Assembly: GCF_000520595.1 (NCBI RefSeq)
Contig: NZ_KI914978.1
Location: 262,232 to 326,231, forward strand
Origin: Arthrobacter sp. H5
GTDB taxonomy: Bacteria; Actinomycetota; Actinomycetes; Actinomycetales; Micrococcaceae
Direction: 5' to 3'
DNA: 64,000 nt
Shown here: piece by piece, positions 1 through 64,000 of the stretch
How the letters are laid out: each line of letters begins with the position of its first letter
Position numbering within the stretch: position 1 is the first letter of the stretch
Notes under the pieces: generated by a model
Seen by the model: the letters and a program-made list of their open reading frames with translations, nothing else
The model's database searches: none
What the model was told of the DNA's origin: nothing
Made by a program: the position numbers and the translations under genes

Positions 1-1543
1 GCGGCTGGCCGCCGTCGACCACCACGAGGTTGGGCGGGTACGCGAACCTGTGCCGCGCCGCGGGCGTGGTGGTGTCGGCGACAGGCGCGCCGCCGTCGTC
101 GTCGTCCGCGTTCTCCGAAGGCCGTGAAACAGGGAGATCGCGCTCGGCCAAGTAGTTGCGGAAGCGGCGGTAAATAACGTCATACATCGAAGCCGTGTCA
201 TCGCGCGCAGCCTCGCCGGAGATGGAGAACCTGCGGTAGTCGGCCTTGCGGGGCAGCCCATCCTCCACCACCACCATCGAGGCCACAACGTTGGTGCCCT
301 GCACATGGGAGATGTCGTAGCACTCTATCCGCATCAGCGGAAGAGGCAGCTCCAGTGCCTCCTGGAGCTCCTGCAGCGCGGCGGAGCGGGTGGTGATGTC
401 GCCGGCCCGCCGGCTCTTATGCAGCCGCAGCGAATCCGCCGCATTGTGCTGGACGGTACCGAGCAGGGTTGCCTTGTCACCGCGCTGAGGTACCCGGATG
501 TCCACCCGCGCACCGCGCAGACCACGCAGCCACTGGCGCATCTGCTCATCATTGCTGGGCAGGGTGGGAACCAGGATCTCGCGGGGAATCCGGTTGTTGC
601 TGCTGCTCCCTTCACCATAAACCTGCTGCAGGAGATGTTCCACGAGGTCGGCGGTGCTCATGTCCTCGACCTTCTCAACCACCCAACCGCGCTGACCGCG
701 GATCCTGCCGCCGCGGACGTGGAATACCTGGGCCGCGGCCTCCAGCTCGTCCTCGTCGAGGGCAAAGATGTCCGCATCAGTGTCCTCGCTCAGTACTACG
801 GTATTGCGCTCGAAGACCCGCTTGAGCGCAGCAATATCGTCGCGCGTCCGGGCGGCCGACTCATAGTCGAGCTCCGCCACGGCGTCCGCCATCTGCTCCT
901 CGAGCTGCCGGATGAACCTGCCGGCCTGACCGGACATAAAGTCGCAGAACTCACCTGCGAGTGCCCGGTGGTCCTCGGGCGAGATGCGGCCCACACACGG
1001 TGCGGAGCATTTGTCGATGTAGCCGAGCAGGCAGGGGCGGCCCGACCGTTCAGCCCGCTTGAAGACACCGCTACTGCAGGTGCGCACCGGGAACACCCTC
1101 AGCAGGGTATCAACGGTTTCACGGATGGCCTTCGCCGGATAAAACGGACCGAAATACCGGGTGTCCTTCCTCCGGTCCCCCCTCATGACCTGCACTCGGG
1201 GAAACTTCTCGCCGAGTGTTACGGCCAGATAGGGGTAGGACTTGTCGTCGCGGAACATCACGTTGAAGCGCGGATTGAATTCCTTGATCCAGGTGTATTC
1301 CAGCTGGAGCGCCTCAAGCTCGCTGCCCACCACAGTCCACTCGACACCGGCCGCGGTATGAACCATTGCCCGGGTTCGCGGCATCAACCCCTGTGGACTG
1401 GCGAAATATGAGCTGAGACGTGAGCGGAGGTTTTTCGCCTTGCCCACGTAGACAACCCGGCCGTGTTCGTCCCGGAACCTGTACACGCCGGGGCCCTGAG
1501 GAATTTCACCGGCCTTGGGCCGATAGGTTGCTGGATTTGCCAC
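1..1543 (-). CDS. uvrC: UvrABC system protein C, 3' part outside the window
   Basis: Excinuclease subunit that makes both incisions around a lesion after UvrA/UvrB loading. About 514 residues are visible, read from a GTG start; the C-terminal end lies beyond the left edge. The N-terminus carries the GIY-YIG nuclease domain (GVYRFRD followed by [13 protein letters not shown], about residues 19-46). A UVR motif that binds UvrB follows near residue 205 ([20 protein letters not shown]), then the start of the UvrC homology/RNase H-like domain ([19 protein letters not shown]). The start is supported by a TAGGAT -10 box at 1550-1555, six bases ahead of the GTG, which suggests a leaderless transcript. 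It lies near uvrA and uvrB on the same strand but is not in an operon with them. Confidence 0.96.
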
Positions 1544-1580
1544 CCGTCCATCCTATCCGCGCAGGGTGTGTGGGCCCTGA

Positions 1581-2249
1581 CTACTCGATGATCTTGCTCT
1601 GGTTGTAGCTGCTGGAACGCTCCTGGCCGGAAAGTTCTGCGATGGCATCCATGATGTGGTCGGTTGCCTGCCGCCGCGCAGGCAGCGAATGGTCGGGACC
1701 GGTTTTCGCGAACGTCAGCGGAGTACCGATTTTCATGGTGAAGTGCTGTGGCCTTACCCGGTTTCGTCCGGCCGGCTGAAGGTTCTCCGTTCCGATCAGT
1801 CCTACAGGTATCACCGGAGCTCCCGTGGTCAGCGCAAGCCACCCCACACCGGTGCGGCCGCGGTACAGGACCCCGTCCCTGGAACGGGTTCCCTCCGGGT
1901 AGATTCCGACCCCGCTTCCCTCCTCGAGCAAGCCGAGCAGCGTTTTCAGCGCCTGGACACTGGCGGCCTGCTGGCCCCGCTCCACGGGAATTGAACCGAC
2001 GCCCTCGAAGAAGGACCTCATCAACCTGCCCTTGACGCCGGTTCCAGTGAAATACTCTGCCTTGGCGAAGAAGGCGACCGGCCTCGGCATCAGGGCCTGC
2101 ACTAGTACGCTGTCAAGAAATGACAGATGGTTCGGTGCGACAATAATCGGGCCTGCGGCGGGAACGTTTTCCAACCCCTCGACGGTTGGACGGCACAATC
2201 CGGCAATCAGACCGCGCGTGCTGCTCCGTGTGAGGTCATAGACGCCCAT
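1581..2249 (-). CDS. 1-acyl-sn-glycerol-3-phosphate acyltransferase (PlsC family)
   Basis: Predicted acyltransferase of phospholipid synthesis, 222 residues, normal for the family. It shows the NHxxxxD catalytic block (NHLSFLD, about residues 39-45) and the acceptor-binding block with FPEGTR-like sequence (IYPEGTRSRDG, about 116-126), plus the block IV-like VIPVGLIGTE. It overlaps the upstream HAD phosphatase gene by 14 bases on the same strand, so the two are probably translationally coupled. A phosphatase beside an acyltransferase could suggest a shared lipid task, but that is only inference from position. Family assignment is firm; the acyl donor and exact acceptor are not known from sequence. 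Confidence 0.93.
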   Translation of the reverse strand: MGVYDLTRSSTRGLIAGLCRPTVEGLENVPAAGPIIVAPNHLSFLDSVLVQALMPRPVAFFAKAEYFTGTGVKGRLMRSFFEGVGSIPVERGQQAASVQALKTLLGLLEEGSGVGIYPEGTRSRDGVLYRGRTGVGWLALTTGAPVIPVGLIGTENLQPAGRNRVRPQHFTMKIGTPLTFAKTGPDHSLPARRQATDHIMDAIAELSGQERSSSYNQSKIIE

Positions 2250-2946
2250 GCGCCACCGCCTGTTTGGCGGCGACCGCAGCGGCCGTGGAAACTGCGGACG
2301 GCAGTTGGTCAGCGCGGTCGACGACGGCGTCGGCGCCGGCCGCGGTCAGCTCATCGATTGTGCCGAATCCCCAGGTGACCGCCACGCAGGGCAGGCTATT
2401 CGCCTTGGCCCCGGCGATGTCGTGCGACCGGTCTCCCACCATGACCGCAGCGTCGAAACGGCCACGGTGTTGGGCCAGGGCAGCGGCAATAATGGTGGTC
2501 TTGCCTTGCAAAGCGGCGGCCTCCCGCTCGTCACGGGGAGACCCATGGACCGAGTGGAACAGTTTGGTCATTCCCTGGACATCCAGCAGCTCAAGCGCCA
2601 GCCACTCCGGCTTCTGGGTTGCCACGGCAACGGGGTGACCCTGGTTCCGCAGGGCGCCGATCACGTTAATAATCCCAGGGTACGGCCTGCTCGCCGCCAT
2701 GCCCGTGGACCTGTAATCCTGCCGGTAGAGACCAATCACCTCATCCAGCCGGTCCTCCGGCACTCCCGCAATATCCTTCAGTGAGCGCACCCGCGAGGGC
2801 CCCACCATGCGCTGCAGCTCCCGGTCGGCGGGAACGCGGAGTCCGCACGCACGCAGGGCCGCTGAAATTCCACCCGTGATGGCGCCGGCCGGATCGACCA
2901 GGGTGCCGTCAAGGTCGAACAAGGTCAGCAGGCGGGAATTCTTCAC
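2236..2946 (-). CDS. HAD-superfamily hydrolase, Gph/PGP-like phosphatase
   Basis: Haloacid dehalogenase-type phosphatase of 236 residues. Motif I is FDLDGTLVDP (about residues 11-20), with the nucleophile and acid aspartates. Motif II is AVATQKP, and motifs III/IV are the lysine in QGKTTI and VMVGDRSHDIAGAKAN. The alpha-helical cap sits between motifs I and II, as in phosphoglycolate phosphatase-like enzymes. The start is a GTG with only weak upstream signals. Its 3' end overlaps the plsC-like gene by 14 bases. Substrate cannot be decided; PGP and pyrophosphatase PpaX-like enzymes look alike at this level. Confidence 0.9.
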   Translation of the reverse strand: MKNSRLLTLFDLDGTLVDPAGAITGGISAALRACGLRVPADRELQRMVGPSRVRSLKDIAGVPEDRLDEVIGLYRQDYRSTGMAASRPYPGIINVIGALRNQGHPVAVATQKPEWLALELLDVQGMTKLFHSVHGSPRDEREAAALQGKTTIIAAALAQHRGRFDAAVMVGDRSHDIAGAKANSLPCVAVTWGFGTIDELTAAGADAVVDRADQLPSAVSTAAAVAAKQAVAHGRL

Positions 2947-3013
2947 CGGCCAAGTTTCCCACAGGCGCTGTCCTGGAAAAAACCAGCATGCGCCGTAAGG
3001 AATACTTCTCGGC

Positions 3014-5917
3014 TTATCGACTCAATGTCTCCGCGAGGAATGTGCCCGTGTAACTGCTGCGGGACTTGGCAACCTGCTCGGGTGTCCCCGTCGCTATGAT
3101 TTCGCCGCCGCCTGAACCGCCGTCCGGGCCCAGGTCAATCACCCAGTCGGCGCTCTTGATGACATCGAGGTTGTGCTCAATGGTGATTACCGTGTTGCCT
3201 TTCTCCACGAGGCCCTGCAGCACCAGCAGCAACTTCCGGATGTCCTCAAAATGCAGTCCGGTGGTGGGCTCGTCCAGGACGTAGATGCTCCGGCCATTGG
3301 AGCGTTTCTGCAGTTCGCTGGCAAGTTTGACGCGCTGCGCCTCCCCTCCCGACAACGTGGTGGCGGGCTGCCCCAGCCTTACATAGCCCAAGCCAACCTC
3401 CACCAGGGTATTGAGATGGCGTGCGATCGGCGTAAAAGCCGCAAAGAATTCCGCACCTTCCTCAATAGGCATATTGAGCACATCCGCAATGGTTTTACCC
3501 TTGTAATGGACTTCAAGGGTCTCGCGGTTGTAGCGCGCACCGTGGCACACTTCGCAGGGCACGTAGACGTCCGGCAGGAAGTTCATTTCGATCTTCAAGG
3601 TGCCGTCGCCCGAGCACGCTTCGCAGCGGCCGCCCTTGACGTTGAAGGAGAACCTGCCGGGCAGGTATCCACGGACCTTGGCCTCATTGGTTTCCGCGAA
3701 GAGCTTCCGGATGTTGTCAAAGACGCCCGTGTACGTGGCGGGGTTCGAGCGGGGCGTCCGGCCGATCGGGCCCTGGTCGACGTGGATGACCTTATCAAGG
3801 TGCTCCAGACCGTCGATGCGCTTGTGCCGTCCGGCGACCTGCTTGGCGCCGTTGAGTTTGTTGGCCAGCACCTTGTACAAGATCTCGTTGACCAGGGTCG
3901 ATTTGCCCGATCCGCTCACTCCAGTGACGGCGGTCAGTACACCAAGAGGAAAGGAAGCGTCCACGCCCTTGAGGTTGTGTTCGCGTGCTCCAACCACCTT
4001 CACCTGCCGCGACTTATCGATTTTTCGCCGCTTCGACGGAACGTCGATTGAACGCCGTCCCGACAGATAATCGCCGGTGATGGATCGCTTGTTCTTCAGC
4101 AGATCTTCCAGTGACCCTGAATGGACTACTTCGCCGCCGTGTTCGCCGGCTCCCGGGCCGATGTCCACAATCCAGTCGGCTTCCTGAATGGTGTCCTCAT
4201 CATGCTCGACGACGATCAGCGTGTTGCCGAGGTTCCTCAGCCTGGTGAGGGTCTCGATCAGGCGCCGGTTGTCCCGCTGGTGCAACCCGATGGAGGGTTC
4301 ATCCAGCACGTAGAGCACACCGACCAGGCCGGAGCCGATTTGGGTGGCCAACCTGATGCGCTGGGCCTCGCCGCCGGACAACGTTCCGGAGGCGCGCTCG
4401 AGATTGAGATACTCCAGGCCGACGTCGAGCAGGAACCGAAGGCGTGCCTGGATCTCCTTCAGCACCTGGCTTGCGATGTGCGCTTCACGTCCGGTCAGGA
4501 CGAGGTTGTTCAGGAAGTCGCTGCACTCGCGCATGGGCATGGCCGCGACCTCTGCGATGGACCGGCCATTGATGAGCACCGACAACGACGCAGGGTTGAG
4601 CCGCGCTCCACCGCACTCAGGGCAGGGGATCTGCCGCATGTACTCCTCGTAGCGGTCCCGTGCGTGGTCGGACTCGGTTTCGAGATGCTTGCGGTGAATG
4701 TACTGGACAGCACCTTCGAAGCCGGTGCTGTATTTGCGCTCGCGCCCAAACCGGTTGCGGTACTGCACCACCACCTTGTGGTCCCGGCCGTAAAGCGCTG
4801 CCTCGCGTGCCCTGTCGGGGAGCTTGCGCCACGGCGCATCCATGGAGAAGTTGAGCTCCTTGGAGAGTCCTTCGAGGAGCCTGGTCCAGTACTCCAGCGT
4901 TGCCGTTCCCAGCGACCACGGGGCAATGGCGCCCTCGGCCAGGCTGAGGTCGGGGTTGGGTACCACCAGTTCCTCATCGACCTCCAGTTTGGTGCCGATT
5001 CCGGTGCACTTGGGGCAAGCTCCGAAAGGGTTGTTGAACGAAAATGAGCGTGGTTCAATCTCGTCAATGGCAAGGGGGTGTTCATTGGGGCAGGCGAGGT
5101 TCTCGGAGAAGGCCCTGATCCGCTTGGAGTCGTCCTCCGGCAGATCGACGAAGTCCGCCAGTACGCGTCCCTCGGCAAGTTTGAGTGCTGTTTCGATCGA
5201 GTCGGTCAGCCGTTGCCGCACGCCGTCCTTGACGGCAAGCCGGTCAACAATGACCTCAATGGTGTGTTTGAACTGCTTTTTCAGCTTGGGCGGCTCGGTG
5301 AGTTGAACCACTTCTCCGTCCACGCGTGCGCGGGAGTAACCCTTGGCTGAAAGATCCTGAAAGAGGTCAGCGAACTCTCCCTTGCGGCCGCGCACCACCG
5401 GGGCAAGAATCTGGAAACGGGTTCCCCCGTCCAACTCCATCAGCTGATCCACAATCTGCTGCGGAGTCTGCCGGGCCACCGGTTCACCACAGACGGGGCA
5501 GTGTGGGCGCCCCACACGCGCCCACAACAGACGCATGTAGTCATAGATCTCGGTAATGGTGCCCACTGTGGAGCGGGGGTTCTTATTGGTGGACTTCTGG
5601 TCAATGGACACGGCTGGGGACAGCCCCTCGATGAAATCAACATCGGGTTTGTCCACCTGGCCAAGGAACTGCCGGGCGTAGGCGGATAATGACTCCACGT
5701 ACCGCCGCTGACCCTCGGCGAAGATGGTGTCAAAGGCCAACGATGATTTCCCCGAGCCGGACAGGCCCGTGAAAACGATCATGGCATCGCGCGGCAGATC
5801 GAGGTCCACATTGCGGAGGTTGTGCTCGCGCGCTCCCTTGACGATCAGTCGGGAGAGGTCCTGTGGGAGTTTTGCGGGTTCGGAAAAACCGGAATCCAAC
5901 GAGGTTGCAATAGACAC
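3014..5917 (-). CDS. uvrA: Excinuclease ABC subunit A
   Basis: Damage-recognition ATPase of nucleotide excision repair, 967 residues, full length. It has two ABC modules: Walker [10 protein letters not shown] at about 51-59 and GVSGSGKST in the C-terminal half. Both signature motifs ([24 protein letters not shown]) and both Walker B blocks ending in DEP are present. Zinc-binding cysteines are visible as CPVC, CPNE..CPKC, CPEC and the CEAC..CEVC pair. The GTG start at 5917 follows a TAGAGT -10 box (5924-5929) by six bases. A 16-bp LexA-type palindrome at 5943-5958 covers where the -35 would be, so damage induction is likely. The next gene upstream is a GntR regulator on the same strand. Confidence 0.98.
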
Positions 5918-5923
5918 GGATTC

Positions 5924-5929
5924 ACTCTA
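5924..5929 (-). promoter_or_regulatory. Predicted -10 box of uvrA
   Basis: TAGAGT on the minus strand ends six bases before the uvrA GTG, so transcription would begin at or next to the start codon (leaderless). Confidence 0.6.
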
Positions 5930-5942
5930 ATGGAAATCCTGT

Positions 5943-5958
5943 TCGAATACATATTCGA
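5943..5958. promoter_or_regulatory. Predicted LexA/SOS box upstream of uvrA
   Basis: The sequence TCGAATACATATTCGA is a perfect inverted repeat. It matches the actinobacterial LexA site pattern TCGAAC-N4-GTTCGA except for one symmetric change in each arm. It lies 26 bases before the uvrA start and overlaps the expected -35 region. uvrA is a classic SOS gene, which supports the call. Confidence 0.75.
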
Positions 5959-5991
5959 TTGCATGTTTCCCGGCGTGTCCCGCCGTGATGT

Positions 5992-6369
5992 TCACCGTCG
6001 GCGCAGCGCCGCCCGCACATACGACACTGCTTCGTCCTCGGTGATTCCGTTGGCCTTGATTAAACGGGCATACTCCGCTGCGCCCTCGGCAGCCTTTCGC
6101 CGCGCCTCGTCACCGGCTGCAGCCACGACCGTTCCCGCCCTCGACCGGGTGACCACAATCTGTGCGTGTTCCAACTCCCGGTATGCCCTGGCCACTGTGT
6201 TCACCGCGACGCCAAGATGACCGGCGAGGGTCCTTACCGGAGGAAGGCGTGTGCCTACCGGCAAGGACCCGTCATTGGCGGCGTCCAGGATCTGAACCCG
6301 CAACTGCTCGTACGGGGGAACGGAGCTGGCCTGGTCAATCCGCAGCCATCTCATCACATCGGTGTTCAC
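5992..6369 (-). CDS. GntR-family transcriptional regulator (short, YtrA-like)
   Basis: DNA-binding regulator of about 125 residues from a GTG start at 6369. That start has an AGGAG ribosome site seven bases upstream and gives VNTDVMRWLRIDQ; a longer reading back to 6525 would run into the divergent gene and is not favoured. The N-terminal winged helix is recognisable (PPYEQLRVQIL, LPVGTRLPPVRTLAGHLGV, NTVARAYRELEHAQIVVTRSRAGT). Only a short helical tail follows, without a large effector domain, as in the YtrA/short GntR group that often controls ABC transporters. No transporter is adjacent; its neighbours are uvrA downstream and a divergent MBL-fold gene. Confidence 0.88.
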   Translation of the reverse strand: MNTDVMRWLRIDQASSVPPYEQLRVQILDAANDGSLPVGTRLPPVRTLAGHLGVAVNTVARAYRELEHAQIVVTRSRAGTVVAAAGDEARRKAAEGAAEYARLIKANGITEDEAVSYVRAALRRR

Positions 6370-6454
6370 GGTGACGCTCCTGGCAACGGCGGACGGGTTC
6401 ACACATTCTGTCACGCGCCGCGGATGTTCTCTATGGAACGCGTCCGGTTCTGCG

Positions 6455-6460
6455 TAAACT
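6455..6460 (+). promoter_or_regulatory. Predicted -10 box of the MBL-fold gene
   Basis: TAAACT lies six bases upstream of the ATG at 6467, with no ribosome site between, suggesting a leaderless transcript. Confidence 0.5.
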
Positions 6461-6466
6461 GGCCGG

Positions 6467-7105
6467 ATGCATGACCTCTCCAGTATCACCATCCGGTCTA
6501 TCTCGGTAAGCGACATGGACAACAACGTCTACCTCATCACTGCCAAAGCCTCCGGCGCACAGGTACTGATCGACGCTGCCGATAACGCTCCAGCGATTCT
6601 TGAGCTGCTGGCCCAGGGTGCGGGCGACACTCAAGCAGACGCGAAACCCGCGCTCATCATCACAACCCACTCGCATTGGGACCATGTGAGGGCGCTGGCC
6701 GCCGTCATCGAACACACCGGTGCCCGCACTGCTGCAGGCCTGGCGGACGTGCCGGACATCAATGTGCCAACGGATATTCCGCTTGAGCACGGCGACATCG
6801 GCAACTTCGAGGGGTTTGACCTGGAGGCGATAGCGCTGCGCGGCCACACGCCGGGATCCATCGCGCTGCTCTACCGCGACCCTGACGGGCCGGCTCACCT
6901 GTTCACCGGTGACTCGCTATTTCCCGGCGGCGTGGGCAACACCAACGGCGATCAGCACCGCTTCGAGTCCCTGTACAACGACGTCGTCGAGCGGCTCTTC
7001 AACGTCCTGCCCGATGACACTGTGGTGCACCCCGGCCACGGCAAGCCCACCACGCTCGGCGCCGAACGGCCCTCTTTGGCCGAATGGAAATCACGCGGCT
7101 GGTAG
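6467..7105 (+). CDS. MBL-fold metallo-hydrolase (glyoxalase II-like)
   Basis: Metallo-beta-lactamase-fold hydrolase of 212 residues. The dinuclear metal motif THSHWDH is at about residues 67-73. Further ligands appear in LRGHTPGS, FTGDSLFPGGVGNT and HPGHGKPT, the pattern of hydroxyacylglutathione hydrolase-like members. It starts divergently from the GntR gene and converges on the methyltransferase gene, overlapping it by 15 bases at the 3' ends. Substrate cannot be told; a thioester or detoxification role is family-level inference. Confidence 0.92.
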   Translation: MHDLSSITIRSISVSDMDNNVYLITAKASGAQVLIDAADNAPAILELLAQGAGDTQADAKPALIITTHSHWDHVRALAAVIEHTGARTAAGLADVPDINVPTDIPLEHGDIGNFEGFDLEAIALRGHTPGSIALLYRDPDGPAHLFTGDSLFPGGVGNTNGDQHRFESLYNDVVERLFNVLPDDTVVHPGHGKPTTLGAERPSLAEWKSRGW

Positions 7106-7879
7106 GGCTTTGCAGCCAACCGCAAAGATGCGGCGGAACGGGAAGAGGGTTCCCTCCGGCTCCGACGGATAGGCCTCGCTCAACAGCGCTGAGTAGCGGG
7201 CTTCAAACTCGGGCGCCTCGGCTGCAGACAGAGCCTCAAGTACGGGACGCAGGCCTGTGCCGCGCACCCACTCCAGTACCGGGTCACTCCCCTGCAGCAC
7301 GTGCTGGTAGGTCGTTTCCCACGCGTCGGCCTCCAAGCCGGCCGCGCGCATGAGGCGTAGGTAGTCGCCCGGCTCGCTCACGGCGTCGTCGTGCCTTAAC
7401 ACCCCGGCCAGCCGTGGGGCCCAGCGCTCCGACTCCGCAAGTCCGCGCATCAGCGCGTGCGACGGTGACCGGAAATTCCCCGGAACCTGCAGTGCAAGCC
7501 AGGCGCCCGGTTCCAGCACCTGCGTCCAGGACTGGATCATCTTCTGGTGCCCGGGCACCCACTGCAGAAGGGCATTGGAGACGACGACGCCGGTGCCCGG
7601 TTCGGGCGAATAATCGCCGACATCACCGACAGTGAATGCCAGGTTTGGCGGCGCGTCTTCGAGCGCTTTGGCACGCTCAATCATGTGGGGTGAGGAATCG
7701 ATGCCCAGCACCTCCGCGTCCGGCCAGCGGCGGGCAAGTACTGCCGTAAGCTCCCCCGGGCCGCAGCCCAAGTCCACTACCTTCGCAGGTGTTGCATGCC
7801 CGATCCTCCCTACCAGGTCGAAGAACGGCCTGGACCGGTGATCTGAAAACAGTGCATATTGAGCTGGATCCCATCGCAT
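7091..7879 (-). CDS. tam: Trans-aconitate 2-methyltransferase-like SAM methyltransferase
   Basis: Class I SAM-dependent methyltransferase of 262 residues. Motif I is VVDLGCGPGELT near residue 35, followed by the acidic residue in VLGIDSSPHMI and the VVVSNALLQWVPGH block. The opening MRWDPAQYALFSDHRSRPF and the overall layout match trans-aconitate 2-methyltransferases, which methylate a by-product of aconitase. A TAGGCT -10 box at 7886-7891 lies six bases before the ATG. The divergent helicase gene starts 42 bases away, so the promoters almost abut. Exact substrate is inferred from family resemblance. Confidence 0.85.
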   Translation of the reverse strand: MRWDPAQYALFSDHRSRPFFDLVGRIGHATPAKVVDLGCGPGELTAVLARRWPDAEVLGIDSSPHMIERAKALEDAPPNLAFTVGDVGDYSPEPGTGVVVSNALLQWVPGHQKMIQSWTQVLEPGAWLALQVPGNFRSPSHALMRGLAESERWAPRLAGVLRHDDAVSEPGDYLRLMRAAGLEADAWETTYQHVLQGSDPVLEWVRGTGLRPVLEALSAAEAPEFEARYSALLSEAYPSEPEGTLFPFRRIFAVGCKALPAA

Positions 7880-7885
7880 GATTTC

Positions 7886-7913
7886 AGCCTAACCAACAGA
7901 CAGCGGATAGGCT
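7886..7913. promoter_or_regulatory. Divergent leaderless promoters (methyltransferase / helicase)
   Basis: The 42-bp gap between two divergent start codons holds TAGGCT on the minus strand (7886-7891, six bases from the ATG at 7879) and TAGGCT on the plus strand (7908-7913, eight bases from the ATG at 7922). Confidence 0.55.
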
Positions 7914-7921
7914 GAAGACAC

Positions 7922-10453
7922 ATGAGAATCCAAGAACACCTTCCCCTGTCCGGCGCCGGCGATGAGCAGGCAGACGCCGTCTATGGCGCATTCCTTGAGT
8001 GGGCAACCGGAGAGGGCCTCACGTTGTACCCGGCTCAAGATGAAGCCGTGTTGGAGCTGGTTTCCGGCAATAACGTCATCCTCGCCACACCTACGGGATC
8101 CGGTAAATCCCTGGTGGCCGTCGCCGCCCATTTCCATGCCGTCGCCCAGGGCCGCCGGAGCTACTACACGGCACCGATCAAGGCCCTGGTCTCCGAAAAG
8201 TTCTTTGCCCTGTGCGCGACGTTCGGCGCCGAGAACGTTGGCATGATTACCGGAGACTCAGGCGTCAACCAGGATGCCCCCATCATTTGCTGCACAGCGG
8301 AGATCCTCGCCAACATCGCCCTCCGCGAGGGTGCGGCAGCGGACGTGGGCACGGTCATCATGGACGAGTTCCATTTCTATTCAGATCCGCAGCGCGGCTG
8401 GGCCTGGCAGGTGCCGCTGCTCGAGCTGCCGCAGGCGCAGTTCCTGATCATGTCCGCAACCCTGGGAGACGTGGAACGGTTCGAGAAGGAACTCAGCGAC
8501 CGCACCGGGCAGGAAACCAGCACGGTCAGCTCCGCCGAGCGGCCCATTCCCCTGAACTTCTACTATGCCGAAACAACCATCCAGGAAACGCTTGAGGAAC
8601 TGCTCACCACCCATCAGGCTCCTGTCTATGTGGTGCACTTCAGCCAGGCCGAGGCGATCGAGCGCGCTCAGAACCTCATGAGCGTCAATGTCTGCAGCCG
8701 GGAGGAGAAGGACCGGATTGCGGAACTCATTGCCTCCTTCCGGTTCTCCTCCGGATTTGGCAAGACACTGAACCGTCTGGTTCGCCATGGCATCGGCGTA
8801 CATCATGCCGGCATGCTGCCCAAGTACCGGCGGCTGGTGGAGCAGCTGGCCCAGGCCGGGCTGCTGAAAGTGATCTGCGGAACCGACACGCTGGGCGTCG
8901 GCATCAACGTCCCCATCCGCACCGTTTTGATCACCGCGCTGAGCAAGTACGACGGCGTCCGCACCCGCCTGCTCAACGTGAGGGAATTCCATCAGATCGC
9001 CGGACGCGCGGGGCGCGCAGGCTACGACACGGCGGGGACCGTCGTCGTGCAGGCACCCGACCACGTAGTGGAGAACACCAAGTCGATGGCTAAGGCCGTT
9101 GCCAAGTTCGGCGACGACCAGAAGAAGCTACGGCAGGTGGTCCGGAAGAAGCCGCCCACCGGATTTGTATCGTGGGGGAAGCCAACCTATGACCGGCTGG
9201 TTGAAGGTACCCCCGAACCGTTGACCTCCAGCTTCGCCGTGAGCCATTCAATGCTGCTGAACCTGCTGGAGCGGCCCGGCAACCCTTTCTCGGCGGCGCA
9301 GCGTCTCCTGAATGAGAACCACGAGCCGCGCTCCTCACAGCTGTCCCTTACCCGCCGGGCGCTTGGCATCTATCGATCGCTGGTCACGGCCGGAATTGTC
9401 GAACGTCTTCCTGAACCGGACGCCGATGGCCGCAACATCCGGCTGAAAGTGCATCTCCAGGCAAACTTCGCCCTCAACCAGCCGCTGTCCCCGTTTGCGC
9501 TGGCCAGCTTGGAACTGCTTGACCCGGAGAGCCCGTCCTACGCACTCGACGTCGTCTCAGTGGTGGAAGCGACACTGGAGAAACCGCGTCAGGTGCTCAA
9601 CGCGCAGGAAAAGAAGGCACGCGGCGAAGCGATCGGGGCCATGAAGGCCGACGGCGTCGATTACGACCAGCGGATGGTGCGGCTGGAGGAAATCACCTAC
9701 CCGCAGCCGCTGGCCGAGCTGTTGTTCCAGGCCTTCGAGACCTACCGGTCGGGGGCGCCCTGGCTTGGCGATTTTGAGTTGAGCCCCAAGTCTGTGGTCC
9801 GCGACATGTACGAACGGGCCATGAACTTCGGCGAGTACATCGCTTTCTACGCGCTCTCCCGCTCCGAGGGCATTCTGCTCCGCTACCTGGCGGACTGCTA
9901 CAAGGCCCTCCGCCAGACCGTTCCCACGGAAGCGCTGCGCGAAGACCTCACCGATATCATCGAGTGGCTCGGCGAACTGATCCGGCAGGTCGACTCCAGC
10001 CTCCTGGACGAATGGGAGCAGCTGGCCGCCGGCGTGTCGGCCGGCGACGTGCACGACGTCGACCTGCCGCCTGAACCGGACTCAGTCACCTCCAACGAGA
10101 GGGCCTTCCGCGTGATGGTGCGCAACGAAATGTTCCAGCGGGTCAGGCTCTTCGCAGACGAAAAGGACGTCGCGTTGGGAGAGCTCGACGAAGCCTCGGG
10201 CTGGAACGCCGACCGCTGGGCGGAAGCGATGGACGGCTATTTCGACGAGCACGAAGACATCGACGACGGACCCGATGCCCGCGGACCCGCCCTCCTGATG
10301 ATCGAGAAGCTCCCGGGCAGCTGGAAGGTGCGGCAGATCTTCAAGGATCCACGCGCCCACCACGACTGGGGCATCAACGCAGTCATCGACCTCGCGGCCT
10401 CCGACGAGGCCAGCGTGCCCGTGGTCACCATCACCGGCGTTGGTGGGCCCTGA
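7922..10453 (+). CDS. DEAD/DEAH-box helicase, Ski2/Mtr4-like with DUF3516-type C-terminus
   Basis: Superfamily 2 RNA helicase of 843 residues. Walker A is ATPTGSGKS at about 55-63, Walker B is MDEFHFY near 146, and motif III is MSATLGD. The second RecA domain has VHHAGMLPKYRRLVEQL, CGTDTLGVGINVPIRTV and QIAGRAGRAG, as in Ski2/Mtr4 enzymes. The remaining roughly 400 residues match the actinobacterial family annotated with DUF3516. A role in RNA turnover is inferred from homology. It is followed 21 bases later by the GNAT gene, which has its own -10 box. Confidence 0.94.
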   Translation: MRIQEHLPLSGAGDEQADAVYGAFLEWATGEGLTLYPAQDEAVLELVSGNNVILATPTGSGKSLVAVAAHFHAVAQGRRSYYTAPIKALVSEKFFALCATFGAENVGMITGDSGVNQDAPIICCTAEILANIALREGAAADVGTVIMDEFHFYSDPQRGWAWQVPLLELPQAQFLIMSATLGDVERFEKELSDRTGQETSTVSSAERPIPLNFYYAETTIQETLEELLTTHQAPVYVVHFSQAEAIERAQNLMSVNVCSREEKDRIAELIASFRFSSGFGKTLNRLVRHGIGVHHAGMLPKYRRLVEQLAQAGLLKVICGTDTLGVGINVPIRTVLITALSKYDGVRTRLLNVREFHQIAGRAGRAGYDTAGTVVVQAPDHVVENTKSMAKAVAKFGDDQKKLRQVVRKKPPTGFVSWGKPTYDRLVEGTPEPLTSSFAVSHSMLLNLLERPGNPFSAAQRLLNENHEPRSSQLSLTRRALGIYRSLVTAGIVERLPEPDADGRNIRLKVHLQANFALNQPLSPFALASLELLDPESPSYALDVVSVVEATLEKPRQVLNAQEKKARGEAIGAMKADGVDYDQRMVRLEEITYPQPLAELLFQAFETYRSGAPWLGDFELSPKSVVRDMYERAMNFGEYIAFYALSRSEGILLRYLADCYKALRQTVPTEALREDLTDIIEWLGELIRQVDSSLLDEWEQLAAGVSAGDVHDVDLPPEPDSVTSNERAFRVMVRNEMFQRVRLFADEKDVALGELDEASGWNADRWAEAMDGYFDEHEDIDDGPDARGPALLMIEKLPGSWKVRQIFKDPRAHHDWGINAVIDLAASDEASVPVVTITGVGGP

Positions 10454-10474
10454 TCCCTCGATAGTGTTAAGCGC

Positions 10475-10957
10475 ATGACTATCCGTGAAGCCCGTCCCGA
10501 AGATCTCCCCGTCATCCTTCAGCTGATCCACGACCTCGCGATCTATGAGAAGGAACCGGACGCAGTCAGAAACACACCCGAGTGTCTCGAACGGGCACTC
10601 TTCGGCGCCAATCCCAGCGTCTTCGCCCATGTTGCCGAGACCGGCGAAGGAATCCAGGGGTTTGCCCTCTGGTTCCTGAACTACTCAACCTGGGAGGGCG
10701 TCAACGGCATCCACCTTGAAGATCTTTATGTCCGCCCGGAGGGACGCGGCGCCGGCCACGGCAGGGCGCTACTGCAGGAGCTTGCCCGCATCGCCGCCGA
10801 ACGCGGCTATGCCAGGGTCGAATGGTCGGTGCTGAACTGGAACGAACCCTCCATCGGTTTCTACCGGAGCCTCGGCGCCGCCCCGCAGGATGAGTGGACC
10901 ACCTACCGGCTGACCGGCGCTGCCCTGGCCGGCTTCGCGGGAACGGCCACGGCGTGA
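10475..10957 (+). CDS. GNAT family N-acetyltransferase
   Basis: Acetyltransferase of 160 residues resembling the diamine/thialysine acetyltransferase group. It begins MTIREARPEDLPVILQLIHDLA, has the acetyl-CoA-binding segment LYVRPEGRGAGHGRALLQELARIAAERG, and has the late GNAT strand VEWSVLNWNEPSIGFYRSLGA. A TAGTGT -10 box at 10462-10467 ends seven bases before the ATG. Its stop overlaps the GTG of the alpha/beta hydrolase by four bases, implying coupled translation. The acceptor is unknown. Confidence 0.93.
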   Translation: MTIREARPEDLPVILQLIHDLAIYEKEPDAVRNTPECLERALFGANPSVFAHVAETGEGIQGFALWFLNYSTWEGVNGIHLEDLYVRPEGRGAGHGRALLQELARIAAERGYARVEWSVLNWNEPSIGFYRSLGAAPQDEWTTYRLTGAALAGFAGTATA

Positions 10958-12267
10958 GCGGGCCGTCCGACCTGTACCGCGCGGACCCAACGTATGTGAT
11001 GCGTGGTGTCCGCACCACCGGTCACCACTTCACGGTGCCTCTGGACCACGCGCGTAAAGAGGGCGGGACGATCGAGGTCTTTGCACGTGAGTACACATCA
11101 ACCGATCACGACGACGGCGTCCTCCCCGCACTGCCCTGGCTCCTCTTCCTCCAGGGCGGCCCCGGCGGCCGCGGCAACCGGGTCACGCAGCTCACCGGAT
11201 GGATGAAGGCTGCTGCACGCCACTTCCGCGTACTGATGCTTGACCAGCGTGGAACGGGTTTGTCCACGGCTGCTGACGCGCTCACTCTGGCGGCCCGTGG
11301 CGGACCTGAGGAGCAGGCCGCTTACCTCGCCCACTTCCGGGCGGATTCGATTGTCGCCGATGCCGAAATCATCCGGCAATCGCTGGGGTCCCCGCCGTGG
11401 ACAATCTTCGGACAGAGTTTTGGCGGGTTCTGTGCGCTGAGCTATCTTTCTTTTGCGCCGGAGGGGTTGGCACGGGCACTCATCACAGGCGGTCTGGCAC
11501 CGTTGAGCGGCTCCCCCGACCGCGTATACCGGGAGACCTTCCAGCGTGTCGCGGCGCGCAACCGGAAGTACTTCGACAAGTATCCCGAGGACCGCCTGGT
11601 CGTTAGCCGGATAGCCGGCCATCTGGACAACGTCACAGAAAACCTGCCCACCGGTGAACGGCTGACCACCCGGCGGTTTCAGATGGTTGGGGCCTATCTG
11701 GGCGGGAACGCGCGCATCGACGGCCTGCATTACCTCCTGGAGGATGCCTTTGTTGATACTGCAGCCGGGCCGAGGCTCTCACACACCTTCCTGGATCAGG
11801 TTGGTGCACTTGTCAGCAGATCCTCCAACCCGTTGTACGCGCTGATGCATGAGTCGATTTACTGTCAGGACCAGGCATCCAACTGGTCGGCCGACCGAGT
11901 GCTCCGTGAGTTCCCGGAGTTCCTGCCAACCGCAGCCAGTCCCCTGCTCACCGGCGAAATGGTGTACCCGTGGTACTTCGACGAGGACCCCGCGCTGCTG
12001 CCGCTAAAGGAAACCGCTGAGGTTCTGGCCGCAAAGTCGGATTGGGGACCGCTGTACAGTGCAGAGGCGCTGAGACGCAACACCGTTCCAGCGGCAGCAG
12101 CCGTCTACACAAATGACATCTACGTGGACCGGGATCTGTCCCTTGAAACTGCAGCTGCGGTCAAGGGCCTGCAGGTCTGGGAGACAGATGAGTTCCACCA
12201 CGATGGCATCAGCGACGACGGCGAGGCCATCTTCAACCGACTGCTGCGAATGACCGGCTGGCAGTAG
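10954..12267 (+). CDS. Alpha/beta hydrolase, proline iminopeptidase-like
   Basis: Predicted serine peptidase or esterase of 437 residues, read from a GTG that overlaps the preceding stop codon (GTGA). It has the oxyanion segment LFLQGGPGGRG, the LMLDQRGTGLST strand, and the nucleophile elbow IFGQSFGGFCALSY with Ser in GQSFGG. The histidine is probably in DEFHHDGISD. This pattern and length match prolyl aminopeptidase (S33) proteins. A longer reading from 10894 exists but would lie inside the GNAT gene. It converges on terC after only 14 bases. Confidence 0.92.
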   Translation: MSGPSDLYRADPTYVMRGVRTTGHHFTVPLDHARKEGGTIEVFAREYTSTDHDDGVLPALPWLLFLQGGPGGRGNRVTQLTGWMKAAARHFRVLMLDQRGTGLSTAADALTLAARGGPEEQAAYLAHFRADSIVADAEIIRQSLGSPPWTIFGQSFGGFCALSYLSFAPEGLARALITGGLAPLSGSPDRVYRETFQRVAARNRKYFDKYPEDRLVVSRIAGHLDNVTENLPTGERLTTRRFQMVGAYLGGNARIDGLHYLLEDAFVDTAAGPRLSHTFLDQVGALVSRSSNPLYALMHESIYCQDQASNWSADRVLREFPEFLPTAASPLLTGEMVYPWYFDEDPALLPLKETAEVLAAKSDWGPLYSAEALRRNTVPAAAAVYTNDIYVDRDLSLETAAAVKGLQVWETDEFHHDGISDDGEAIFNRLLRMTGWQ

Positions 12268-12281
12268 ACGGGATCCCGGAA

Positions 12282-13322
12282 TCAGCTCTCGACGTCGGCG
12301 TCCGAGGCGCGGGACTTCCTGCTATCCTCCGCCAACTGGGCATCGACTGCAGTCTGCTTTGCCTTGGGGCTGAGAAGGCTCGCGACAACCGCGACCACAA
12401 TGATCCCGATGATGACTCCGAGGGACGTGAACGTGTCAATCACGGGAACCCACTCGATGTGCTCACCGCCGTTGATGAACGGCAGCTCATTCTCATGCAT
12501 GGCGTGGAAGATGAGCTTGATGCCGATGAATGCCAAGATCAGTGAAAGTGCGTGCTTCAGGTAGATAAGGCGCGTCATCAAACCACCCAGCAGGAAGTAC
12601 AGCTGGCGCAGTCCCATGAGGGCGAAGATGTTGGCGGTAAAGACAATGAAGGGGCTCTGCGTCAGGCCGAAGATCGCCGGAATCGAGTCGACCGCGAACA
12701 GCAGGTCGGTGAGACCAATCGTCACGAAAACGATCAGCATGGGGGTGAAGACCTTCTTGCCGTCCACCACGGTCCGGATCTTGCCGCCGTCGTACTTCTC
12801 CGACATTGGCAGCACCCTGCGCAGTCGGGCGATCAGCGCGTTTTCTGTGTGCTCTTCGTCCTCACCGGAGTCCTTGGCCTGCTGGTAGGCCGTCCAGAGC
12901 AGGAAAGCACCGAAGATGTAGAAGATCCAGCTGAAGTTGCTGATGAGCGCGGCGCCAAGCAGGATGAAGATTCCGCGCAGAATGAGGGCGATGATGATGC
13001 CCACCATGAGAACTTCCTGCTGATACTTCCTTGGCACCGAGAACCGCGCCATGATGATGATGAAGACAAACAGATTATCGATGCTCAGGCTGTATTCGGT
13101 CACCCAGCCTGCCACGAACTGTCCACCGAATTCAGCTCCGGTGAAGTAGAACATCAACCCAGCGAAGATCAGCGCCAGGGAGACGTAGAACGTGACCCAG
13201 AGTCCGGCTTCTTTCATGGATGGCTCGTGTGGACGCTTCACCACCAGGAGCAGGTCGAAGAGGAGCACAAGTCCGAGGACAATAAAGGTGCCTATTTCAA
13301 AGGCAAGGGGTAATTCCAGCAC
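12282..13322 (-). CDS. TerC-family integral membrane protein
   Basis: Membrane protein of about 346 residues with eight or so hydrophobic segments and the family's conserved acidic sites in membrane helices (VTEYSLSIDNLFVFIIIM, GLTDLLFAVDSIPAIFGLT). TerC/Alx proteins are linked to tellurite resistance and manganese export. The start chosen is the GTG at 13322 (VLELPLAFEIG), with GAAAGG six bases upstream; a longer start at 13358 is possible. The charged tail ends in a short coil. The upstream stretch was inspected for a yybP-ykoY manganese riboswitch and none was recognised. Confidence 0.93.
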   Translation of the reverse strand: MLELPLAFEIGTFIVLGLVLLFDLLLVVKRPHEPSMKEAGLWVTFYVSLALIFAGLMFYFTGAEFGGQFVAGWVTEYSLSIDNLFVFIIIMARFSVPRKYQQEVLMVGIIIALILRGIFILLGAALISNFSWIFYIFGAFLLWTAYQQAKDSGEDEEHTENALIARLRRVLPMSEKYDGGKIRTVVDGKKVFTPMLIVFVTIGLTDLLFAVDSIPAIFGLTQSPFIVFTANIFALMGLRQLYFLLGGLMTRLIYLKHALSLILAFIGIKLIFHAMHENELPFINGGEHIEWVPVIDTFTSLGVIIGIIVVAVVASLLSPKAKQTAVDAQLAEDSRKSRASDADVES

Positions 13323-13453
13323 AGGAGGCCTTTCGGAGGGTACGGCGATTGCGCGCAAGTCTCTCCGCCGCTTCCATTGACAGGTGCGACGGCTACGCCC
13401 GGCAGATCTTCGATGGCCTGCGTGTTGACGTTCGTAGCGCTGAGGATACTCCC

Positions 13454-15286
13454 CTACGTCCCGTTCATCTTACCCGTGCTTCGCGTGGATCCGGAAATAG
13501 GCTCTTGCCTGGACAATCGGCGAACGTGCTCGACCAGCTTCGGCTCGGTCCAGTAATCCGAGTGGGACCGCACCGTTCCATCCTCCCGCGGATCGTGGAG
13601 CCTCCGGTTGTCCGCTCCCGGCACGGGGGTACCGATGGGGTCTGTGGTGCGCCAGAAATTCACCCACGATGCGCTCCCTTCCGCAACCCCCCGGAACAGT
13701 GCGGGAGTGAAGGTGTCGGGAAAGAACCGGCGGTAGAGCGAGGACAACGGCGATCCTGCGGTGACGAGGTGCGGCCCTGGCTGCGCGGTCCGGCCATCCT
13801 CCCCCGCGTGCGCGATCAGCCAGGCGCAGATCGCTGACCCCTGGCTGTGCGCCACCAGCACCAACCGGTGCGGGGCGTGCCGCGCTGCTACCTGGCCTAT
13901 ACCGGCCACCGCCGCATCACGGTAGGAAGCGCCCGCAAGCGGATGATGCCTGACGGGCCAGAAACCCGCGACGTCCGCCACCTTGCCCAATACCTCCCGC
14001 ACCGGACGAAGCTGGCCCAGCAGGATCACCAGAATGACTGCGGCACCGGCGAACTGAAGCACAAGAATGGCCAGCGCCAACCATGGGCCGCCCAAACGCC
14101 CCTCTCCCAGCACGACGGCGGCGCCCACAGCAGCCGTCGCCAGCCCCGTTGCCACGGGAAGGATGAGGGGGATCAACCGCGGTGCGGCAGCGGCAACGGC
14201 ATGCCACCAACGTCCGCGGGCAGCTTTGCCCTGCGGCAGTGGAGGCAGCCCGGGAGAGCGGGTGGCCACGAGCACGACGGCGGCTGCCACCACGGTGGTC
14301 AGCACCACGATCAGTGCGAGGAAGGGAAAAAGGTCCAGCCTGCTGTCGCCTGCTTCACGTGGATTGTCATACGCAAGCAGGATCCCAACGCCCGCGGCGC
14401 GTTCTGTCTGCTCGGCTCCGAACAGTCCTGTCACGTAGCCAAGCATGTTGTCCACGATCATTCTCACGAGCGCTGTGACTGTGTGCATCAGCAGAACCGC
14501 AACGATCAGCAGCACCCCACCGGTGACTCCGGGCGCCCGCAGACGCCGCCGCTTCCCGGCGGCGCAGTACCGGACGGCCAGAACAATCGCCGCCATCGTT
14601 GCGAGCACCGTACTGGCAGCTATCCACAACGCCATCGCATCAAGGTGGGCTGTCCCGCCGGTCGGGTCAGCCACCGAGGGCCAGCCGTGCCATTGAACGC
14701 GGGCGGGTTTCAACCAGGCGAGCAGGCCGCCGGTGATTGCAACAGCCGCGATGTGGGCTGCGAGCAGGGCTAATCCGTCTGTCTGCCCGACCTGCGCCCG
14801 CACTACGGTCAACCGCCGATAGACCATCCAGCCGATCAACAGCGACGCCGCGGCAAGGGGAATGAGGCTGTGGCCGGCCGGCAGCGCTGTATACCGAAGG
14901 ACGGTCTCTACCAGCACCACTATCCAGGCCAGCTGCGAGACTGTGAGGATCAATCCCACAAATACGACGGCGGACCGCAACAGGGCCGAGCCGCCGCCCG
15001 GAAGGGACCCTGTCTGGTTGGAGGAGGTCATGTGCCCTGCAACGTTGGCCAGCGTGAAGGGAAAAGCGAAATACCAGAGAAATCCGGCCTGGTTGCGGTT
15101 GGACCGTGACCAGTTGATGATCCGCAGCTCGTGGTCGGGCACGGGCGGCGGCTCGGCTACCTGCACCCAGTCGTTGACGGTGCGCTCGGCCGGCAGGCCA
15201 AGGCTGGTGGAGTAATCGTGGTCACCCACGCCGTGGACACGGATCTCGGTCAGCGGCGTCGGCCCTTCCGGCCTGGGATCAGTCAT
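13454..15286 (-). CDS. Multi-spanning membrane protein with lipase-like alpha/beta-hydrolase motifs
   Basis: Uncharacterised protein of 610 residues. The N-terminus has EIRVHGVGDHDYS, resembling the HGxG oxyanion strand of lipases. The middle holds several hydrophobic helices. The C-terminal third has LVLVAHSQGSAICAWLIAH, a GxSxG-type elbow with Ser in AHSQGS. The two halves of a hydrolase therefore seem split by a membrane block. The gene starts five bases after the uvrB stop on the same strand, so it is probably cotranscribed with uvrB. Substrate and role are unknown. Confidence 0.85.
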   Translation of the reverse strand: MTDPRPEGPTPLTEIRVHGVGDHDYSTSLGLPAERTVNDWVQVAEPPPVPDHELRIINWSRSNRNQAGFLWYFAFPFTLANVAGHMTSSNQTGSLPGGGSALLRSAVVFVGLILTVSQLAWIVVLVETVLRYTALPAGHSLIPLAAASLLIGWMVYRRLTVVRAQVGQTDGLALLAAHIAAVAITGGLLAWLKPARVQWHGWPSVADPTGGTAHLDAMALWIAASTVLATMAAIVLAVRYCAAGKRRRLRAPGVTGGVLLIVAVLLMHTVTALVRMIVDNMLGYVTGLFGAEQTERAAGVGILLAYDNPREAGDSRLDLFPFLALIVVLTTVVAAAVVLVATRSPGLPPLPQGKAARGRWWHAVAAAAPRLIPLILPVATGLATAAVGAAVVLGEGRLGGPWLALAILVLQFAGAAVILVILLGQLRPVREVLGKVADVAGFWPVRHHPLAGASYRDAAVAGIGQVAARHAPHRLVLVAHSQGSAICAWLIAHAGEDGRTAQPGPHLVTAGSPLSSLYRRFFPDTFTPALFRGVAEGSASWVNFWRTTDPIGTPVPGADNRRLHDPREDGTVRSHSDYWTEPKLVEHVRRLSRQEPISGSTRSTGKMNGT

Positions 15287-15291
15287 CCCGC

Positions 15292-17370
15292 TCAGGCGTG
15301 TCCGGCCGACTGCATCTGCCGAAGTTCCTTTTTCAGATCCCCCACCTCGTCACGGAGCCGCGCAGCCAATTCAAAGTGCAGGTCCGACGCCGCCGAGTGC
15401 ATTTGGGCCGTCAACTGTTCGATGAGGTCGGTGAGATCCTCCGCCGGAACAGCTGCCAGTCCGTCGTGGCGGACGGGCGTCCGGCCTTTGCCCTTGCGCT
15501 TCTTGCCCGACTCCTCCAGCAACGCCCGGGTATCGGCGTCCTCCTGTGCGATGGAGTCGGTGATGTCGGCGATACGCTTCCGCAAAGGCTGGGGATCCAC
15601 CCCGTGCTTCTGGTTGTACGCCACCTGGATGGCGCGGCGACGGTTGGTCTCATCGATGGCCTTGGCCATGGAATCGGTGATCCGGTCCGCGTACATGTGC
15701 ACCTCACCGGAGACGTTACGGGCTGCGCGCCCGATGGTCTGGATGAGCGAGGTGGCGCTGCGGAGAAATCCCTCCTTGTCAGCGTCGAGGATGCTCACCA
15801 GTGACACCTCGGGCAGGTCCAGGCCTTCACGAAGAAGGTTGATGCCCACCAGGACGTCGAAGGTGCCGAGCCTCAGCTCCCTGAGCAGCTCAACCCGGCG
15901 CAGCGTGTCCACATCGGAGTGAAGATACTCCACCTTGACACCGTGCTCCAGCAGGTACCCGGTGAGGTCCTCGGCCATCCGCTTGGTCAGCGTTGTCACG
16001 AGCACGCGCTCGTTCTTCTCGACGCGTGTTCGTATTTCCCCCAGGAGATCGTCGATCTGGCCCTTGCTCGGCTTGACGATGACTTCGGGGTCCACCAGGC
16101 CCGTGGGCCGAATGATCTGCTGAACGTAACCGTCGGATTTTCCCAGCTCATATTTGCCCGGGGTTGCCGACAGGTAGACCGTCTGACCGATGCGCTCCAG
16201 GAACTCATCCCACTTCAACGGACGGTTGTCCATGGCGGAGGGAAGCCGGAAACCGTGATCGACCAAGGTCCGTTTGCGGGACATATCACCCTCATACATG
16301 GCGCCGATCTGTGGAATGGTCACGTGTGATTCGTCCACCACCAACAGGAAGTCATCCGGAAAGTAATCGAGTAGGCAGTGGGACGCGGAACCCGAGCCGC
16401 GGCCGTCGATGTGGCGCGAGTAGTTCTCGATGCCGTTGCAGAAACCCATCTCCTGCATCATCTCAAGGTCATAGGTGGTGCGCATGCGCAACCGCTGCGC
16501 TTCCACAAGCTTATTCTGGGACTCAAGCTCCTGGAGGCGTACCCGCAATTCATCCTCGATCTGCTTGACCGCGCGGTTCATCCGTTCGGGTCCGGCCACG
16601 TAGTGGGACGCCGGGAAGACATACATTTCCGTCTCTTCCCGGACAATCTCACCGGTCAGGGGATGGAGGGTGTAGATCTTCTCGACCTCATCGCCGAAAA
16701 ACTCGATCCGGAGCGCAAGTTCCTCATACATCGGAATGATCTCGACGGTATCTCCGCGCACACGGAAGGTTCCCCGATGGAAGTCCATGTCATTGCGGGT
16801 GTACTGCATAGACACAAACTTCCGCAGCAGATCATCCCTGTTCATGGTGTCACCCCGCTTAAGAGTGACCATGCCGGCAACGTACTCCTCGGGAGTTCCC
16901 AGGCCATAGATGCAGGAGACAGTGGCCACCACAATGACATCCCTGCGGGTCAGGAGCGCATTAGTTGCAGAGTGCCTTAGCCGCTCAACTTCCTCATTAA
17001 CGGAGGAGTCCTTTTCGATGAAGGTGTCCGTCTGCGGGACGTAGGCCTCCGGCTGGTAATAGTCGTAATAGGAGACGAAATACTCAACGGCGTTATTAGG
17101 CAACAGTTCACGGAATTCGTTGGCCAACTGGGCTGCGAGGGTCTTGTTCTGAACCATGACCAGGGTTGGCCGCTGGATCTGCTCGATCAGCCACGCCGTC
17201 GTCGCGCTTTTACCTGTGCCCGTGGCGCCCAGCAACACAACGTCTTTCTCGCCCGCGTTGACGCGCTCGCTGAGTTCGGCGATGGCGGCCGGTTGGTCGC
17301 CGGCGGGCTTGAAGTCGCTGATGACCTCGAACGGTGCCACCACACGGTTGATATCCTGCGCAAGACTCAT
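15292..17370 (-). CDS. uvrB: Excinuclease ABC subunit B
   Basis: Helicase-like damage-verification subunit, 692 residues. Walker A is [16 protein letters not shown], the beta-hairpin segment is [31 protein letters not shown], given here by position (about residues 90-120), and [10 protein letters not shown] and QTIGRAARN are helicase motifs. The C-terminal UVR motif that contacts UvrC is [27 protein letters not shown] -10 box at 17378-17383 lies seven bases before the ATG, so it may be transcribed apart from coaE, 77 bases upstream. No LexA box was seen here, unlike uvrA. Confidence 0.98.
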
Positions 17371-17377
17371 GGATAAA

Positions 17378-17383
17378 ACGTTA
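17378..17383 (-). promoter_or_regulatory. Predicted -10 box of uvrB
   Basis: TAACGT on the minus strand, seven bases from the ATG, fits a leaderless promoter. Confidence 0.45.
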
Positions 17384-17447
17384 GTCCCTTCCGCGGACAG
17401 CCAGTGTCCTCAATGGAGGTTATTCTCGCGAAGCGGAACAGCCGCGC

Positions 17448-18656
17448 CTAATCGCGGGGCGCCATCCAGCCGGTATCGGCGATCCAGCGGGAGAGCCTGG
17501 GGTCAGCGAACTCAGTAAACCAGGCTTCCTTGCACGCAGCGTAGCCGGCGGTCCGTGCATCCTGGGCATGCAGGCCGGCACAGCGTTGCTTCTCCGCGAG
17601 ATACGCCGCCGTCATCCCCGGTGCGGCACGGAGCCAGTCGCGAAAGGACAGCGCGTACCTCCAGCCGGGCGAGTTCAGTACCCGCACGTGCAGGTTCACG
17701 GGGCGCCCCGGGTCTGCGTTGCAGTGAAGTCTTTTTCCCCACTCGGACGGATCCGGGTGGGCGGGTTTGGGGTCGTCCCGCCAGATACCGGGCAGCCGGG
17801 GAAATCCGGCGCCAGCGAGTGCATTGTCCAGGGCATCGGCGTCCTCCAGGGAAGCAACGGTGAGTTGGAGATCGATCACGTCCTTCGCGGCCAGGTACGG
17901 AACCGCCGTGGACCCGATGTGGTCCACCCGCAGCACCCGCTCATCAATCCGCAGCAAGCGGTCCGCGAGCCTCCCGGCTTCCGCGGGCCAGGCTGAAAGC
18001 GGTCCCGTGAGGACGGGGCCGCCCGCACGGTCGGCCGGCTTCGCCGTAAGGAGGTTGGCGTTGAAGGGGGCAAGCCGCTCCGCCCACAGCGTGTCCACGG
18101 CATCAAAAAGATCGTCCGGTCCGGACGAATTGTCCAGCACCACATCAGCAGCCGCGTTCCGGGTGGCCCGGTCCGTCTGTGCTGCGATCCGGGCACCGGC
18201 GTCCTCGGCGCTCATCCCGCGCACGCCGGTCATCCGGGTGATCCGTTGCTCATCCGGTGCGTCGACCACCACCACCAGATGGAACCGGTTGCCCTGCCCG
18301 GTCTCAACGAGCAGCGGAATGTCCTGGACCACCACGGCGTCGCGCGGCGCCGCCAATGTCCTTTCCAATGCCAGGGCGCGTACCAGCGGGTGAATGATTC
18401 GGTTGAGTCTTTCGCGTTTCTCACTGCTGCCAAAAACCAAAGCTCCCAGCGCCGCACGGTCCAGTCCGCCGTCGTCGTCGTTCACTATTCCGGCTCCGAA
18501 CTCCTTGGCTACGGCGCGCAGGCCCATCGTGCCGGGCTCCACAACCTCGCGGGCAAGCATGTCCGCGTCAATCACCACCGCACCGAGTTCCTCTAACCGC
18601 GTGGCGGCCAGCGATTTTCCTGCGGCTATCCCACCGGTGAGGCCTACTGTCAGCAT
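17448..18656 (-). CDS. coaE: Dephospho-CoA kinase fused to a GrpB/UPF0157 domain
   Basis: The N-terminal about 200 residues are dephospho-CoA kinase, the last step of CoA synthesis: P-loop GLTGGIAAGKS at about 5-15, DADMLAREVVEPG, and RLNRIIHPLVRA in the lid/CoA region. Residues from about 210 to 402 form a GrpB (UPF0157) nucleotidyltransferase-like domain (VLRVDHIGSTAVPYLAAKDVIDLQL). This fusion is known in Actinobacteria; its purpose is unclear. A TAGGCT box at 18664-18669 lies seven bases before the ATG. The gene is divergent from yigZ. Confidence 0.95.
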   Translation of the reverse strand: MLTVGLTGGIAAGKSLAATRLEELGAVVIDADMLAREVVEPGTMGLRAVAKEFGAGIVNDDDGGLDRAALGALVFGSSEKRERLNRIIHPLVRALALERTLAAPRDAVVVQDIPLLVETGQGNRFHLVVVVDAPDEQRITRMTGVRGMSAEDAGARIAAQTDRATRNAAADVVLDNSSGPDDLFDAVDTLWAERLAPFNANLLTAKPADRAGGPVLTGPLSAWPAEAGRLADRLLRIDERVLRVDHIGSTAVPYLAAKDVIDLQLTVASLEDADALDNALAGAGFPRLPGIWRDDPKPAHPDPSEWGKRLHCNADPGRPVNLHVRVLNSPGWRYALSFRDWLRAAPGMTAAYLAEKQRCAGLHAQDARTAGYAACKEAWFTEFADPRLSRWIADTGWMAPRD

Positions 18657-18663
18657 GGTTCCC

Positions 18664-18694
18664 AGCCTAAGCCAGACGGACGCGCGGCTACACT
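18664..18694. promoter_or_regulatory. Divergent leaderless promoters (coaE / yigZ)
   Basis: The 44-bp gap holds TAGGCT on the minus strand (18664-18669) and TACACT on the plus strand (18689-18694). They end seven and six bases before the coaE ATG and the yigZ GTG. Confidence 0.55.
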
Positions 18695-18700
18695 TGTGCG

Positions 18701-19384
18701 GTGACCGGAACCGTCAGCCCGCACGAGTACACAACAGTAAAGTCACCATCAGAGTCCCAACACAGGCGCGAGCTGGAAGTGCGGCGTTCGCGCTTCATCG
18801 CGGTGGTTCAACACGTGTCCACCGTTGAAGAGGCCCGCGGTCAGTTGGCGGAACTCCGCCGGGAGTTCCACGACGCCCGGCACCTCTGCAGCGCGTATGT
18901 CATCGGTCCCCGTCGGGAGATCCAGCGGTCCCATGATGACGGCGAACCGTCCGGTACTGCGGGAGCACCCATGCTGGAGGCCGTCCTCAAACGTGTTACC
19001 CGGGCTGGCAGGACAGATCTCAGCGATGTTGCGGTGGTAGTTGTCCGCTATTTTGGCGGCGTCCTGCTGGGAGCTGGAGGGCTTGTGCGCGCATACTCGG
19101 AGTCCGTCTCCCGGGCGCTGGATTCGGCTCCATTTGTCCGGAGGCGGCTTCAACAGGTCTTGGACATCAAGGTCCCGCACGCCGACGCGGGGAGGCTTGA
19201 GCACAGCCTCCGTTCGACCGGTATTGAAATCATCGGTCATGCCTACGGTCACTCGGTCACGATCTCAGTCGCTGTCCCTGCGTCCGCGCCCGGGGTCAGC
19301 GGATTCGAGGCGCGGCTGGCGTCGTTGACCGCCGGAGCACGGACGGCAGAGCGTACCAGCGTGAGGTGGGTGGACAGTGCCTGA
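18701..19384 (+). CDS. YigZ/IMPACT family protein
   Basis: Protein of 227 residues from a GTG start. The UPF0029/IMPACT N-terminal domain is clear: HDDGEPSGTAGAPMLEAVL and VVVVRYFGGVLLGAGGLVRAYSESV. The C-terminal part resembles the DUF1949 ferredoxin-like domain. Proteins of this family are linked to translation or proline peptidase-like roles, but function is not settled. Its stop overlaps the next gene by eight bases, so the two are likely coupled. Confidence 0.92.
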   Translation: MTGTVSPHEYTTVKSPSESQHRRELEVRRSRFIAVVQHVSTVEEARGQLAELRREFHDARHLCSAYVIGPRREIQRSHDDGEPSGTAGAPMLEAVLKRVTRAGRTDLSDVAVVVVRYFGGVLLGAGGLVRAYSESVSRALDSAPFVRRRLQQVLDIKVPHADAGRLEHSLRSTGIEIIGHAYGHSVTISVAVPASAPGVSGFEARLASLTAGARTAERTSVRWVDSA

Positions 19385-20510
19385 TTTTTCCTTCGATTTC
19401 CTGCGTCGGCGGCCGGACGTCGAGGCGCTCAACCTGTCTGCCTGGGACGCCGCCGACGAACTCCTGCTCGACACCGCTGCCGGTGCCATTCGTGAGCGGC
19501 CGGACGCCGTCGTCGTTATGGGAGACCGCTACGGCGCGCTCACACTTGGCGCTCACGCCCTCCATGGTGCGGTGAGCGTGCGTACGCACCAGGATGGGCT
19601 TTCGGGCGTCCTCGCACTGCAGGCCAACGCAGCGGCCATCGGCCTGAGCGGTGAGTATGCGCATCATCCGCTGGGTCCCGGGCTGCTGGAAGACGCGAGG
19701 ACCGTATTGCTGCAACTCCCCCGCTCGCTCGACGAACTGGACGAGGCCGCCTGGCACATAGCGCGCTGGGCGCATCCCGACGTCACCGTGCTTGCCGGAG
19801 GCCGGACCAAGCATATGAACCTATCCATGAACGGTGTCCTTCAGCGGCACTTTGGAACCGTGACCGCAGGACTGGCGCGTAGGAAGGCGCGAATCGTCAC
19901 CGCACAGATACCGATAACGACGCCGCACAGCGGCTTCCCTGCCACCGCGCGCCATGAGGTGGGGCTGGCAGGACCACTGACACTGTGTGCCTACGGCGGA
20001 ACGTTTGGCGGGCCGGCGCTCGATCCTGGGACCAGGTTCCTGTTGCCCTTCCTGGCTGGCGCGAAACCGGTGCCCAACGCCATCGATCTGGGTTCCGGCA
20101 ACGGAACCATTGCGGTGTTCCTGGCACTGAGCCGTCCTGAACTCCGGGTGCGCGCCTCCGACCAATCCGCCTCCGCGGTGCAGTCGACCCGCGCCACCGC
20201 TGCCGCGAACGGCGTGGCTGACCGCGTAACAGCCGTGCAGGACGATGCGCTTGCGGGAATGCCCGATGCATCGGCAGGACTGATTGTGCTCAATCCCCCA
20301 TTTCATCTGGGGAACACGGTGCACGCCGGCATCGCGCACAAACTGTTCGCAGATGCGGGACGGGTCCTGGAGCCCGCAGGGGAATTATGGACCGTATGGA
20401 ACAGTCTGCTGCGCTATCGGCCGGTCCTCGAAAAGCTGGTCGGACCCACCCGGCAGGTTGGACGAAATCCGAAGTTCACCGTGATGGTGTCAACCAAACC
20501 CCCCTTATGA
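19377..20510 (+). CDS. RsmC/RlmG-like rRNA methyltransferase
   Basis: Protein of 377 residues with the two-domain layout of RsmC/RlmG guanine-N2 methyltransferases. A degenerate N-terminal half is followed by an active C-terminal domain with AIDLGSGNGTIAVFLA (SAM motif I) and VLNPPFHLGNTVH (the NPPF motif used by amino-methylating enzymes). The GTG start is preceded by GAGGTGG and overlaps yigZ. A strong hairpin terminator follows. Which rRNA base it modifies cannot be read from sequence. Confidence 0.9.
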   Translation: MPDFSFDFLRRRPDVEALNLSAWDAADELLLDTAAGAIRERPDAVVVMGDRYGALTLGAHALHGAVSVRTHQDGLSGVLALQANAAAIGLSGEYAHHPLGPGLLEDARTVLLQLPRSLDELDEAAWHIARWAHPDVTVLAGGRTKHMNLSMNGVLQRHFGTVTAGLARRKARIVTAQIPITTPHSGFPATARHEVGLAGPLTLCAYGGTFGGPALDPGTRFLLPFLAGAKPVPNAIDLGSGNGTIAVFLALSRPELRVRASDQSASAVQSTRATAAANGVADRVTAVQDDALAGMPDASAGLIVLNPPFHLGNTVHAGIAHKLFADAGRVLEPAGELWTVWNSLLRYRPVLEKLVGPTRQVGRNPKFTVMVSTKPPL

Positions 20511-20527
20511 TCGCAGGCGCGGACGCG

Positions 20528-20560
20528 AAAGGACCCCCACCACTGTGGCGGGGGTCCTTT
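20528..20560. terminator. Bidirectional hairpin terminator between RsmC-like gene and rpsA
   Basis: An 11-bp perfect stem (AAAGGACCCCC with GGGGGTCCTTT) around an 11-base loop lies 18 bases past one gene and 19 past the convergent one. Each strand ends with a short T run. Confidence 0.85.
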
Positions 20561-20579
20561 CGGTAAACCGAAGCTGGCC

Positions 20580-22070
20580 TTAGTTGCCGGTCAGCTTCTC
20601 GCGCAGTGCGGCGAGTGCCTCATCGGAAGCAAGCGTTCCCGAGCCGGCGTTATTGTCACTGGTGTTCTCCGCTGCAACAGGCTCCGAGGAGTAGCTGGTG
20701 GCATTGGATTCAACCGGCTCGTTGGCGGCAGCGGCGTCGTCGGACGCGTGCTGCACAACCTGCTTCTTGTGGGCTTCCCAACGGGACTGGGCCTCAGCGT
20801 ACTGAGCTTCCCAGGCGGCGCGCTGAGTGTCGTAGCCTTCAAGCCATTCGTTGGACTCAGGATCGAAGCCCTCGGGGTACTTGTAGTTGCCTTCTTCGTC
20901 GTACTCGGCAGCCATACCGTAGAGAGCAGGATCGAACTCGGTGCTGTCGGCGTCGACACCCTCGTTGGCCTGCTTGAGGGACAGCGAGATCCGGCGGCGC
21001 TCGAGGTCGATGTCGATGACCTTGACGAACAGTTCGTCTCCAACCGAGACAACCTGTTCTGCCAGCTCCACGTGGCGCACAGCCAGTTCGGAAATGTGCA
21101 CCAGCCCTTCGATGCCGTCTTCGACGCGGACAAACGCACCGAACGGGACCAGCTTGGTGACCTTACCCGGAACAACCTGACCCAGCGCGTGTGTGCGGGC
21201 GAAGGTCTGCCAAGGATCTTCCTGGGTGGCCTTCAGCGACAGCGAAACGCGCTCGCGGTCCAGGTCAACCTCAAGAACCTCGACGGTGACTTCCTGGCCA
21301 ACTTCGACAACCTCTGACGGGTGGTCGATGTGCTTCCAGGACAGTTCCGAAACGTGGACGAGGCCGTCTACGCCACCAAGGTCCACGAAGGCACCGAAGT
21401 TGACGATCGAGGACACAACGCCTGGACGAACCTGTCCTTTTTCCAGCTTATTGAGGAACGTGGAACGAACCTCGGACTGGGTCTGCTCAAGCCAGGCACG
21501 GCGGGACAGCACAACGTTGTTGCGGTTCTTGTCCAGCTCGATGATCTTCGCTTCGATCTGCTGGCCGATGTACGGAGCAAGATCGCGTACGCGACGCATT
21601 TCCACCAGCGAGGCGGGAAGGAAGCCGCGGAGGCCGATGTCGAGGATAAGTCCACCCTTGACGACCTCGATGACGGTACCGGTGACAACACCGTCTTCTT
21701 CCTTGACCTTCTCGATGTCGCCCCAGGCACGCTCGTACTGCGCGCGCTTCTTGGACAGGATCAGGCGGCCTTCTTTGTCTTCCTTGGTGAGTACAAGGGC
21801 TTCGACCTGATCGCCGACGGAGACAACGTCTCCGGGATCAACATCGTGCTTGATGGACAGCTCACGGGAAGGAATGACACCCTCGGTCTTGTAACCGATG
21901 TCGAGCAGAACTTCGTCGCGGTCAACCTTGACTACCGTTCCTTCAACGAGGTCTCCGTCGTTGAAGTACTTGATGGTGGCGTCAATGGCTGCGAGGAAGT
22001 CCTCAGCGGTGCCGATGTCGTTGATCGCGACCTGCGGTGCACCTGGCTTCTCGGTGGTGGTGATGGTCAT
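20580..22070 (-). CDS. rpsA: 30S ribosomal protein S1
   Basis: mRNA-binding ribosomal protein of 496 residues with four S1 RNA-binding domains. Domain starts are GDLVEGTVVKVDRDEVLLDIG (domain 1; given only as a landmark near residue 38), DGVVTGTVIEVVKGGLILDI, GQVRPGVVSSIVNFGAFVDL and GQVVPGKVTKLVPFGAFVRV. An acidic, low-complexity tail follows, as in actinobacterial S1. The ATG at 22070 is chosen because it opens the conserved N-terminus and has GGAG ten bases upstream; an open frame continues to 22241 but is not conserved. Confidence 0.96.
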   Translation of the reverse strand: MTITTTEKPGAPQVAINDIGTAEDFLAAIDATIKYFNDGDLVEGTVVKVDRDEVLLDIGYKTEGVIPSRELSIKHDVDPGDVVSVGDQVEALVLTKEDKEGRLILSKKRAQYERAWGDIEKVKEEDGVVTGTVIEVVKGGLILDIGLRGFLPASLVEMRRVRDLAPYIGQQIEAKIIELDKNRNNVVLSRRAWLEQTQSEVRSTFLNKLEKGQVRPGVVSSIVNFGAFVDLGGVDGLVHVSELSWKHIDHPSEVVEVGQEVTVEVLEVDLDRERVSLSLKATQEDPWQTFARTHALGQVVPGKVTKLVPFGAFVRVEDGIEGLVHISELAVRHVELAEQVVSVGDELFVKVIDIDLERRRISLSLKQANEGVDADSTEFDPALYGMAAEYDEEGNYKYPEGFDPESNEWLEGYDTQRAAWEAQYAEAQSRWEAHKKQVVQHASDDAAAANEPVESNATSYSSEPVAAENTSDNNAGSGTLASDEALAALREKLTGN

Positions 22071-22316
22071 GTAGTTGGGACTCCGTTGTGGATGTTTAGT
22101 TGATCCGGTTCTTCGACTCCGCGCAGATAACACAAAAATATGTGTAAAACCGCATGGAACCTGTCCGGAAGTGGACAAATGGAAACTAATTGAAATATGT
22201 GCGCTCCGAGCACGGCATACAGCCTTCCGTGCGCATGACACGCCCGTCCAGTCTAGCCTTTCTGGACAAGCAAGGTCAAAGCTGCCGACAAACCAGGTCG
22301 CAGGCCCGGCTCACCG

Positions 22317-23630
22317 TTAGAAATGAGTGATGCAGTACGGTGCCCGGGCAGCGTTGAACAGTGAGTCCAGCGTTTCCAAAGCCCCGGGTATGGACGGCGT
22401 TATGTGGCCCGCAACAGCGAGGGTGGATGCGCTCACACCGCCCAGATACATGGAACCGAGCGCTGCAACGTCCATGGTTGCGTCGGTCGACGAACCCGTG
22501 TCGAGCCTGTGGACTGACGCACCGCCATCGGACACCGACAACGTGAAAGCGCCTTCGGAATGAGCCAGTGTGTCCTTAACGGTGAACGATACAGCGCCGT
22601 CGACTGCGAAGCCCCGTGCTTCCAGTGCCTTCACCGGATCAAGGATGCGCAGCCACAACACATCCTCATCGCCCGTCACCTTGTGGCTACGCCGGTCAGC
22701 CAGCGCCCAGGGCAGCGGGTCATCCGCAGCGGCCAGACCGAAAGTCACGCGCTCCACAAGGTCAATGGAACCGAGGTAACGCCACAGTTCCAGGTAGGCG
22801 GCATCGGTCGCTGCCACCAGGTCAACCACCTTCATGGTGTATGGCTGGGTCTCCCAGCCCGCGAATTTGTAGGACACGTAGCCGTCGGGTTGGCCGTCGT
22901 CGTCGTAGTGGACCGCCGTCCGTACCGCCTTGTCCTCTTTGGGCCGCTCGTCTCCCCACACGCCGGCCGCCCGGCGCGGATAGGAATACTGGCGGCCGAT
23001 CGAACCCAGGGTCCGCTCATGGAAGCGGGCAAAAACGTCAGTCGACAGCCCGACGACGGCACTGGCCTCCACCACGTCGATCCGTCCGTAGGCGGGCGGC
23101 AGGACAGCGAACCGCTCACGCACGTCCACTTCAACGTTTCGGGTGAGAGTTGCGGCGCCGAAACCGAACCGGCCATAAATCGTGGCCTCCGACGCAGTGA
23201 GCGCGGCGATGGCCAGCCCGTTATCCGCGGCGGTCTGCAGGTCCTCCGTCATCATGCGGCGCAGCAGTCCGCGGCGCCGATGAGTGGGCCGAACGGTGAC
23301 GGCGGTGACCAAATGGGTGTCCACCAGTCTGCCGCGGCCAACGTTGAGGGTGTTGACCATGGTGCCGTAGGTGGCCACCGGCACGTCCACGTCCCAGCGG
23401 TGCGGGCCGCCGTCGTCGTCGTACGCGCCCCACAAGGTCCGGTGGTCCGCCGCGTGGGCGGCCGCATAAGCAGGAATGTCTTCCGCTTCGGCACGGGCTT
23501 CGTGGAAGCCGAAGCCTACTGCCTCAAACCACTTGGCCAACCGGCCGGTGGCGCTGTGGTCCGTGTCCGGTGCCACGGTGAACTTGTCGATGCGGATGGA
23601 TGAGCCTGGCTGCAGTATTTCTGTGGTCAC
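22317..23630 (-). CDS. Eis-like GNAT N-acetyltransferase
   Basis: Protein of 437 residues in the Eis layout: an N-terminal GNAT domain (THLVTAVTVRPTHRRRGLLR with the acetyl-CoA loop RRRGLLRRMM), a second degenerate GNAT-like part, and a C-terminal SCP2-like domain. Mycobacterial Eis acetylates amines including aminoglycosides; here only the fold can be claimed. The GTG start follows a TAGGCT box at 23639-23644 by eight bases. It is the gene upstream of rpsA on the same strand, but 246 bases separate them. Confidence 0.88.
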   Translation of the reverse strand: MTTEILQPGSSIRIDKFTVAPDTDHSATGRLAKWFEAVGFGFHEARAEAEDIPAYAAAHAADHRTLWGAYDDDGGPHRWDVDVPVATYGTMVNTLNVGRGRLVDTHLVTAVTVRPTHRRRGLLRRMMTEDLQTAADNGLAIAALTASEATIYGRFGFGAATLTRNVEVDVRERFAVLPPAYGRIDVVEASAVVGLSTDVFARFHERTLGSIGRQYSYPRRAAGVWGDERPKEDKAVRTAVHYDDDGQPDGYVSYKFAGWETQPYTMKVVDLVAATDAAYLELWRYLGSIDLVERVTFGLAAADDPLPWALADRRSHKVTGDEDVLWLRILDPVKALEARGFAVDGAVSFTVKDTLAHSEGAFTLSVSDGGASVHRLDTGSSTDATMDVAALGSMYLGGVSASTLAVAGHITPSIPGALETLDSLFNAARAPYCITHF

Positions 23631-23638
23631 AACCCACC

Positions 23639-23644
23639 AGCCTA
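23639..23644 (-). promoter_or_regulatory. Predicted -10 box of the Eis-like gene
   Basis: TAGGCT on the minus strand, eight bases from the GTG at 23630. Confidence 0.5.
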
Positions 23645-23672
23645 GTAGTTTCCCAACCGTTCCGGCTACGCC

Positions 23673-26414
23673 CTAGTGGGCGGCCTCATGCCAGCTGGCT
23701 CCCGTGCCCACCGACACGTCCAGCGGAACCGAAAGCTCCGCAGCTCCAGCCATCTGCGCACGGACCAGCTTCTCCACCGTTTCCCGTTCACCGGCCGCTA
23801 TTTCGAGGACCAGTTCGTCATGGACCTGCAGCAGCATGCGCGAGGAGAGTCCCTGCGCACGCAATTCACGCTCCACGCCCAGCATTGCCTTCTTGATGAT
23901 GTCGGCGGCGGACCCCTGGATGGGTGCGTTAAGCGCCGCCCGCTCGGCCATCTCACGGAGCTGCCGGTTGTCGCTGGAAAGGTCCGGGAGATAGCGGCGG
24001 CGGCCTTCGATGGTGGAGGTGAAACCGTCCTTGCGCGCCTGCTCGACCACCCCCCGCAGATAGTCACGCACCGAACCGAAACGGTCAAAATACTCGCGCA
24101 TCAGCGTGCGCGCCTCATCCACTGAAATGGCCAGCTGCTTGGACAGGCCAAACGAGCTCAGTCCATAGACCAGCCCATAGGACATGGCTTTGACCTTGGA
24201 ACGCATGGCGTTGGTGACATGCTCCGGAGCCACACCGAAGATGTGCGAGCCGACAAAGCGGTGCAGGTCCTCCCCCTCCTTGAAGGCCTGAATCAGGCCG
24301 TCATCCCCGGACAGGTGGGCCATGATGCGCATTTCGATCTGCGAATAGTCCGCCGTCATCAGACAGTCGAAACCCGCGCCCACCACAAAAACCTCGCGGA
24401 TGCGGCGTCCCTCATCCGACCGGACCGGAATGTTCTGCAGATTGGGGTTCATGGACGACAGCCTGCCCGTGGCGGCAATGGTCTGCACATACGTGGTGTG
24501 GATGCGGCCATCCTCCGCGACGGATTTGCGCAGGCCCTCGACCGTCTGGCGCAGTTTCGATGCGTCGCGGTGCGCAAGCAACTGCTCCAGGAACGGGTGT
24601 CCCGTCTTGACGATGAGGTCCGTCAGCGCATCCGCGTCAGTCGAATAGCCGGTCTTGATCTTTTTAGTCTTGGGGAGCTCCAATTCGTCGAAAAGTACCG
24701 CCTGAAGCTGCTTGGGCGACCCCAGGTTGATTTCCTTGCCGATAATCCGGAAGGCTTCGGCGCTGGTTGACGCCATGGTCGCCGAAAAATCGTCGAATAG
24801 ACGGTCCAGACTGTCTGCCGCGACGGCGATTCCGGTGAGCTCCATCTCTGCCAGCACCTCTGACAAAGGCAGCTCCAGCCCACCGAGCAGCTGGTTGGCT
24901 CCGCGTTCCACCAATTGTCCGGCGAAGTGTTCGCTCAATTGCAGGGCGGCAAAGGCCTTAACGACGGCAGGACCGGCAAGGTCCGGCTCCACCAAATCGA
25001 GGGCCAACTGGCCGCCAGTGGCGACAGCGGGGCCCGGCACCGTGAGCCGGAGGTGGTACTGACTGAGCTCCGCAAGATCATAACTGCGCCGATCCGGCTG
25101 GATCAGATACCCGGAGATGGCTGTGTCATCCACCTCCCCGGCAAGCTTGAACCCACGGGCGGAGAGCAACTTGTAGGACGCTTTGAAGTCGTGGACAACC
25201 TTGGGCGCGTCGAGGTCCTCCAGCCAGCCGGCCAGTACCCGCTCCGCCGCGGCGTCAAGTGATTCCAACCGCACATAAGCGGCAGCGGTGGAGGTTACCA
25301 AAGCCAGCCCGACGACGTCGTCCGCTCCCGTGGTTGCCTGCGTCACCAGCTGGACGGCCGTCAACGCCTGATTGGTGGTGTTCAGCCAGCTGGTCAGCGC
25401 GGCGGCGTCCTCCGGGAAAACATGCTCCGGCGGCGCCAGCTCATCATGGTTGGACTCTTCCTCCGACTCTCCGAAGAGGTCGAACAGTCTTTTGCGCAGG
25501 ATGGTGAATTGCAGCGCGTCAAAGAGCTCCTCGACAGCATCGCGGTCGGGCTGCCGGAACACCATGGCATCCAGGTCAACCGGAAGCTCCAGATCGGTGA
25601 GCAAGTGATTGAGCCGGCGGTTTCGTTTGACGCTGTCGATGTTCTCCCGCAGCGCGTCGCCGACCTTGCCGCCGATGGCATCAAGGTTCTCAAGGATGCC
25701 ATCCAGGCCACCATAGAGTTTGATCCACTTGGCTGCCGTCTTGGGGCCAACCCCTGGAACGCCCGGCAGGTTGTCAGCGCTCTCCCCCACCAGCGCCGCC
25801 AGATCAGAGTACCTGTTGGGTGGAACGAGGTACTTTTCCTCGACCGCCCTTGCATCCATCTGCGGGATGTTGGTGACGCCCTGTTTCGGGTAGAGCACCG
25901 TCACCCGGTCATTGACCAGCTGAAACACATCCCGGTCACCGCTGACTAATTGGACGTCCCACTTCTTGTCCGCCGCGCGGCACGCCAGGGTGGCCAGGAT
26001 GTCATCAGCCTCGTAGCCGTCCATTGAAATGGTTGGAATCTGAAGGGCCTCCATCACCTTGATGATCAGGTCAACCTGGCCGTGGAACTCCTGTGGAGTT
26101 TTGGAGCGCCCGGCCTTGTATTCCGTATACTCCACATCGCGGAAGGTGGGCGTATCCAGATCGAAGGCAACTGCGACATGGGTGGGTTCCTGATCCCTGA
26201 TCAGGTTGATGAGCATTGCGGTGAACCCGTAGACCGCATTGGTGTGCTGACCCGTGTCGGTGGAGAAATTTTCCGGCGGGAGAGCGTAGAAAGCCCTGAA
26301 CGCCATGGAATGGCCGTCGATCACCAGGAGGCGGCTTTGCTGGCGGCCTTCCGGCGCAGGATCCGTCAGGGTTGCAGTGGATGCCGAGACCTCGGGTTTG
26401 GTTGTTTGACTCAC
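23673..26414 (-). CDS. polA: DNA polymerase I
   Basis: Repair and Okazaki-fragment polymerase, 913 residues from the GTG at 26414. An N-terminal 5' nuclease domain (LLVIDGHSMAFRAFYALP, YEADDILATLA, GDRDVFQLV, LPGVPGVGPKTAAKW) is followed by a proofreading-like domain that lacks the DxE metal motif, as is usual in Actinobacteria. The polymerase domain has DYSQIEMRIMAHLSGD, RSKVKAMSYGLVYG and the motif C segment QVHDELVLEIA. The GTG is chosen because TAGGCT (26422-26427) ends seven bases upstream; the open frame continuing to 26717 runs through the divergent thioesterase. Confidence 0.97.
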   Translation of the reverse strand: MSQTTKPEVSASTATLTDPAPEGRQQSRLLVIDGHSMAFRAFYALPPENFSTDTGQHTNAVYGFTAMLINLIRDQEPTHVAVAFDLDTPTFRDVEYTEYKAGRSKTPQEFHGQVDLIIKVMEALQIPTISMDGYEADDILATLACRAADKKWDVQLVSGDRDVFQLVNDRVTVLYPKQGVTNIPQMDARAVEEKYLVPPNRYSDLAALVGESADNLPGVPGVGPKTAAKWIKLYGGLDGILENLDAIGGKVGDALRENIDSVKRNRRLNHLLTDLELPVDLDAMVFRQPDRDAVEELFDALQFTILRKRLFDLFGESEEESNHDELAPPEHVFPEDAAALTSWLNTTNQALTAVQLVTQATTGADDVVGLALVTSTAAAYVRLESLDAAAERVLAGWLEDLDAPKVVHDFKASYKLLSARGFKLAGEVDDTAISGYLIQPDRRSYDLAELSQYHLRLTVPGPAVATGGQLALDLVEPDLAGPAVVKAFAALQLSEHFAGQLVERGANQLLGGLELPLSEVLAEMELTGIAVAADSLDRLFDDFSATMASTSAEAFRIIGKEINLGSPKQLQAVLFDELELPKTKKIKTGYSTDADALTDLIVKTGHPFLEQLLAHRDASKLRQTVEGLRKSVAEDGRIHTTYVQTIAATGRLSSMNPNLQNIPVRSDEGRRIREVFVVGAGFDCLMTADYSQIEMRIMAHLSGDDGLIQAFKEGEDLHRFVGSHIFGVAPEHVTNAMRSKVKAMSYGLVYGLSSFGLSKQLAISVDEARTLMREYFDRFGSVRDYLRGVVEQARKDGFTSTIEGRRRYLPDLSSDNRQLREMAERAALNAPIQGSAADIIKKAMLGVERELRAQGLSSRMLLQVHDELVLEIAAGERETVEKLVRAQMAGAAELSVPLDVSVGTGASWHEAAH

Positions 26415-26421
26415 AGGTGCC

Positions 26422-26427
26422 AGCCTA
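26422..26427 (-). promoter_or_regulatory. Predicted -10 box of polA
   Basis: TAGGCT on the minus strand, seven bases from the GTG. Only 19 bases separate polA from the divergent thioesterase start, so the thioesterase promoter must overlap the polA 5' end or be shared. Confidence 0.55.
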
Positions 26428-26433
26428 GTTCCC

Positions 26434-26922
26434 ATGAATGACAATTTCACTCCGGACGCCTCCGCTGCGCAGGCCTCCCCCAACCCGTTCACCGATGAAC
26501 TGCTGGCAGCGGGTGTACCTAAGGAAATGCATGACTGGCTCGCCGGACACGGCATCGGCCGACTTGCAGCCAAAATGGGCATTGTGTTCCAGGAAATGAG
26601 CTCCGAAAAGATCGTGGCCACCATGCCCGTGGAAGGCAACGAACAGGTTGCCGGCATACTGCACGGCGGCGCACACCTGGTGCTCGCTGAAACACTCGGC
26701 TCATTCGCGGCGGGCATTCATGCCGGCCGGAACCGCCAGGCGCTGGGCATCGAAATCGGAGCTACCCACCACCGGGCAATTTCGTCAGGACTGATCACGG
26801 GCACAGCGGTTGCCGTTCACCTCGGACGGACGATGACCACCCACGAAGTGGTGATGACTGATGCGGCGGGAAACCGGCTTTCCACCGCCCGGATCACCAA
26901 CCTCATCCGGGACATCACATGA
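26434..26922 (+). CDS. PaaI-family hotdog thioesterase
   Basis: Hotdog-fold acyl-CoA thioesterase of 162 residues. The signature is in VAGILHGGAHLVLAETLGSF (HGG plus the catalytic acidic residue), then GIEIGATHHRAISSGLITGTA and the dimer strand THEVVMTDAAGNRLSTARIT. It resembles menaquinone-pathway DHNA-CoA thioesterases and PaaI; specificity is uncertain. It starts back to back with polA, 19 bases away. No clear ribosome site is visible. Confidence 0.9.
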   Translation: MNDNFTPDASAAQASPNPFTDELLAAGVPKEMHDWLAGHGIGRLAAKMGIVFQEMSSEKIVATMPVEGNEQVAGILHGGAHLVLAETLGSFAAGIHAGRNRQALGIEIGATHHRAISSGLITGTAVAVHLGRTMTTHEVVMTDAAGNRLSTARITNLIRDIT

Positions 26923-26949
26923 CACCGAACAATCCGGGCGGGGATTGAC

Positions 26950-27578
26950 ATGTCCGCACCGGAGCAGCGGGTCACCATTCCGGTAGCTGACGCCCATGTC
27001 TCCGCCGTGTACGCGGAACCGACCAGTCCATGGGCAACGATTGTGGTGGCTCATGGTGCAGGGCTTCACCCGCGCGCTGGGCGGGGAGGGTGTGGCCACG
27101 CTCCGCTTTAATTTTCCGTACGTGGAAGCGGGCAGGAAATTCCCCGATCGTCCGCCGGCGGCCATCGAGGCATGGCGTGCCGCTATGGGCTTCGCGGCCG
27201 CTCAAGCGGCCGGCCGGCAAGTCCTTCGGCGGGCGCATGGCATCGATGGCCGTCGCGGAGGGCATGGACGCGGCCGGACTGATCTACCTCGGCTACCCAC
27301 TGCATCCGCCCGGTAAGCCGGAGAAGGTCCGCGCTGACCATCTCTACGGACTGACGCTTCCCATGCTTTTCCTGCAGGGCACCAGGGATCCGCTCGCAAC
27401 TGGCGTGCTGCTGGAAAAAGTGGTGGCCCGCATAGGAACTACTGCAACCCTGCAGTGGATCGAGGGCGGGGATCATTCCTTTGGCATTCGCGGGGAAAGC
27501 CGCAGCGCCACCGACGCCGGGGCGTCCCTGGCCGGTCCGGCGGCCGCATATCTATCCAAGAACAGCCCGCTGAACTGA
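26950..27578 (+). pseudogene. Alpha/beta hydrolase (KANL3/Tex30-like), two frameshifts
   Basis: Homology to one hydrolase runs through all three plus frames in order. Frame one begins at the ATG at 26950 (MSAPEQRVTIPVADAHVSAV through VVAHGAG, ending near 27055). Frame two covers GFTRALGGEGVATLRFNFPY to about 27215. Frame three begins with KSFGGRMASMAVAEGMDAAG and runs to the stop at 27578. The nucleophile serine (KSFGGR) and a late histidine (GGDHSFGI) remain. Compared with family members, residues after HGAG and before GKSFGGR appear lost, so two small deletions are likely. An assembly error is the alternative. Confidence 0.8.
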
Positions 27579-27597
27579 TTATCGGCGTCATCGGACG

Positions 27598-27603
27598 TAA
27601 GCT
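27598..27603 (+). promoter_or_regulatory. Predicted -10 box of the Sua5/YciO gene
   Basis: TAAGCT ends six bases before the ATG at 27610. Confidence 0.5.
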
Positions 27604-27609
27604 CTTGGC

Positions 27610-28230
27610 ATGGCGAGATTCTTCGATGTTCATCCCCAAGATCCGCAGCCCCGTGCGATCGGCCAGATTGTGGATCTGGTGAAGTCCGGGGGGCTGATCG
27701 CCTACCCCACGGATTCGTGTTACGCGCTCGGAGCTCAGCTTGGCAACAAGGATGCCCTCGACCGCATCCGCTCAATCCGCCGACTCGATAGCAAACACCA
27801 CTTCACCCTGGTCTGCAAGGACTTCGCTCAGCTGGGGCAGTTTGTGCTCATCGACAACGATGTCTTCCGCAGCATCAAGTCGGTCACGCCGGGCAGTTAC
27901 ACGTTCATCCTGCCTGCCACCAAGGAAGTTCCCCGCCGTCTTCTCCATCCGAAGAAAAAGACGGTGGGCGTGCGTATTCCCGATCACAGAACGGTTCAGG
28001 CGCTGCTGGAGGAACTTGGCGAACCGCTGCTCTCCAGCACCCTACTGCTGCCGGACCAGGAGGAGCCACCCACACAGGGGTGGGAGATCAAAGAGCTGCT
28101 GGACCATCAGGTGGACGGTGTCGTCGATTCCGGGGAGTGCGGAGCCGAACCCACTACGGTAATAGATTTCTCAAGCGGTTCGGCCGAGATTGTGCGGCGC
28201 GGCATGGGCGATCCCTCCCGGTTCGAGTAG
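27610..28230 (+). CDS. Sua5/YciO/YrdC/YwlC family protein
   Basis: Protein of 206 residues with the YrdC fold. The segments GGLIAYPTDSCYALGAQ, RIRSIRRLDSKHHFTLVC and PGSYTFILPAT match the nucleotide/threonylcarbamoyl-AMP site region. Layout and the KKKTVGVRIPDH segment look closest to the YciO subgroup, so a role in t6A tRNA modification should be held loosely. It has a leaderless-type start and converges on the glycosyltransferase. Confidence 0.9.
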   Translation: MARFFDVHPQDPQPRAIGQIVDLVKSGGLIAYPTDSCYALGAQLGNKDALDRIRSIRRLDSKHHFTLVCKDFAQLGQFVLIDNDVFRSIKSVTPGSYTFILPATKEVPRRLLHPKKKTVGVRIPDHRTVQALLEELGEPLLSSTLLLPDQEEPPTQGWEIKELLDHQVDGVVDSGECGAEPTTVIDFSSGSAEIVRRGMGDPSRFE

Positions 28231-28250
28231 TGTCCGACGCCGGAGGGACA

Positions 28251-28275
28251 GCTGACCGGTTGTCCTACGGTCAGC
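28251..28275. terminator. Possible hairpin between convergent genes
   Basis: An 8-bp perfect stem (GCTGACCG with CGGTCAGC) around a 9-base loop sits between the Sua5/YciO stop and the glycosyltransferase stop, overlapping the latter. No T run follows, so function is uncertain. Confidence 0.35.
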
Positions 28276-29257
28276 CCTGGTCGCCTCCGGTCAACGTCGA
28301 ATACAGTGCCAGCAGAGTGCGCACACCCACACCGGCGTCATGCACCTTGGCGATATAGCCGGGACCATCCTGACGTCTGGAAGCCTGGCGTGGATCCTCA
28401 AGGACCCGCACAGCGGCAGCAGCAACGTCAGCAGGCGTCCTGCCGCACAGGTGGCTCAGCTCCGGATACCAGTTGTGATCCGCGCTGCTCACCACGGGAA
28501 CCCCGGCCGCAAGTGCCTCAAGCTCGCTGGTCGCATAAATGTCAGTCATCTGCCCCACCACTGCCGACGCTGACGCAAGCCAGGTCCTGTAGTCGTCGCG
28601 GCTCATCTTCGGGACCAGTGTCACGCCTGCGGCGCGTGCCTCCTCCGTCTGGTCGCCCCAATCGATGCCGAGCAGCTCCGCGCCGGGACGCTCCGCCTTG
28701 ATTCTCCGTGCGGTGTCGAGCTGTTCCGGGGCGCCCTTGATCTTCTCCCATCGTGAAGCGAAAATGACCCGGTCGGTGACCGGGGACCAGAAGGGTGTCT
28801 CATCCAGCCGGACAGTTATCGGCATATACACCGGATCTGAACGCAGCTTCAGGACGTGTGGCAGAAGATCTGGTGTGGCATAAAGGACAGCGGAGGCGTT
28901 CGCTGTGCCGTACTGAAGTTTCGGCCGCCACGAGGCCTCATATTGGCGGGTACGGATATCCGTACCATGCAGGTGCAGGACCCATGGCCGGCGGACCCAC
29001 CGCATGTGTGTGGAAAGGCCTCCAGTGTGGAGATGCACGACGTCGGCGCGCACGCTCTGCAGGGCAAGTGTCGAATCCCACAGCGCCGGCTTTGTTCGTG
29101 CGGCAGGATGCTTCAACAAGCCCGTCCACGACCGCCGATAATACCAAGGGATATCGGTCATCTCCCATGGATAATCCATGCTCCGGGCGGTTTCGACCAG
29201 ATTGCGGCCCACGTGCGCGGCATCATGCACGTGCAGTGCTCTGATCGGGTTGCCCAT
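28271..29257 (-). CDS. GT-B (GT4-like) glycosyltransferase
   Basis: Predicted cytoplasmic glycosyltransferase of about 328 residues. The N-terminal domain has VVHLHTGGLSTHMRW and VLHLHGTDIRTRQYEASW; the C-terminal donor-binding domain has IFASRWEKIKGAPEQLDTAR and the E-x7-E-like segment ATSELEALAAGVPVVSS. The ATG at 29257 is chosen because TATGCT (29265-29270) ends seven bases upstream; ATG 29269 and TTG 29281 are alternatives. No sugar-pathway neighbours are present, so the product is unknown. It is the last intact core-type gene before the accessory region. Confidence 0.85.
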   Translation of the reverse strand: MGNPIRALHVHDAAHVGRNLVETARSMDYPWEMTDIPWYYRRSWTGLLKHPAARTKPALWDSTLALQSVRADVVHLHTGGLSTHMRWVRRPWVLHLHGTDIRTRQYEASWRPKLQYGTANASAVLYATPDLLPHVLKLRSDPVYMPITVRLDETPFWSPVTDRVIFASRWEKIKGAPEQLDTARRIKAERPGAELLGIDWGDQTEEARAAGVTLVPKMSRDDYRTWLASASAVVGQMTDIYATSELEALAAGVPVVSSADHNWYPELSHLCGRTPADVAAAAVRVLEDPRQASRRQDGPGYIAKVHDAGVGVRTLLALYSTLTGGDQG

Positions 29258-29457
29258 GTCGCCCAGCATAGTGTGCTGCAAACATGGAAGGTCTGCAACC
29301 GCGAAGGACTCGCGGAATCAATGAAGGTCATGCCAAACCAGTCCCCAACACTACGGGTCACGGGCGATGCCATGAGCGGGTGTTGCCGACACGCGGGGTG
29401 TGCCAGTATCACAAATACGCCGAATCCGTTGGCGCTGGAGGACCTGCGGGCCTGCCT

Positions 29458-29725
29458 CACCCACCGTCCGGCAATAACCACGGCTGCGGGTTCAATTGTG
29501 TATGCCGACCGGGGTTACGGTGAGCCGCTCCTCGCCGTGCACGGAACTCTCGGGCACTGTGACCAGGAACTTGTTCCCCCTGAATCCTTCCGAGCCAACG
29601 GGTTCGCATCATCGCGCCGAACCGCCCGGGTTATTGCGGACGCCGCTGGCCACAAGACGCACGACCGGAGAGCAGGCTGATGCCGTCGCAGCGTTGACGG
29701 GGTGCAGATCTTGAATTCAGCTACT
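29458..29725 (+). pseudogene. Remnant of an alpha/beta hydrolase
   Basis: The 5' part of a hydrolase is recognisable: ITTAAGSIVYADRGYGEPLL then AVHGTLGHCDQ (the HG oxyanion strand). A shift to another frame gives VRIIAPNRPGY, and a third frame gives TPLATRRTTGEQADAVAALT. The nucleophile elbow and the rest of the protein are absent. This is a truncated and frameshifted remnant. Confidence 0.65.
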
Positions 29726-29947
29726 GAGTCGTAAAGCTTCTGATCAGTAGGCTGCTTCCTGCCCATTGGGGTGCGTGCAGGAGACAGTCTCGTAGCACTG
29801 GAACCGCGGGTAGCTGATGTTCCTCCAACATTGAAACTTCTACCGGCTGTCCGATCCTGCATAACATCCCGTAAAATTCGGCGTAGAACTTACCGACATG
29901 GTTCGTGGGCAGCAGGCTTACAACCGAGTCTCGACTCACCAGCTCAC
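29721..29947 (-). other. Non-coding or degraded stretch between hydrolase remnant and AarF gene
   Basis: One minus-strand open frame continues to 29972 and contains VGKFYAEFYGMLCRIGQPVEV, faintly like the start of DUF5996-type proteins, but the reading overlaps the 3' end of the AarF gene and has no clear start. I treat it as probable debris. Confidence 0.3.
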
Positions 29948-31660
29948 TCAAAGACCGCGGCGCCCCACCCATAGCCCATGCAGAAGCGGAACCACCGACA
30001 CGATCATCAGCACGCTGCCAAGCACCGTGTCGTCCGCCCGGACCACGGAACCGGCGATGAGCAGGGCGCCGAATATCAGTGCCGATGCCGATCGCTGCGC
30101 TGTGCGGTCAAGACGTGCCACCTGCCGTTCGAGGCGCGGGTTGGCCATTGACAGCGAACCGTCCTCGATTTGGGTGACAAGCCCATCCAGGCGGTTTGGC
30201 AGACGCAGGGCCCTCCCGGCTGCCTCGAGCGCTTGCTGAGCCATATCCTGCACGATATTGCCGCGCTCGTCGCGCAGCAGCTGCGCCGCATAGGGTTCGA
30301 TCGAGTCCCACAGATTAAATCGGCCATCCAGCGAGCTGCACACACCCGACGTCAGTGACATCGCGCGGATGATGAGAAGGAAATTCTCCGGCAGCTGGAA
30401 CGGCAACGAGCGAACCAGGTCACCGAACTCCACCGCAAAGTCAATGAACTCCCGCGGGTCCACCTCGCGAAGCTCGGCGAAACCCATCCCGCCGAACCGG
30501 GCGAAGAGGTGCGTCATCGCCTGCTCGAGCTCGGCTGTGTCGGCTGAGGGAACCAGCACACCCACATCGCTGATCGCGGTCACCAACCCCTTACCGTCAC
30601 GCGAGGCGGCGGCGATCAGCAGCTTGCGCAGACCGCTGCGCGTGCTGGGCGGAACATCGCCCATCATGCCGAAGTCGATGAACGTCAGCTTCCAAGGACG
30701 CTCTGCGGATGAACCGGGAATCGGAGTGACAAATATATTGCCGGGGTGCGGATCGGCGTGGAAAAAGCCATTCGTGAACATTTGGTCGAACATGACAGAC
30801 GCGAAAACCGGGGCAACCTTCGCCGGATCGATGCCCGCCTCGCGAAGCGCCTCCGAGTCTGTGATCTTAATCGCCGTGACATCTTCGAGGGTGAGCACGC
30901 GGCGGGTGCTCCGCTCCCACACGACGCCAGGCACAGTCACCCTGTCGTCGTTCGCGAAATCAGCGGCAAAACGCTCTGAATTCGCCGCCTCATGCAGGTA
31001 GTCGATCTCCGCTAAACTGATCTGCGCAAACTCCTCGACCAGTGCCGGCATGTCAGCACGATCGGACACGAGGCGCATGTGGCTGAGCCAGCCGCCCACT
31101 TTGCGCAGCGCGGCCAGATCGACGTCGATAATCGCCTCGATGCCCGGCCGCTGCACCTTCAACACCACGGTGTCGAGCCCGGTGTCGGCAGAATCGGTGT
31201 GAAGAAGCTGTGCCCGGTGCGCCTGCCCGAAGGATGCGGCGGCGATTGGCGTCTCCTCGACCGAAGCGAACACCTGGTTCAGCGGCGCACCCAGCTCCGC
31301 CTCGGCAAGGGCACGGATTGCGTGGAACGGGACGGGGGGCACCTCGTCCTGCAGCCCTTCCAGTTCAGCGGTGATCTCCGGCGGGAGCACATCGAGCCTG
31401 GACGATAGGAACTGACCAACCTTGATCATCAGACCGCCAAGGTCCACCGCAAGGACACGGAAGCGCCGAGCGAAGCCCAGCATCCTCCTTGTGCGGGTGC
31501 GCTCGGCAATCCTGTCCAGCCCGATGCGCGGGAGGAACAGCTCAAACCACCAGGTCACCGCGAGATGCCATGCGGCGAACCGCAGGATGCGACGGTAACG
31601 GGCACGGGTGTCCACGGCGCCGGGCAACGGATCTGCTCGGTTCCGAAGAACCGACGTCAC
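29948..31660 (-). CDS. AarF/ABC1/UbiB-family atypical kinase
   Basis: Protein of about 570 residues from the GTG at 31660. It has the KxGQ-type motif of the family (LMIKVGQFLSSRLDVLPPEI), the alanine-rich loop ASFGQAHRA, the VLKVQRPG strand, HADPHPGNIF catalytic loop and IDFGMMGD metal motif. Two hydrophobic helices close the C-terminus (ALIFGALLIAGSVV, VLMIVSVVPLLHGLW), suggesting membrane anchoring. Family members support isoprenoid-lipid metabolism or stress resistance. It begins five bases after the PadR stop, so the pair forms an operon; a longer reading to 31846 overlaps padR. Confidence 0.92.
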   Translation of the reverse strand: MTSVLRNRADPLPGAVDTRARYRRILRFAAWHLAVTWWFELFLPRIGLDRIAERTRTRRMLGFARRFRVLAVDLGGLMIKVGQFLSSRLDVLPPEITAELEGLQDEVPPVPFHAIRALAEAELGAPLNQVFASVEETPIAAASFGQAHRAQLLHTDSADTGLDTVVLKVQRPGIEAIIDVDLAALRKVGGWLSHMRLVSDRADMPALVEEFAQISLAEIDYLHEAANSERFAADFANDDRVTVPGVVWERSTRRVLTLEDVTAIKITDSEALREAGIDPAKVAPVFASVMFDQMFTNGFFHADPHPGNIFVTPIPGSSAERPWKLTFIDFGMMGDVPPSTRSGLRKLLIAAASRDGKGLVTAISDVGVLVPSADTAELEQAMTHLFARFGGMGFAELREVDPREFIDFAVEFGDLVRSLPFQLPENFLLIIRAMSLTSGVCSSLDGRFNLWDSIEPYAAQLLRDERGNIVQDMAQQALEAAGRALRLPNRLDGLVTQIEDGSLSMANPRLERQVARLDRTAQRSASALIFGALLIAGSVVRADDTVLGSVLMIVSVVPLLHGLWVGRRGL

Positions 31661-31665
31661 GCCCG

Positions 31666-32211
31666 TCAGTCCTGGGCAAGGATCGAGTACAGCCGACGAC
31701 GTGCATCGTTGAGCACCTTCACGGCCTCCTGCACCTGCTCCGGCGAGCCGGTGCGACCCACCTGCGCTGCCGCCTGCGCGAGCTCGACGCCAGCCTTGGG
31801 CAGCGCCGCGAATCCGGTGCCTGATGCCGACCCCGTTGACTCCCATGGCGCTGACGCATCGGCACCCGCTACATCCTCCCGGCCTGCTTCGGTCAGCGAG
31901 TAAATCTTGCGGCCGTTGGATTCCTCGGCACTGATGAATCCCTCATCGGCCAGCAGCTGCAGCGTTGGGTAGACGGAGCCGGCGCTCGGCTTCCAACTGC
32001 CACCGCTGCGCTCCTCGATTTCGCGGATGATCTGGTAGCCGTGCATAGGCCGCTCCGCGAGCAGGGTCAGCACCGCCGACCGCACCTCGCCTCGACCCGC
32101 GCGGGTACCCGCGCGCTTCTCAAACCTTGAACGCAAGTCCTCTACGGCCTGCCACATGCCGTCGATGTTGTTGCCGCCAAATCCGCCCGCCGGGTATGAA
32201 TTCCGCATCAT
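31666..32211 (-). CDS. PadR-family transcriptional regulator
   Basis: Regulator of 181 residues. After a glycine/asparagine-rich start it has the PadR winged helix: RSAVLTLLAERPMHGYQIIREIEER, SGGSWKPSAGSVYPTLQLLADEGF and SNGRKIYSLTEAG. A helical C-terminal part, likely for dimerisation, contains VELAQAAAQVGRTGSPEQV. It directly precedes the AarF gene and probably represses the pair through the repeats at 32231-32266. Confidence 0.93.
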   Translation of the reverse strand: MMRNSYPAGGFGGNNIDGMWQAVEDLRSRFEKRAGTRAGRGEVRSAVLTLLAERPMHGYQIIREIEERSGGSWKPSAGSVYPTLQLLADEGFISAEESNGRKIYSLTEAGREDVAGADASAPWESTGSASGTGFAALPKAGVELAQAAAQVGRTGSPEQVQEAVKVLNDARRRLYSILAQD

Positions 32212-32230
32212 GTCTCCTTCGTAATTCTCA

Positions 32231-32266
32231 ACGATATATAACGATAGTCAACGATACAGCTCGATA
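32231..32266. promoter_or_regulatory. Tandem ACGATA repeats, probable PadR operator
   Basis: ACGATA occurs at 32231-32236, 32241-32246 and 32251-32256, each preceded by A, and CGATA again at 32262-32266. The first three are spaced by exactly 10 bp, one helical turn, 20-55 bases upstream of the padR start where the promoter should lie. Binding by PadR itself is inferred. Confidence 0.65.
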
Positions 32267-32823
32267 CACGCAAAACTCAACAATGCGAGAAGCTGACGGA
32301 GAGGTCCGCGATGCACGATCGTATGTGCCAGGGGAGGTATCGGGCCTGGTCGGTCACGCCGAATCCGGGATCTGTCTGGGGGCCGTGGGCTTCACAAGAA
32401 GGGGGCAACGCAGCCACAGAAAACGATCACCAGCAACAGAGACACGCACGCACACCTGCAGGCCGTTTGTGCACAGTCAGAGGACCAAAGAGTCCTGGCA
32501 ATGGGAAACAGGGGTTCTCCTTGATTGAAAGCCGCGACGCCGTTCGTACCGCGGACCAATGCATCTCGCCGGACTTTGAAATGGCCCTGGGGGATAGACG
32601 GGCGGTAGTTGCAGAGATAGCGTTGTGAAAATGAGAGATGTCGTTTTCATGGATGGTAAGAGCAGACTGCGGCCGGTTTTAGTGAGGTGCTCGCCGTTCT
32701 CTGCGACACCGAACCTATGGATGTAAAGTTCTGCGTTCTCATCACGGATCGCGGAGCAAACTCCATCACCGCTGATCCGAAACTGCACCGACATAGCGCT
32801 TCCGGGCTTAGAGCGGCCTTAAG
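32267..32823. other. Gene-free stretch containing tRNA-flank repeat copy 1
   Basis: No supported gene. It holds the first copy of the tRNA-Leu downstream flank (32387-32515). The rest shows only short, unrelated open frames. Confidence 0.6.
32387..32515. repeat. tRNA-Leu downstream-flank repeat, copy 1 (no tRNA portion)
   Basis: Related to 41740-41850 and 34925-35012. Shared landmarks in order are GGCTTCA, CAGCCACAGAAA, ACCAGCAAC, GCACACCTGCAGGCCGTT and TGTGCACAGTCAGAGGA. Homology stops before the tRNA 3' end, so this copy is truncated. Confidence 0.75.
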
Positions 32824-33351
32824 ATGAGCGCTCCCCATGGACGCAACGTCTCCAGACAACTGGCAATTTTGAATGTTGCTGCCCGCGCCGAAGGCCTTGG
32901 CGCTGAAGAGATCAGGGAAATACTCCAGCAGGAACTGGCACGGCGTAGTGTCCCAGAAGGACCTGGACCGTGGATGGAATCAGTCGTAGCCGCCGCTGCT
33001 CTTGGTCATCCATACGTCATCGGCGCTGCAGCGCTGCAAGCAGCCGAGACGGAATTGCGTACGCCGGCAGGGCGCGAATTGCATATCACTACGCATGCCG
33101 GCACCGAGGCCTTATCTGATACTCCCCCTGTGCAGGGCTCGCACCCCGCTGACCCCGCACGGGCCTGGTCCCGGTCAGCGATCAGAGGCCTCACCACCGC
33201 TCTACGACGCGCCAGGAACCGGTGGGGACAGACCACCACTTCCAGAGCATCGGATCGGACCATCAGGGGACCTTGGACAAGTATGAAGAAGAAAGCAGGG
33301 ACATTCCAATCATCTGATCGTAGAAGAAATCCGGAAGGGAAATCTCAATGA
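32824..33351 (+). CDS. Hypothetical protein (175 aa)
   Basis: I do not recognise this protein. The first about 100 residues look like a helical domain (VSRQLAILNVAARAEGLGAE, EEIREILQQELARRSVPEGP, WMESVVAAAALGHPYVIGAA). The C-terminal 75 are basic and low in complexity. Its stop overlaps the next small frame by four bases (ATGA), and the antiporter follows, suggesting a three-gene operon. Coding status is plausible, not certain. Confidence 0.5.
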   Translation: MSAPHGRNVSRQLAILNVAARAEGLGAEEIREILQQELARRSVPEGPGPWMESVVAAAALGHPYVIGAAALQAAETELRTPAGRELHITTHAGTEALSDTPPVQGSHPADPARAWSRSAIRGLTTALRRARNRWGQTTTSRASDRTIRGPWTSMKKKAGTFQSSDRRRNPEGKSQ

Positions 33352-33512
33352 ACGGCATTCCAGAACCAGCCATCGATCCCTATCAGGCAGTCGCCGGCCC
33401 TGAGCTCCCTCACCCCGCACAGCGCTGGGACGCCGAATTTGCTCCGCAGCTATGCTGGCTGAAAACCAGGATGAATCAATCCGCACCCCAAGCTTTCATC
33501 GTCGCGCAGTAA
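33348..33512 (+). CDS. Hypothetical small protein (54 aa)
   Basis: Small frame beginning MNGIPEPAIDPYQAVAGPEL and ending SAPQAFIVAQ. Its ATG overlaps the stop of the preceding frame (ATGA), and it ends 15 bases before the antiporter ATG. No family was recognised. Support is positional only. Confidence 0.4.
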   Translation: MNGIPEPAIDPYQAVAGPELPHPAQRWDAEFAPQLCWLKTRMNQSAPQAFIVAQ

Positions 33513-33527
33513 CGCGGATTTCACTCC

Positions 33528-34739
33528 ATGGAAATGCCGGACGCTCTTCTTCTCTCCTTCGCCGTACTGCTGATGATTGGTGTGCTGATCTCCGAGCGCG
33601 CCAGCCGGACCGTCCTTTCCACCGCTGTGCTGTTCCTGCTCGGCGGCTTCGCCCTAGGCCAGGGAATGCTCGGGATTATCCCAGTAGAATCCGGGGACCC
33701 GCTGGTGGAGACCCTCGCGGAACTAGCCCTATTCTCGGTCCTATTCACCGACGGCATGCGCATAGGACTCAAGGACCTGCGTGCCGCATGGCGGTTGCCC
33801 GGACGCGCACTGCTGCTCGGGCTGCCCTTGACCTTGCTGATTACCGCGGTGCTTGCCCATTACGTAGCGGGTCTGCCCTGGCTGGAGTCCTTCCTCCTCG
33901 GTGCCATCCTCGCACCGACGGATCCGGTATTCGCTTCCGCGATTGTTGGAAGAGAAGAAGTGCCAGGGCGTCTACGACACCTGCTCAACGTTGAATCCGG
34001 TGTCAATGATGGATTGGCGCTGCCGATTGTGCTTATCCTCCTGGCCGCAGCAGGAGGCACCGATGCCGAGGGACCGCAACTCGTCGAAGAGATAGTGTTG
34101 GGCATCACAGTGGGAGTCTTTGTTCCGCTGATCGTCCTCGGCCTTGAGAGACTCCCGTTCCTGAAAGCGGAGAAACGGCTACAACCGTTGCTGGCGGTGG
34201 CAATTGGTTTGTTGGTGCTTGCCATCTGTACTGCAACCCATGCCAATCTGTTCCTCGGGGCATTCAGTGCCGGAATCACGGTCGCAACATATAGTCCGGA
34301 ACTCCGGGAGGAATTCGAACAATTTGGAGAACTCGCCACCGAGTTGTTGAAGCTCGCGGCGATACTGGTATTCGGTGCACTAATCACACCAAGCTTCCTG
34401 TTCCAAGAAATCCCATTGACCGGATGGGTATTCGCAGTACTGGCCCTCATCGCAGCCCGACCACTGGCCCTGTTGGTATCTTTTCTCGGATCCCGTCTAC
34501 CTGCACAACAGCGGCTCGCAGCTATGTGGTTCGGTCCGAAAGGATTCGCCTCCGTTGTCTACGGTCTCCTGGTCCTGCAGTCCGACATAGCCCAAGCGAA
34601 TGAACTCTTTCACCTCACCGCTTTGGTCATCGTCATTTCGATCCTCGCCCACTCCTCAACCGACGTCCTCATCGCCCAGCGATTCGGCGATAAAAACCGC
34701 CGGGATGGCTCACCACCCCTTCCTGAAGCTCCACGCTAA
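33528..34739 (+). CDS. NhaP-type cation/proton antiporter (CPA1)
   Basis: Membrane antiporter of 403 residues with about 12 hydrophobic segments. The ion-binding helices are clear: LAPTDPVFASAIVG (TDP at 131-133) and NVESGVNDGLALP (154-166), the CPA1 ND motif. It ends soon after the last helix, without the large cytosolic tail of many NhaP proteins, so it is short for the family. It lies in the segment bounded by tRNA-flank copies 1 and 2, likely acquired cargo. Ion (Na+ or K+) is not decided. Confidence 0.92.
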   Translation: MEMPDALLLSFAVLLMIGVLISERASRTVLSTAVLFLLGGFALGQGMLGIIPVESGDPLVETLAELALFSVLFTDGMRIGLKDLRAAWRLPGRALLLGLPLTLLITAVLAHYVAGLPWLESFLLGAILAPTDPVFASAIVGREEVPGRLRHLLNVESGVNDGLALPIVLILLAAAGGTDAEGPQLVEEIVLGITVGVFVPLIVLGLERLPFLKAEKRLQPLLAVAIGLLVLAICTATHANLFLGAFSAGITVATYSPELREEFEQFGELATELLKLAAILVFGALITPSFLFQEIPLTGWVFAVLALIAARPLALLVSFLGSRLPAQQRLAAMWFGPKGFASVVYGLLVLQSDIAQANELFHLTALVIVISILAHSSTDVLIAQRFGDKNRRDGSPPLPEAPR

Positions 34740-35176
34740 CTCAGTTGCCTCAGGCGGGGAGATGGCGTCGACGATCAGATTGATGTGGGTAAAAAGGACT
34801 CTCTGAAGTGAGTGGGGGTGCGACTATCTCTGGTATCGGAGTTTGGTTTCCACTGGTCCGCAGGCGAGATTGATGAGGGCCGGCGCGGCTTGTGGGTGTG
34901 GAATCCGTAGGATCTGCGGGTCATGGTACGCGACCAGAACCGGCACACACGCGCGCACACCTGTAGGCCGTTGTGCACAGTCAGAGGACCAAAGAGCCCC
35001 CTGACAAGGGGGAACACGGTGCCCGAAGTGGGACTCGAACCGGCTTCCACCCCTTGCAAACACTGGGAACTCCCGAAAAAATGCCCAATCCGGCGCAGTC
35101 TGCACCAGTACAACCCAATCCGAGTCCGAAAGTGTGCACATTGTGCTCACCCCCATTATTGGTGTTCTGGGCAGGC
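34740..35176. other. Gene-free stretch with tRNA-flank repeat copy 2
   Basis: No supported gene. It contains the repeat and att-like site listed separately, including a 5-bp CCCCC/GGGGG hairpin at 34997-35012 where the tRNA terminator would sit. Confidence 0.6.
34925..35041. repeat. tRNA-Leu flank repeat copy 2 with tRNA 3' end (att-like)
   Basis: Positions 35013-35041 match 41854-41882 exactly for 29 bases, covering seven bases of flank and the last 22 bases of tRNA-Leu (T-arm part, acceptor strand and discriminator). The preceding roughly 90 bases are a diverged copy of the tRNA downstream flank (GCGCACACCTGTAGGCCGTT, GTGCACAGTCAGAGGACCAA). After 35041 the sequence departs from the tRNA. 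This is the usual form of an attachment site left by integration at a tRNA 3' end. Confidence 0.85.
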
Positions 35177-35545
35177 TTAGCGTGGAACCATATGCCGGGA
35201 AATCACTAAGGCGGCATCCCGCAATTCCACCTTGCCGGACGCCGCTCCCACGACCAGGTCGAAGCCCTCATCGGTGGTGAAGTCGTGGCGGTATCCGTTG
35301 ATCCACAGCATCAGCACCATGAGCGTCCACGTTGTTCGCTTGTTCTCATCGACAAGTGGATGGAACCGGGCCACCGACTCCAACACGGCCGCAGCCTTCA
35401 TAGGCAGCTCGGGATAGACCTCAGCGCCCATGACGGTTGTTCCCGGGCGGGCCAAAGCGGACGCGAGGAGCCCAACATCCCCAATGTGAAACCCATAGCG
35501 GTCAACAACCCGCAGTGCGTCCTCAATGGTGAGATACGAACTCAT
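35177..35545 (-). CDS. Doc-like (Fic fold) toxin
   Basis: Protein of 122 residues of the death-on-curing family. Doc proteins phosphorylate EF-Tu and stop translation. The active-site loop reads HPLVDENKRTTW (about residues 61-72), against the family pattern HxFx(D/E)(G/A)NKR; glutamate replaces the small residue before NKR. The start overlaps the antitoxin stop by four bases (ATGA), the typical toxin-second order. Whether it is still toxic is unknown. Confidence 0.9.
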   Translation of the reverse strand: MSSYLTIEDALRVVDRYGFHIGDVGLLASALARPGTTVMGAEVYPELPMKAAAVLESVARFHPLVDENKRTTWTLMVLMLWINGYRHDFTTDEGFDLVVGAASGKVELRDAALVISRHMVPR

Positions 35546-35748
35546 GCATCCTCAAGTCGCGTCAGCAGCTCGGCATCATGGGTCGCAACAAAATCCAACC
35601 CCGCGTCGATGTCACGGCCGCGGTCATGGCGCTGGAGAACCAACTCGGCACCTTGGAGAAGCAGCGCTGACTTGGAAGTGTGCACCTCAGCTGCCAGCTC
35701 ATCGAGCCGGCGGTCGAGATCTTCAGGAACCCGCAAATTCATAGCCAT
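35542..35748 (-). CDS. Ribbon-helix-helix antitoxin
   Basis: Protein of 68 residues. The N-terminal part MNLRVPEDLDRRLDELAAEV fits a ribbon-helix-helix (CopG/MetJ-like) DNA-binding fold; the C-terminal half (HDRGRDIDAGLDFVATHDAE) probably binds the toxin. The second Met (residue 3) is an alternative start. It is first in the pair and lies just downstream of a GGTACC repeat, so it likely represses itself. Confidence 0.85.
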   Translation of the reverse strand: MAMNLRVPEDLDRRLDELAAEVHTSKSALLLQGAELVLQRHDRGRDIDAGLDFVATHDAELLTRLEDA

Positions 35749-35756
35749 AACCTAAT

Positions 35757-35773
35757 GGTACCAAAACGGTACC
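35757..35773. promoter_or_regulatory. Probable operator of the toxin-antitoxin pair
   Basis: Two GGTACC palindromes (35757-35762 and 35768-35773) are 11 bp apart, one helical turn, nine bases upstream of the antitoxin start. Two half-sites on one DNA face suit a pair of RHH dimers. Confidence 0.65.
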
Positions 35774-35822
35774 CTCGGGCAGTGGCGACAATTCGCTGCT
35801 GGCAAAGCCGCCATCAGCCTTG

Positions 35823-36110
35823 TCAGCTGGGCGTCTCTGCTGGACAGCCGCGCATGGGCCCGCTTTGGTCGCCGCCGTCTTCCGGTGCCTGACCGGGCGG
35901 GGCGGTGTGTGGGTGGTTTTGGTCGCCGGAGCCGTTGCCGGGGCGAAGATTCAGCGGATCGCGGCCCGGGGCAGCTTGATGTGCATGGTTTGTGTCGCCG
36001 TAGCCGCAGCCTGGTCTCGGTCCCTCGGCGGCGGCGGCCGTTACACCGAATAGGGTGGTGATCAGAGTGGACAGTACGATCAGCGCAGGAGCGAGTGGGC
36101 GGATGTTCAT
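35823..36110 (-). CDS. Small secreted protein with repeated GD-NH-H-PG motif
   Basis: Predicted exported protein of 95 residues. The ATG at 36110 has GGAGG nine bases upstream and opens a signal peptide (MNIRPLAPALIVLSTLITTL, likely cut after TAAAA). The mature part has two related units, GYGDTNHAHQAAPG and GSGDQNHPHTAPPG, joined by a proline/asparagine-rich linker. The histidine spacing could bind metal; that is speculation. I know no function for such proteins. Confidence 0.75.
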   Translation of the reverse strand: MNIRPLAPALIVLSTLITTLFGVTAAAAEGPRPGCGYGDTNHAHQAAPGRDPLNLRPGNGSGDQNHPHTAPPGQAPEDGGDQSGPMRGCPAETPS

Positions 36111-36435
36111 TGTGCCTCCGAAGGGAGTAAATCGAGAAGAGTAGCTATTCCGCGTAGAGCTTTTTGGCCGGGCCACCACTGCCCGGCAATCGGTCCGCTA
36201 AAAACAGTCTGTTGTGCGGCGGTCATGAGGTTTTCCGGGCGATATGTCGTAGATCTAGGACCCGGCGAATTGTTCATGGCTCAGCCGCACCGACAGCGGC
36301 GGCATACACCCAGTCCTCAGCGCTCTCTGCCATCATAGCCTCCGACGAATCCTTAGTGACAGTGATAGTCACGTCATTACATATTGTTAGTACTACTACC
36401 ACGATGGGGACTGCCCACCCAAGTAAGCTCCTCGC
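36111..36435. other. Intergenic region
   Basis: No gene is supported. It should contain the promoter of the small secreted protein and holds a TAAGCT -10 box (36424-36429) six bases ahead of the pseudogene at 36436. Confidence 0.5.
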
Positions 36436-36825
36436 ATGGAACGATTGATCACCGCTCTTCCCGAGGTGGAATATCTCGCGCGCATTGGTGAGGTTGCATA
36501 GGCCGTCTCCTCTTTGGAGTGGACACTTCTCGGAGACCTGCATCGCCTCGCAGACGGCCTTCCCTCCGATCCCACGCCCAAACGGCTCGAACCGATGACG
36601 GCGTCGGGGATTACGAGCGAGGTGCGGGAGGCGGCCAAGAGCACCACCAGGCGGTCCGACGAAGTACTATCCGGCCGCCGTCTATCGCGCGCTATTCGTT
36701 GCCGCTGAAATCAGGACTGACGTTCTGCACGCCAGTCCAGCGACGCGCCCAGATGGTGCCGAGAGGCTGCCGAGAGCAGAAACGCAGGACCACCGGCGTT
36801 ATGAACCGTACCGAGTTTTAGGCCG
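36436..36825 (+). pseudogene. Broken gene for an unrecognised protein (in-frame TAG, then frameshift)
   Basis: From the ATG, MERLITALPEVEYLARIGEVA ends at a TAG, but the same frame continues as AVSSLEWTLLGDLHRLADGL and LEPMTASGITSEVREAAKST. A frameshift near 36655 moves the reading to AVYRALFVAAEIRTDVLHAS and AETQDHRRYEPYRVLG. The three parts read as one protein interrupted by a nonsense change and an indel. The leaderless promoter is still present. Function unknown. Confidence 0.65.
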
Positions 36826-36859
36826 TCTTCTTGCTGGTCCCACAGGCGTCGACTTCGCC

Positions 36860-37345
36860 GGGGCGGCGAAGACCACCTGATTGATTGATAGCACCGACTT
36901 TCTCAAACTTCAGAGCCTTCCTCCCGGATCATCTTCGTTGGCGGCGGTTTCGTCTCGTTTGAATTCGCTCACAACGCCGCCCGCGCGGGAAGCTCCACGC
37001 TCACTGTCGATCGCGGTACCCGCCCGTTGAAAACATTCGACACGGATCTTGTCGAACTACTAATCACGCGGCACGGCGGAAGGAGTCGAAGTACATAGCG
37101 GCGCGAGCATCACCAGCATGGTCAGAGCCGGTACCGGACATCAAGTACACGTCGAAAAGGATGGCAGTCCGTCGACAATTGAAGCTGACCTCGTCGTCCA
37201 CGGCGCCGGCCAGCCCCGAACCTGTCCCGGCTCAATCTCGGAGCGGCACCTCCAGAGCACCACAAATCCTGGCGTCTAAACAGCGGGCGACTCGGCTGAC
37301 ACTCCCGGCATGCCGCTGACCCCTGTCGCTGTAATTGAGGCGAAA
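36860..37345 (+). pseudogene. FAD/NAD(P)-dependent oxidoreductase remnant (glutathione reductase-like)
   Basis: Several frames together give the middle of a pyridine nucleotide-disulphide oxidoreductase. LIDSTDFLKLQSLPP precedes RIIFVGGGFVSFEFAHNAAR (the NAD(P) dinucleotide fold). Then come STLTVDRGTRPLKTFDTDLV, VEVHSGASITSMVRAGTGHQ, EADLVVHGAG and GMPLTPVAVIEAKV. At least three frameshifts are needed, and the N-terminal FAD site and dimer domain are missing. Confidence 0.7.
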
Positions 37346-37473
37346 GTCAGCAGACGGCGGAACGGCCCTCAGGAAGATGGCCGGAGCTCCTGCCGCTCGT
37401 CAGACCGTCGCTTAGGACGGTTCTGCGACGATAACAGTATTTGGTGCTTCCCAGGGGTGGACTATCTGCGTAC

Positions 37474-37660
37474 TTAGCTCGCAGGCACTGGACCTGGACC
37501 CCCGGTGCGGTGTTCTTCGCCTATCACGCGGTTCCGGCCCGACAATACGGCGGTGACGCACAGAACGACCATCAATGCGGCGGTGATGGTCAACGAGAGC
37601 GTCCAACTGCCGCTGACGTCGCGCAGGGCGCCGAAGGCCACCGGCATTAGCGTTCGAGCC
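37474..37660 (-). pseudogene. 3' fragment of an MFS transporter gene
   Basis: The minus strand encodes LMPVAFGALRDVSGSWTLSL followed by TITAALMVVLCVTAVL and a polar tail to a normal stop. This is the last membrane segment of a major facilitator, CynX/NimT-like. Homology ends near 37660, where D-cysteine desulfhydrase homology begins on the other strand. Confidence 0.55.
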
Positions 37661-37664
37661 GAGA

Positions 37665-38008
37665 AGGCGCCCCAGGAAGCTAAAATCCATGCTCTTGCGA
37701 ATGCGACCTCCGAATTGGCAGGTGCCAACCTTGAGATTCCCTTCGAGGAGATTACGGTCAGAGACGAATTTGTGGGCCCCGGCTACTCGCTTCCTACGAC
37801 CGAAATGACTGCGGCGATTCAGACTTTCGCACGAGTGGAAGGGATCCTCCTGGACCCCGTCTACACCGGCAAAACCGCAGCCGGCCTCATCGGCCTTATC
37901 CGTGAAGGGGCGTTGGAACGGGACAGTAATGTGCTGTTCATCCACACCGGCGGTGCTCCTGCCATTTATGCCTACCCCAATGAAGTGCTCGCCGAGACGA
38001 ATGCCTAA
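37665..38008 (+). pseudogene. 3' fragment of a D-cysteine desulfhydrase / ACC deaminase family gene
   Basis: About 110 C-terminal residues of a PLP-dependent fold II enzyme: EAKIHALANATSELAGANLE, ITVRDEFVGPGYSLPTTEM, RVEGILLDPVYTGKTAAGLI, NVLFIHTGGAPAIYAYPNEV. The N-terminal two thirds, including the PLP lysine, are absent; the break coincides with the reversed MFS fragment. The stop overlaps the racemase start. A start upstream at 37505 exists only as antisense to the MFS fragment. Confidence 0.75.
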
Positions 38009-38717
38009 GCAAGCACAGCCGTCCCGAATTGTCGGAATTTTGGGCGGGATGGGGCCAGCTGCGACGGCCGACTTTTATCAGAAGCTGATTCTGGCGACTC
38101 CGGCAACGCGTGATCAGGACCATTTGCGTGTAGTCATGTGGGCGGATCCCACCGTACCGAATAGACAGGAGGCACTCCTGCACAATGGTGCGGATCCGAC
38201 CCCCTGGCTAGAAGAAGGCGTCGAACACATTCTGCGAAGCGGCGCCGAGATCATCGTCGTCCCTTGCAATACCATTCACGCTTTCCTACCGGGTGTCCTC
38301 GAAGGTAAGAGCATCGAGTTCATCAACATCATCGACACAACTATCAAAGCTATTTGCCAGCGCGGACCGGTGACAAAGGTCGGTTTGCTCGCGACCGACG
38401 GTGCGCTGGCGTCCGAGGTGTATCAGGCGGCGCTTCAGGCAGCCGGCATCGAACCAATACTCCCGTCGGAATCATCGCAGAAAACGCTGATGAAGCTGGT
38501 CTATGGCGTAAAAGCGGGCGAGGTGGGACCAGACGAGCGTGAACAGGTCGGACCATTATTGACTGAATTACAGGCAAACGGAGTATCGACCGTAGTAGTC
38601 GGGTGCACAGAAATTTCGGTGCTGCTCGAGGGCCTCAACAGCGAAATGTGCATCATCGATCCGTCCCAGGTATTGGCGCTCAAGACAGTAGAACGGGCGC
38701 GCATGTGCGGAGCGTAA
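38001..38717 (+). CDS. Aspartate/glutamate racemase family protein
   Basis: Cofactor-independent racemase of 238 residues. Both catalytic cysteine motifs are present: VVPCNTIHAFLP and VVGCTEISVLL. The substrate loop is GILGGMGPAATADFYQKL. The ATG overlaps the last eight bases of the desulfhydrase fragment. The next gene starts two bases after its stop. The neighbours suggest racemisation of an amino acid such as aspartate, glutamate or a sulfur analogue, but the substrate is not shown. Confidence 0.92.
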   Translation: MPKQAQPSRIVGILGGMGPAATADFYQKLILATPATRDQDHLRVVMWADPTVPNRQEALLHNGADPTPWLEEGVEHILRSGAEIIVVPCNTIHAFLPGVLEGKSIEFINIIDTTIKAICQRGPVTKVGLLATDGALASEVYQAALQAAGIEPILPSESSQKTLMKLVYGVKAGEVGPDEREQVGPLLTELQANGVSTVVVGCTEISVLLEGLNSEMCIIDPSQVLALKTVERARMCGA

Positions 38718-38719
38718 TC

Positions 38720-39739
38720 ATGCCGGTCAATTTTCTGATAAACCGTGGAACAATATGGACCGGACTGGCATTGTGCACGCTCCTCGGTCTTATCGCTGCC
38801 GGCCTTGGAATGTTGGTGCCAGCTATCGGCGGGCCCGTTTTCGGCATCGCACTTGGCGTACTGACACGGCGCTTTCTCGGCGAGCGTCGAAGTCTTGAGC
38901 CCGGGATCAAGTTCTCTGCTAAGACGGTCCTTCAAGCTGCTGTAGTCCTTCTCGGTGCCGGGCTGGCGCTGAACCAGATAGCGATCATCGGATGGTCCGC
39001 GCTGCCAGTCATGCTCGGCACCTTGACACTCGCCATGGTGGCAGGACCATTTATCGGCAAATGGCTTCGGATCGGCTTTGACACCCGCACATTGATCACC
39101 GTTGGCACTGGGATTTGTGGCGCATCAGCCATCGCCACCATCAGCGCTGTCATTGGTGCTTCACAAACCGCGATCGCGATCTCAGTGACGGTAATTTTCG
39201 TCTACAACATACTCGCGGTGTTGCTGTTTCCCGCCGTCGGAAACATCTTGGGGATGTCCCAAGAGTCGTTTGGGCTTTGGGCGGGAACTGCGATAAATGA
39301 CACCTCTTCTGTGGTGGCCGCGGCCACCATCTACGGTGCCATCGCGACGTCACAGGCAGTGGTTGTAAAACTTACAAGAACACTTATGATTATCCCCATT
39401 TCCATTGGACATGCCTGGCGCCACTCTCGTACGGCGGAGGCGTCTGATGGCGGTTCGTCCGGTGCGCTGGCTTGGACACGACTTGTGCCGCCATTCCTGC
39501 TCTTGTTCCTTCTAGCCGCAGCGCTGAATACGGTGGGGTTCATCCCGGATTTCCTACAAGAACACCTCAACTCATGGGCAGCATTTTTCACCGCGGTTGC
39601 TCTGTCCGCCGTCGGCCTGAGTACACCAATCGCAGCGATGCGGGAAGCAGGATGGAGGCCGCTGGCCCTCGGCGGGATTCTGTGGGTGCTTGTTGCCGTC
39701 AGCGCTGTCGGAATTCAGCTCCTCACCGGACAGCTGTGA
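38720..39739 (+). CDS. YeiH-family putative sulfate exporter
   Basis: Membrane protein of 339 residues with about ten hydrophobic segments. Conserved family segments are SLEPGIKFSAKTVLQAAVVL, LITVGTGICGASAIATISAV and WAGTAINDTSSVVAAATIYG. YeiH/UPF0324 proteins are annotated as sulfate or sulfonate exporters. It follows the racemase by two bases, forming an operon. With a desulfhydrase upstream, removal of sulfur products is a reasonable guess. Confidence 0.9.
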   Translation: MPVNFLINRGTIWTGLALCTLLGLIAAGLGMLVPAIGGPVFGIALGVLTRRFLGERRSLEPGIKFSAKTVLQAAVVLLGAGLALNQIAIIGWSALPVMLGTLTLAMVAGPFIGKWLRIGFDTRTLITVGTGICGASAIATISAVIGASQTAIAISVTVIFVYNILAVLLFPAVGNILGMSQESFGLWAGTAINDTSSVVAAATIYGAIATSQAVVVKLTRTLMIIPISIGHAWRHSRTAEASDGGSSGALAWTRLVPPFLLLFLLAAALNTVGFIPDFLQEHLNSWAAFFTAVALSAVGLSTPIAAMREAGWRPLALGGILWVLVAVSAVGIQLLTGQL

Positions 39740-39757
39740 CCCAAATATGAGCATCCC

Positions 39758-39916
39758 CCCGCAGTGACCGCAGGCCGGTCTTGCGGGCCAGGGCAAGATA
39801 AATCAGCTCGTCGATTAGCTCGGTGTACCCGATGCCGGACTTGGCCCACATGCGGATACATCGACGTCGGCGTGAAGCCGGGTATGGTGTTAATTTCGTT
39901 GATCACCACCCGCCCA
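39758..39916 (-). pseudogene. C-terminal fragment of D-alanine--D-alanine ligase
   Basis: The minus strand gives VVINEINTIPGFTPTSMYP (the ligase ATP/Mg-binding segment NEINT-PG). After one frameshift it continues MWAKSGIGYTELIDELIYLA and ALARKTGLR, the normal end of the enzyme. The 5' side is cut by the ISL3 remnant and the 3' side by the YeiH junction. A full copy elsewhere is expected, since the enzyme is essential. Confidence 0.7.
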
Positions 39917-39924
39917 TCCTTGGT

Positions 39925-40478
39925 TTAAAAGAAATCCGGCCCTTCGCATTCAAGCATGGGTCGCCGGTTGGTTCGGTAGAGGCGGTGGCCGCCGGCGGCG
40001 AGTAGGCATCTGAGTCTGTAGTTGGTGAAGTTGCGGAAGCCTCGGGCGATCCAACGGGTGGTTTCGATGACTCCGTTGATGGCTTCGGTAGGCCCGTCGG
40101 TGTCGAAGCAGGCCAGAGTCGCGCTCTTCCAACTGCGCAGGTTCCGGCCGAGGCGGGCGATCTCAGGAATCGGGCAGGTCGGGAAAGCGGTGAGTACCTC
40201 GGCGACCAACGCCCTGCCTTTCTCGGGGCCGACGTATAGATCGACCGCAGCTGCTGGTAGCACTGCCAGTCCAGGGTCACTTCATGGCCTGGGTCTCCGG
40301 CAGTGGGTTTCGCATTCAGTCGTACGATCTGTTTGTCGGTGAGGTGCTCGGCCCCGGATTGGAGGGTGCGGCGGATGCCGTAAAGCGGATCGCCCTTGCG
40401 TCCGCAGTGCCCGAGGGTGTCCTGCTGCACGCGGCGGCGTACCTCATCGACGGCCTACCCACACAACTTCACGACATG
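39925..40478 (-). mobile_element. ISL3-family transposase remnant
   Basis: Minus-strand homology to the C-terminal half of an ISL3 transposase: AFHVVKLCG, a stop codon, then AVDEVRRRVQQDTLGHCGRK and HEVTLDWQCYQQLRSIY. After a frameshift near 40230 come PTCPIPEIARLGRNLRSWKS, DTDGPTEAINGVIETTRWIA and RGFRNFTNYRLRCLLAAGG. The N-terminal part is missing. Inactive. Confidence 0.8.
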
Positions 40479-40569
40479 GAAGGCATTATGCCGATATCGG
40501 TGGGACTGTGGATTGAACGGTGTTTCTGGCCTGACGCGCCGCGTGTGAGCGTGGCGGGAAGGCGCCGTG

Positions 40570-40757
40570 ATGAGGACACTTGATGTTGTGAATCCGGAGA
40601 ATCAACCGAAGGAAGATCGATCCGCGGAGGCTGCAGCTGAACTCGTGCGCTTGGCCAAAGAACAGGGCCTCGCGTTGACTGGCCCCGATGGTTTGTTGAA
40701 GTTGTCACGAAGAATGTGCTCGAGACCGCCCTGAACGAGGAGCTCACTGAGCACCTG
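40570..40757 (+). mobile_element. IS256-family transposase, N-terminal piece
   Basis: NPENQPKEDRSAEAAAELVR followed by LAKEQGLALTGPDGLLKL is the usual IS256 start; one frameshift later the reading gives NVLETALNEELTEHL. The frame then breaks into IS630-like sequence and resumes at about 41170. Confidence 0.75.
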
Positions 40758-41169
40758 GTGCAGCGTGTCGTTGATTCATTTGGGTTTGGTGGGCCGTCAG
40801 ACTTGAAGCATGGTTGATGTGCCGAAGGCGCTTGTACTGCGTGAGGGTGACCGGAAGCGGCTGGAGGCGCTGACGCAGGGTAAGTCCCACCTCGGCGACG
40901 ATGGCCCTGCGGGCGAGGACCGTTTTGCTGGCTGCCGACGTGCTGCCGAATGTCCAGATCGAGAAGTCCACCGGATTACCGCCACGACGGTACTGAAGTG
41001 GCGTAACCGCTATGCCCGGGATGGGATCGAGGGGCTTAAGGACATGGCCTGTCCGGGCCAGGAACCGGTGATTGATGAGCTGGCGCTGATTGCCGAAACC
41101 CTGACCAACGACGGGAAGCCGCCGGCGGAACTGGGAATCTCCCATTGGTCCCCACGCAGATCAGCCGCT
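40758..41169 (+). mobile_element. IS630-family transposase remnant inserted in IS256
   Basis: Starts MVDVPKALVLREGDRKRLEA, shifts frame to MALRARTVLLAADVLPNVQI, then TTVLKWRNRYARDGIEGLKD and ELALIAETLTNDGKPPAELG, ending at ISHW. This is the N-terminal helix-turn-helix part of an IS630 transposase; the DDE catalytic domain is absent. Confidence 0.75.
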
Positions 41170-41423
41170 GTCCCCGGGCCAATCGCACTGACCCCGACCG
41201 CACTTCGGGGAACATCCGGAACGGAACGCGCTCGAAGACCGTGCTGACTGAAGCGACGGGCGAAGCCACCATCGAGGTTCCGAGGGATCGGGACGGTTCA
41301 TTCGAGCCACAGATCGTGAAGAAGCGCCAACGCCGGCTGAACCGGGTCGAGGAGGCGGTGCTCTCGTTGTACGCGAATGGTCTGACGACCGGTGAGATCA
41401 GTGCGCATTTCGCTCAGATCTAG
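41170..41423 (+). mobile_element. IS256-family transposase, second piece
   Basis: RANRTDPDRTSGNIRNGTRS followed by KTVLTEATGEATIEVPRDRD, FEPQIVKKRQRRLNRVEEAV and LSLYANGLTTGEISAHFAQI. It continues the IS256 protein where the 40570-40757 piece stops, then ends at a TAG before the catalytic domain. Confidence 0.8.
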
Positions 41424-41860
41424 GGACTGCTGAATGTTTGCTTGACACTTTGACCTGTGAGGAAAAGCCGCGCGGTTGGATGGATGTTCATCCTGCCCAG
41501 GGCCTTTCCCGAAAAGTTAGTCCCTGCCGTGGTCGCGGTAATCCTCAGGGGCGAAGCACCCGGACCGCGATCGCCGAGAACTCCGGGTTTCCCGAGCAGC
41601 ATTGCACCTGCAGTTTGCTTCGCCCCCGGGCTGCTTCGCACACAGCGAGGTTCAGGAACACACAATCAGACTTCAACCTAGTCATGGGGCTATGACAACA
41701 CTCGCCCATGAAATAGTAAGAATCCCCGACCGCGGGCTTCATGAGGAAGAGGAGGCATCCAGCCACAGAAACGACCACCAGTAACCCAAACCAGCACACA
41801 CAGCTGCAGCCGTTTGTGCACAGCCAGAGGATGAAAGACCTCTGACTTGGGGAAACACGG
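41424..41860. other. Gene-free stretch between IS remnants and tRNA-Leu
   Basis: No supported gene. The last 120 bases are the third copy of the tRNA downstream flank (41740-41860), with a CAGAGG/CCTCTG hairpin at 41825-41844. Confidence 0.6.
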
Positions 41861-41882
41861 TGCCCGAAGTGGGACTCGAACC
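41740..41882. repeat. tRNA-Leu flank repeat copy 3, with the intact tRNA 3' end
   Basis: Reference copy of the repeat. Bases 41854-41882 equal 35013-35041, and the flank is related to 32387-32515. Confidence 0.8.
41825..41844 (-). terminator. Possible terminator of tRNA-Leu
   Basis: A 6-bp stem CAGAGG/CCTCTG with an 8-base loop lies 16 bases past the tRNA 3' end on the minus strand. Confidence 0.4.
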
Positions 41883-41942
41883 CACACACCTTTCGATACT
41901 GCATTTTGAGTGCAGCGCGTCTGCCAATTCCGCCATTCGGGC
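41861..41942 (-). tRNA. tRNA-Leu (CAA anticodon)
   Basis: Eighty-two bases fold as a class II tRNA. The acceptor is GCCCGAA paired with TTCGGGC plus discriminator A. The D arm is in TGGCGGAATTGGCAGACGCG, the anticodon stem is CTGCA/TGCAG around loop CTCAAAA (anticodon CAA, codon UUG), and the T arm is in TGGGTTCGAGTCCCA. The 3' CCA is not encoded. Its 3' end is the 29-bp direct-repeat site used by the accessory region. Confidence 0.95.
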
Positions 41943-42091
41943 AATGCCTGCGACCCGAAACGTGAGATACGTGACTCACAGTGGGGCCCAGTGCGCGAAT
42001 CCACTCTACATGCCGATAGGCTGTTTCAGTCAACCGGCCACGGGCTGTACGCCCGGTCGATGTAGAGACGCATTTCAACAAGGAGCCATCA

Positions 42092-42694
42092 GTGTCTGAA
42101 TCCCACGAGTCACCCACTTCGAGCCCGGCACGGCGCGTCATTGTTGCTGAGGATGAGACGCTCATCCGCCTCGACATCGTGGAAATCCTTCGCGGCGAAG
42201 GCTACGATGTGGTCGCCGAAGCGGACAATGGCGAGAAGGCCGTGCAACTGGCTAAGGAATACAAGCCGGATCTTGTCCTCATGGACGTGAAGATGCCGGT
42301 CATGGACGGCATCACGGCCGCAGAACAGATCGTCAAGGCGCGCATTGCGCCGGTGGTGCTGCTTACAGCCTTCAGTCAGAAGGAACTCGTTGAGCGGGCG
42401 CGCGATGCTGGCGCGATGGCCTACGTTGTTAAACCTTTTACCCCGGCCGATCTCATCCCGGCCATTGAAATCGCGCTCTCCCGCCACGAGGAAATCAAGG
42501 CGCTTGAGAATGAGGTCTCGGACCTGCAAGAGCAATTCGCCACCCGCAAGCTCGTAGAGCGCGCCAAGAGCCTGCTGACCACCAAAATGGGCCTCACCGA
42601 ACCGGAAGCCTTCCGCTGGATCCAGAAGACCTCGATGGACCGCCGCCTGAGCATGCGCGAGGTGGCCGAAACCATTATCAACCAGGTGAACTGA
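42092..42694 (+). CDS. pdtaR: ANTAR-domain response regulator (PdtaR-like)
   Basis: Response regulator of 200 residues. The receiver domain has the acidic pair in VIVAEDETLIR, the phospho-acceptor Asp in DLVLMDVKMPVMDG, and the Thr and Lys in LLTAF and VVKPF. The C-terminal ANTAR domain (RKLVERAKSLLTTKMGLTEP, AFRWIQKTSMDRRLSMREVA) binds RNA hairpins to prevent termination. The GTG start has AAGGAG six bases upstream. The kinase partner is not in the window. Confidence 0.95.
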   Translation: MSESHESPTSSPARRVIVAEDETLIRLDIVEILRGEGYDVVAEADNGEKAVQLAKEYKPDLVLMDVKMPVMDGITAAEQIVKARIAPVVLLTAFSQKELVERARDAGAMAYVVKPFTPADLIPAIEIALSRHEEIKALENEVSDLQEQFATRKLVERAKSLLTTKMGLTEPEAFRWIQKTSMDRRLSMREVAETIINQVN

Positions 42695-42731
42695 GCGGCT
42701 CAGCGACATAGCAGAGGGGTCCCGACATAGC

Positions 42732-42765
42732 AGAAGGGTCCCGCCACTGATGGCGGGACCCTTCT
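42732..42765. terminator. Bidirectional terminator between pdtaR and pyk
   Basis: A 15-bp perfect stem (AGAAGGGTCCCGCCA with TGGCGGGACCCTTCT) around the loop CTGA lies between convergent genes. Confidence 0.9.
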
Positions 42766-42784
42766 GTCTTACCTGGTGATTTTG

Positions 42785-44278
42785 CTACTTGTGTTTGGCT
42801 TTGACCGGCCAGGGACCGACCTTTTCCTTGTTTGGGGTGTAGCCATCGGGTAGCTGCCCGGCATCGGCAATGTCGCCCACCTTGTGGACCTTGATCGAGT
42901 TGGTCGAGCCCGCCTGGCCTGGAGGGGAACCGGCGGCAATGACCACCAAGTCGTCCGGTTCAACCAGGCCCTGTTCAAACAGCACCCGGTCCACCTGGGC
43001 AGTCATCTGGTCGGTGTGCTCGGCAAACTCAACGAGCAGCGGCTGAATGCCCCAGATCATGGCCATGGTATTGAGGGTGGACTGCACTGGCGTAAACGCG
43101 AACACCGGCTTGGTGGGGCGCAGCCGGGAAAGCCTGCGCGCGGAGTCACCGGACTGCGTGAACGTGCAGATGTACTTGGCATCGAGCTGGTCTGCAATTT
43201 CAACTGCCGCCCGCGTGATGGCACCGCCGCGTGTCTTGGGCTTGCTGCCCAGGGGCGGCACACGGTCCAGTCCGTGCTTTTCCGTGGATTCGATGATTTC
43301 GGCCATGATGCGGACCGTGTCGATCGGGTACTTTCCGACACTGGTTTCACCGGACAGCATGACGGCGTCAGCACCGTCAAGCACTGCGTTGGCGCAGTCG
43401 GAAGCCTCGGCGCGGGTGGGCCTCGGATTCTCGATCATGGATTCCAGTACCTGAGTGGCCACAATAACCGGCTTTGCCCAGCGGCGGGCCAACTCGATGG
43501 CGCGCTTCTGAACAATCGGAACATCCTGCAGCGGGAGTTCAACGCCCAGGTCTCCACGGGCCACCATGATGGCGTCAAACGCGTCGATGATTTCCTCTAT
43601 TGCGTCGACGGCCTGTGGCTTTTCGATTTTGGCGATGACGGGGACCCTGCGGCCCTCTTCGTCCATGATCTCGTGGACGCGCTGAACATCCTCGGCGTTC
43701 CGCACGAAGGACAAGGCGACCATGTCCACTCCGCGCTGGATCGCCCAACGCAGGTCGGCCTCATCCTTATCGCTGAGCGCCGGCACGTTTACGGCGACGC
43801 CGGGCAGGTTGATGCCCTTGTTGTTCGACACCGCACCGCCAACGGTCACCTCGGTGACCACCTTGACGTCGTCGACTTCAGTTGCACGGAGCGCAACCTT
43901 GCCGTCATCGATCAGCAGGCTGTCACCCACCCTGACGTCCTGGGGCAGACCGAGGTGCGTTGTGGAGCAGATCAGCTGGGTGCCCTGAATATCCTCTGTG
44001 GTGATGGTGAAAACGTCACCAGGAAGGAGTACGTGGGGCCCGTCGGCAAACCGCCCAAGCCGGATCTTGGGACCCTGGAGGTCGGCGAAGATGCCTACCG
44101 GCCGCCCGAGTTCCGCCGCAGCCTTCCGGACAAACTCATACGTCTGGTTGTGCACGGTATGGTCACCGTGGCTCATGTTCATCCGTGCCACGTCAACGCC
44201 CGCTTCAAGAACGGCAAGCGTGTTCTCATAACTTGCGATCGCCGGACCGAACGTTGCAACAATTTTTGCGCGTCTCAT
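42785..44278 (-). CDS. pyk: Pyruvate kinase
   Basis: Glycolytic enzyme converting PEP and ADP to pyruvate and ATP, 497 residues. The start MRRAKIVATFGPA, ARMNMSHGDH, the metal/PEP segment VIAKIEKPQAV, the VARGDLGVELPLQDVPIVQK signature and VMLSGETSVGKYP are all present. The C-terminal allosteric domain is complete. TAGGCT at 44285-44290 ends six bases before the ATG, so pyk has its own leaderless-type promoter although it follows gltD by 73 bases. Confidence 0.98.
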   Translation of the reverse strand: MRRAKIVATFGPAIASYENTLAVLEAGVDVARMNMSHGDHTVHNQTYEFVRKAAAELGRPVGIFADLQGPKIRLGRFADGPHVLLPGDVFTITTEDIQGTQLICSTTHLGLPQDVRVGDSLLIDDGKVALRATEVDDVKVVTEVTVGGAVSNNKGINLPGVAVNVPALSDKDEADLRWAIQRGVDMVALSFVRNAEDVQRVHEIMDEEGRRVPVIAKIEKPQAVDAIEEIIDAFDAIMVARGDLGVELPLQDVPIVQKRAIELARRWAKPVIVATQVLESMIENPRPTRAEASDCANAVLDGADAVMLSGETSVGKYPIDTVRIMAEIIESTEKHGLDRVPPLGSKPKTRGGAITRAAVEIADQLDAKYICTFTQSGDSARRLSRLRPTKPVFAFTPVQSTLNTMAMIWGIQPLLVEFAEHTDQMTAQVDRVLFEQGLVEPDDLVVIAAGSPPGQAGSTNSIKVHKVGDIADAGQLPDGYTPNKEKVGPWPVKAKHK

Positions 44279-44284
44279 AAACCT

Positions 44285-44290
44285 AGCCTA
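44285..44290 (-). promoter_or_regulatory. Predicted -10 box of pyk
   Basis: TAGGCT on the minus strand, six bases from the pyk ATG. Confidence 0.55.
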
Positions 44291-44351
44291 GTCGTGTTGT
44301 AGTGTCTGGATTCTGCGGGTCTCAAAGCTGCACGCCTGGCATCTGCAATGT

Positions 44352-45809
44352 CTACAGCACGTCCATGGCGCGGTCGGTTGGAGCCACCGGTGCAGGCAGC
44401 TTGGTCTCCCCCATCAGCCATTGGTCCACCGCCGCCGCGCAGGCGCGGCCCTCTGCGATGGCCCAGACAATGAGTGATTGTCCGCGGCCTGCATCGCCTG
44501 CCACGAAGATTCCTGGTGTGTTGGTCATGTAGTAATCGTCCCGACCAACGTTGCCGCGCTCGTCGAACGCTGCGTTGACCTGCTCCGCGATGCCGGCCGG
44601 TTCCGCCCCGGTGAATCCCAGCGACAGGAGGACCAGGTCCGCGGGGATCCGCCGCTCGGTACCCGACTTCGGGACGCGGCGTCCATCGACAAATTCCGTT
44701 TCGGCGACCTCAATGGCGGTGAGCGTACCGTCCTCTCCTGCAAAGCCGACCGTGGACGCAAGATAGGTGCGTTCACCGCCTTCTTCGTGGGCGCTGGCCA
44801 CCTCAAACAGAGTTGGGAAGGTTGGCCACGGCTGGTGTGCGGCCCGTTCCGCCGGAGGCTGGTTCCCAATCGCGAGGGTGGTGACGGACGCGGCCTGCTG
44901 TCGGTGGGCAGTGCCGAGGCAGTCGGCCCCAGTGTCGCCGCCGCCAAGAATCACCACATGCTTTCCGCGCGCATCGATCTGATTCTCGACGGTCTCTCCG
45001 GCAGAAGCGCGGTTGGCCTGCACCAGGTAGTCCATCGCGAAGTGAACCCCCTGAAGCTCCCGCCCGGGGATAGGCAGGTCGCGGGGCACTGTGGCACCCG
45101 TAGCGACGACGACGGCGTCGTACCTGCGCCGCAGCTGGTCCCAGCTGATATCCCTGCCCACGTCCACACCGGCCCGGAACCGGGTACCTTCGGAGCGCAT
45201 CTGGTCCAGCCTGCGGTCCAGCAGTTCCTTCTCCATCTTGAAATCGGGGATGCCATATCGCAGCAGGCCGCCGATTTTGTCGTCGCGCTCGTAGACGGCA
45301 ACGGTGTGGCCGGTTCTGGTCAGTTGCTGGGCGACAGCGAGTCCCGCAGGACCGGATCCGACGACGGCGATGGTCTTGTCTGTCAGCCTCTCCGGCGGAT
45401 GGGCGTGCACCCAGTTGTTCTCAAAGGCCTCGTCGATGATCGAAACTTCGACCTGCTTGATCGTGACCGGCGGCTGGTTGATACCCAGCACGCAGGACGC
45501 TTCGCACGGGGCCGGGCACAGCCGTCCAGTGAACTCCGGAAAGTTATTGGTGGCGTGCAGCCGGTCAATCGCTTCGCGGCCCTTGTCCCGACGCACCAGG
45601 TCATTCCATTCCGGGATCAGGTTTCCAAGCGGGCAGCCCTGGTGGCAGAACGGGATTCCGCAGTCCATGCATCGCCCGGCCTGGCTCTTGAGAACACCCT
45701 TTTCCTGCGCCTCGTACACTTCCTTCCAGTCCATGATGCGCACTGGAACCGGGCGGCGCGGCTGGGTCTGACGTTCGCGTACCTTCATGAATCCGCGTGG
45801 ATCAGCCAC
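44352..45809 (-). CDS. gltD: Glutamate synthase small (beta) subunit
   Basis: NADPH-oxidising partner of GltB, 485 residues. The N-terminal iron-sulfur cysteines are in [17 protein letters not shown] and [16 protein letters not shown] and NADPH dinucleotide folds appear as [17 protein letters not shown] and [17 protein letters not shown], and the FAD-closing motif is [20 protein letters not shown]. The GTG at 45809 is preceded by GGAGG and overlaps the end of gltB by eight bases; a longer frame to 45902 lies inside gltB. Confidence 0.97.
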
Positions 45810-48800
45810 CGGTAACCTCCAAAATCCTCGTCCAGACTTCTTCACCATCGGGGTCAAGCCCCTCGTCGATGGCAGCGGCCCTGGCATCCACCACGGCGGC
45901 AAAATCCCGGGGCAGCACCTTGGTGAGGCGGTTCACCGTACCCTCGAAATCCTCAAGGAGTTTTGCAGCAAGGGTCGATTCGGTTTCCTCAAGATCCCGG
46001 ATCAGCAGCTGACGGACAATCTCCACGTCCTCGGCATCGAGCTCCACGAGCTTGAGCTCACCGCTGTCCAGGGCCTGGACGTTGACCTTCTCGCGGTCCA
46101 GATCAATCACATAGGCGGTTCCTCCGGACATGCCGGCGCCAAAGTTTCGTCCGGTCCGCCCAAGGATGAGCGCCTGGCCACCCGTCATGTACTCGCAGCC
46201 GTGATCACCAATACCTTCCACAACCGCTGTTGCACCGGAGTTCCGGACCAGGAAGCGTTCGCCGACCTGTCCGCGGAGGAAGATCTCCCCGCTGGTGGCC
46301 CCGTAGCCAATGACGTTGCCTGCAATCACATTCCGGTCGGCTGCAAAGATGTTGGAGCGGTCCGGCCGGACGATGATCCGACCACCGGAGAGCCCCTTGC
46401 CCACGTAGTCGTTCGAGTCGCCGAACAAACGCAGGGTGATACCGGCCGGAAGGAACGCCCCGAGCGATTGACCGGCCTGCCCCGTGAGGGTCACATCGAT
46501 GGTATCGGTGGCCAGCGTATCCACGCCGAACCGGCGGGTCACCTCGTGGCCAAGCATGGTGCCCACGGAGCGGTCGGTATTCACGACGTCCACCGAGATG
46601 CGGACCGGTGCGCGGTGGAACAGCGCGTCGGCGCTCATCTCGATGAGCTTGTTGTCGAAGTGCTGGTCAAGCTCATGGTTCTGCTTGTTCATATTGCGCA
46701 ACGGCTCGTCCTGGCCAAACTCGTTGCCGCGCAAAATCGGATCGAGGTCCAGTCCGTCGGCTTTCCAGTGGTCAATCGCCTTCTTGGCGTCGAGGAACTC
46801 GCTGTGCCCGATCGCCTCGTCCAGCGAGCGGAACCCGAGCCCGGCCAGGATTTCCCGGACCTCCTCCGCCAGGAACTCGAAGAAGTTGACGACAAATTCC
46901 GGCTTTCCACTGAACCGGCTACGCAATTCGGGATTCTGGGTGGCCACGCCCACCGGACAGGTGTCCAAATGGCATACCCGCATCATGATGCAGCCTGAAA
47001 CAACCAGCGGGGCTGTGGCGAAGCCAAACTCCTCGCCGCCGAGCAGGGCAGCAATTACCACGTCGCGGCCAGTCTTCAGCTGACCATCGACCTGCACCAC
47101 CACGCGGTCGCGGAGACCATTGAGCATCAGCGTCTGCTGCGTCTCGGCAAGTCCCAGTTCCCAGGGAACGCCCGCGTGCTTCAGTGAGTTGAGCGGGCTG
47201 GCGCCCGTACCGCCGTCGTGCCCGGAAATGAGTACGACGTCGGCCTTCGCCTTGGTCACGCCCGCTGCCACCGTGCCGATCCCCACTTCAGAGACCAGCT
47301 TGACGTGCACGCGGGCGGAAGGATTGGCACGCTTCAGATCGTAAATAAGCTGTGCGAGGTCCTCGATGGAGTAGATGTCATGGTGCGGTGGCGGCGAAAT
47401 GAGTGCAACGCCCGGGGTGGAATGCCGGGTGCGGGCAACCCACGGGTAGACCTTCTGACTCATCAACTGGCCGCCCTCGCCGGGCTTGGCACCCTGGGCC
47501 ATCTTGATCTGGATATCCTCGGCGTTGGTGAGGTACAGGCTGGTGACGCCAAACCTGCCCGAGGCAACCTGCTTGATCGCGGAACACCGCTCCGGGTCAA
47601 GAAGCCGGTCAACATCCTCGCCACCCTCGCCGGTGTTGGATTTCGCGCCCAGCCGGTTCATCGCGATCGCGAGGGTCTCATGGGCTTCCTTGGAGATTGA
47701 GCCATAGCTCATGGCACCGGTGGAGAACCGCTTCACGATGCTCGACACCGGCTCCACCTCATCCAGCGGCACTGCCGGGCGCAGTCCCTCCGTGAATTTG
47801 AGCAGCCCTCGGAGAGTCATTAAGTCCTTGGACTGGTCATCCACGCCTTTGGTGTAGGCCTTGAAGATGTCATACCGGCGCTCGCGCGTGGCGTGCTGCA
47901 GCCGGAAAACCGTCTCCGGATTGAACAAGTGCGGAGGGCCCTCCCTGCGCCACTGGTACTCCCCGCCGTTGTCGAGGCTGCGGTGCGGATCTTCGATGCC
48001 GTCCTGCGGGTAGGCACTCTCGTGCCGCGCGGCAGCCTCGGCCGCCACGACGTCGAGCCCCACACCGCCGAGCTGAGTCTGGGTGCCGTGGAAGTATTCG
48101 TCCACCAGCTCCTGTGCCAGGCCCAGTGCTTCGAAGGTCTGCGCACCACAGTAGGAGCCCACCGTGGAGATGCCCATCTTGGACATGATTTTCAGGACAC
48201 CCTTGCCGAGGCCCTTGATGAGGTTGCCCACTGCCTGCTCGGCGCTGACCCCAACAACGTCGCCGTTGCGGACCAGTTCCTCGCAGCTCTCCATAGCAAG
48301 GTACGGGTTGACGGCCGAGGCCCCGTAGCCGATCAATACGGCCACGTGGTGTACTTCACGCACGTCACCTGCTTCAACCACCAGGGAGGTCTTCGTCCGG
48401 TTGGCGCTCTTCAGCAGGTGATGATGCACGGCGCTGGTCAGCAGCAGGGACGGGATGGGGGCCCATTGGGCGTTGGAGTCACGGTCGGAAAGAACCACGT
48501 ACTGAATCCCGCGGTTGATCGCGCTGGAAACCTGTTCGCAGATCTCGGCCAGCCGGGCGCGAAGGGACGGTTCACCGCCGTCCACACGGTATAGTCCGCG
48601 GACCTTGATGCTGACGCGGTCGCCGTCGTCGTTCCTGAGGTTGGCGATCTTGGCCAACTCGTCGTTGTTGATGACCGGGAAGGCGAGGCCCACCTGCTTG
48701 GCGTGCACCTGCTTCGCCGACAGCAGGTTGCCGTTGGGGCCGATGGATGCCCGCATTGAAGTCACCAGCTCTTCACGGATCGCGTCAAGCGGCGGATTGG

Positions 48801-50397
48801 TCACCTGGGCGAAGGACTGGATGAAATAGTCGAACAGGAGGCGCGGCCGCTTCGAGAGGACAGCGACCGGTGTGTCGGAACCCATCGCTCCGAGTGGTTC
48901 GGCACCGGCCTTGGCCATGGGGCCCAGCAGGATGCGCAATTCCTCCTGGGTGTAGCCGAAGGTGCGCTGTCTGCGGTTGATGGAGGCCTTGGTGTGGACC
49001 ACATGCTCACGGTCAGGCAGGTCTTCCAGATGAAAGAGGTTTTCCTTGACCCATTCACCCCACGGGTTGGCCGATGCGATCTCCGCCTTGACCTCCTGGT
49101 CCTCGATCAGGCGGCCATCCTCGGTGTCCACCAGGAACATCTTGCCGGGCGAGACCCGGCCTTTGCGGACCACCTTGGAGGGTTCGATGTCGATGACGCC
49201 CACTTCGGAGGCGAGCACCACGAGGCCGTCTTCCATCACCCAGTAACGGGCGGGGCGCAATCCGTTGCGGTCAAGAACGGCTCCAACGAGCCTGCCGTCG
49301 GTGAAAGAAACCGCGGCCGGGCCGTCCCATGGCTCCATCAGCATGGAGTGGTACTGGTAAAAGGCCCGCCGGGCAGAGTCCATGGACGTGTGGTTCTCCC
49401 ACGCCTCCGGGATCATCATCATGATGGCGTGCGTGATCGGGCGGCCGGACAGCATCAGCAGCTCGGCCACTTCATCGAACGACGCTGAATCGGAAGCGCC
49501 GGGAGTGCAGATGGGGAACAGTTCCTCGGGCGCGTCTCCGAGGAGGGGATGCGACAGCTGGGACTGGCGGGCCCGCATCCAGTTGCGGTTTCCCTTGACA
49601 GTGTTGATCTCGCCATTATGGGCAATGGCGCGGAAGGGCTGAGCCAGCGGCCACGAGGGGAAGGTGTTGGTGGAGAAACGCGAGTGGACAATGCCTAGTT
49701 TGGTCTTGAATCGGGGATCGGACAGGTCCGGGTAGAAGGGCTCCAGCTGCGCCGTGGTGAGCATTCCCTTGTAAACCATGGTCTTGGATGACAGCGAGGG
49801 GAAGTACACGCCGTGCTTATTCTGCGCCCGCTTCCTCACGCGAAAGGCCTTGGCATCGAGATCTGCGGCGTTGCCGTCAACAGGGCTGAGGAAGAGCTGG
49901 ACAAAGTGCGGCATACACGCGCGGGCCATGGCACCCACAAGATCGGCCGTGATGGGAACCTCACGCCATCCAAGGACCTGGAGGCCCTCCGACTCGGCGA
50001 TCGATTCCACGCCTGCGCGGGCGGTGAATTCCTCACCCTTTTCAGCCGGGAGGAAGGCTGTGCCGACGGCGTAGGAGCCTGCGGCCGGAAGTTCGAAGTC
50101 GACAACTGCCCGGAAGAACTCGTCGGGAACCTGGGTCAGGAGACCTGCACCGTCTCCGGTGCCTTCATCAGCGCCCACGGCTCCCCGGTGCTCAAGGTTG
50201 CGGAGAGCAGTCAATGCGGCGTCAACGATGTCATGGCCTGGTTCACCGCGCAGCGTGGCAATGACGGCCAGCCCGCAGGCGTCTTTTTCATTCTCCGGGT
50301 TATAGAGCCCTGAAGCCTCCGGGTATGCCGCGAAACGTGAAAACGGCGATTCAATCCCGGAGCGGTCCGGCGTAGTGCCGGTATTGGGTGCAGTCAT
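45802..50397 (-). CDS. gltB: Glutamate synthase large (alpha) subunit
   Basis: Large subunit of 1531 residues that transfers glutamine amide nitrogen to 2-oxoglutarate. Cys41 in KDACGLAV is the predicted glutaminase nucleophile once the N-terminal propeptide is removed. [14 protein letters not shown] belongs to the same domain. The FMN/synthase domain has [26 protein letters not shown] and [20 protein letters not shown]. The C-terminal beta-helix has repeated glycine units ([20 protein letters not shown]). It leads a gltB-gltD operon under the promoter at 50494-50521. Confidence 0.98.
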
Positions 50398-50493
50398 AGG
50401 TAGAGTCCTTCCCCCAAAGTGGAGCGGTGGGAGGGGACAGCCTTGGCCCCGGGCGTGACCTACGGGAGGAACACGCCGAAATTCCTAATGCAA

Positions 50494-50521
50494 ATTGTAT
50501 GGCTGGACAGACCGCCACCAA
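50494..50521 (-). promoter_or_regulatory. Predicted gltB promoter
   Basis: On the minus strand TTGGTG (50516-50521) and TACAAT (50494-50499) are separated by 16 bases, a good vegetative promoter. It leaves a leader of roughly 90 bases before the gltB ATG. Confidence 0.6.
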
Positions 50522-50548
50522 CATCCGTTGCGGGCAACAATTCAGTGA

Positions 50549-50560
50549 CAGTGATCACTG
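50549..50560. promoter_or_regulatory. Palindrome upstream of gltB promoter
   Basis: CAGTGATCACTG is a perfect 12-bp inverted repeat centred about 36 bp before the -35, in the 269-bp gap after lgt. It may be an activator or repressor site; no regulator is identified. Confidence 0.4.
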
Positions 50561-50666
50561 ATCAGTCCAAAAGCCGGCGCTGAAGACAAACCGGTAAGTT
50601 GCCTTTGCACCGAAGGGAGCCACGTCTCTGTGACAGCGAGTCCTTGGTGGGCGGTGGCCCAGAGAA

Positions 50667-51806
50667 CTACTTGCGGGAATCTGTTTCCCGTGGCTCAGCG
50701 GCGTTGGATGTCCGGGAACCGGAGTCGCCTGAAGTGCCCTTTGTTTCTGAGAGGTTACCACGATCGCGTTCATTGGAGACTGATTCGTCCGGCTGATGGA
50801 CGTCCTTGGCCGATCCGTGACCTTCGGTGTCCTCGGTCAGGTGTTTTGGCGAGGCGGCATCTTCGTCACCCCCGATCGGTGATTCCCTGTCCGGCTTTCC
50901 GTCCTTCTCCGTATCGGTTTCCTCCTCGTCGACTGCAGGCTCCCTACCGGGAAGGTAGACGGATGGGCGGTCCATGCCGCGCTGCTTCACCGTCAGGTAG
51001 AGGAAAACCGCAACGGCCACCAGCAACACGACAATGCTCGTCCAGACGTTGAGCCGCTGGGTGACGCCAAAGAAAGTGATCATCTCGGCGTCGTCGATCC
51101 GCAGTGCTTCGATCCAGACTCTTCCGAGGGTGTAATACGCCGCGTAGAGCCAGAACATACGCCCACCCCGGAGGCTGAACTTCCTGCCAAGAAGCAGCAG
51201 GATCGCTACTCCGGCAAGGTTCCACAGAGATTCGTAGAGAAATGTCGGGTGGAAGAGTGTGTCAGCCGGAAGATCCGCTGGGAAGCTTGCGTTGCCTGGA
51301 TCTATTTCGAGACCCCACGGCAAGGTGGTGGGACTGCCGAAGAGTTCCTGGTTGAACCAGTTACCCCAGCGGCCAATGGCCTGCGCAAGCAACACGCCGG
51401 GTGCCGCGGCATCCGCAAACGCATCGAGGCGCACGCCCGCACGGCGGCAGCCGATCCAGGCTCCAACAGCACCAAGGGCGATCGCACCCCAGATGCCCAG
51501 CCCGCCTTCCCAGATCCTGGGAATACGGGAAAGATCCCCGTCAGGACCAAAGTAGGCATCGGGCGACGAAAACACATGGTAAAGGCGTCCGCCGATAATC
51601 CCGAAGGGCACGGCCCAGATGGCGATGTCCCAGATGGCGTCCGGATCTCCCCCGAATCGCTTCCAGCGTGCGGAAGTCAACAGCAGCGCAACGATAATCC
51701 CAAGCAGAATGCAGAGCGCGTACGCCTGGATGGTCACCGGTCCAAGGCTGAAGCTCGCCCACTCCGGCGGAGGGCTGGGGATACTGGCAGGCAGTGAAGT
51801 CAACAT
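50667..51806 (-). CDS. lgt: Prolipoprotein diacylglyceryl transferase
   Basis: Membrane enzyme that attaches diacylglycerol to the lipobox cysteine of prelipoproteins. It has 379 residues and seven hydrophobic segments. Conserved parts include FGIIGGRLYHV, IWEGGLGIWG, the Lgt signature GRWGNWFNQELFG and HPTFLYESLWNL. The last about 95 residues after the final helix are an acidic, serine-rich tail (EPAVDEEETDTEKDGKPDRE onward) not needed in most Lgt proteins. It starts two bases after trpA, at the end of the trp run. Confidence 0.97.
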   Translation of the reverse strand: MLTSLPASIPSPPPEWASFSLGPVTIQAYALCILLGIIVALLLTSARWKRFGGDPDAIWDIAIWAVPFGIIGGRLYHVFSSPDAYFGPDGDLSRIPRIWEGGLGIWGAIALGAVGAWIGCRRAGVRLDAFADAAAPGVLLAQAIGRWGNWFNQELFGSPTTLPWGLEIDPGNASFPADLPADTLFHPTFLYESLWNLAGVAILLLLGRKFSLRGGRMFWLYAAYYTLGRVWIEALRIDDAEMITFFGVTQRLNVWTSIVVLLVAVAVFLYLTVKQRGMDRPSVYLPGREPAVDEEETDTEKDGKPDRESPIGGDEDAASPKHLTEDTEGHGSAKDVHQPDESVSNERDRGNLSETKGTSGDSGSRTSNAAEPRETDSRK

Positions 51807-51808
51807 TG

Positions 51809-52609
51809 TCAGCTCTTTCGGGTTCCGGTACTGAGGTCTTGGATCAGCGCGGCCAGCGCAGGCACTCCGCCGTCGCGCAATGCTGCGACCAGTGCGGTTC
51901 CGACGATGACGCCGTCGGCATACTCCGCGATTTCACGGACGTGGTCCGCCGTGGAGACGCCCAGTCCCACACAGGCCCGCTCGGCGCCGGCCTCATGGGC
52001 GGCAGCGACAACTTCGCGAGCTGCCGTGCTTACCGATGTCCGAGCACCGGTGATACCCATGATGGATACCGCATAAACGAATCCGCGGCTCGCTTCAACA
52101 GTCACCTGCATGCGCTCGGCACTGGTGGAAGGCGCCACGAGGAACACACGATCCAGGCCGAATTCGTCGGAGGCGGCAATCCATTCCCCGGCCTCATCCG
52201 GCGTCAGGTCAGGGGTGATGAGTCCCGCGCCGCCTGCTTCGGAGAGCCTGCGGGAGAATTCCGGTACGCCCATCCTCATGACTGGGTTCCAATACGTCAT
52301 GACCAGTACCGCCGCATCAGTCCGCGCAGTTATTCCGGCCACAACATCGAAGACCTGATTGACGGTGAAGCCATTGGCCAGCGCCTCGACGGTTGCTTCC
52401 TGGATCACCTGACCATCCATGACGGGATCCGAGTACGGGATACCGATTTCGATCAGATCCACACCGTTTTCCGCCATCGCGACACCGGCCTCGATGGTGG
52501 TTTCCACATCGGGAAAGCCTGCCGGCAGATACCCGATGAGGGCCGCCCTGCCTTCAGAGAGTGCCCTGTCAATGGCTACGGCGGACTTGCTCGGCAATGC
52601 CGTGCTCAC
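51809..52609 (-). CDS. trpA: Tryptophan synthase alpha subunit
   Basis: Cleaves indole-3-glycerol phosphate to indole, which is channelled to TrpB. The protein has 266 residues in a TIM barrel. The catalytic Glu lies in [16 protein letters not shown], which also carries the catalytic Asp region; phosphate-binding segments are [12 protein letters not shown] and [14 protein letters not shown]. The GTG start overlaps the trpB stop by four bases (GTGA). Confidence 0.97.
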
Positions 52610-53940
52610 AGTTGCTCACCTTCCTGACCGATCTCAGCTTCGGGACTGTCCTCGGGGAGAAGGTCAAACCACTCCGCGGCAGTAGCCACGTCCTTGTCCC
52701 CCCGGCCGGACAGGTTGACGAGCACCAGGCACTGGGAAGGATCGGCTGCGTCTGCTGCCAGCCGCTGCCCTACCTTGATGGCCCCTGCCAGGGCATGCGC
52801 GGATTCTATGGCCGGGATGATGCCCTCGGTGCGGCACAGCAGACGAAATGCTTCCATCGCCTCGGCATCGGTGATGGGCTCGTACGCAACCCGCCCAATG
52901 TCGGCAAGGTACGAGTGTTCCGGTCCCACCCCCGGGTAATCGAGTCCGGCGGAAATGGAGTGGGACTCGATGGTCTGGCCGTCGTCGTCCTGCATCAGGT
53001 AGGACCGCGCGCCATGAAGCACACCGGGCCGGCCGAGCGTAATGGTGGCCGCGTGCCGCCCGGTGTCAACGCCGTCGCCCCCGGCTTCAAAGCCATACAG
53101 CGCCACGCCGCGGTCGTCGAGGAAGCCGTGGAAGATGCCGATCGCGTTTGAGCCGCCGCCAATGCATGCGCAGACCGCGTCCGGAAGCCGCCCCGTCTGA
53201 TCGAGAATCTGTTCCCTGGCCTCTTCGCCTATGACCTCGTGGAAGTAGCGGACCATCGCCGGGAAGGGGTGCGCCCCGGCAGCGGTACCGAGCAGGTAGT
53301 GGGTGGTGTCCACATTGGCCACCCAGTCCCTCAGCGCGTCGTTGATGGCGTCCTTGAGGGTCTGTGAGCCGTTGGTGACGGGAATGACCTCGGCGCCGAG
53401 CAACTGCATGCGGGCGACATTGAGCGACTGCCGTCGGCAGTCCTCCGCTCCCATGTAAACAACGCATTCGAGCCCCAGCAGGGCGGCCGCCGTTGCACTG
53501 GCTACGCCGTGCTGGCCCGCACCGGTTTCCGCGATGACCCGCGTCTTCCCCATGCGCTTGGCCAACAGCGCCTGGCCCAGGACATTGTTGATCTTGTGTG
53601 AGCCGGTGTGGTTGAGATCCTCCCGCTTGAGGAAGATCCGGACGCCTCCCGCATGGACTGCGAACCGGCTTGCCTCAGTCAGCAGTGACGGCCTGCCGGA
53701 ATAGTTTCGATTGAGCTCAGCCACCTGCGCGGTGAAGTCCGGGTCGGCCTTCGCCTTCTCGAAGGTGTCCTCGAGTTCGTCCAAGGCGGCGATCAGTGAC
53801 TCAGGCATCCACCTGCCACCGTAGGCGCCAAAGTAGGGACCGCCCGCGTGGCGCAGGCTTTCCCCGTTGAGGAATGCGTCAGCTGTGTTGTCGGCTGTCT
53901 GTCCGGGGCGTGCCGCCTCCGGCGGTTGGGTGTCAGTCAT
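52606..53940 (-). CDS. trpB: Tryptophan synthase beta subunit
   Basis: PLP enzyme joining indole and serine, 444 residues. The PLP lysine is in [20 protein letters not shown]. The catalytic region includes [12 protein letters not shown], and the phosphate of PLP is held by [13 protein letters not shown] tail of about 30 residues after the barrel is longer than in enteric TrpB. It sits 60 bases after trpC and overlaps trpA. Confidence 0.98.
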
Positions 53941-54000
53941 GAACCTGCTTGTCCTTAGTGGGCTGATCGGCTGCGGATCGCGGTCACCGCTGCCTATGGG

Positions 54001-54822
54001 CTACCTGGAGTTCTTGAGCAATGCCGTGCGCACCATGCTGGCGGCGGCGGTAAATTCCGCGACGGTCGCTTCCGGATTGTTATGCCGGACAAGCGCCTCG
54101 CCCACGAGTACGGCGGAGGCGCCGTCGGAGGCGAACTGCTCGACGTCGGCCCGGTCCCGGACGCCTGATTCGGCAACAATCACGGCATCTGTGGGAATCC
54201 CGGAGACCAGGCGGGAGAACACCGACCTGTCAATACCGAGCGTCAGCAGGTTCCTGACGTTGACCCCGATAATGCGGGCGCCAACCCGGACAGCCCGCTC
54301 CACTTCCTGCGCGGTGTGGGCCTCCACCAGGGCGTTCATCCCCAGTTGGTGCGTTAGGTCCAGGAACCGGATGAGGTCCTCGTCCGACAGCGCGGCGACA
54401 ATCAGCAGCACCAGGTCGGCGCCATGGGCGCGGGCCTCCCAGATCTGGTACTCGTCAACCGTGAAATCTTTGCGCAGGATCGGGAGCTCAACTGCGGAAC
54501 GGACGGCGTCGAGGTCGGCCAGGGACCCGCCAAAGCGGCGCTCCTCAGTGAGTACGCTGACGACGGCGGCGCCTCCGCGCTCGTACGCCGCGGCAAGCTC
54601 CGCAGGATCGGCGATCTCGGAGAGGCTCCCCTTGGAAGGACTCCGGCGCTTGACTTCAGCAATCAGTGAGACCCTTGTGCCGTCGGAACGCAGGGCCGCC
54701 AAGGCGTCCCGGGGTGCTGCGGCGGCGTCCGCCAGCGGGCGTAGTTTTTCTATGGGAAGTGCGCGCCTACGGACCTCAAGGTCCTCCCGGACGCCAACAA
54801 TGATGTCGTCGAGGACACTCAC
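54001..54822 (-). CDS. trpC: Indole-3-glycerol phosphate synthase
   Basis: Closes the indole ring in tryptophan synthesis, 273 residues. The N-terminal helix leads to LIAEVKRRSPSKG (catalytic Lys and phosphate contacts), VLTEERRFGGS, LPILRKDFTVDEYQIWEARA, and VAESGVRDRADVEQ near the end. The GTG start shares one base with the stop of the HGX protein (TAGTG). TrpF is not fused, as usual in Actinobacteria. Confidence 0.97.
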   Translation of the reverse strand: MSVLDDIIVGVREDLEVRRRALPIEKLRPLADAAAAPRDALAALRSDGTRVSLIAEVKRRSPSKGSLSEIADPAELAAAYERGGAAVVSVLTEERRFGGSLADLDAVRSAVELPILRKDFTVDEYQIWEARAHGADLVLLIVAALSDEDLIRFLDLTHQLGMNALVEAHTAQEVERAVRVGARIIGVNVRNLLTLGIDRSVFSRLVSGIPTDAVIVAESGVRDRADVEQFASDGASAVLVGEALVRHNNPEATVAEFTAAASMVRTALLKNSR

Positions 54823-55130
54823 TAGTGGCTGGGGTTCTTCAGTTTGTGTCCGCCGACGCCATAGCCGACCCTTTTCAGCACGAAGCCCACGACGAGCCCC
54901 ATGAGCATCACCGCGATTCCCACCCAGAACAGAACTGTCCCGGCCGCGAAGTTACCCTCGGTGCTGGAGAAGATGTAGGCAAACGATGACAGTGCACCAC
55001 CACCCAGCATCACAAATACGCAGGTCCATGCGGCGGGGCTGTTGCCGTGGCCGATGGTCTCATCATGCATCGCTGAATGGCTGGCCATCTGATCGTCAGT
55101 GGCATTCTGTGCGGGCGCCGTTTTGGCCAT
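54822..55130 (-). CDS. HGX-motif small membrane protein (DUF6704-like)
   Basis: Membrane protein of 102 residues. The ATG at 55130 has AAGGAG seven bases upstream; a longer frame to 55163 is not needed. It has the HGNSPAAWTCVFVMLGGGAL segment (HGN and a tryptophan before the first helix) and a second helix VLFWVGIAVMLMGLVVGFVL. Such proteins are regular members of actinobacterial trp operons; their role is unknown. Confidence 0.88.
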   Translation of the reverse strand: MAKTAPAQNATDDQMASHSAMHDETIGHGNSPAAWTCVFVMLGGGALSSFAYIFSSTEGNFAAGTVLFWVGIAVMLMGLVVGFVLKRVGYGVGGHKLKNPSH

Positions 55131-55205
55131 GGTGATTCTCCTTGAAACTGGTCTGTTGACCATTCTGCCATTAGTTAAGTGGAAGAGCTGCCCGTGTTGC
55201 GGCTG

Positions 55206-55805
55206 CTAACGGGTGGGGTCCTCTCCCTTGCTCAAACTATCCCAGCTGTCGATTTCATCGGCATGTGCGGTGGTTTCGCTGGCGGAGGCCGGCGCTACGG
55301 CGGCGGACTCGTAGCGTCGTGACCGACCCCAGTTCCTGCCGGCCGCAACCATCCATGCCGCTGCTGCGATGAGTAAGACGCCGGCGGCGACAGCCACCCA
55401 GGGCATCGGGGTCAGGGCAACCACGGCGGCGCCGGCGCTGCTGATTCCAATGGTTTCGCCGATCACCGGAACGGCGGCGGCAGTTGGATCAGCCAGGATG
55501 CCTGCACTTGTCCAGACGATCCCGACCCCGGCAGCCGTCAGGATCACGGCAACAACCCAACGTGCCACCCGGCCAGAAATGGATCCCGCCAAGGCCGCCG
55601 CCAGCGCGACCAGCGCAAAGGCGGTGACGGACGTGGCGGCGTCGGACCCCGGGACCTGCTGGACCGGAGTCTGGACGGCGTCCTGCGGAAGCCGCACCGA
55701 AAGCCAGGTTTGAGTGGTGCTGCCGAACGCGGCAAGCGCAACCAGCACTGTGGCGAGAACCACAGTGCCTTTCCGCTGTCGGCGTGGCGTACTGCTCTCA
55801 GCCAT
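55206..55805 (-). CDS. Trp biosynthesis-associated membrane protein (TIGR02234)
   Basis: Protein of 199 residues with four hydrophobic segments. The first is followed by STTQTWLSVRL; the last sits before a basic stretch (GRNWGRSRRYES). It begins two bases after trpE and matches the family found only beside actinobacterial trp genes. Function is not established. Confidence 0.9.
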   Translation of the reverse strand: MAESSTPRRQRKGTVVLATVLVALAAFGSTTQTWLSVRLPQDAVQTPVQQVPGSDAATSVTAFALVALAAALAGSISGRVARWVVAVILTAAGVGIVWTSAGILADPTAAAVPVIGETIGISSAGAAVVALTPMPWVAVAAGVLLIAAAAWMVAAGRNWGRSRRYESAAVAPASASETTAHADEIDSWDSLSKGEDPTR

Positions 55806-55807
55806 CC

Positions 55808-57373
55808 TTACGTCCGTCCCTGCACTGTTGTTGGGGTCACTGTCTTCAGGCTGGAGGCGATCAGTGCCGCGCGCAGCGGTGCCGCTGCCTTGTTCACTGT
55901 CTCCTGCGCCTCAGCGCGGGGGTCGGAGTCGGCAACAATTCCTCCGCCTGCCTGAACATACGCATGCCCGTCGCGCAACAGTGCGGAGCGAATGGCGATC
56001 GCCATGTCCATGTCGCCGGCGAAGTCGAGGTAACCCACCACACCGCCATAGATTCCGCGCCGATGAGGCTCCAGTTCGTCCAGGAGCCTCAATGCCCGGG
56101 GCTTCGGAGCGCCTGACAGAGTCCCAGCCGGGAAGGTTGCAGCAAGCACATCGTAGGCCGATTTGGAAGGCTCCAACTGCCCGACTACGGTGGAGACCAG
56201 GTGCATGATGTGGCTGAACCGCTCCACCTCCATGAACTGGGTCACATCCACCGTACCGGGGGTGCAGACTTTTGAGATGTCATTGCGGGCAAGGTCCACC
56301 AGCATGAGATGCTCGGCGCGTTCCTTCTCGTCCGCCAGCAGTTCCTCCGCCAACGCACGGTCATGCTCCACGGTCTTTCCCCGCGGGCGGGACCCTGCAA
56401 TGGGATGCGTGATGACCTCATCGCCGTTGACGGTCACCAGCGCTTCGGGTGAGGACCCCACAATCGAGTATTCCCTTCCACCGGCGTCGGCCATGCTGAA
56501 CAGATACATATAAGGACTGGGGTTCGTGTTACGCAGTACCCGGTAGACGTCCAGCGCCGATGCATCGCAGTCGATTTCAAAGCGGCGCGAGATGACCACC
56601 TGGAACACCTCACCGTCCACGATGGCCTCCTTGCCGCGATCGATGGCCGCGAGGTACTGGTCCTCATTCCACCGTTCGCGGACGGTGGACATGAGTGCAT
56701 TGCTGTCCACTGTGCCGTTCTTCAGGATTGAGACGGGTTGCTCGGCCGCGGCGCCGAGACGCTCAAGCATCGCTGTGACACGTTCGACGGCGTCATGCCA
56801 GGCCTGATCGGCGCGCTCGGGTGAATCGTCAAAGTTAATGGCGTTCGCCACCAACGTGACGGTGCCCTCCGAATTGTCATGAATGGCCATGTCGGCGACA
56901 ACGCTCATGGCCAGTTCGGGCAGGTCCAGGTCATCCTCCGGCGGAGAAGTGAGCCGCTCCCAGTGGCGCACGGATTCCCAGCCGATGAACCCCACCATGC
57001 CGGAGGTGAACGGTGGAAGCTCCTCAAAGCGCCGGGTGCGCAGCGCCTCCACCGTAAGCCGCAGCGCTTCGACGGGGTTGCCGTCAACAGGCACGCCTGC
57101 CGGCGGCTCACCCAACCAGTGCGCCTCGCCGTTCAGGGTGGTCAGGGTTGCGCGTGAGTTTGCGCCGATAAACGAGTAGCGCGACCATACACCGCCTACT
57201 GCCGCGGATTCCATCAGGAAGGTTCCCGGGTGACCATCCGCCAATTTCCGGTAGATCCCTATGGGCGTGTGGGCGTCGGCGAGCACCTTCAAGTGCACCG
57301 GAACCACCCTCCGCTCCCGCGCGAGTTCCCGGAATTCGTCGAGACCCGGGCTGATTACTCCAAGCTCCTGCAT
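55808..57373 (-). CDS. trpE: Anthranilate synthase component I
   Basis: Makes anthranilate from chorismate, with ammonia from a TrpG partner not found in this window. It has 521 residues. The chorismate-binding domain has VGSSPEALVTVNGDEVITHP, IAGSRPRGKT, LVDLARNDISKVCTPGTV, TFPAGTLSGAPKPRALRLLD and AYVQAGGGIVADSDP. The N-terminal regulatory part includes LMESAAVGGVWSRYSFIG, the tryptophan feedback site area. It starts ten bases after hisI. Confidence 0.97.
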   Translation of the reverse strand: MQELGVISPGLDEFRELARERRVVPVHLKVLADAHTPIGIYRKLADGHPGTFLMESAAVGGVWSRYSFIGANSRATLTTLNGEAHWLGEPPAGVPVDGNPVEALRLTVEALRTRRFEELPPFTSGMVGFIGWESVRHWERLTSPPEDDLDLPELAMSVVADMAIHDNSEGTVTLVANAINFDDSPERADQAWHDAVERVTAMLERLGAAAEQPVSILKNGTVDSNALMSTVRERWNEDQYLAAIDRGKEAIVDGEVFQVVISRRFEIDCDASALDVYRVLRNTNPSPYMYLFSMADAGGREYSIVGSSPEALVTVNGDEVITHPIAGSRPRGKTVEHDRALAEELLADEKERAEHLMLVDLARNDISKVCTPGTVDVTQFMEVERFSHIMHLVSTVVGQLEPSKSAYDVLAATFPAGTLSGAPKPRALRLLDELEPHRRGIYGGVVGYLDFAGDMDMAIAIRSALLRDGHAYVQAGGGIVADSDPRAEAQETVNKAAAPLRAALIASSLKTVTPTTVQGRT

Positions 57374-57383
57374 TTACGCTTTC

Positions 57384-57785
57384 CTACTCTCCACCGACGA
57401 CGGCGGGCAGCCCGCGGCCGTCGAAACAAGTGCGTGTTCCCGTATGGCAGGCCGCACCCACCTGATCCACGCGCACCAGCAGCGCGTCGCCGTCGCAGTC
57501 AAGAGCAACGGATTTCACCCACTGAACATGCCCTGAGGTGTCGCCTTTGCGCCAATATTCGCTACGCGACCGCGAGTAAAAGGTCACGCGGCCGGTTGTG
57601 AGCGTTCTGTGCAGCGCCTCGTCGTCCATCCAGCCGAGCATGAGGACTTCCCCCGAATCGTGCTGTTGAACCACCGCCGCGACCAGCCCGGCGGCGTCGC
57701 GCTTGAGGCGGGCGGCGATCTCCGGGCCAATCACGGAAGAAGGGCTGGAAGTGTGCGTCCGATCAGGTTCACTGTGTGTAGGCAT
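57384..57785 (-). CDS. hisI: Phosphoribosyl-AMP cyclohydrolase
   Basis: Third step of histidine synthesis, 133 residues. [20 protein letters not shown] and [20 protein letters not shown] are family hallmarks, and metal ligands are in [20 protein letters not shown] and the final cysteine of TRTCF. The ATG at 57785 is chosen; TAGAAT at 57794-57799 ends eight bases upstream. It heads the trp run and is separated from hisF by a gene on the other strand. Confidence 0.95.
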
Positions 57786-57793
57786 CGCATTCA

Positions 57794-57799
57794 ATTCTA
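57794..57799 (-). promoter_or_regulatory. Predicted -10 box of the hisI-trp run
   Basis: TAGAAT on the minus strand, eight bases from the hisI ATG, so the long transcript through lgt may start leaderless here. Confidence 0.5.
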
Positions 57800-57906
57800 G
57801 TCGGCGGAAATGGCAGCACCGCGCCCCGCTGCAGGCACGATCGGTGTGATTGGCGCAACAGGTCACTTAGTGGCGTTTGCACGCGCCAAAAAGCGCCGTA
57901 TCGTGC

Positions 57907-57912
57907 TAGTTT
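57907..57912 (+). promoter_or_regulatory. Predicted -10 box of the TIGR03085 gene
   Basis: TAGTTT ends eight bases before the ATG at 57921 (five before the GTG at 57918). Confidence 0.5.
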
Positions 57913-57920
57913 CAGCAGTG

Positions 57921-58565
57921 ATGCGATTTGTAGAACCCTCCCGCGAAGTTCTGGCTGAGACCCTGCTGGCAGCCGGACCTCACTCCCCCACGCTGTGCGA
58001 CGGCTGGCAGACCAAGGAACTCGCGGCTCACCTGTACCTCAGGGAACACCGCCCGAGCGTGGCGTTGGGCGGGCTGATCAAACCGCTGGCGCTCGTCTCC
58101 GAAAAGGCCACCCGGACGCTTGCCGCTAAATCTGCGTCCGTCAACGGCTACGCAAAGCTGATCAAGGACATCCAGAAGGGTCATCCCGCCTACTCCCTGG
58201 CGCGGTTTCCCTCCATCGACACCAGCACCAACCTCATCGAGTATTTCGTCCACACTGAGGACGTCCGCCGTGCCCGCAGCCGGTGGGCACCCCGCGCGCT
58301 AGACGAGGAATACTCCAACGCCCTGTGGGATGAACTCATCAAGCGCGCCGCGATTCTATACCGTGGGGTTGACCTTGGAATTGTGCTGGTCCGTCCGGAC
58401 GGACCGCGGCATGTGGCCAAGCGCGCACCCGTTTCGGTGGCTATTGTCGGTGAACCGGGAGAATTGCTGATGCATGCGCACGGGCGCACCCGGCACGCGC
58501 TCGTGACCTTCGAGGGGCAGCCCGACGCCGTCGCACTCCTGGACAGTGCCGAAGTAGGTTTATAG
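57921..58565 (+). CDS. TIGR03085-family protein (DinB/mycothiol-dependent enzyme fold)
   Basis: Protein of 214 residues. The opening MRFVEPSREVLAETLLAAGP and CDGWQTKELAAHLYLREHRP belong to the family of DinB-like, metal-binding proteins related to maleylpyruvate isomerase. TNLIEYFVHTEDVRRARSRW carries a likely metal-site histidine. The C-terminal part is beta-rich (DLGIVLVRPDGPRHVAKRAP). GTG 57918 is an alternative start. It lies alone on the plus strand between hisF and hisI. Confidence 0.88.
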   Translation: MRFVEPSREVLAETLLAAGPHSPTLCDGWQTKELAAHLYLREHRPSVALGGLIKPLALVSEKATRTLAAKSASVNGYAKLIKDIQKGHPAYSLARFPSIDTSTNLIEYFVHTEDVRRARSRWAPRALDEEYSNALWDELIKRAAILYRGVDLGIVLVRPDGPRHVAKRAPVSVAIVGEPGELLMHAHGRTRHALVTFEGQPDAVALLDSAEVGL

Positions 58566-58594
58566 CCCGCGTTGATCTGCAGTCAGCGCCCGGG

Positions 58595-59365
58595 TCACCG
58601 GACAGGAAATCCTGCATCCCTAATGGCTTTCTTGACCTGCGCTATCGCGTCAACAGGGCCAAAGTGGAACACCGACGCTGCGAGCACCGCATCCGCTCCG
58701 GCGGCAACGGCCGGCGGGAAGTGAACAGGTGAGCCTGCGCCTCCGGAAGCGATCAACGGCACCGATACGGCCGCCCGTACGGCGCGGATCATCTCCAGGT
58801 CGAAGCCCTGCTTGGTGCCGTCTGCGTCGATGGAGTTCAGCAGGATCTCCCCCACTCCGCGGTCCGCGGCTTCCCGGGCCCATGCCACGGCGTCAATACC
58901 GGTGCCTTTCCTGCCACCATGGGTGGTGACTTCGAAGCCCGACGGCGTGGCGCCGTCGTGCGTTCTCCTCGCGTCGAGGGACAACACCAGAACCGAGGAA
59001 CCAAAGTGGGTGATGATCTCGTCAATGACTTGCGGACGCGCGACGGCGGCGGTGTTGATGGATGCCTTGTCCGCACCAAAGCGCAGGAGCCGGTCAACAT
59101 CTGAAATCTCCCGCACTCCCCCACCGACGGTCAACGGGATGAAGACCTCCTCGGCCGTCCGCGCGACCACCTCGAAGGTGGTGTCACGGTTGCTCGAGGA
59201 TGCGGTGACGTCGAGAAAGGTCAGTTCGTCGGCGCCTGCCCGGTCATAGCGGTGTGCCAGTTCAACAGGATCCCCGGCGTCACGGAGATCTTCGAAATTG
59301 ACACCCTTGACCACGCGGCCGGCGTCGACGTCGAGGCAGGGGATGACCCGGATTGCAACGGTCAT
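58595..59365 (-). CDS. hisF: Imidazole glycerol phosphate synthase subunit HisF
   Basis: Cyclase subunit, 256 residues in a TIM barrel. The catalytic aspartates are in [19 protein letters not shown] and VLSLDARRT. Phosphate sites are [13 protein letters not shown] and [14 protein letters not shown]. The ATG at 59365 opens the conserved N-terminus. It follows hisG by seven bases; HisH is not in the window. Confidence 0.97.
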
Positions 59366-59372
59366 GGCCGGC

Positions 59373-60215
59373 CTAGATCCGGCAGGCGTGGATGGTGCTG
59401 ACAAGGATGGCCCGGGCGCCAAGGTCGTAGAGCTCATCCATGATCTGGTTGGTCTTATTGCTCTTGACCATTGAGCGCACGGCAACCCATTCCGAGTCCC
59501 GCAGCGGGGATACTGTCGGCGATTCGAGCCCGGGCGTCAGCGCTGCGGCCCGGTCAACCAGCTCCTTGCGGATGTCATAGTCCAGCAGAACGTATTGCCT
59601 GGCCACCAGCACGCCCTGCAGCCGTCGGATGAGAATGTCGAGGCCTTCGGGAGCGGCGCCCTTCCTGCCAATCAGGACAGCTTCGCTGCGCAGGATCGGG
59701 TCTCCGAAGATTTCCATGCCCGCAGCCTTGAGCGTGTTACCGGTTTCCACCACGTCGGCGATGGCATCGGCCACTCCAAGCCGCACCGAGGACTCCACTG
59801 CGCCGTCCAGCCGGACAACCCGGGCGTCGACCCCGCGCTCGGCCAGGAAGGCGCGGAGCAGTCCGTCGTAGCTGGTGGCAAGACGCTTCCCCTCAAGCTC
59901 CGACACGTTGGCGAAGTGGCCCACCGGACCGGCGAACCGGAACGTCGAGGCACCGAAGCCCAGGGGCAGCAGCTCCTCGGCATCAACCTGCGCATCGAGG
60001 AAGAGGTCCCGCCCGGTGATACCCACGTCGAGGGTGCCGGAGCCTACGTAGACGGCAATGTCGCGCGGACGGAGGAAGAAGAATTCAATATCGTTCTCCG
60101 GGTCCACCATGACCAGTTCACGGGTATCGCGGCGTTGACGATAGCCGGATTCCGTCAGCATGGCGGACGCGGATTCAGAGAGGGAGCCTTTGTTTGGAAC
60201 AGCTACGCGAAGCAT
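59373..60215 (-). CDS. hisG: ATP phosphoribosyltransferase (long form)
   Basis: First and feedback-controlled step of histidine synthesis, 280 residues. [32 protein letters not shown] and [20 protein letters not shown] form the catalytic core. The C-terminal about 75 residues ([20 protein letters not shown] onward, ending in [10 protein letters not shown]) are the histidine-binding domain of the long form. AAAGGA lies six bases before the ATG. Confidence 0.97.
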
Positions 60216-60284
60216 GGGTTTTCCTTTAGCCGGAGGTTTGGAGGTCTTGTACTGGTGCCACGCCCGGATAATCCCGGCGCGCGG

Positions 60285-60548
60285 CTACAGATGCTTGTAG
60301 ACGTCCTGCAGCGATAGACCTTTGGCAAGCATGAGCACCTGAAGGTGATACAGAAGCTGCGAAATTTCCTCAGCCGTGGCTTCGGTGGTTTCATACTCGG
60401 CAGCCATCCACACCTCGGCTGCTTCCTCGACAATTTTTTTCCCGATCCCATGGACGCCCGACTCCAGTTCCGCCACCGTGCGCGACCCCGGAGGTCGCGA
60501 GGAGGCTTTCTCACTCAGCTCGGCAAACAGGGCATCGAAGGATTTCAC
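60285..60548 (-). CDS. hisE: Phosphoribosyl-ATP pyrophosphatase
   Basis: Second step of histidine synthesis, 87 residues from the GTG at 60548. The MazG-like metal helices are visible in [17 protein letters not shown] and [26 protein letters not shown] at 60556-60561 ends seven bases before the GTG, so hisE-hisG-hisF may have its own promoter. A longer frame to 60596 lacks conservation. Confidence 0.95.
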
Positions 60549-60555
60549 TGAGCCA

Positions 60556-60561
60556 ACGTTA
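60556..60561 (-). promoter_or_regulatory. Predicted -10 box of hisE
   Basis: TAACGT on the minus strand, seven bases from the hisE GTG. Confidence 0.45.
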
Positions 60562-60596
60562 CCGGGCCGCCGCGGATCCTCCCCATTCGGGCCCAC

Positions 60597-61136
<540 letters not shown>

Positions 61137-61760
61137 CTAGCTCTGCTGAATCGGGTGGTCCGCCAACCGGGAAAACCTGTGGCTTAGCCGGTCCCGCTTG
61201 GTCTGCAGGTACTTGTGATTCTCGGCCCGTGATGGAACCTCGGAGGACACCATGGTTTCGACGTCGATGCCGTGGTGGATCAGCCGTTCGCTTTTCAGCG
61301 GGTTATTACTCAGGAGCCGGATGCGGGTTAGCCCGAGCTGGCGCAGGATCTCCGCCGCGATCTGATAATCCCGGGCATCGACAGGGAGTCCCAGCTGTTC
61401 ATTGGCCTCGACGGTGTCCCACCCTGACTCCTGCAGGGCATACGCCTTGAGCTTATTGGCAAGACCGATACCGCGTCCCTCCTGGCCGCGCAGGTAGATC
61501 ACTGTTCCACCCTGCTCGCCAATGAGTGCAAGCGCGTGTTCCAGCTGCTCACCGCAGTCGCAACGGTAGGAACCGAAAACGTCGCCGGTGAGGCATTCGG
61601 AGTGCAGCCGGACCAGTGCCGGCAAAGAGTCCGGTGCCGGTATCGGCGAGGAGACGCTCAAGTGCTCCACTTTCGTTGCGTGATCGGTCCAGACCTGCGC
61701 CGCAAAGCTTCCAACGGACATCGGAAGGGTGACAACTGGACCGCCGGAAACCGCAGTCAC
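61137..61760 (-). CDS. ribA: GTP cyclohydrolase II
   Basis: Opens the imidazole ring of GTP in riboflavin synthesis, 207 residues. The zinc cysteines are in SECLTGDVFGSYRCDCGEQL; the catalytic part is VIYLRGQEGRGIGLANKLKA, and IRLLSNNPLKSERL closes the GTP site. The GTG overlaps the ribB stop (GTGA) with AAGGAGG seven bases upstream. In many bacteria this domain is fused to RibB; here the two are separate frames. Confidence 0.95.
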   Translation of the reverse strand: MTAVSGGPVVTLPMSVGSFAAQVWTDHATKVEHLSVSSPIPAPDSLPALVRLHSECLTGDVFGSYRCDCGEQLEHALALIGEQGGTVIYLRGQEGRGIGLANKLKAYALQESGWDTVEANEQLGLPVDARDYQIAAEILRQLGLTRIRLLSNNPLKSERLIHHGIDVETMVSSEVPSRAENHKYLQTKRDRLSHRFSRLADHPIQQS

Positions 61761-62416
61761 AACGCCGCCTCCTTCTTGTGGAGCACCAGATACTGCACCA
61801 TATCCTCTATGGAGATGAGGGGCAGCCCGTGGTGCGTGGCAAAATCCCGCAGGCCAGGCAACCGCATCATTTCGCCGTCGTCCGTGGCTACCTCCGCGAT
61901 CACTGCCGCAGGTTCCAGGCCAGCGAGCAAACACAGGTCGACGGCGGCTTCCGTGTGCCCGCGCCGGGTGCGGACCCCGCCCTCTGCCGCACGGAGTGGG
62001 AAGACGTGTCCCGGCCTGGTGAGGTCGGATGCGCGGGAGGCCGGAGACGAGAGAGTGCGGGCGGTCAGTGCCCGGTCGCCTGCGCTGATTCCGGTGGACA
62101 CCCCATCGGCCGCATCACACGACACCGTGTATGCCGTGCCCTTGGTGTCCTGGTTGACCTCGACCATGGGCGGAAGATTCAACCGGTCGGCCGCCGCGCC
62201 CATGATCGGAACGCAGAGGACCCCGGAGGAGTACCGAATGGTCCAACCCGTTAGTTCGGGAGTGGCGAACTGGGCGGCGAAAATGATGTCGCCTTCGTTC
62301 TCGCGCCCGGCATCGTCGACCACGACGACGGCGCCCCCCGCCGCGACGGCTGCCACGGCGGATTCGACGGTATCCAGGCTCACCTGCACCTGCTCTGCCG
62401 GGTGGCCGGCGGTCAT
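61757..62416 (-). CDS. ribB: 3,4-dihydroxy-2-butanone 4-phosphate synthase
   Basis: Makes the four-carbon unit for lumazine, 219 residues. VVVVDDAGRENEGDIIFAAQ holds the metal acid residues, RPGHVFPLRAAEGGVRTRRG and HTEAAVDLCLLAGL the catalytic histidine region. The ATG overlaps the ribE stop by four bases; the stop overlaps the ribA start by four. Confidence 0.96.
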   Translation of the reverse strand: MTAGHPAEQVQVSLDTVESAVAAVAAGGAVVVVDDAGRENEGDIIFAAQFATPELTGWTIRYSSGVLCVPIMGAAADRLNLPPMVEVNQDTKGTAYTVSCDAADGVSTGISAGDRALTARTLSSPASRASDLTRPGHVFPLRAAEGGVRTRRGHTEAAVDLCLLAGLEPAAVIAEVATDDGEMMRLPGLRDFATHHGLPLISIEDMVQYLVLHKKEAAL

Positions 62417-63042
62417 GACCGGGTCCCGGTGGTGGCAAAGCCGAGCAGGCGTTCTGCGTACTTCGCGAGCACATCCATCTCCAGATTAACCTCATCGCCG
62501 GGTTGTTTGGCGCCCAGACCGGTCTGGTTCAGGGTGGTGGGGATAAGCCCCACTTCAAACCAGGCCGACGGAGCTCCGGCGCTGCTCACGGCTGTCACGG
62601 TAAGGGACACCCCGTCCACCGCTATGGAACCTTTTTCAGCGGCGTACCGGGCCAGCTCCAGTGGAAGCTCAAACCGCAGTCGATGCCACGCGCCAAGATC
62701 CTCGCGTTCGGTGAGGGCGCCGATCCCGTCCACATGGCCCTGGACAACGTGTCCATCCAGCCGTCCGGTGACGGGGACGCAGCGTTCCAGGTTGACGCTG
62801 CCACCGGGGCCGAGGCTCCCTGTGGTTGTGCGGGTCAGCGTTTCCCCCATCACATCGACCGTGACGCGGCCGTTCATGATTGTGGTTGCCGTGAGGCACA
62901 CGCCGTTGACGGCAATGGATCCGCCAGGTTCGAGATCGGCTCCGGAGCGCGGCGCGTCGAAGGCCAGGACGGCGCTGCCGCGGTCACCGGCCAGGTCCAG
63001 GGACACCACAGTGCCCCGTTCCGAAACTATTCCTGTGAACAT
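62413..63042 (-). CDS. ribE: Riboflavin synthase alpha chain
   Basis: Last step of riboflavin synthesis, 209 residues, with two lumazine-binding barrels. The first opens MFTGIVSERGTVVSL and has GGSIAVNGVCLTATTI; the second has GHVVQGHVDGIGALTE and KGSIAVDGVSLTVTAV. Starts four bases from the ribD stop and overlaps ribB. Confidence 0.97.
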   Translation of the reverse strand: MFTGIVSERGTVVSLDLAGDRGSAVLAFDAPRSGADLEPGGSIAVNGVCLTATTIMNGRVTVDVMGETLTRTTTGSLGPGGSVNLERCVPVTGRLDGHVVQGHVDGIGALTEREDLGAWHRLRFELPLELARYAAEKGSIAVDGVSLTVTAVSSAGAPSAWFEVGLIPTTLNQTGLGAKQPGDEVNLEMDVLAKYAERLLGFATTGTRS

Positions 63043-63045
63043 ATG

Positions 63046-64000
63046 TCAGCTGCCTTTCGAATCCGCCGGTGCGGCGATGGGTTTGAGATGAAGCCGGACG
63101 TCGTCGCCAAGTTGGGTCACAGCGGCGGCGCCATCAGAATCGAGCCGCCAGACCTGCGCATCGACGAGGGTGCCGATGCCCAGTCCCTGGAAAGCGGCGA
63201 TCCCCTGGCCAAGCAGCATGGGCGCCACATAGACAAATAGTTCGTCCACCAGTCCCGCCGCGAGAAAGGCGCCTGCAACCTGCGCGCCGCCTTCGATCAG
63301 GACGTGCCGCACGCCGAGTGCGTGCAGCTCCGACAGGGCCGCTCGGGGATCGTGCGTGCGCAGCTGCACAAATCCAGGGCCGCGGATGTCGGCGTCCCTG
63401 GGAACGTCCCGCATGCCCATCACAGCGCGCACTGGCTGAAGCGGAGAGTCCGAACCGTCGAGGGCGCGTGCCGTGAGGCGGGGGTTGTCCGCGAGTACGG
63501 TTCCGGTGCCCACCAGGACTGCATCAGCGCGCCCCCGGATGGCGTGACCGTCAGCCCGGGCGTGCGGTCCGGTGATCCACTGGCTGGACCCATCGGCGGC
63601 GGCAGCCTGCGCATCGAGGGTCTGGGCGGTCTTGAGCGTGACGAAGGGCCGGCTGCTGCCCAAGGCCAGAGCCCAGCGCCGATTAAGTTCCTGCGAGGAA
63701 TCGGCAAGCAGACCCCCCGTGGTCTGGATCCCCCGGGCGTCCAGCCATTGCGCGCCAGCAGCTGCCTCCGGATTCGGATCAGCTGCCGAGTAGACCACAC
63801 GGCTGATACCTGCCGCAGCAATCGCTTCGGTGCAGGGGCCTGTGCGGCCGGTATGGTTGCACGGTTCCAGCGTGACCACCATGGTGCAGCCTGTGAGGGC
63901 GGGACGTGCGCTCCGGGCGTCGTCCAGCGCGGCAATCTCCGCGTGCGGGGTTCCTGCGCCGAGGTGCCGCCCGGAACCCAGCATTCCTCCGTCCGTATCC
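63046..64000 (-). CDS. ribD: Bifunctional riboflavin deaminase/reductase, 5' end outside the window
   Basis: Deaminates and then reduces the pyrimidine intermediate. The N-terminal part of the gene is off the right edge; about 317 residues are visible. The zinc deaminase motifs are TPHAEIAALDDAR and LEPCNHTGRTGPCTEAI. The reductase domain follows (RPFVTLKTAQTLDAQAAAAD, HVLIEGGAQVAGAFLAAGLV). It leads ribE-ribB-ribA-ribH; an FMN riboswitch, if any, would be beyond 64000. Confidence 0.96.
   Translation of the reverse strand, partial: DTDGGMLGSGRHLGAGTPHAEIAALDDARSARPALTGCTMVVTLEPCNHTGRTGPCTEAIAAAGISRVVYSAADPNPEAAAGAQWLDARGIQTTGGLLADSSQELNRRWALALGSSRPFVTLKTAQTLDAQAAAADGSSQWITGPHARADGHAIRGRADAVLVGTGTVLADNPRLTARALDGSDSPLQPVRAVMGMRDVPRDADIRGPGFVQLRTHDPRAALSELHALGVRHVLIEGGAQVAGAFLAAGLVDELFVYVAPMLLGQGIAAFQGLGIGTLVDAQVWRLDSDGAAAVTQLGDDVRLHLKPIAAPADSKGS

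Follow-up and report, generated by a model that had tools for sequence, protein, structure and literature searches.

The cuyR-cuyA-cuyZ genes of Ruegeria pomeroyi DSS-3 (L186) form a described system close to the locus analysed here, and they likewise place a CuyA family enzyme beside an exporter of the PF03601/TIGR00698 type. In an excerpt of PMC4334477, CuyA of this organism is listed as an L-cysteate sulfo-lyase and cuyZ, listed beside cuyA, as a sulfite exporter, and the published roles of CuyB and CuyA in the cysteate pathway are given in a section of PMC11382572. In an intact operon of the cuyA-cuyB-exporter type, L- and D-cysteate would be converted into each other by CuyB, D-cysteate would be split by CuyA into pyruvate, ammonia and sulfite, and the sulfite would leave the cell through the YeiH protein. 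Intact cuyA-cuyB pairs are found in several actinobacteria and in one Deinococcus.

The window, a stretch of 64,000 nucleotides of Arthrobacter sp. H5 (contig NZ_KI914978.1), carries a cuyA 3' fragment, a racemase gene and a gene of a YeiH-type exporter (Table 1), which, judged by sequence, most likely represent the remnant of an operon of the known cysteate-degradation type. An earlier note on this DNA had described a contiguous desulfhydrase-type C-terminal fragment, Asp/Glu racemase and YeiH exporter, with the first gene broken and the last two intact, and this description holds: all three are present on the + strand, the cuyA fragment and the racemase gene share the 8 bases 38001-38008, the racemase and exporter genes are spaced by the 2 bases 38718-38719 as noted, and the last two products match their family models near full length, with no stops. 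The proposal that these genes made up one operon is backed by the related loci, as cuyA lies directly 5' of cuyB in all nine loci with a CuyB at least 50% identical to that of the window (L033, L034, L041-L047; eight independent ones, because L034 and L042 represent one contig), and desulfhydrase-type, racemase and YeiH genes do occur together in homologous loci, which answers one of the refuting conditions set by the note. The note's view that a rearrangement destroyed the first gene is likewise supported.

Table 1. Features of the cuy remnant and its surroundings, in window positions.
Feature	Position	Strand	Remarks
Distal att-like repeat	34956-35041		tRNA-Leu 3' end (24 bases) with flank
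Fic/Doc-type toxin, CopG-type antitoxin in same module	35177-35748	-	PF02661, PF01402
Oxidoreductase gene remnant, frameshifted	36865-37351	+	tblastn; pyridine-nucleotide-disulfide type by eye
MFS transporter gene 3' end, without 5' part	37474-37644	-	stop at 37474-37476
Join of the two truncated genes (cuyA, MFS)	37640-37644		blastn homology limits
cuyA 3' fragment	37640-38008	+	D-cysteate sulfo-lyase family, PALP-family C-terminal piece; 122 codons plus stop
cuyB, cysteate racemase (Asp/Glu racemase superfamily)	38001-38717	+	238 aa, full length
Putative exporter of sulfite or sulfate, YeiH/PSE type, at the CuyZ position	38720-39739	+	339 aa, full length
ISL3-type transposase remnant	39925-40263	-	PF01610 positions 165-239/240
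IS256 (mutator) transposase remnant	41145-41423	+	PF00872 positions 54-126/379
Proximal att-like repeat, overlaps tRNA 3' end	41799-41882		84% to the 34956-35041 repeat
tRNA-Leu (CAA), island anchor	41859-41942	-	ARAGORN; Rfam RF00005, 59.3 bits

The R. pomeroyi system differs from the window in that its annotated stretch has a LysR regulator and no racemase gene beside cuyA, and its CuyZ is of another lineage; the cuyA of the window is, in addition, truncated. The triplets of Corynebacterium alimapuense, Arthrobacter cryoconiti and Arthrobacter sp. Soil764 (L041-L043) share the gene order and strand of the window, and encode a CuyA 72-76% identical to that of G203, a genome of the same family, and a CuyB 54-57% identical to that of the window, but their cuyA is whole and their YeiH is of a different lineage (28-30%). 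A DegT-type aminotransferase gene and a histidinol-dehydrogenase-family gene precede the triplet in L041 and L043. G203 itself (L016/L033) comes nearest both in CuyA (76% to the fragment) and in CuyB (62%), and with cuyB taken to start at the matching ATG, its two genes overlap by the same 8 bases. The gene after cuyB is there not YeiH but, judged by eye, one for an M20-type amidohydrolase, and a divergent GntR-type regulator, also assigned by eye, lies upstream. The Streptomyces coelicoflavus plasmid NZ_CP108219.1 (L185) carries cuyA-cuyB with a YeiH gene 2.5 kb away, the product of which is 51% identical to the YeiH of the window as compared to 31-32% to the other two lineages, but this gene has the opposite orientation and is accompanied by a LysR gene of its own.

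By family model, the racemase is the cysteate racemase CuyB, with 254 bits against NF052483 (cutoff 190, model positions 1-224 of 225) and 132.3 bits against PF01177 (cutoff 31). Cys89 and Cys202, presumably the catalytic pair, are invariant in three aligned sequences, and none of the 37 further genomes from this genus yielded a close CuyB, the best match there reaching 30%. The YeiH protein covers nearly the whole PF03601 profile (positions 2-303 of 304; 211.1 bits, cutoff 24.5) and remains below the TIGR00698 cutoff (122 bits as compared to 232.6), which is also missed by the known R. pomeroyi CuyZ (124.1 bits). It is a putative sulfite exporter with a presumed outward direction of transport. 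The protein is 32% identical to R. pomeroyi CuyZ and does not group with it, the two being apart in a tree of 19 rows, where CuyZ sits on a very long branch whose position is uncertain, and it is 28-30% identical to the YeiH lineage beside cuyB in the triplets L017, L041 and L043. Its nearest relative found is 59% identical, with no cuy gene within the 14 kb examined around it. The YeiH lineages beside cuyA or cuyB include R. pomeroyi CuyZ, that of the Corynebacterium/Arthrobacter clade, and that of the window, which apparently also occurs on the Streptomyces plasmid.

The cuyA fragment fits the CuyA model NF052482 best (154.8 bits as compared to 102.2 bits for the second-best family model), but it matches positions 214-330 of 332 and falls far below the cutoff of 450, and is therefore a remnant and not a member of this full-length family. 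The N-terminal 213 residues are absent, thus the front two thirds of the enzyme are gone, presumably together with the PLP-binding lysine, which we place in the GGNK motif (residue 49 of L016). The scores of the fragment also stay below cutoff for the D-cysteine desulfhydrase equivalog NF003030 (91.6, cutoff 429) and for the broad subfamily TIGR01275 (84.2, cutoff 289.4). Over its 122 residues it is 76% identical to the intact CuyA of G203, and the differences at codon positions 1, 2 and 3 (0.17, 0.11 and 0.52) follow the pattern of a constrained gene. Because this pattern is kept and no stop occurs in 122 codons, the cut in cuyA is probably recent. A second cuyA was not found in the genome's own assembly, and the same holds for the 5' half of the gene. 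Twelve further genomes of the genus encode more distant full-length PALP relatives (39-46%), so that the superfamily as such cannot be called foreign here.

Upstream, the fragment is joined to a piece of an MFS gene, which the earlier note had recognised correctly as a 3' end on the other strand: 42 residues match, at 67% identity, the C-terminal part of an MFS protein that the same genome encodes at full length (G000:C56), and the DNA is 67% identical to that gene over 125 bases. The 84-aa ORF of the fragment has no match in Pfam, and its MFS name came from the earlier note and the look of the sequence. Two particulars needed revision, as the join is not near 37660 but at 37640-37644, and the genes are not fused head-on but point away from each other, back to back, both without their 5' parts. 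CuyA nucleotide homology (blastn) starts at 37639-37640 in four of the seven CuyA loci compared and only at 37731-37763 in the other three, and MFS homology ends at 37644, overlapping that of CuyA by up to 5-6 bases. The full-length MFS query (E 1e-5) gave no match in the examined stretches of 86 cuy/CuyB loci (2 same-family cuy loci, 80 named CuyB loci and 4 plasmid stretches). Since this MFS family is absent from the examined stretches of all 18 loci with a cuyA relative, the join looks accidental, and the MFS gene was rejected as a part of the operon. Elsewhere, L044 has an MFS gene of another kind 3' of cuyB, as seen by eye, and in G018, a genome of the genus, the gene of the MFS family joined here lies after a distant PALP relative (38%); this adjacency is treated as a coincidence, and it is absent in four other genomes examined around the MFS gene and at the own intact copy.

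The locus lies within an insertion of about 13.6 kb at tRNA-Leu(CAA), which contains tRNA-3'-end repeats and is littered with transposase debris. Islands anchored at tRNA genes and bearing tandem att repeats are a known general kind, and the present one resembles them: a tRNA gene lies at one end, its 3' end recurs in direct repeats, and one relative has the site empty; sua5 and the tRNA are 69 bases apart in G013, one of the 29 relatives examined, versus about 13.6 kb in the window. It differs from them in that no integrase was found among the ORFs scanned with Pfam, a scan which covered part of the ORFs in the 13.6 kb. The tRNA-3'-end repeat also occurs elsewhere in several genomes of the genus. 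The oxidoreductase remnant aligns with residues 149-324 of an intact G016 protein (450 aa) in two frames (tblastn), two Paenarthrobacter plasmids carry a Doc/CopG pair that matches the toxin-antitoxin pair at 75.6% in DNA, and the IS256 remnant gives a split match to IS256 records on plasmids. None of 189 plasmid records and not the single phage record reached 80% coverage of the 6.9-kb module; the matched pieces were the toxin-antitoxin pair and transposases among the 10 plasmid records listed of the 189, and a transposase only in the phage record. Since these distant searches yielded nothing but pieces, the idea that the module as a whole came from a phage or plasmid was rejected. Comparison of the window with the islands of relatives by tblastx was too noisy except for two long collinear blocks to G013, which were rechecked by blastn and tblastn.

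We consider it very probable that a cysteate operon was acquired within a tRNA-Leu(CAA) island and then cut, leaving cuyB and the exporter gene behind. A cuyA-cuyB-YeiH-type-exporter operon would have been carried horizontally into the island, where a deletion or other illegitimate recombination may have joined the interior of cuyA to the interior of an unrelated MFS gene. Loss of the N-terminal part of CuyA would leave the pathway dead at its key step, and cuyB and the exporter gene, whole but deprived of their native upstream region, probably persist as leftovers that decay has not reached yet. The locus is a case of ordinary gene decay in an acquired island.

Naming conventions suggest another substrate, also proposed by the earlier note, in which case a D-cysteine desulfhydrase and an Asp/Glu racemase would form a cassette for D-cysteine (D-amino-acid) use. 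In public records, the R. pomeroyi, Deinococcus and Streptomyces relatives of CuyA are labelled 'D-cysteine desulfhydrase', 7ysk, the nearest solved structure (376 bits), bears the name D-Cysteine desulfhydrase, and six intact relatives of the fragment pass TIGR01275, a subfamily model named for this enzyme (302-322 bits). However, TIGR01275 fails to separate CuyA from D-cysteine desulfhydrase, as it is also passed by R. pomeroyi CuyA (331 bits), the positive control for NF052482 (553 bits). The same six relatives pass NF052482, the D-cysteate sulfo-lyase model, at 501-530 bits and miss the three listed D-cysteine desulfhydrase equivalogs (best model 283-297, cutoff 429), below which the proteins of Deinococcus (334.8), R. 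pomeroyi (305) and Streptomyces (295.4) also fall. Furthermore, the racemase passes the CuyB model, and the characterised R. pomeroyi CuyA, an L-cysteate sulfo-lyase in the PMC4334477 excerpt, carries the same generic label in its record. D-cysteine use is thus quite improbable, whereas the sulfonate use that the note had offered as the other option is supported in the form of a cysteate pathway, with CuyA as the best fit of the fragment.

An assembly error pairing two unrelated genes at 37.64 kb is highly improbable. In its favour, the assembly is a draft of 104 contigs and the MFS family neighbours cuyA in none of the 18 loci with a cuyA relative, but a mis-join would leave the 5' halves elsewhere, and the assembly, rated 99.84% complete, holds neither the missing cuyA part nor an orphan MFS 5' piece, the full-length MFS protein matching only its intact gene and this fragment. 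Because neither 5' half was found, a real deletion is favoured, and the join also lies inside a 353-kb contig. It is conceivable, though unlikely, that cuyB and the exporter gene are still used, with a new promoter driving them and selection maintaining them; the racemase would then act on an acidic amino acid (cysteate, aspartate or another) after cysteate cleavage was lost. Both genes are full length, unlike their frameshifted or fragmentary neighbours, the CuyB cysteines are conserved, and both codon-position patterns look constrained, as expected of genes in service. Such patterns cannot show that the genes are unused, and the relatives are too distant for codon counts to date the cut or prove current use. 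Against continued use, the two genes have lost their native 5' region, the genome yielded no other CuyA, and the cut looks recent, therefore intactness needs no selection. A sigma-70-like consensus scan of 36800-39900 gave one site in all, at 39363, none before 38001, and an average of 1.3 in shuffles; such scans miss many actinobacterial promoters, and the absence of a predicted site before 38001 is weak evidence that says little. Counted against the acquired and cut cysteate operon itself were the YeiH protein, which is neither of the CuyZ nor of the triplet lineage, the passing of TIGR01275, the name of 7ysk, the constrained patterns of cuyB and the YeiH gene, and the distant PALP relatives in 12 genomes of the genus.

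To conclude, the combination of 'D-cysteine desulfhydrase', 'Asp/Glu racemase' and 'YeiH' most likely denotes here a cysteate pathway under generic names, a sulfonate pathway which appears to be lost at this locus. The locus illustrates the decay of an acquired catabolic operon inside a tRNA island, and provides a further case of a YeiH gene standing beside that of a sulfite-releasing enzyme. We tentatively suggest, as a possibility with the balance still against it, that YeiH-type exporters have been placed beside cuyA/cuyB at least three times from different lineages, and that the tRNA-Leu(CAA) hotspot of this genus moves organosulfonate modules between species. Such repeated recruitment, if true, would point indirectly to sulfite export by the poorly understood YeiH family.

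The racemase and YeiH genes directly follow a PALP-family fragment, with an 8-base overlap and then a 2-base gap, just as the earlier note had claimed. NCBIfam holds equivalog models for the cysteate pathway, and the racemase scores 254 on that of the cysteate racemase CuyB (NF052483, cutoff 190). The top family of the fragment (cuyA') is the D-cysteate sulfo-lyase CuyA (NF052482; 154.8 bits over model positions 214–330 of 332, next family 102.2), although, being a fragment, it stays far under the cutoff of 450. Six intact relatives, from two same-family genomes (G203, G111) and four compared loci (L041, L043, L044, L047), reach 501–530 on the CuyA model and only 283–297 on the best D-cysteine desulfhydrase equivalog (cutoff 429), which argues against the desulfhydrase identity first proposed, even though they also pass TIGR01275 (302–322 against 289.4), a broader subfamily carrying that name. 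Ruegeria pomeroyi CuyA, the positive control, shows the same pattern (553, 305 and 331, respectively). The desulfhydrase name is also borne by 7ysk, the nearest solved structure to G203 CuyA (376 bits versus 272 for the next two), and by the public records of CuyA in R. pomeroyi and at loci L183 and L184, where CuyB is labelled 'amino acid racemase'. In the R. pomeroyi reannotation, to which the record genes were matched by gene order, SPOA0158 is an L-cysteate sulfo-lyase and SPOA0157 the sulfite exporter cuyZ (PMC4334477). CuyB interconverts L- and D-cysteate, and CuyA prefers D-cysteate, yielding pyruvate, ammonia and sulfite (PMC11382572); the substrate and reaction of the window's genes would follow from these published roles. 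A second racemase relative in the genome (G000:C83:51037-51669, 24%) lies away from the cassette.

Coordinates of the cuy remnant, its surroundings and the gene pair preceding cuyA-cuyB elsewhere
Feature	Position	Strand
PALP-family C-terminal fragment (cuyA')	37640-38008	+
Racemase (CuyB), 238 residues	38001-38717	+
YeiH-type transporter, 339 residues	38720-39739	+
MFS transporter gene, last part	left of fragment; stop at 37474	-
Oxidoreductase remnant, frameshifted	36865-37351	
tRNA-Leu(CAA)	41859-41942	-
Repeat, tRNA end with flank	41799-41882; 34956-35041	
Repeat, flank only	32446-32513	
sua5	27610-28230	
Aminotransferase and histidinol-dehydrogenase-family (HpsN-like) pair, directly before cuyA-cuyB	L041 2256-4902; L043 2327-4915; L047 2448-4994	

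Nucleotide comparison places the join between the truncated genes at 37640–37644. CuyA homology starts at 37639–37640 in four of the seven loci compared, the remaining three aligning only from 37731–37763, and MFS homology ends at 37644. The two limits thus overlap by up to 5–6 bases. An overlap of this size is compatible with joining at a microhomology and could also be due to chance. The 'head-on' fusion described near 37660 is not the right geometry, because the two genes, each missing its 5' part, are oriented back to back. A simple mis-join would be expected to leave the missing halves elsewhere in the assembly, which has 104 contigs and is rated 99.84% complete. Searches of the whole genome with full-length CuyA returned only the fragment and a 30% match in another gene of the window, and those with the full-length MFS protein only an intact gene on contig C56 and the fragment. 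Since neither half was found in so complete an assembly, a real deletion or recombination is favoured over a mis-join, and deletion would be the mechanism of truncation.

The remaining 122 codons of cuyA' contain no stop, and their differences from G203 fall mostly at third positions (0.17, 0.11 and 0.52 at codon positions 1, 2 and 3), much as between the intact genes of G203 and G111 over the same part (0.25, 0.19, 0.66), which indicates that the cut is probably recent relative to the divergence from these genomes. Its neighbours are more decayed, namely the oxidoreductase remnant and pieces of ISL3 and IS256 transposases. At 39715-39909 (minus strand) a short stretch looks, by eye, like the C-terminus of D-alanine-D-alanine ligase and would be a further gene remnant.

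Intact versions of the trio, for which the earlier note had proposed a search, exist elsewhere: a YeiH-type gene follows cuyA-cuyB in L041 (Corynebacterium alimapuense), L042 and L043. Counts taken from the best 80 of at least 494 confirmed CuyB loci apply to these top-ranked loci alone: cuyA immediately precedes cuyB in 10 of the 80, namely all seven with CuyB at least 51% identical (L041–L047) and the more distant L099, L108 and L119; L102 and L103 have a partial cuyA relative about 6 kb off, at the locus edge. The pair is also present in G203 and G111, the latter being one and the same contig as L042. The window's MFS family occurs at none of the 18 loci with a cuyA relative. Of 72,556 plasmid records, 114 carry a relative of CuyA with an E-value no higher than 1e-60, though not every such relative is CuyA itself, and in Deinococcus deserti and Streptomyces coelicoflavus CuyA is directly followed by CuyB, both passing their models.

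Upstream of the pair, an NhaC-type transporter gene is found in L041 and L044–L047 (L041 and L044 by Pfam, the others by tblastn), and a DegT-type aminotransferase with a histidinol-dehydrogenase-family gene in L041, L043 and L047 (L041 by Pfam, the others by tblastn); no sulfolactate dehydrogenase was seen by eye among the genes listed at these three loci. The cysteate-making aminotransferase of R. pomeroyi is described as unidentified in PMC11382572, and the DegT-type and HpsN-like genes are candidates for making cysteate. Alternatively, purely as an idea, they could act on an amino-sulfonate alcohol.

The window YeiH, presumably an exporter, is full length for PF03601. It is 32% identical to R. 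pomeroyi CuyZ and 28–30% to the L017/L041/L043 group, and belongs to a lineage different from both known cuyA(B) neighbours; the place of CuyZ in the tree is uncertain because of its very long branch. Its nearest relative found (59%, genome G567) has no cuy genes within the 14 kb examined around it. One supporting case comes from S. coelicoflavus, whose plasmid NZ_CP108219.1 carries, 2.5 kb from cuyA-cuyB, a YeiH of the same lineage as that in the window (51%). The 20 cuyA matches listed of the 114 records include four of the seven best plasmid YeiH matches (NZ_CP109206, NZ_CP107978, NZ_CP108219, NZ_CP045548), the other three lying outside those 20; all four are Streptomyces plasmids, possibly with a relationship among themselves. 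A second YeiH relative in the genome (G000:C21:16132-17061, 31%) lies away from the cassette and has one TAG inside.

Within the genus, no close CuyB was found in the other 37 genomes (best 30%). PALP relatives at E ≤1e-20 occur in 13 of the 37, 12 of them at 39–46% over most of the length and G019 at 58% over the N-terminal part only. This part, on G019:C5 (L197 5398-5646; 60% to CuyA over 83 residues), is possibly another broken cuyA.

The cassette lies between sua5 and a tRNA-Leu gene whose last 24 bases, with about 50–60 bases beyond, are repeated. In G013 sua5 is 69 bases from tRNA-Leu(CAA), and the window therefore holds about 13.6 kb extra. G013 is the only one of 29 relatives examined with sua5 beside the tRNA; the other 28 have none within the approximately 1.5 kb examined and are thus not usable as empty sites. 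Part of the flank is common to six of the 29 at the tRNA itself (L125 by 20 bases only), further repeat copies occur in G009, G023, G027, G028 and G033, and the approximately 74-base repeat has many copies, on the same contig as tRNA-Leu in G027 (C34) and G009 (C5). The array looks as if modules had been added successively at this site. A bare 24-base copy lies about 1.4 kb from the tRNA in G005 (L135), and in G009 a histidinol-dehydrogenase-family gene (L180 9874-11208), 49% identical to its counterpart next to the L041 cuyA, lies between a repeat copy and tRNA-Leu.

With CuyB above its model cutoff and YeiH full length, both genes could still be in use, which is unlikely; the only cuyA in the assembly is the fragment. 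Taken together, the island at the tRNA, the repeats and the distribution of CuyB in the genus suggest that a cysteate operon would have been acquired laterally into a tRNA hotspot and then decayed, and the locus most likely represents a defunct cysteate pathway, two genes of which are left over.
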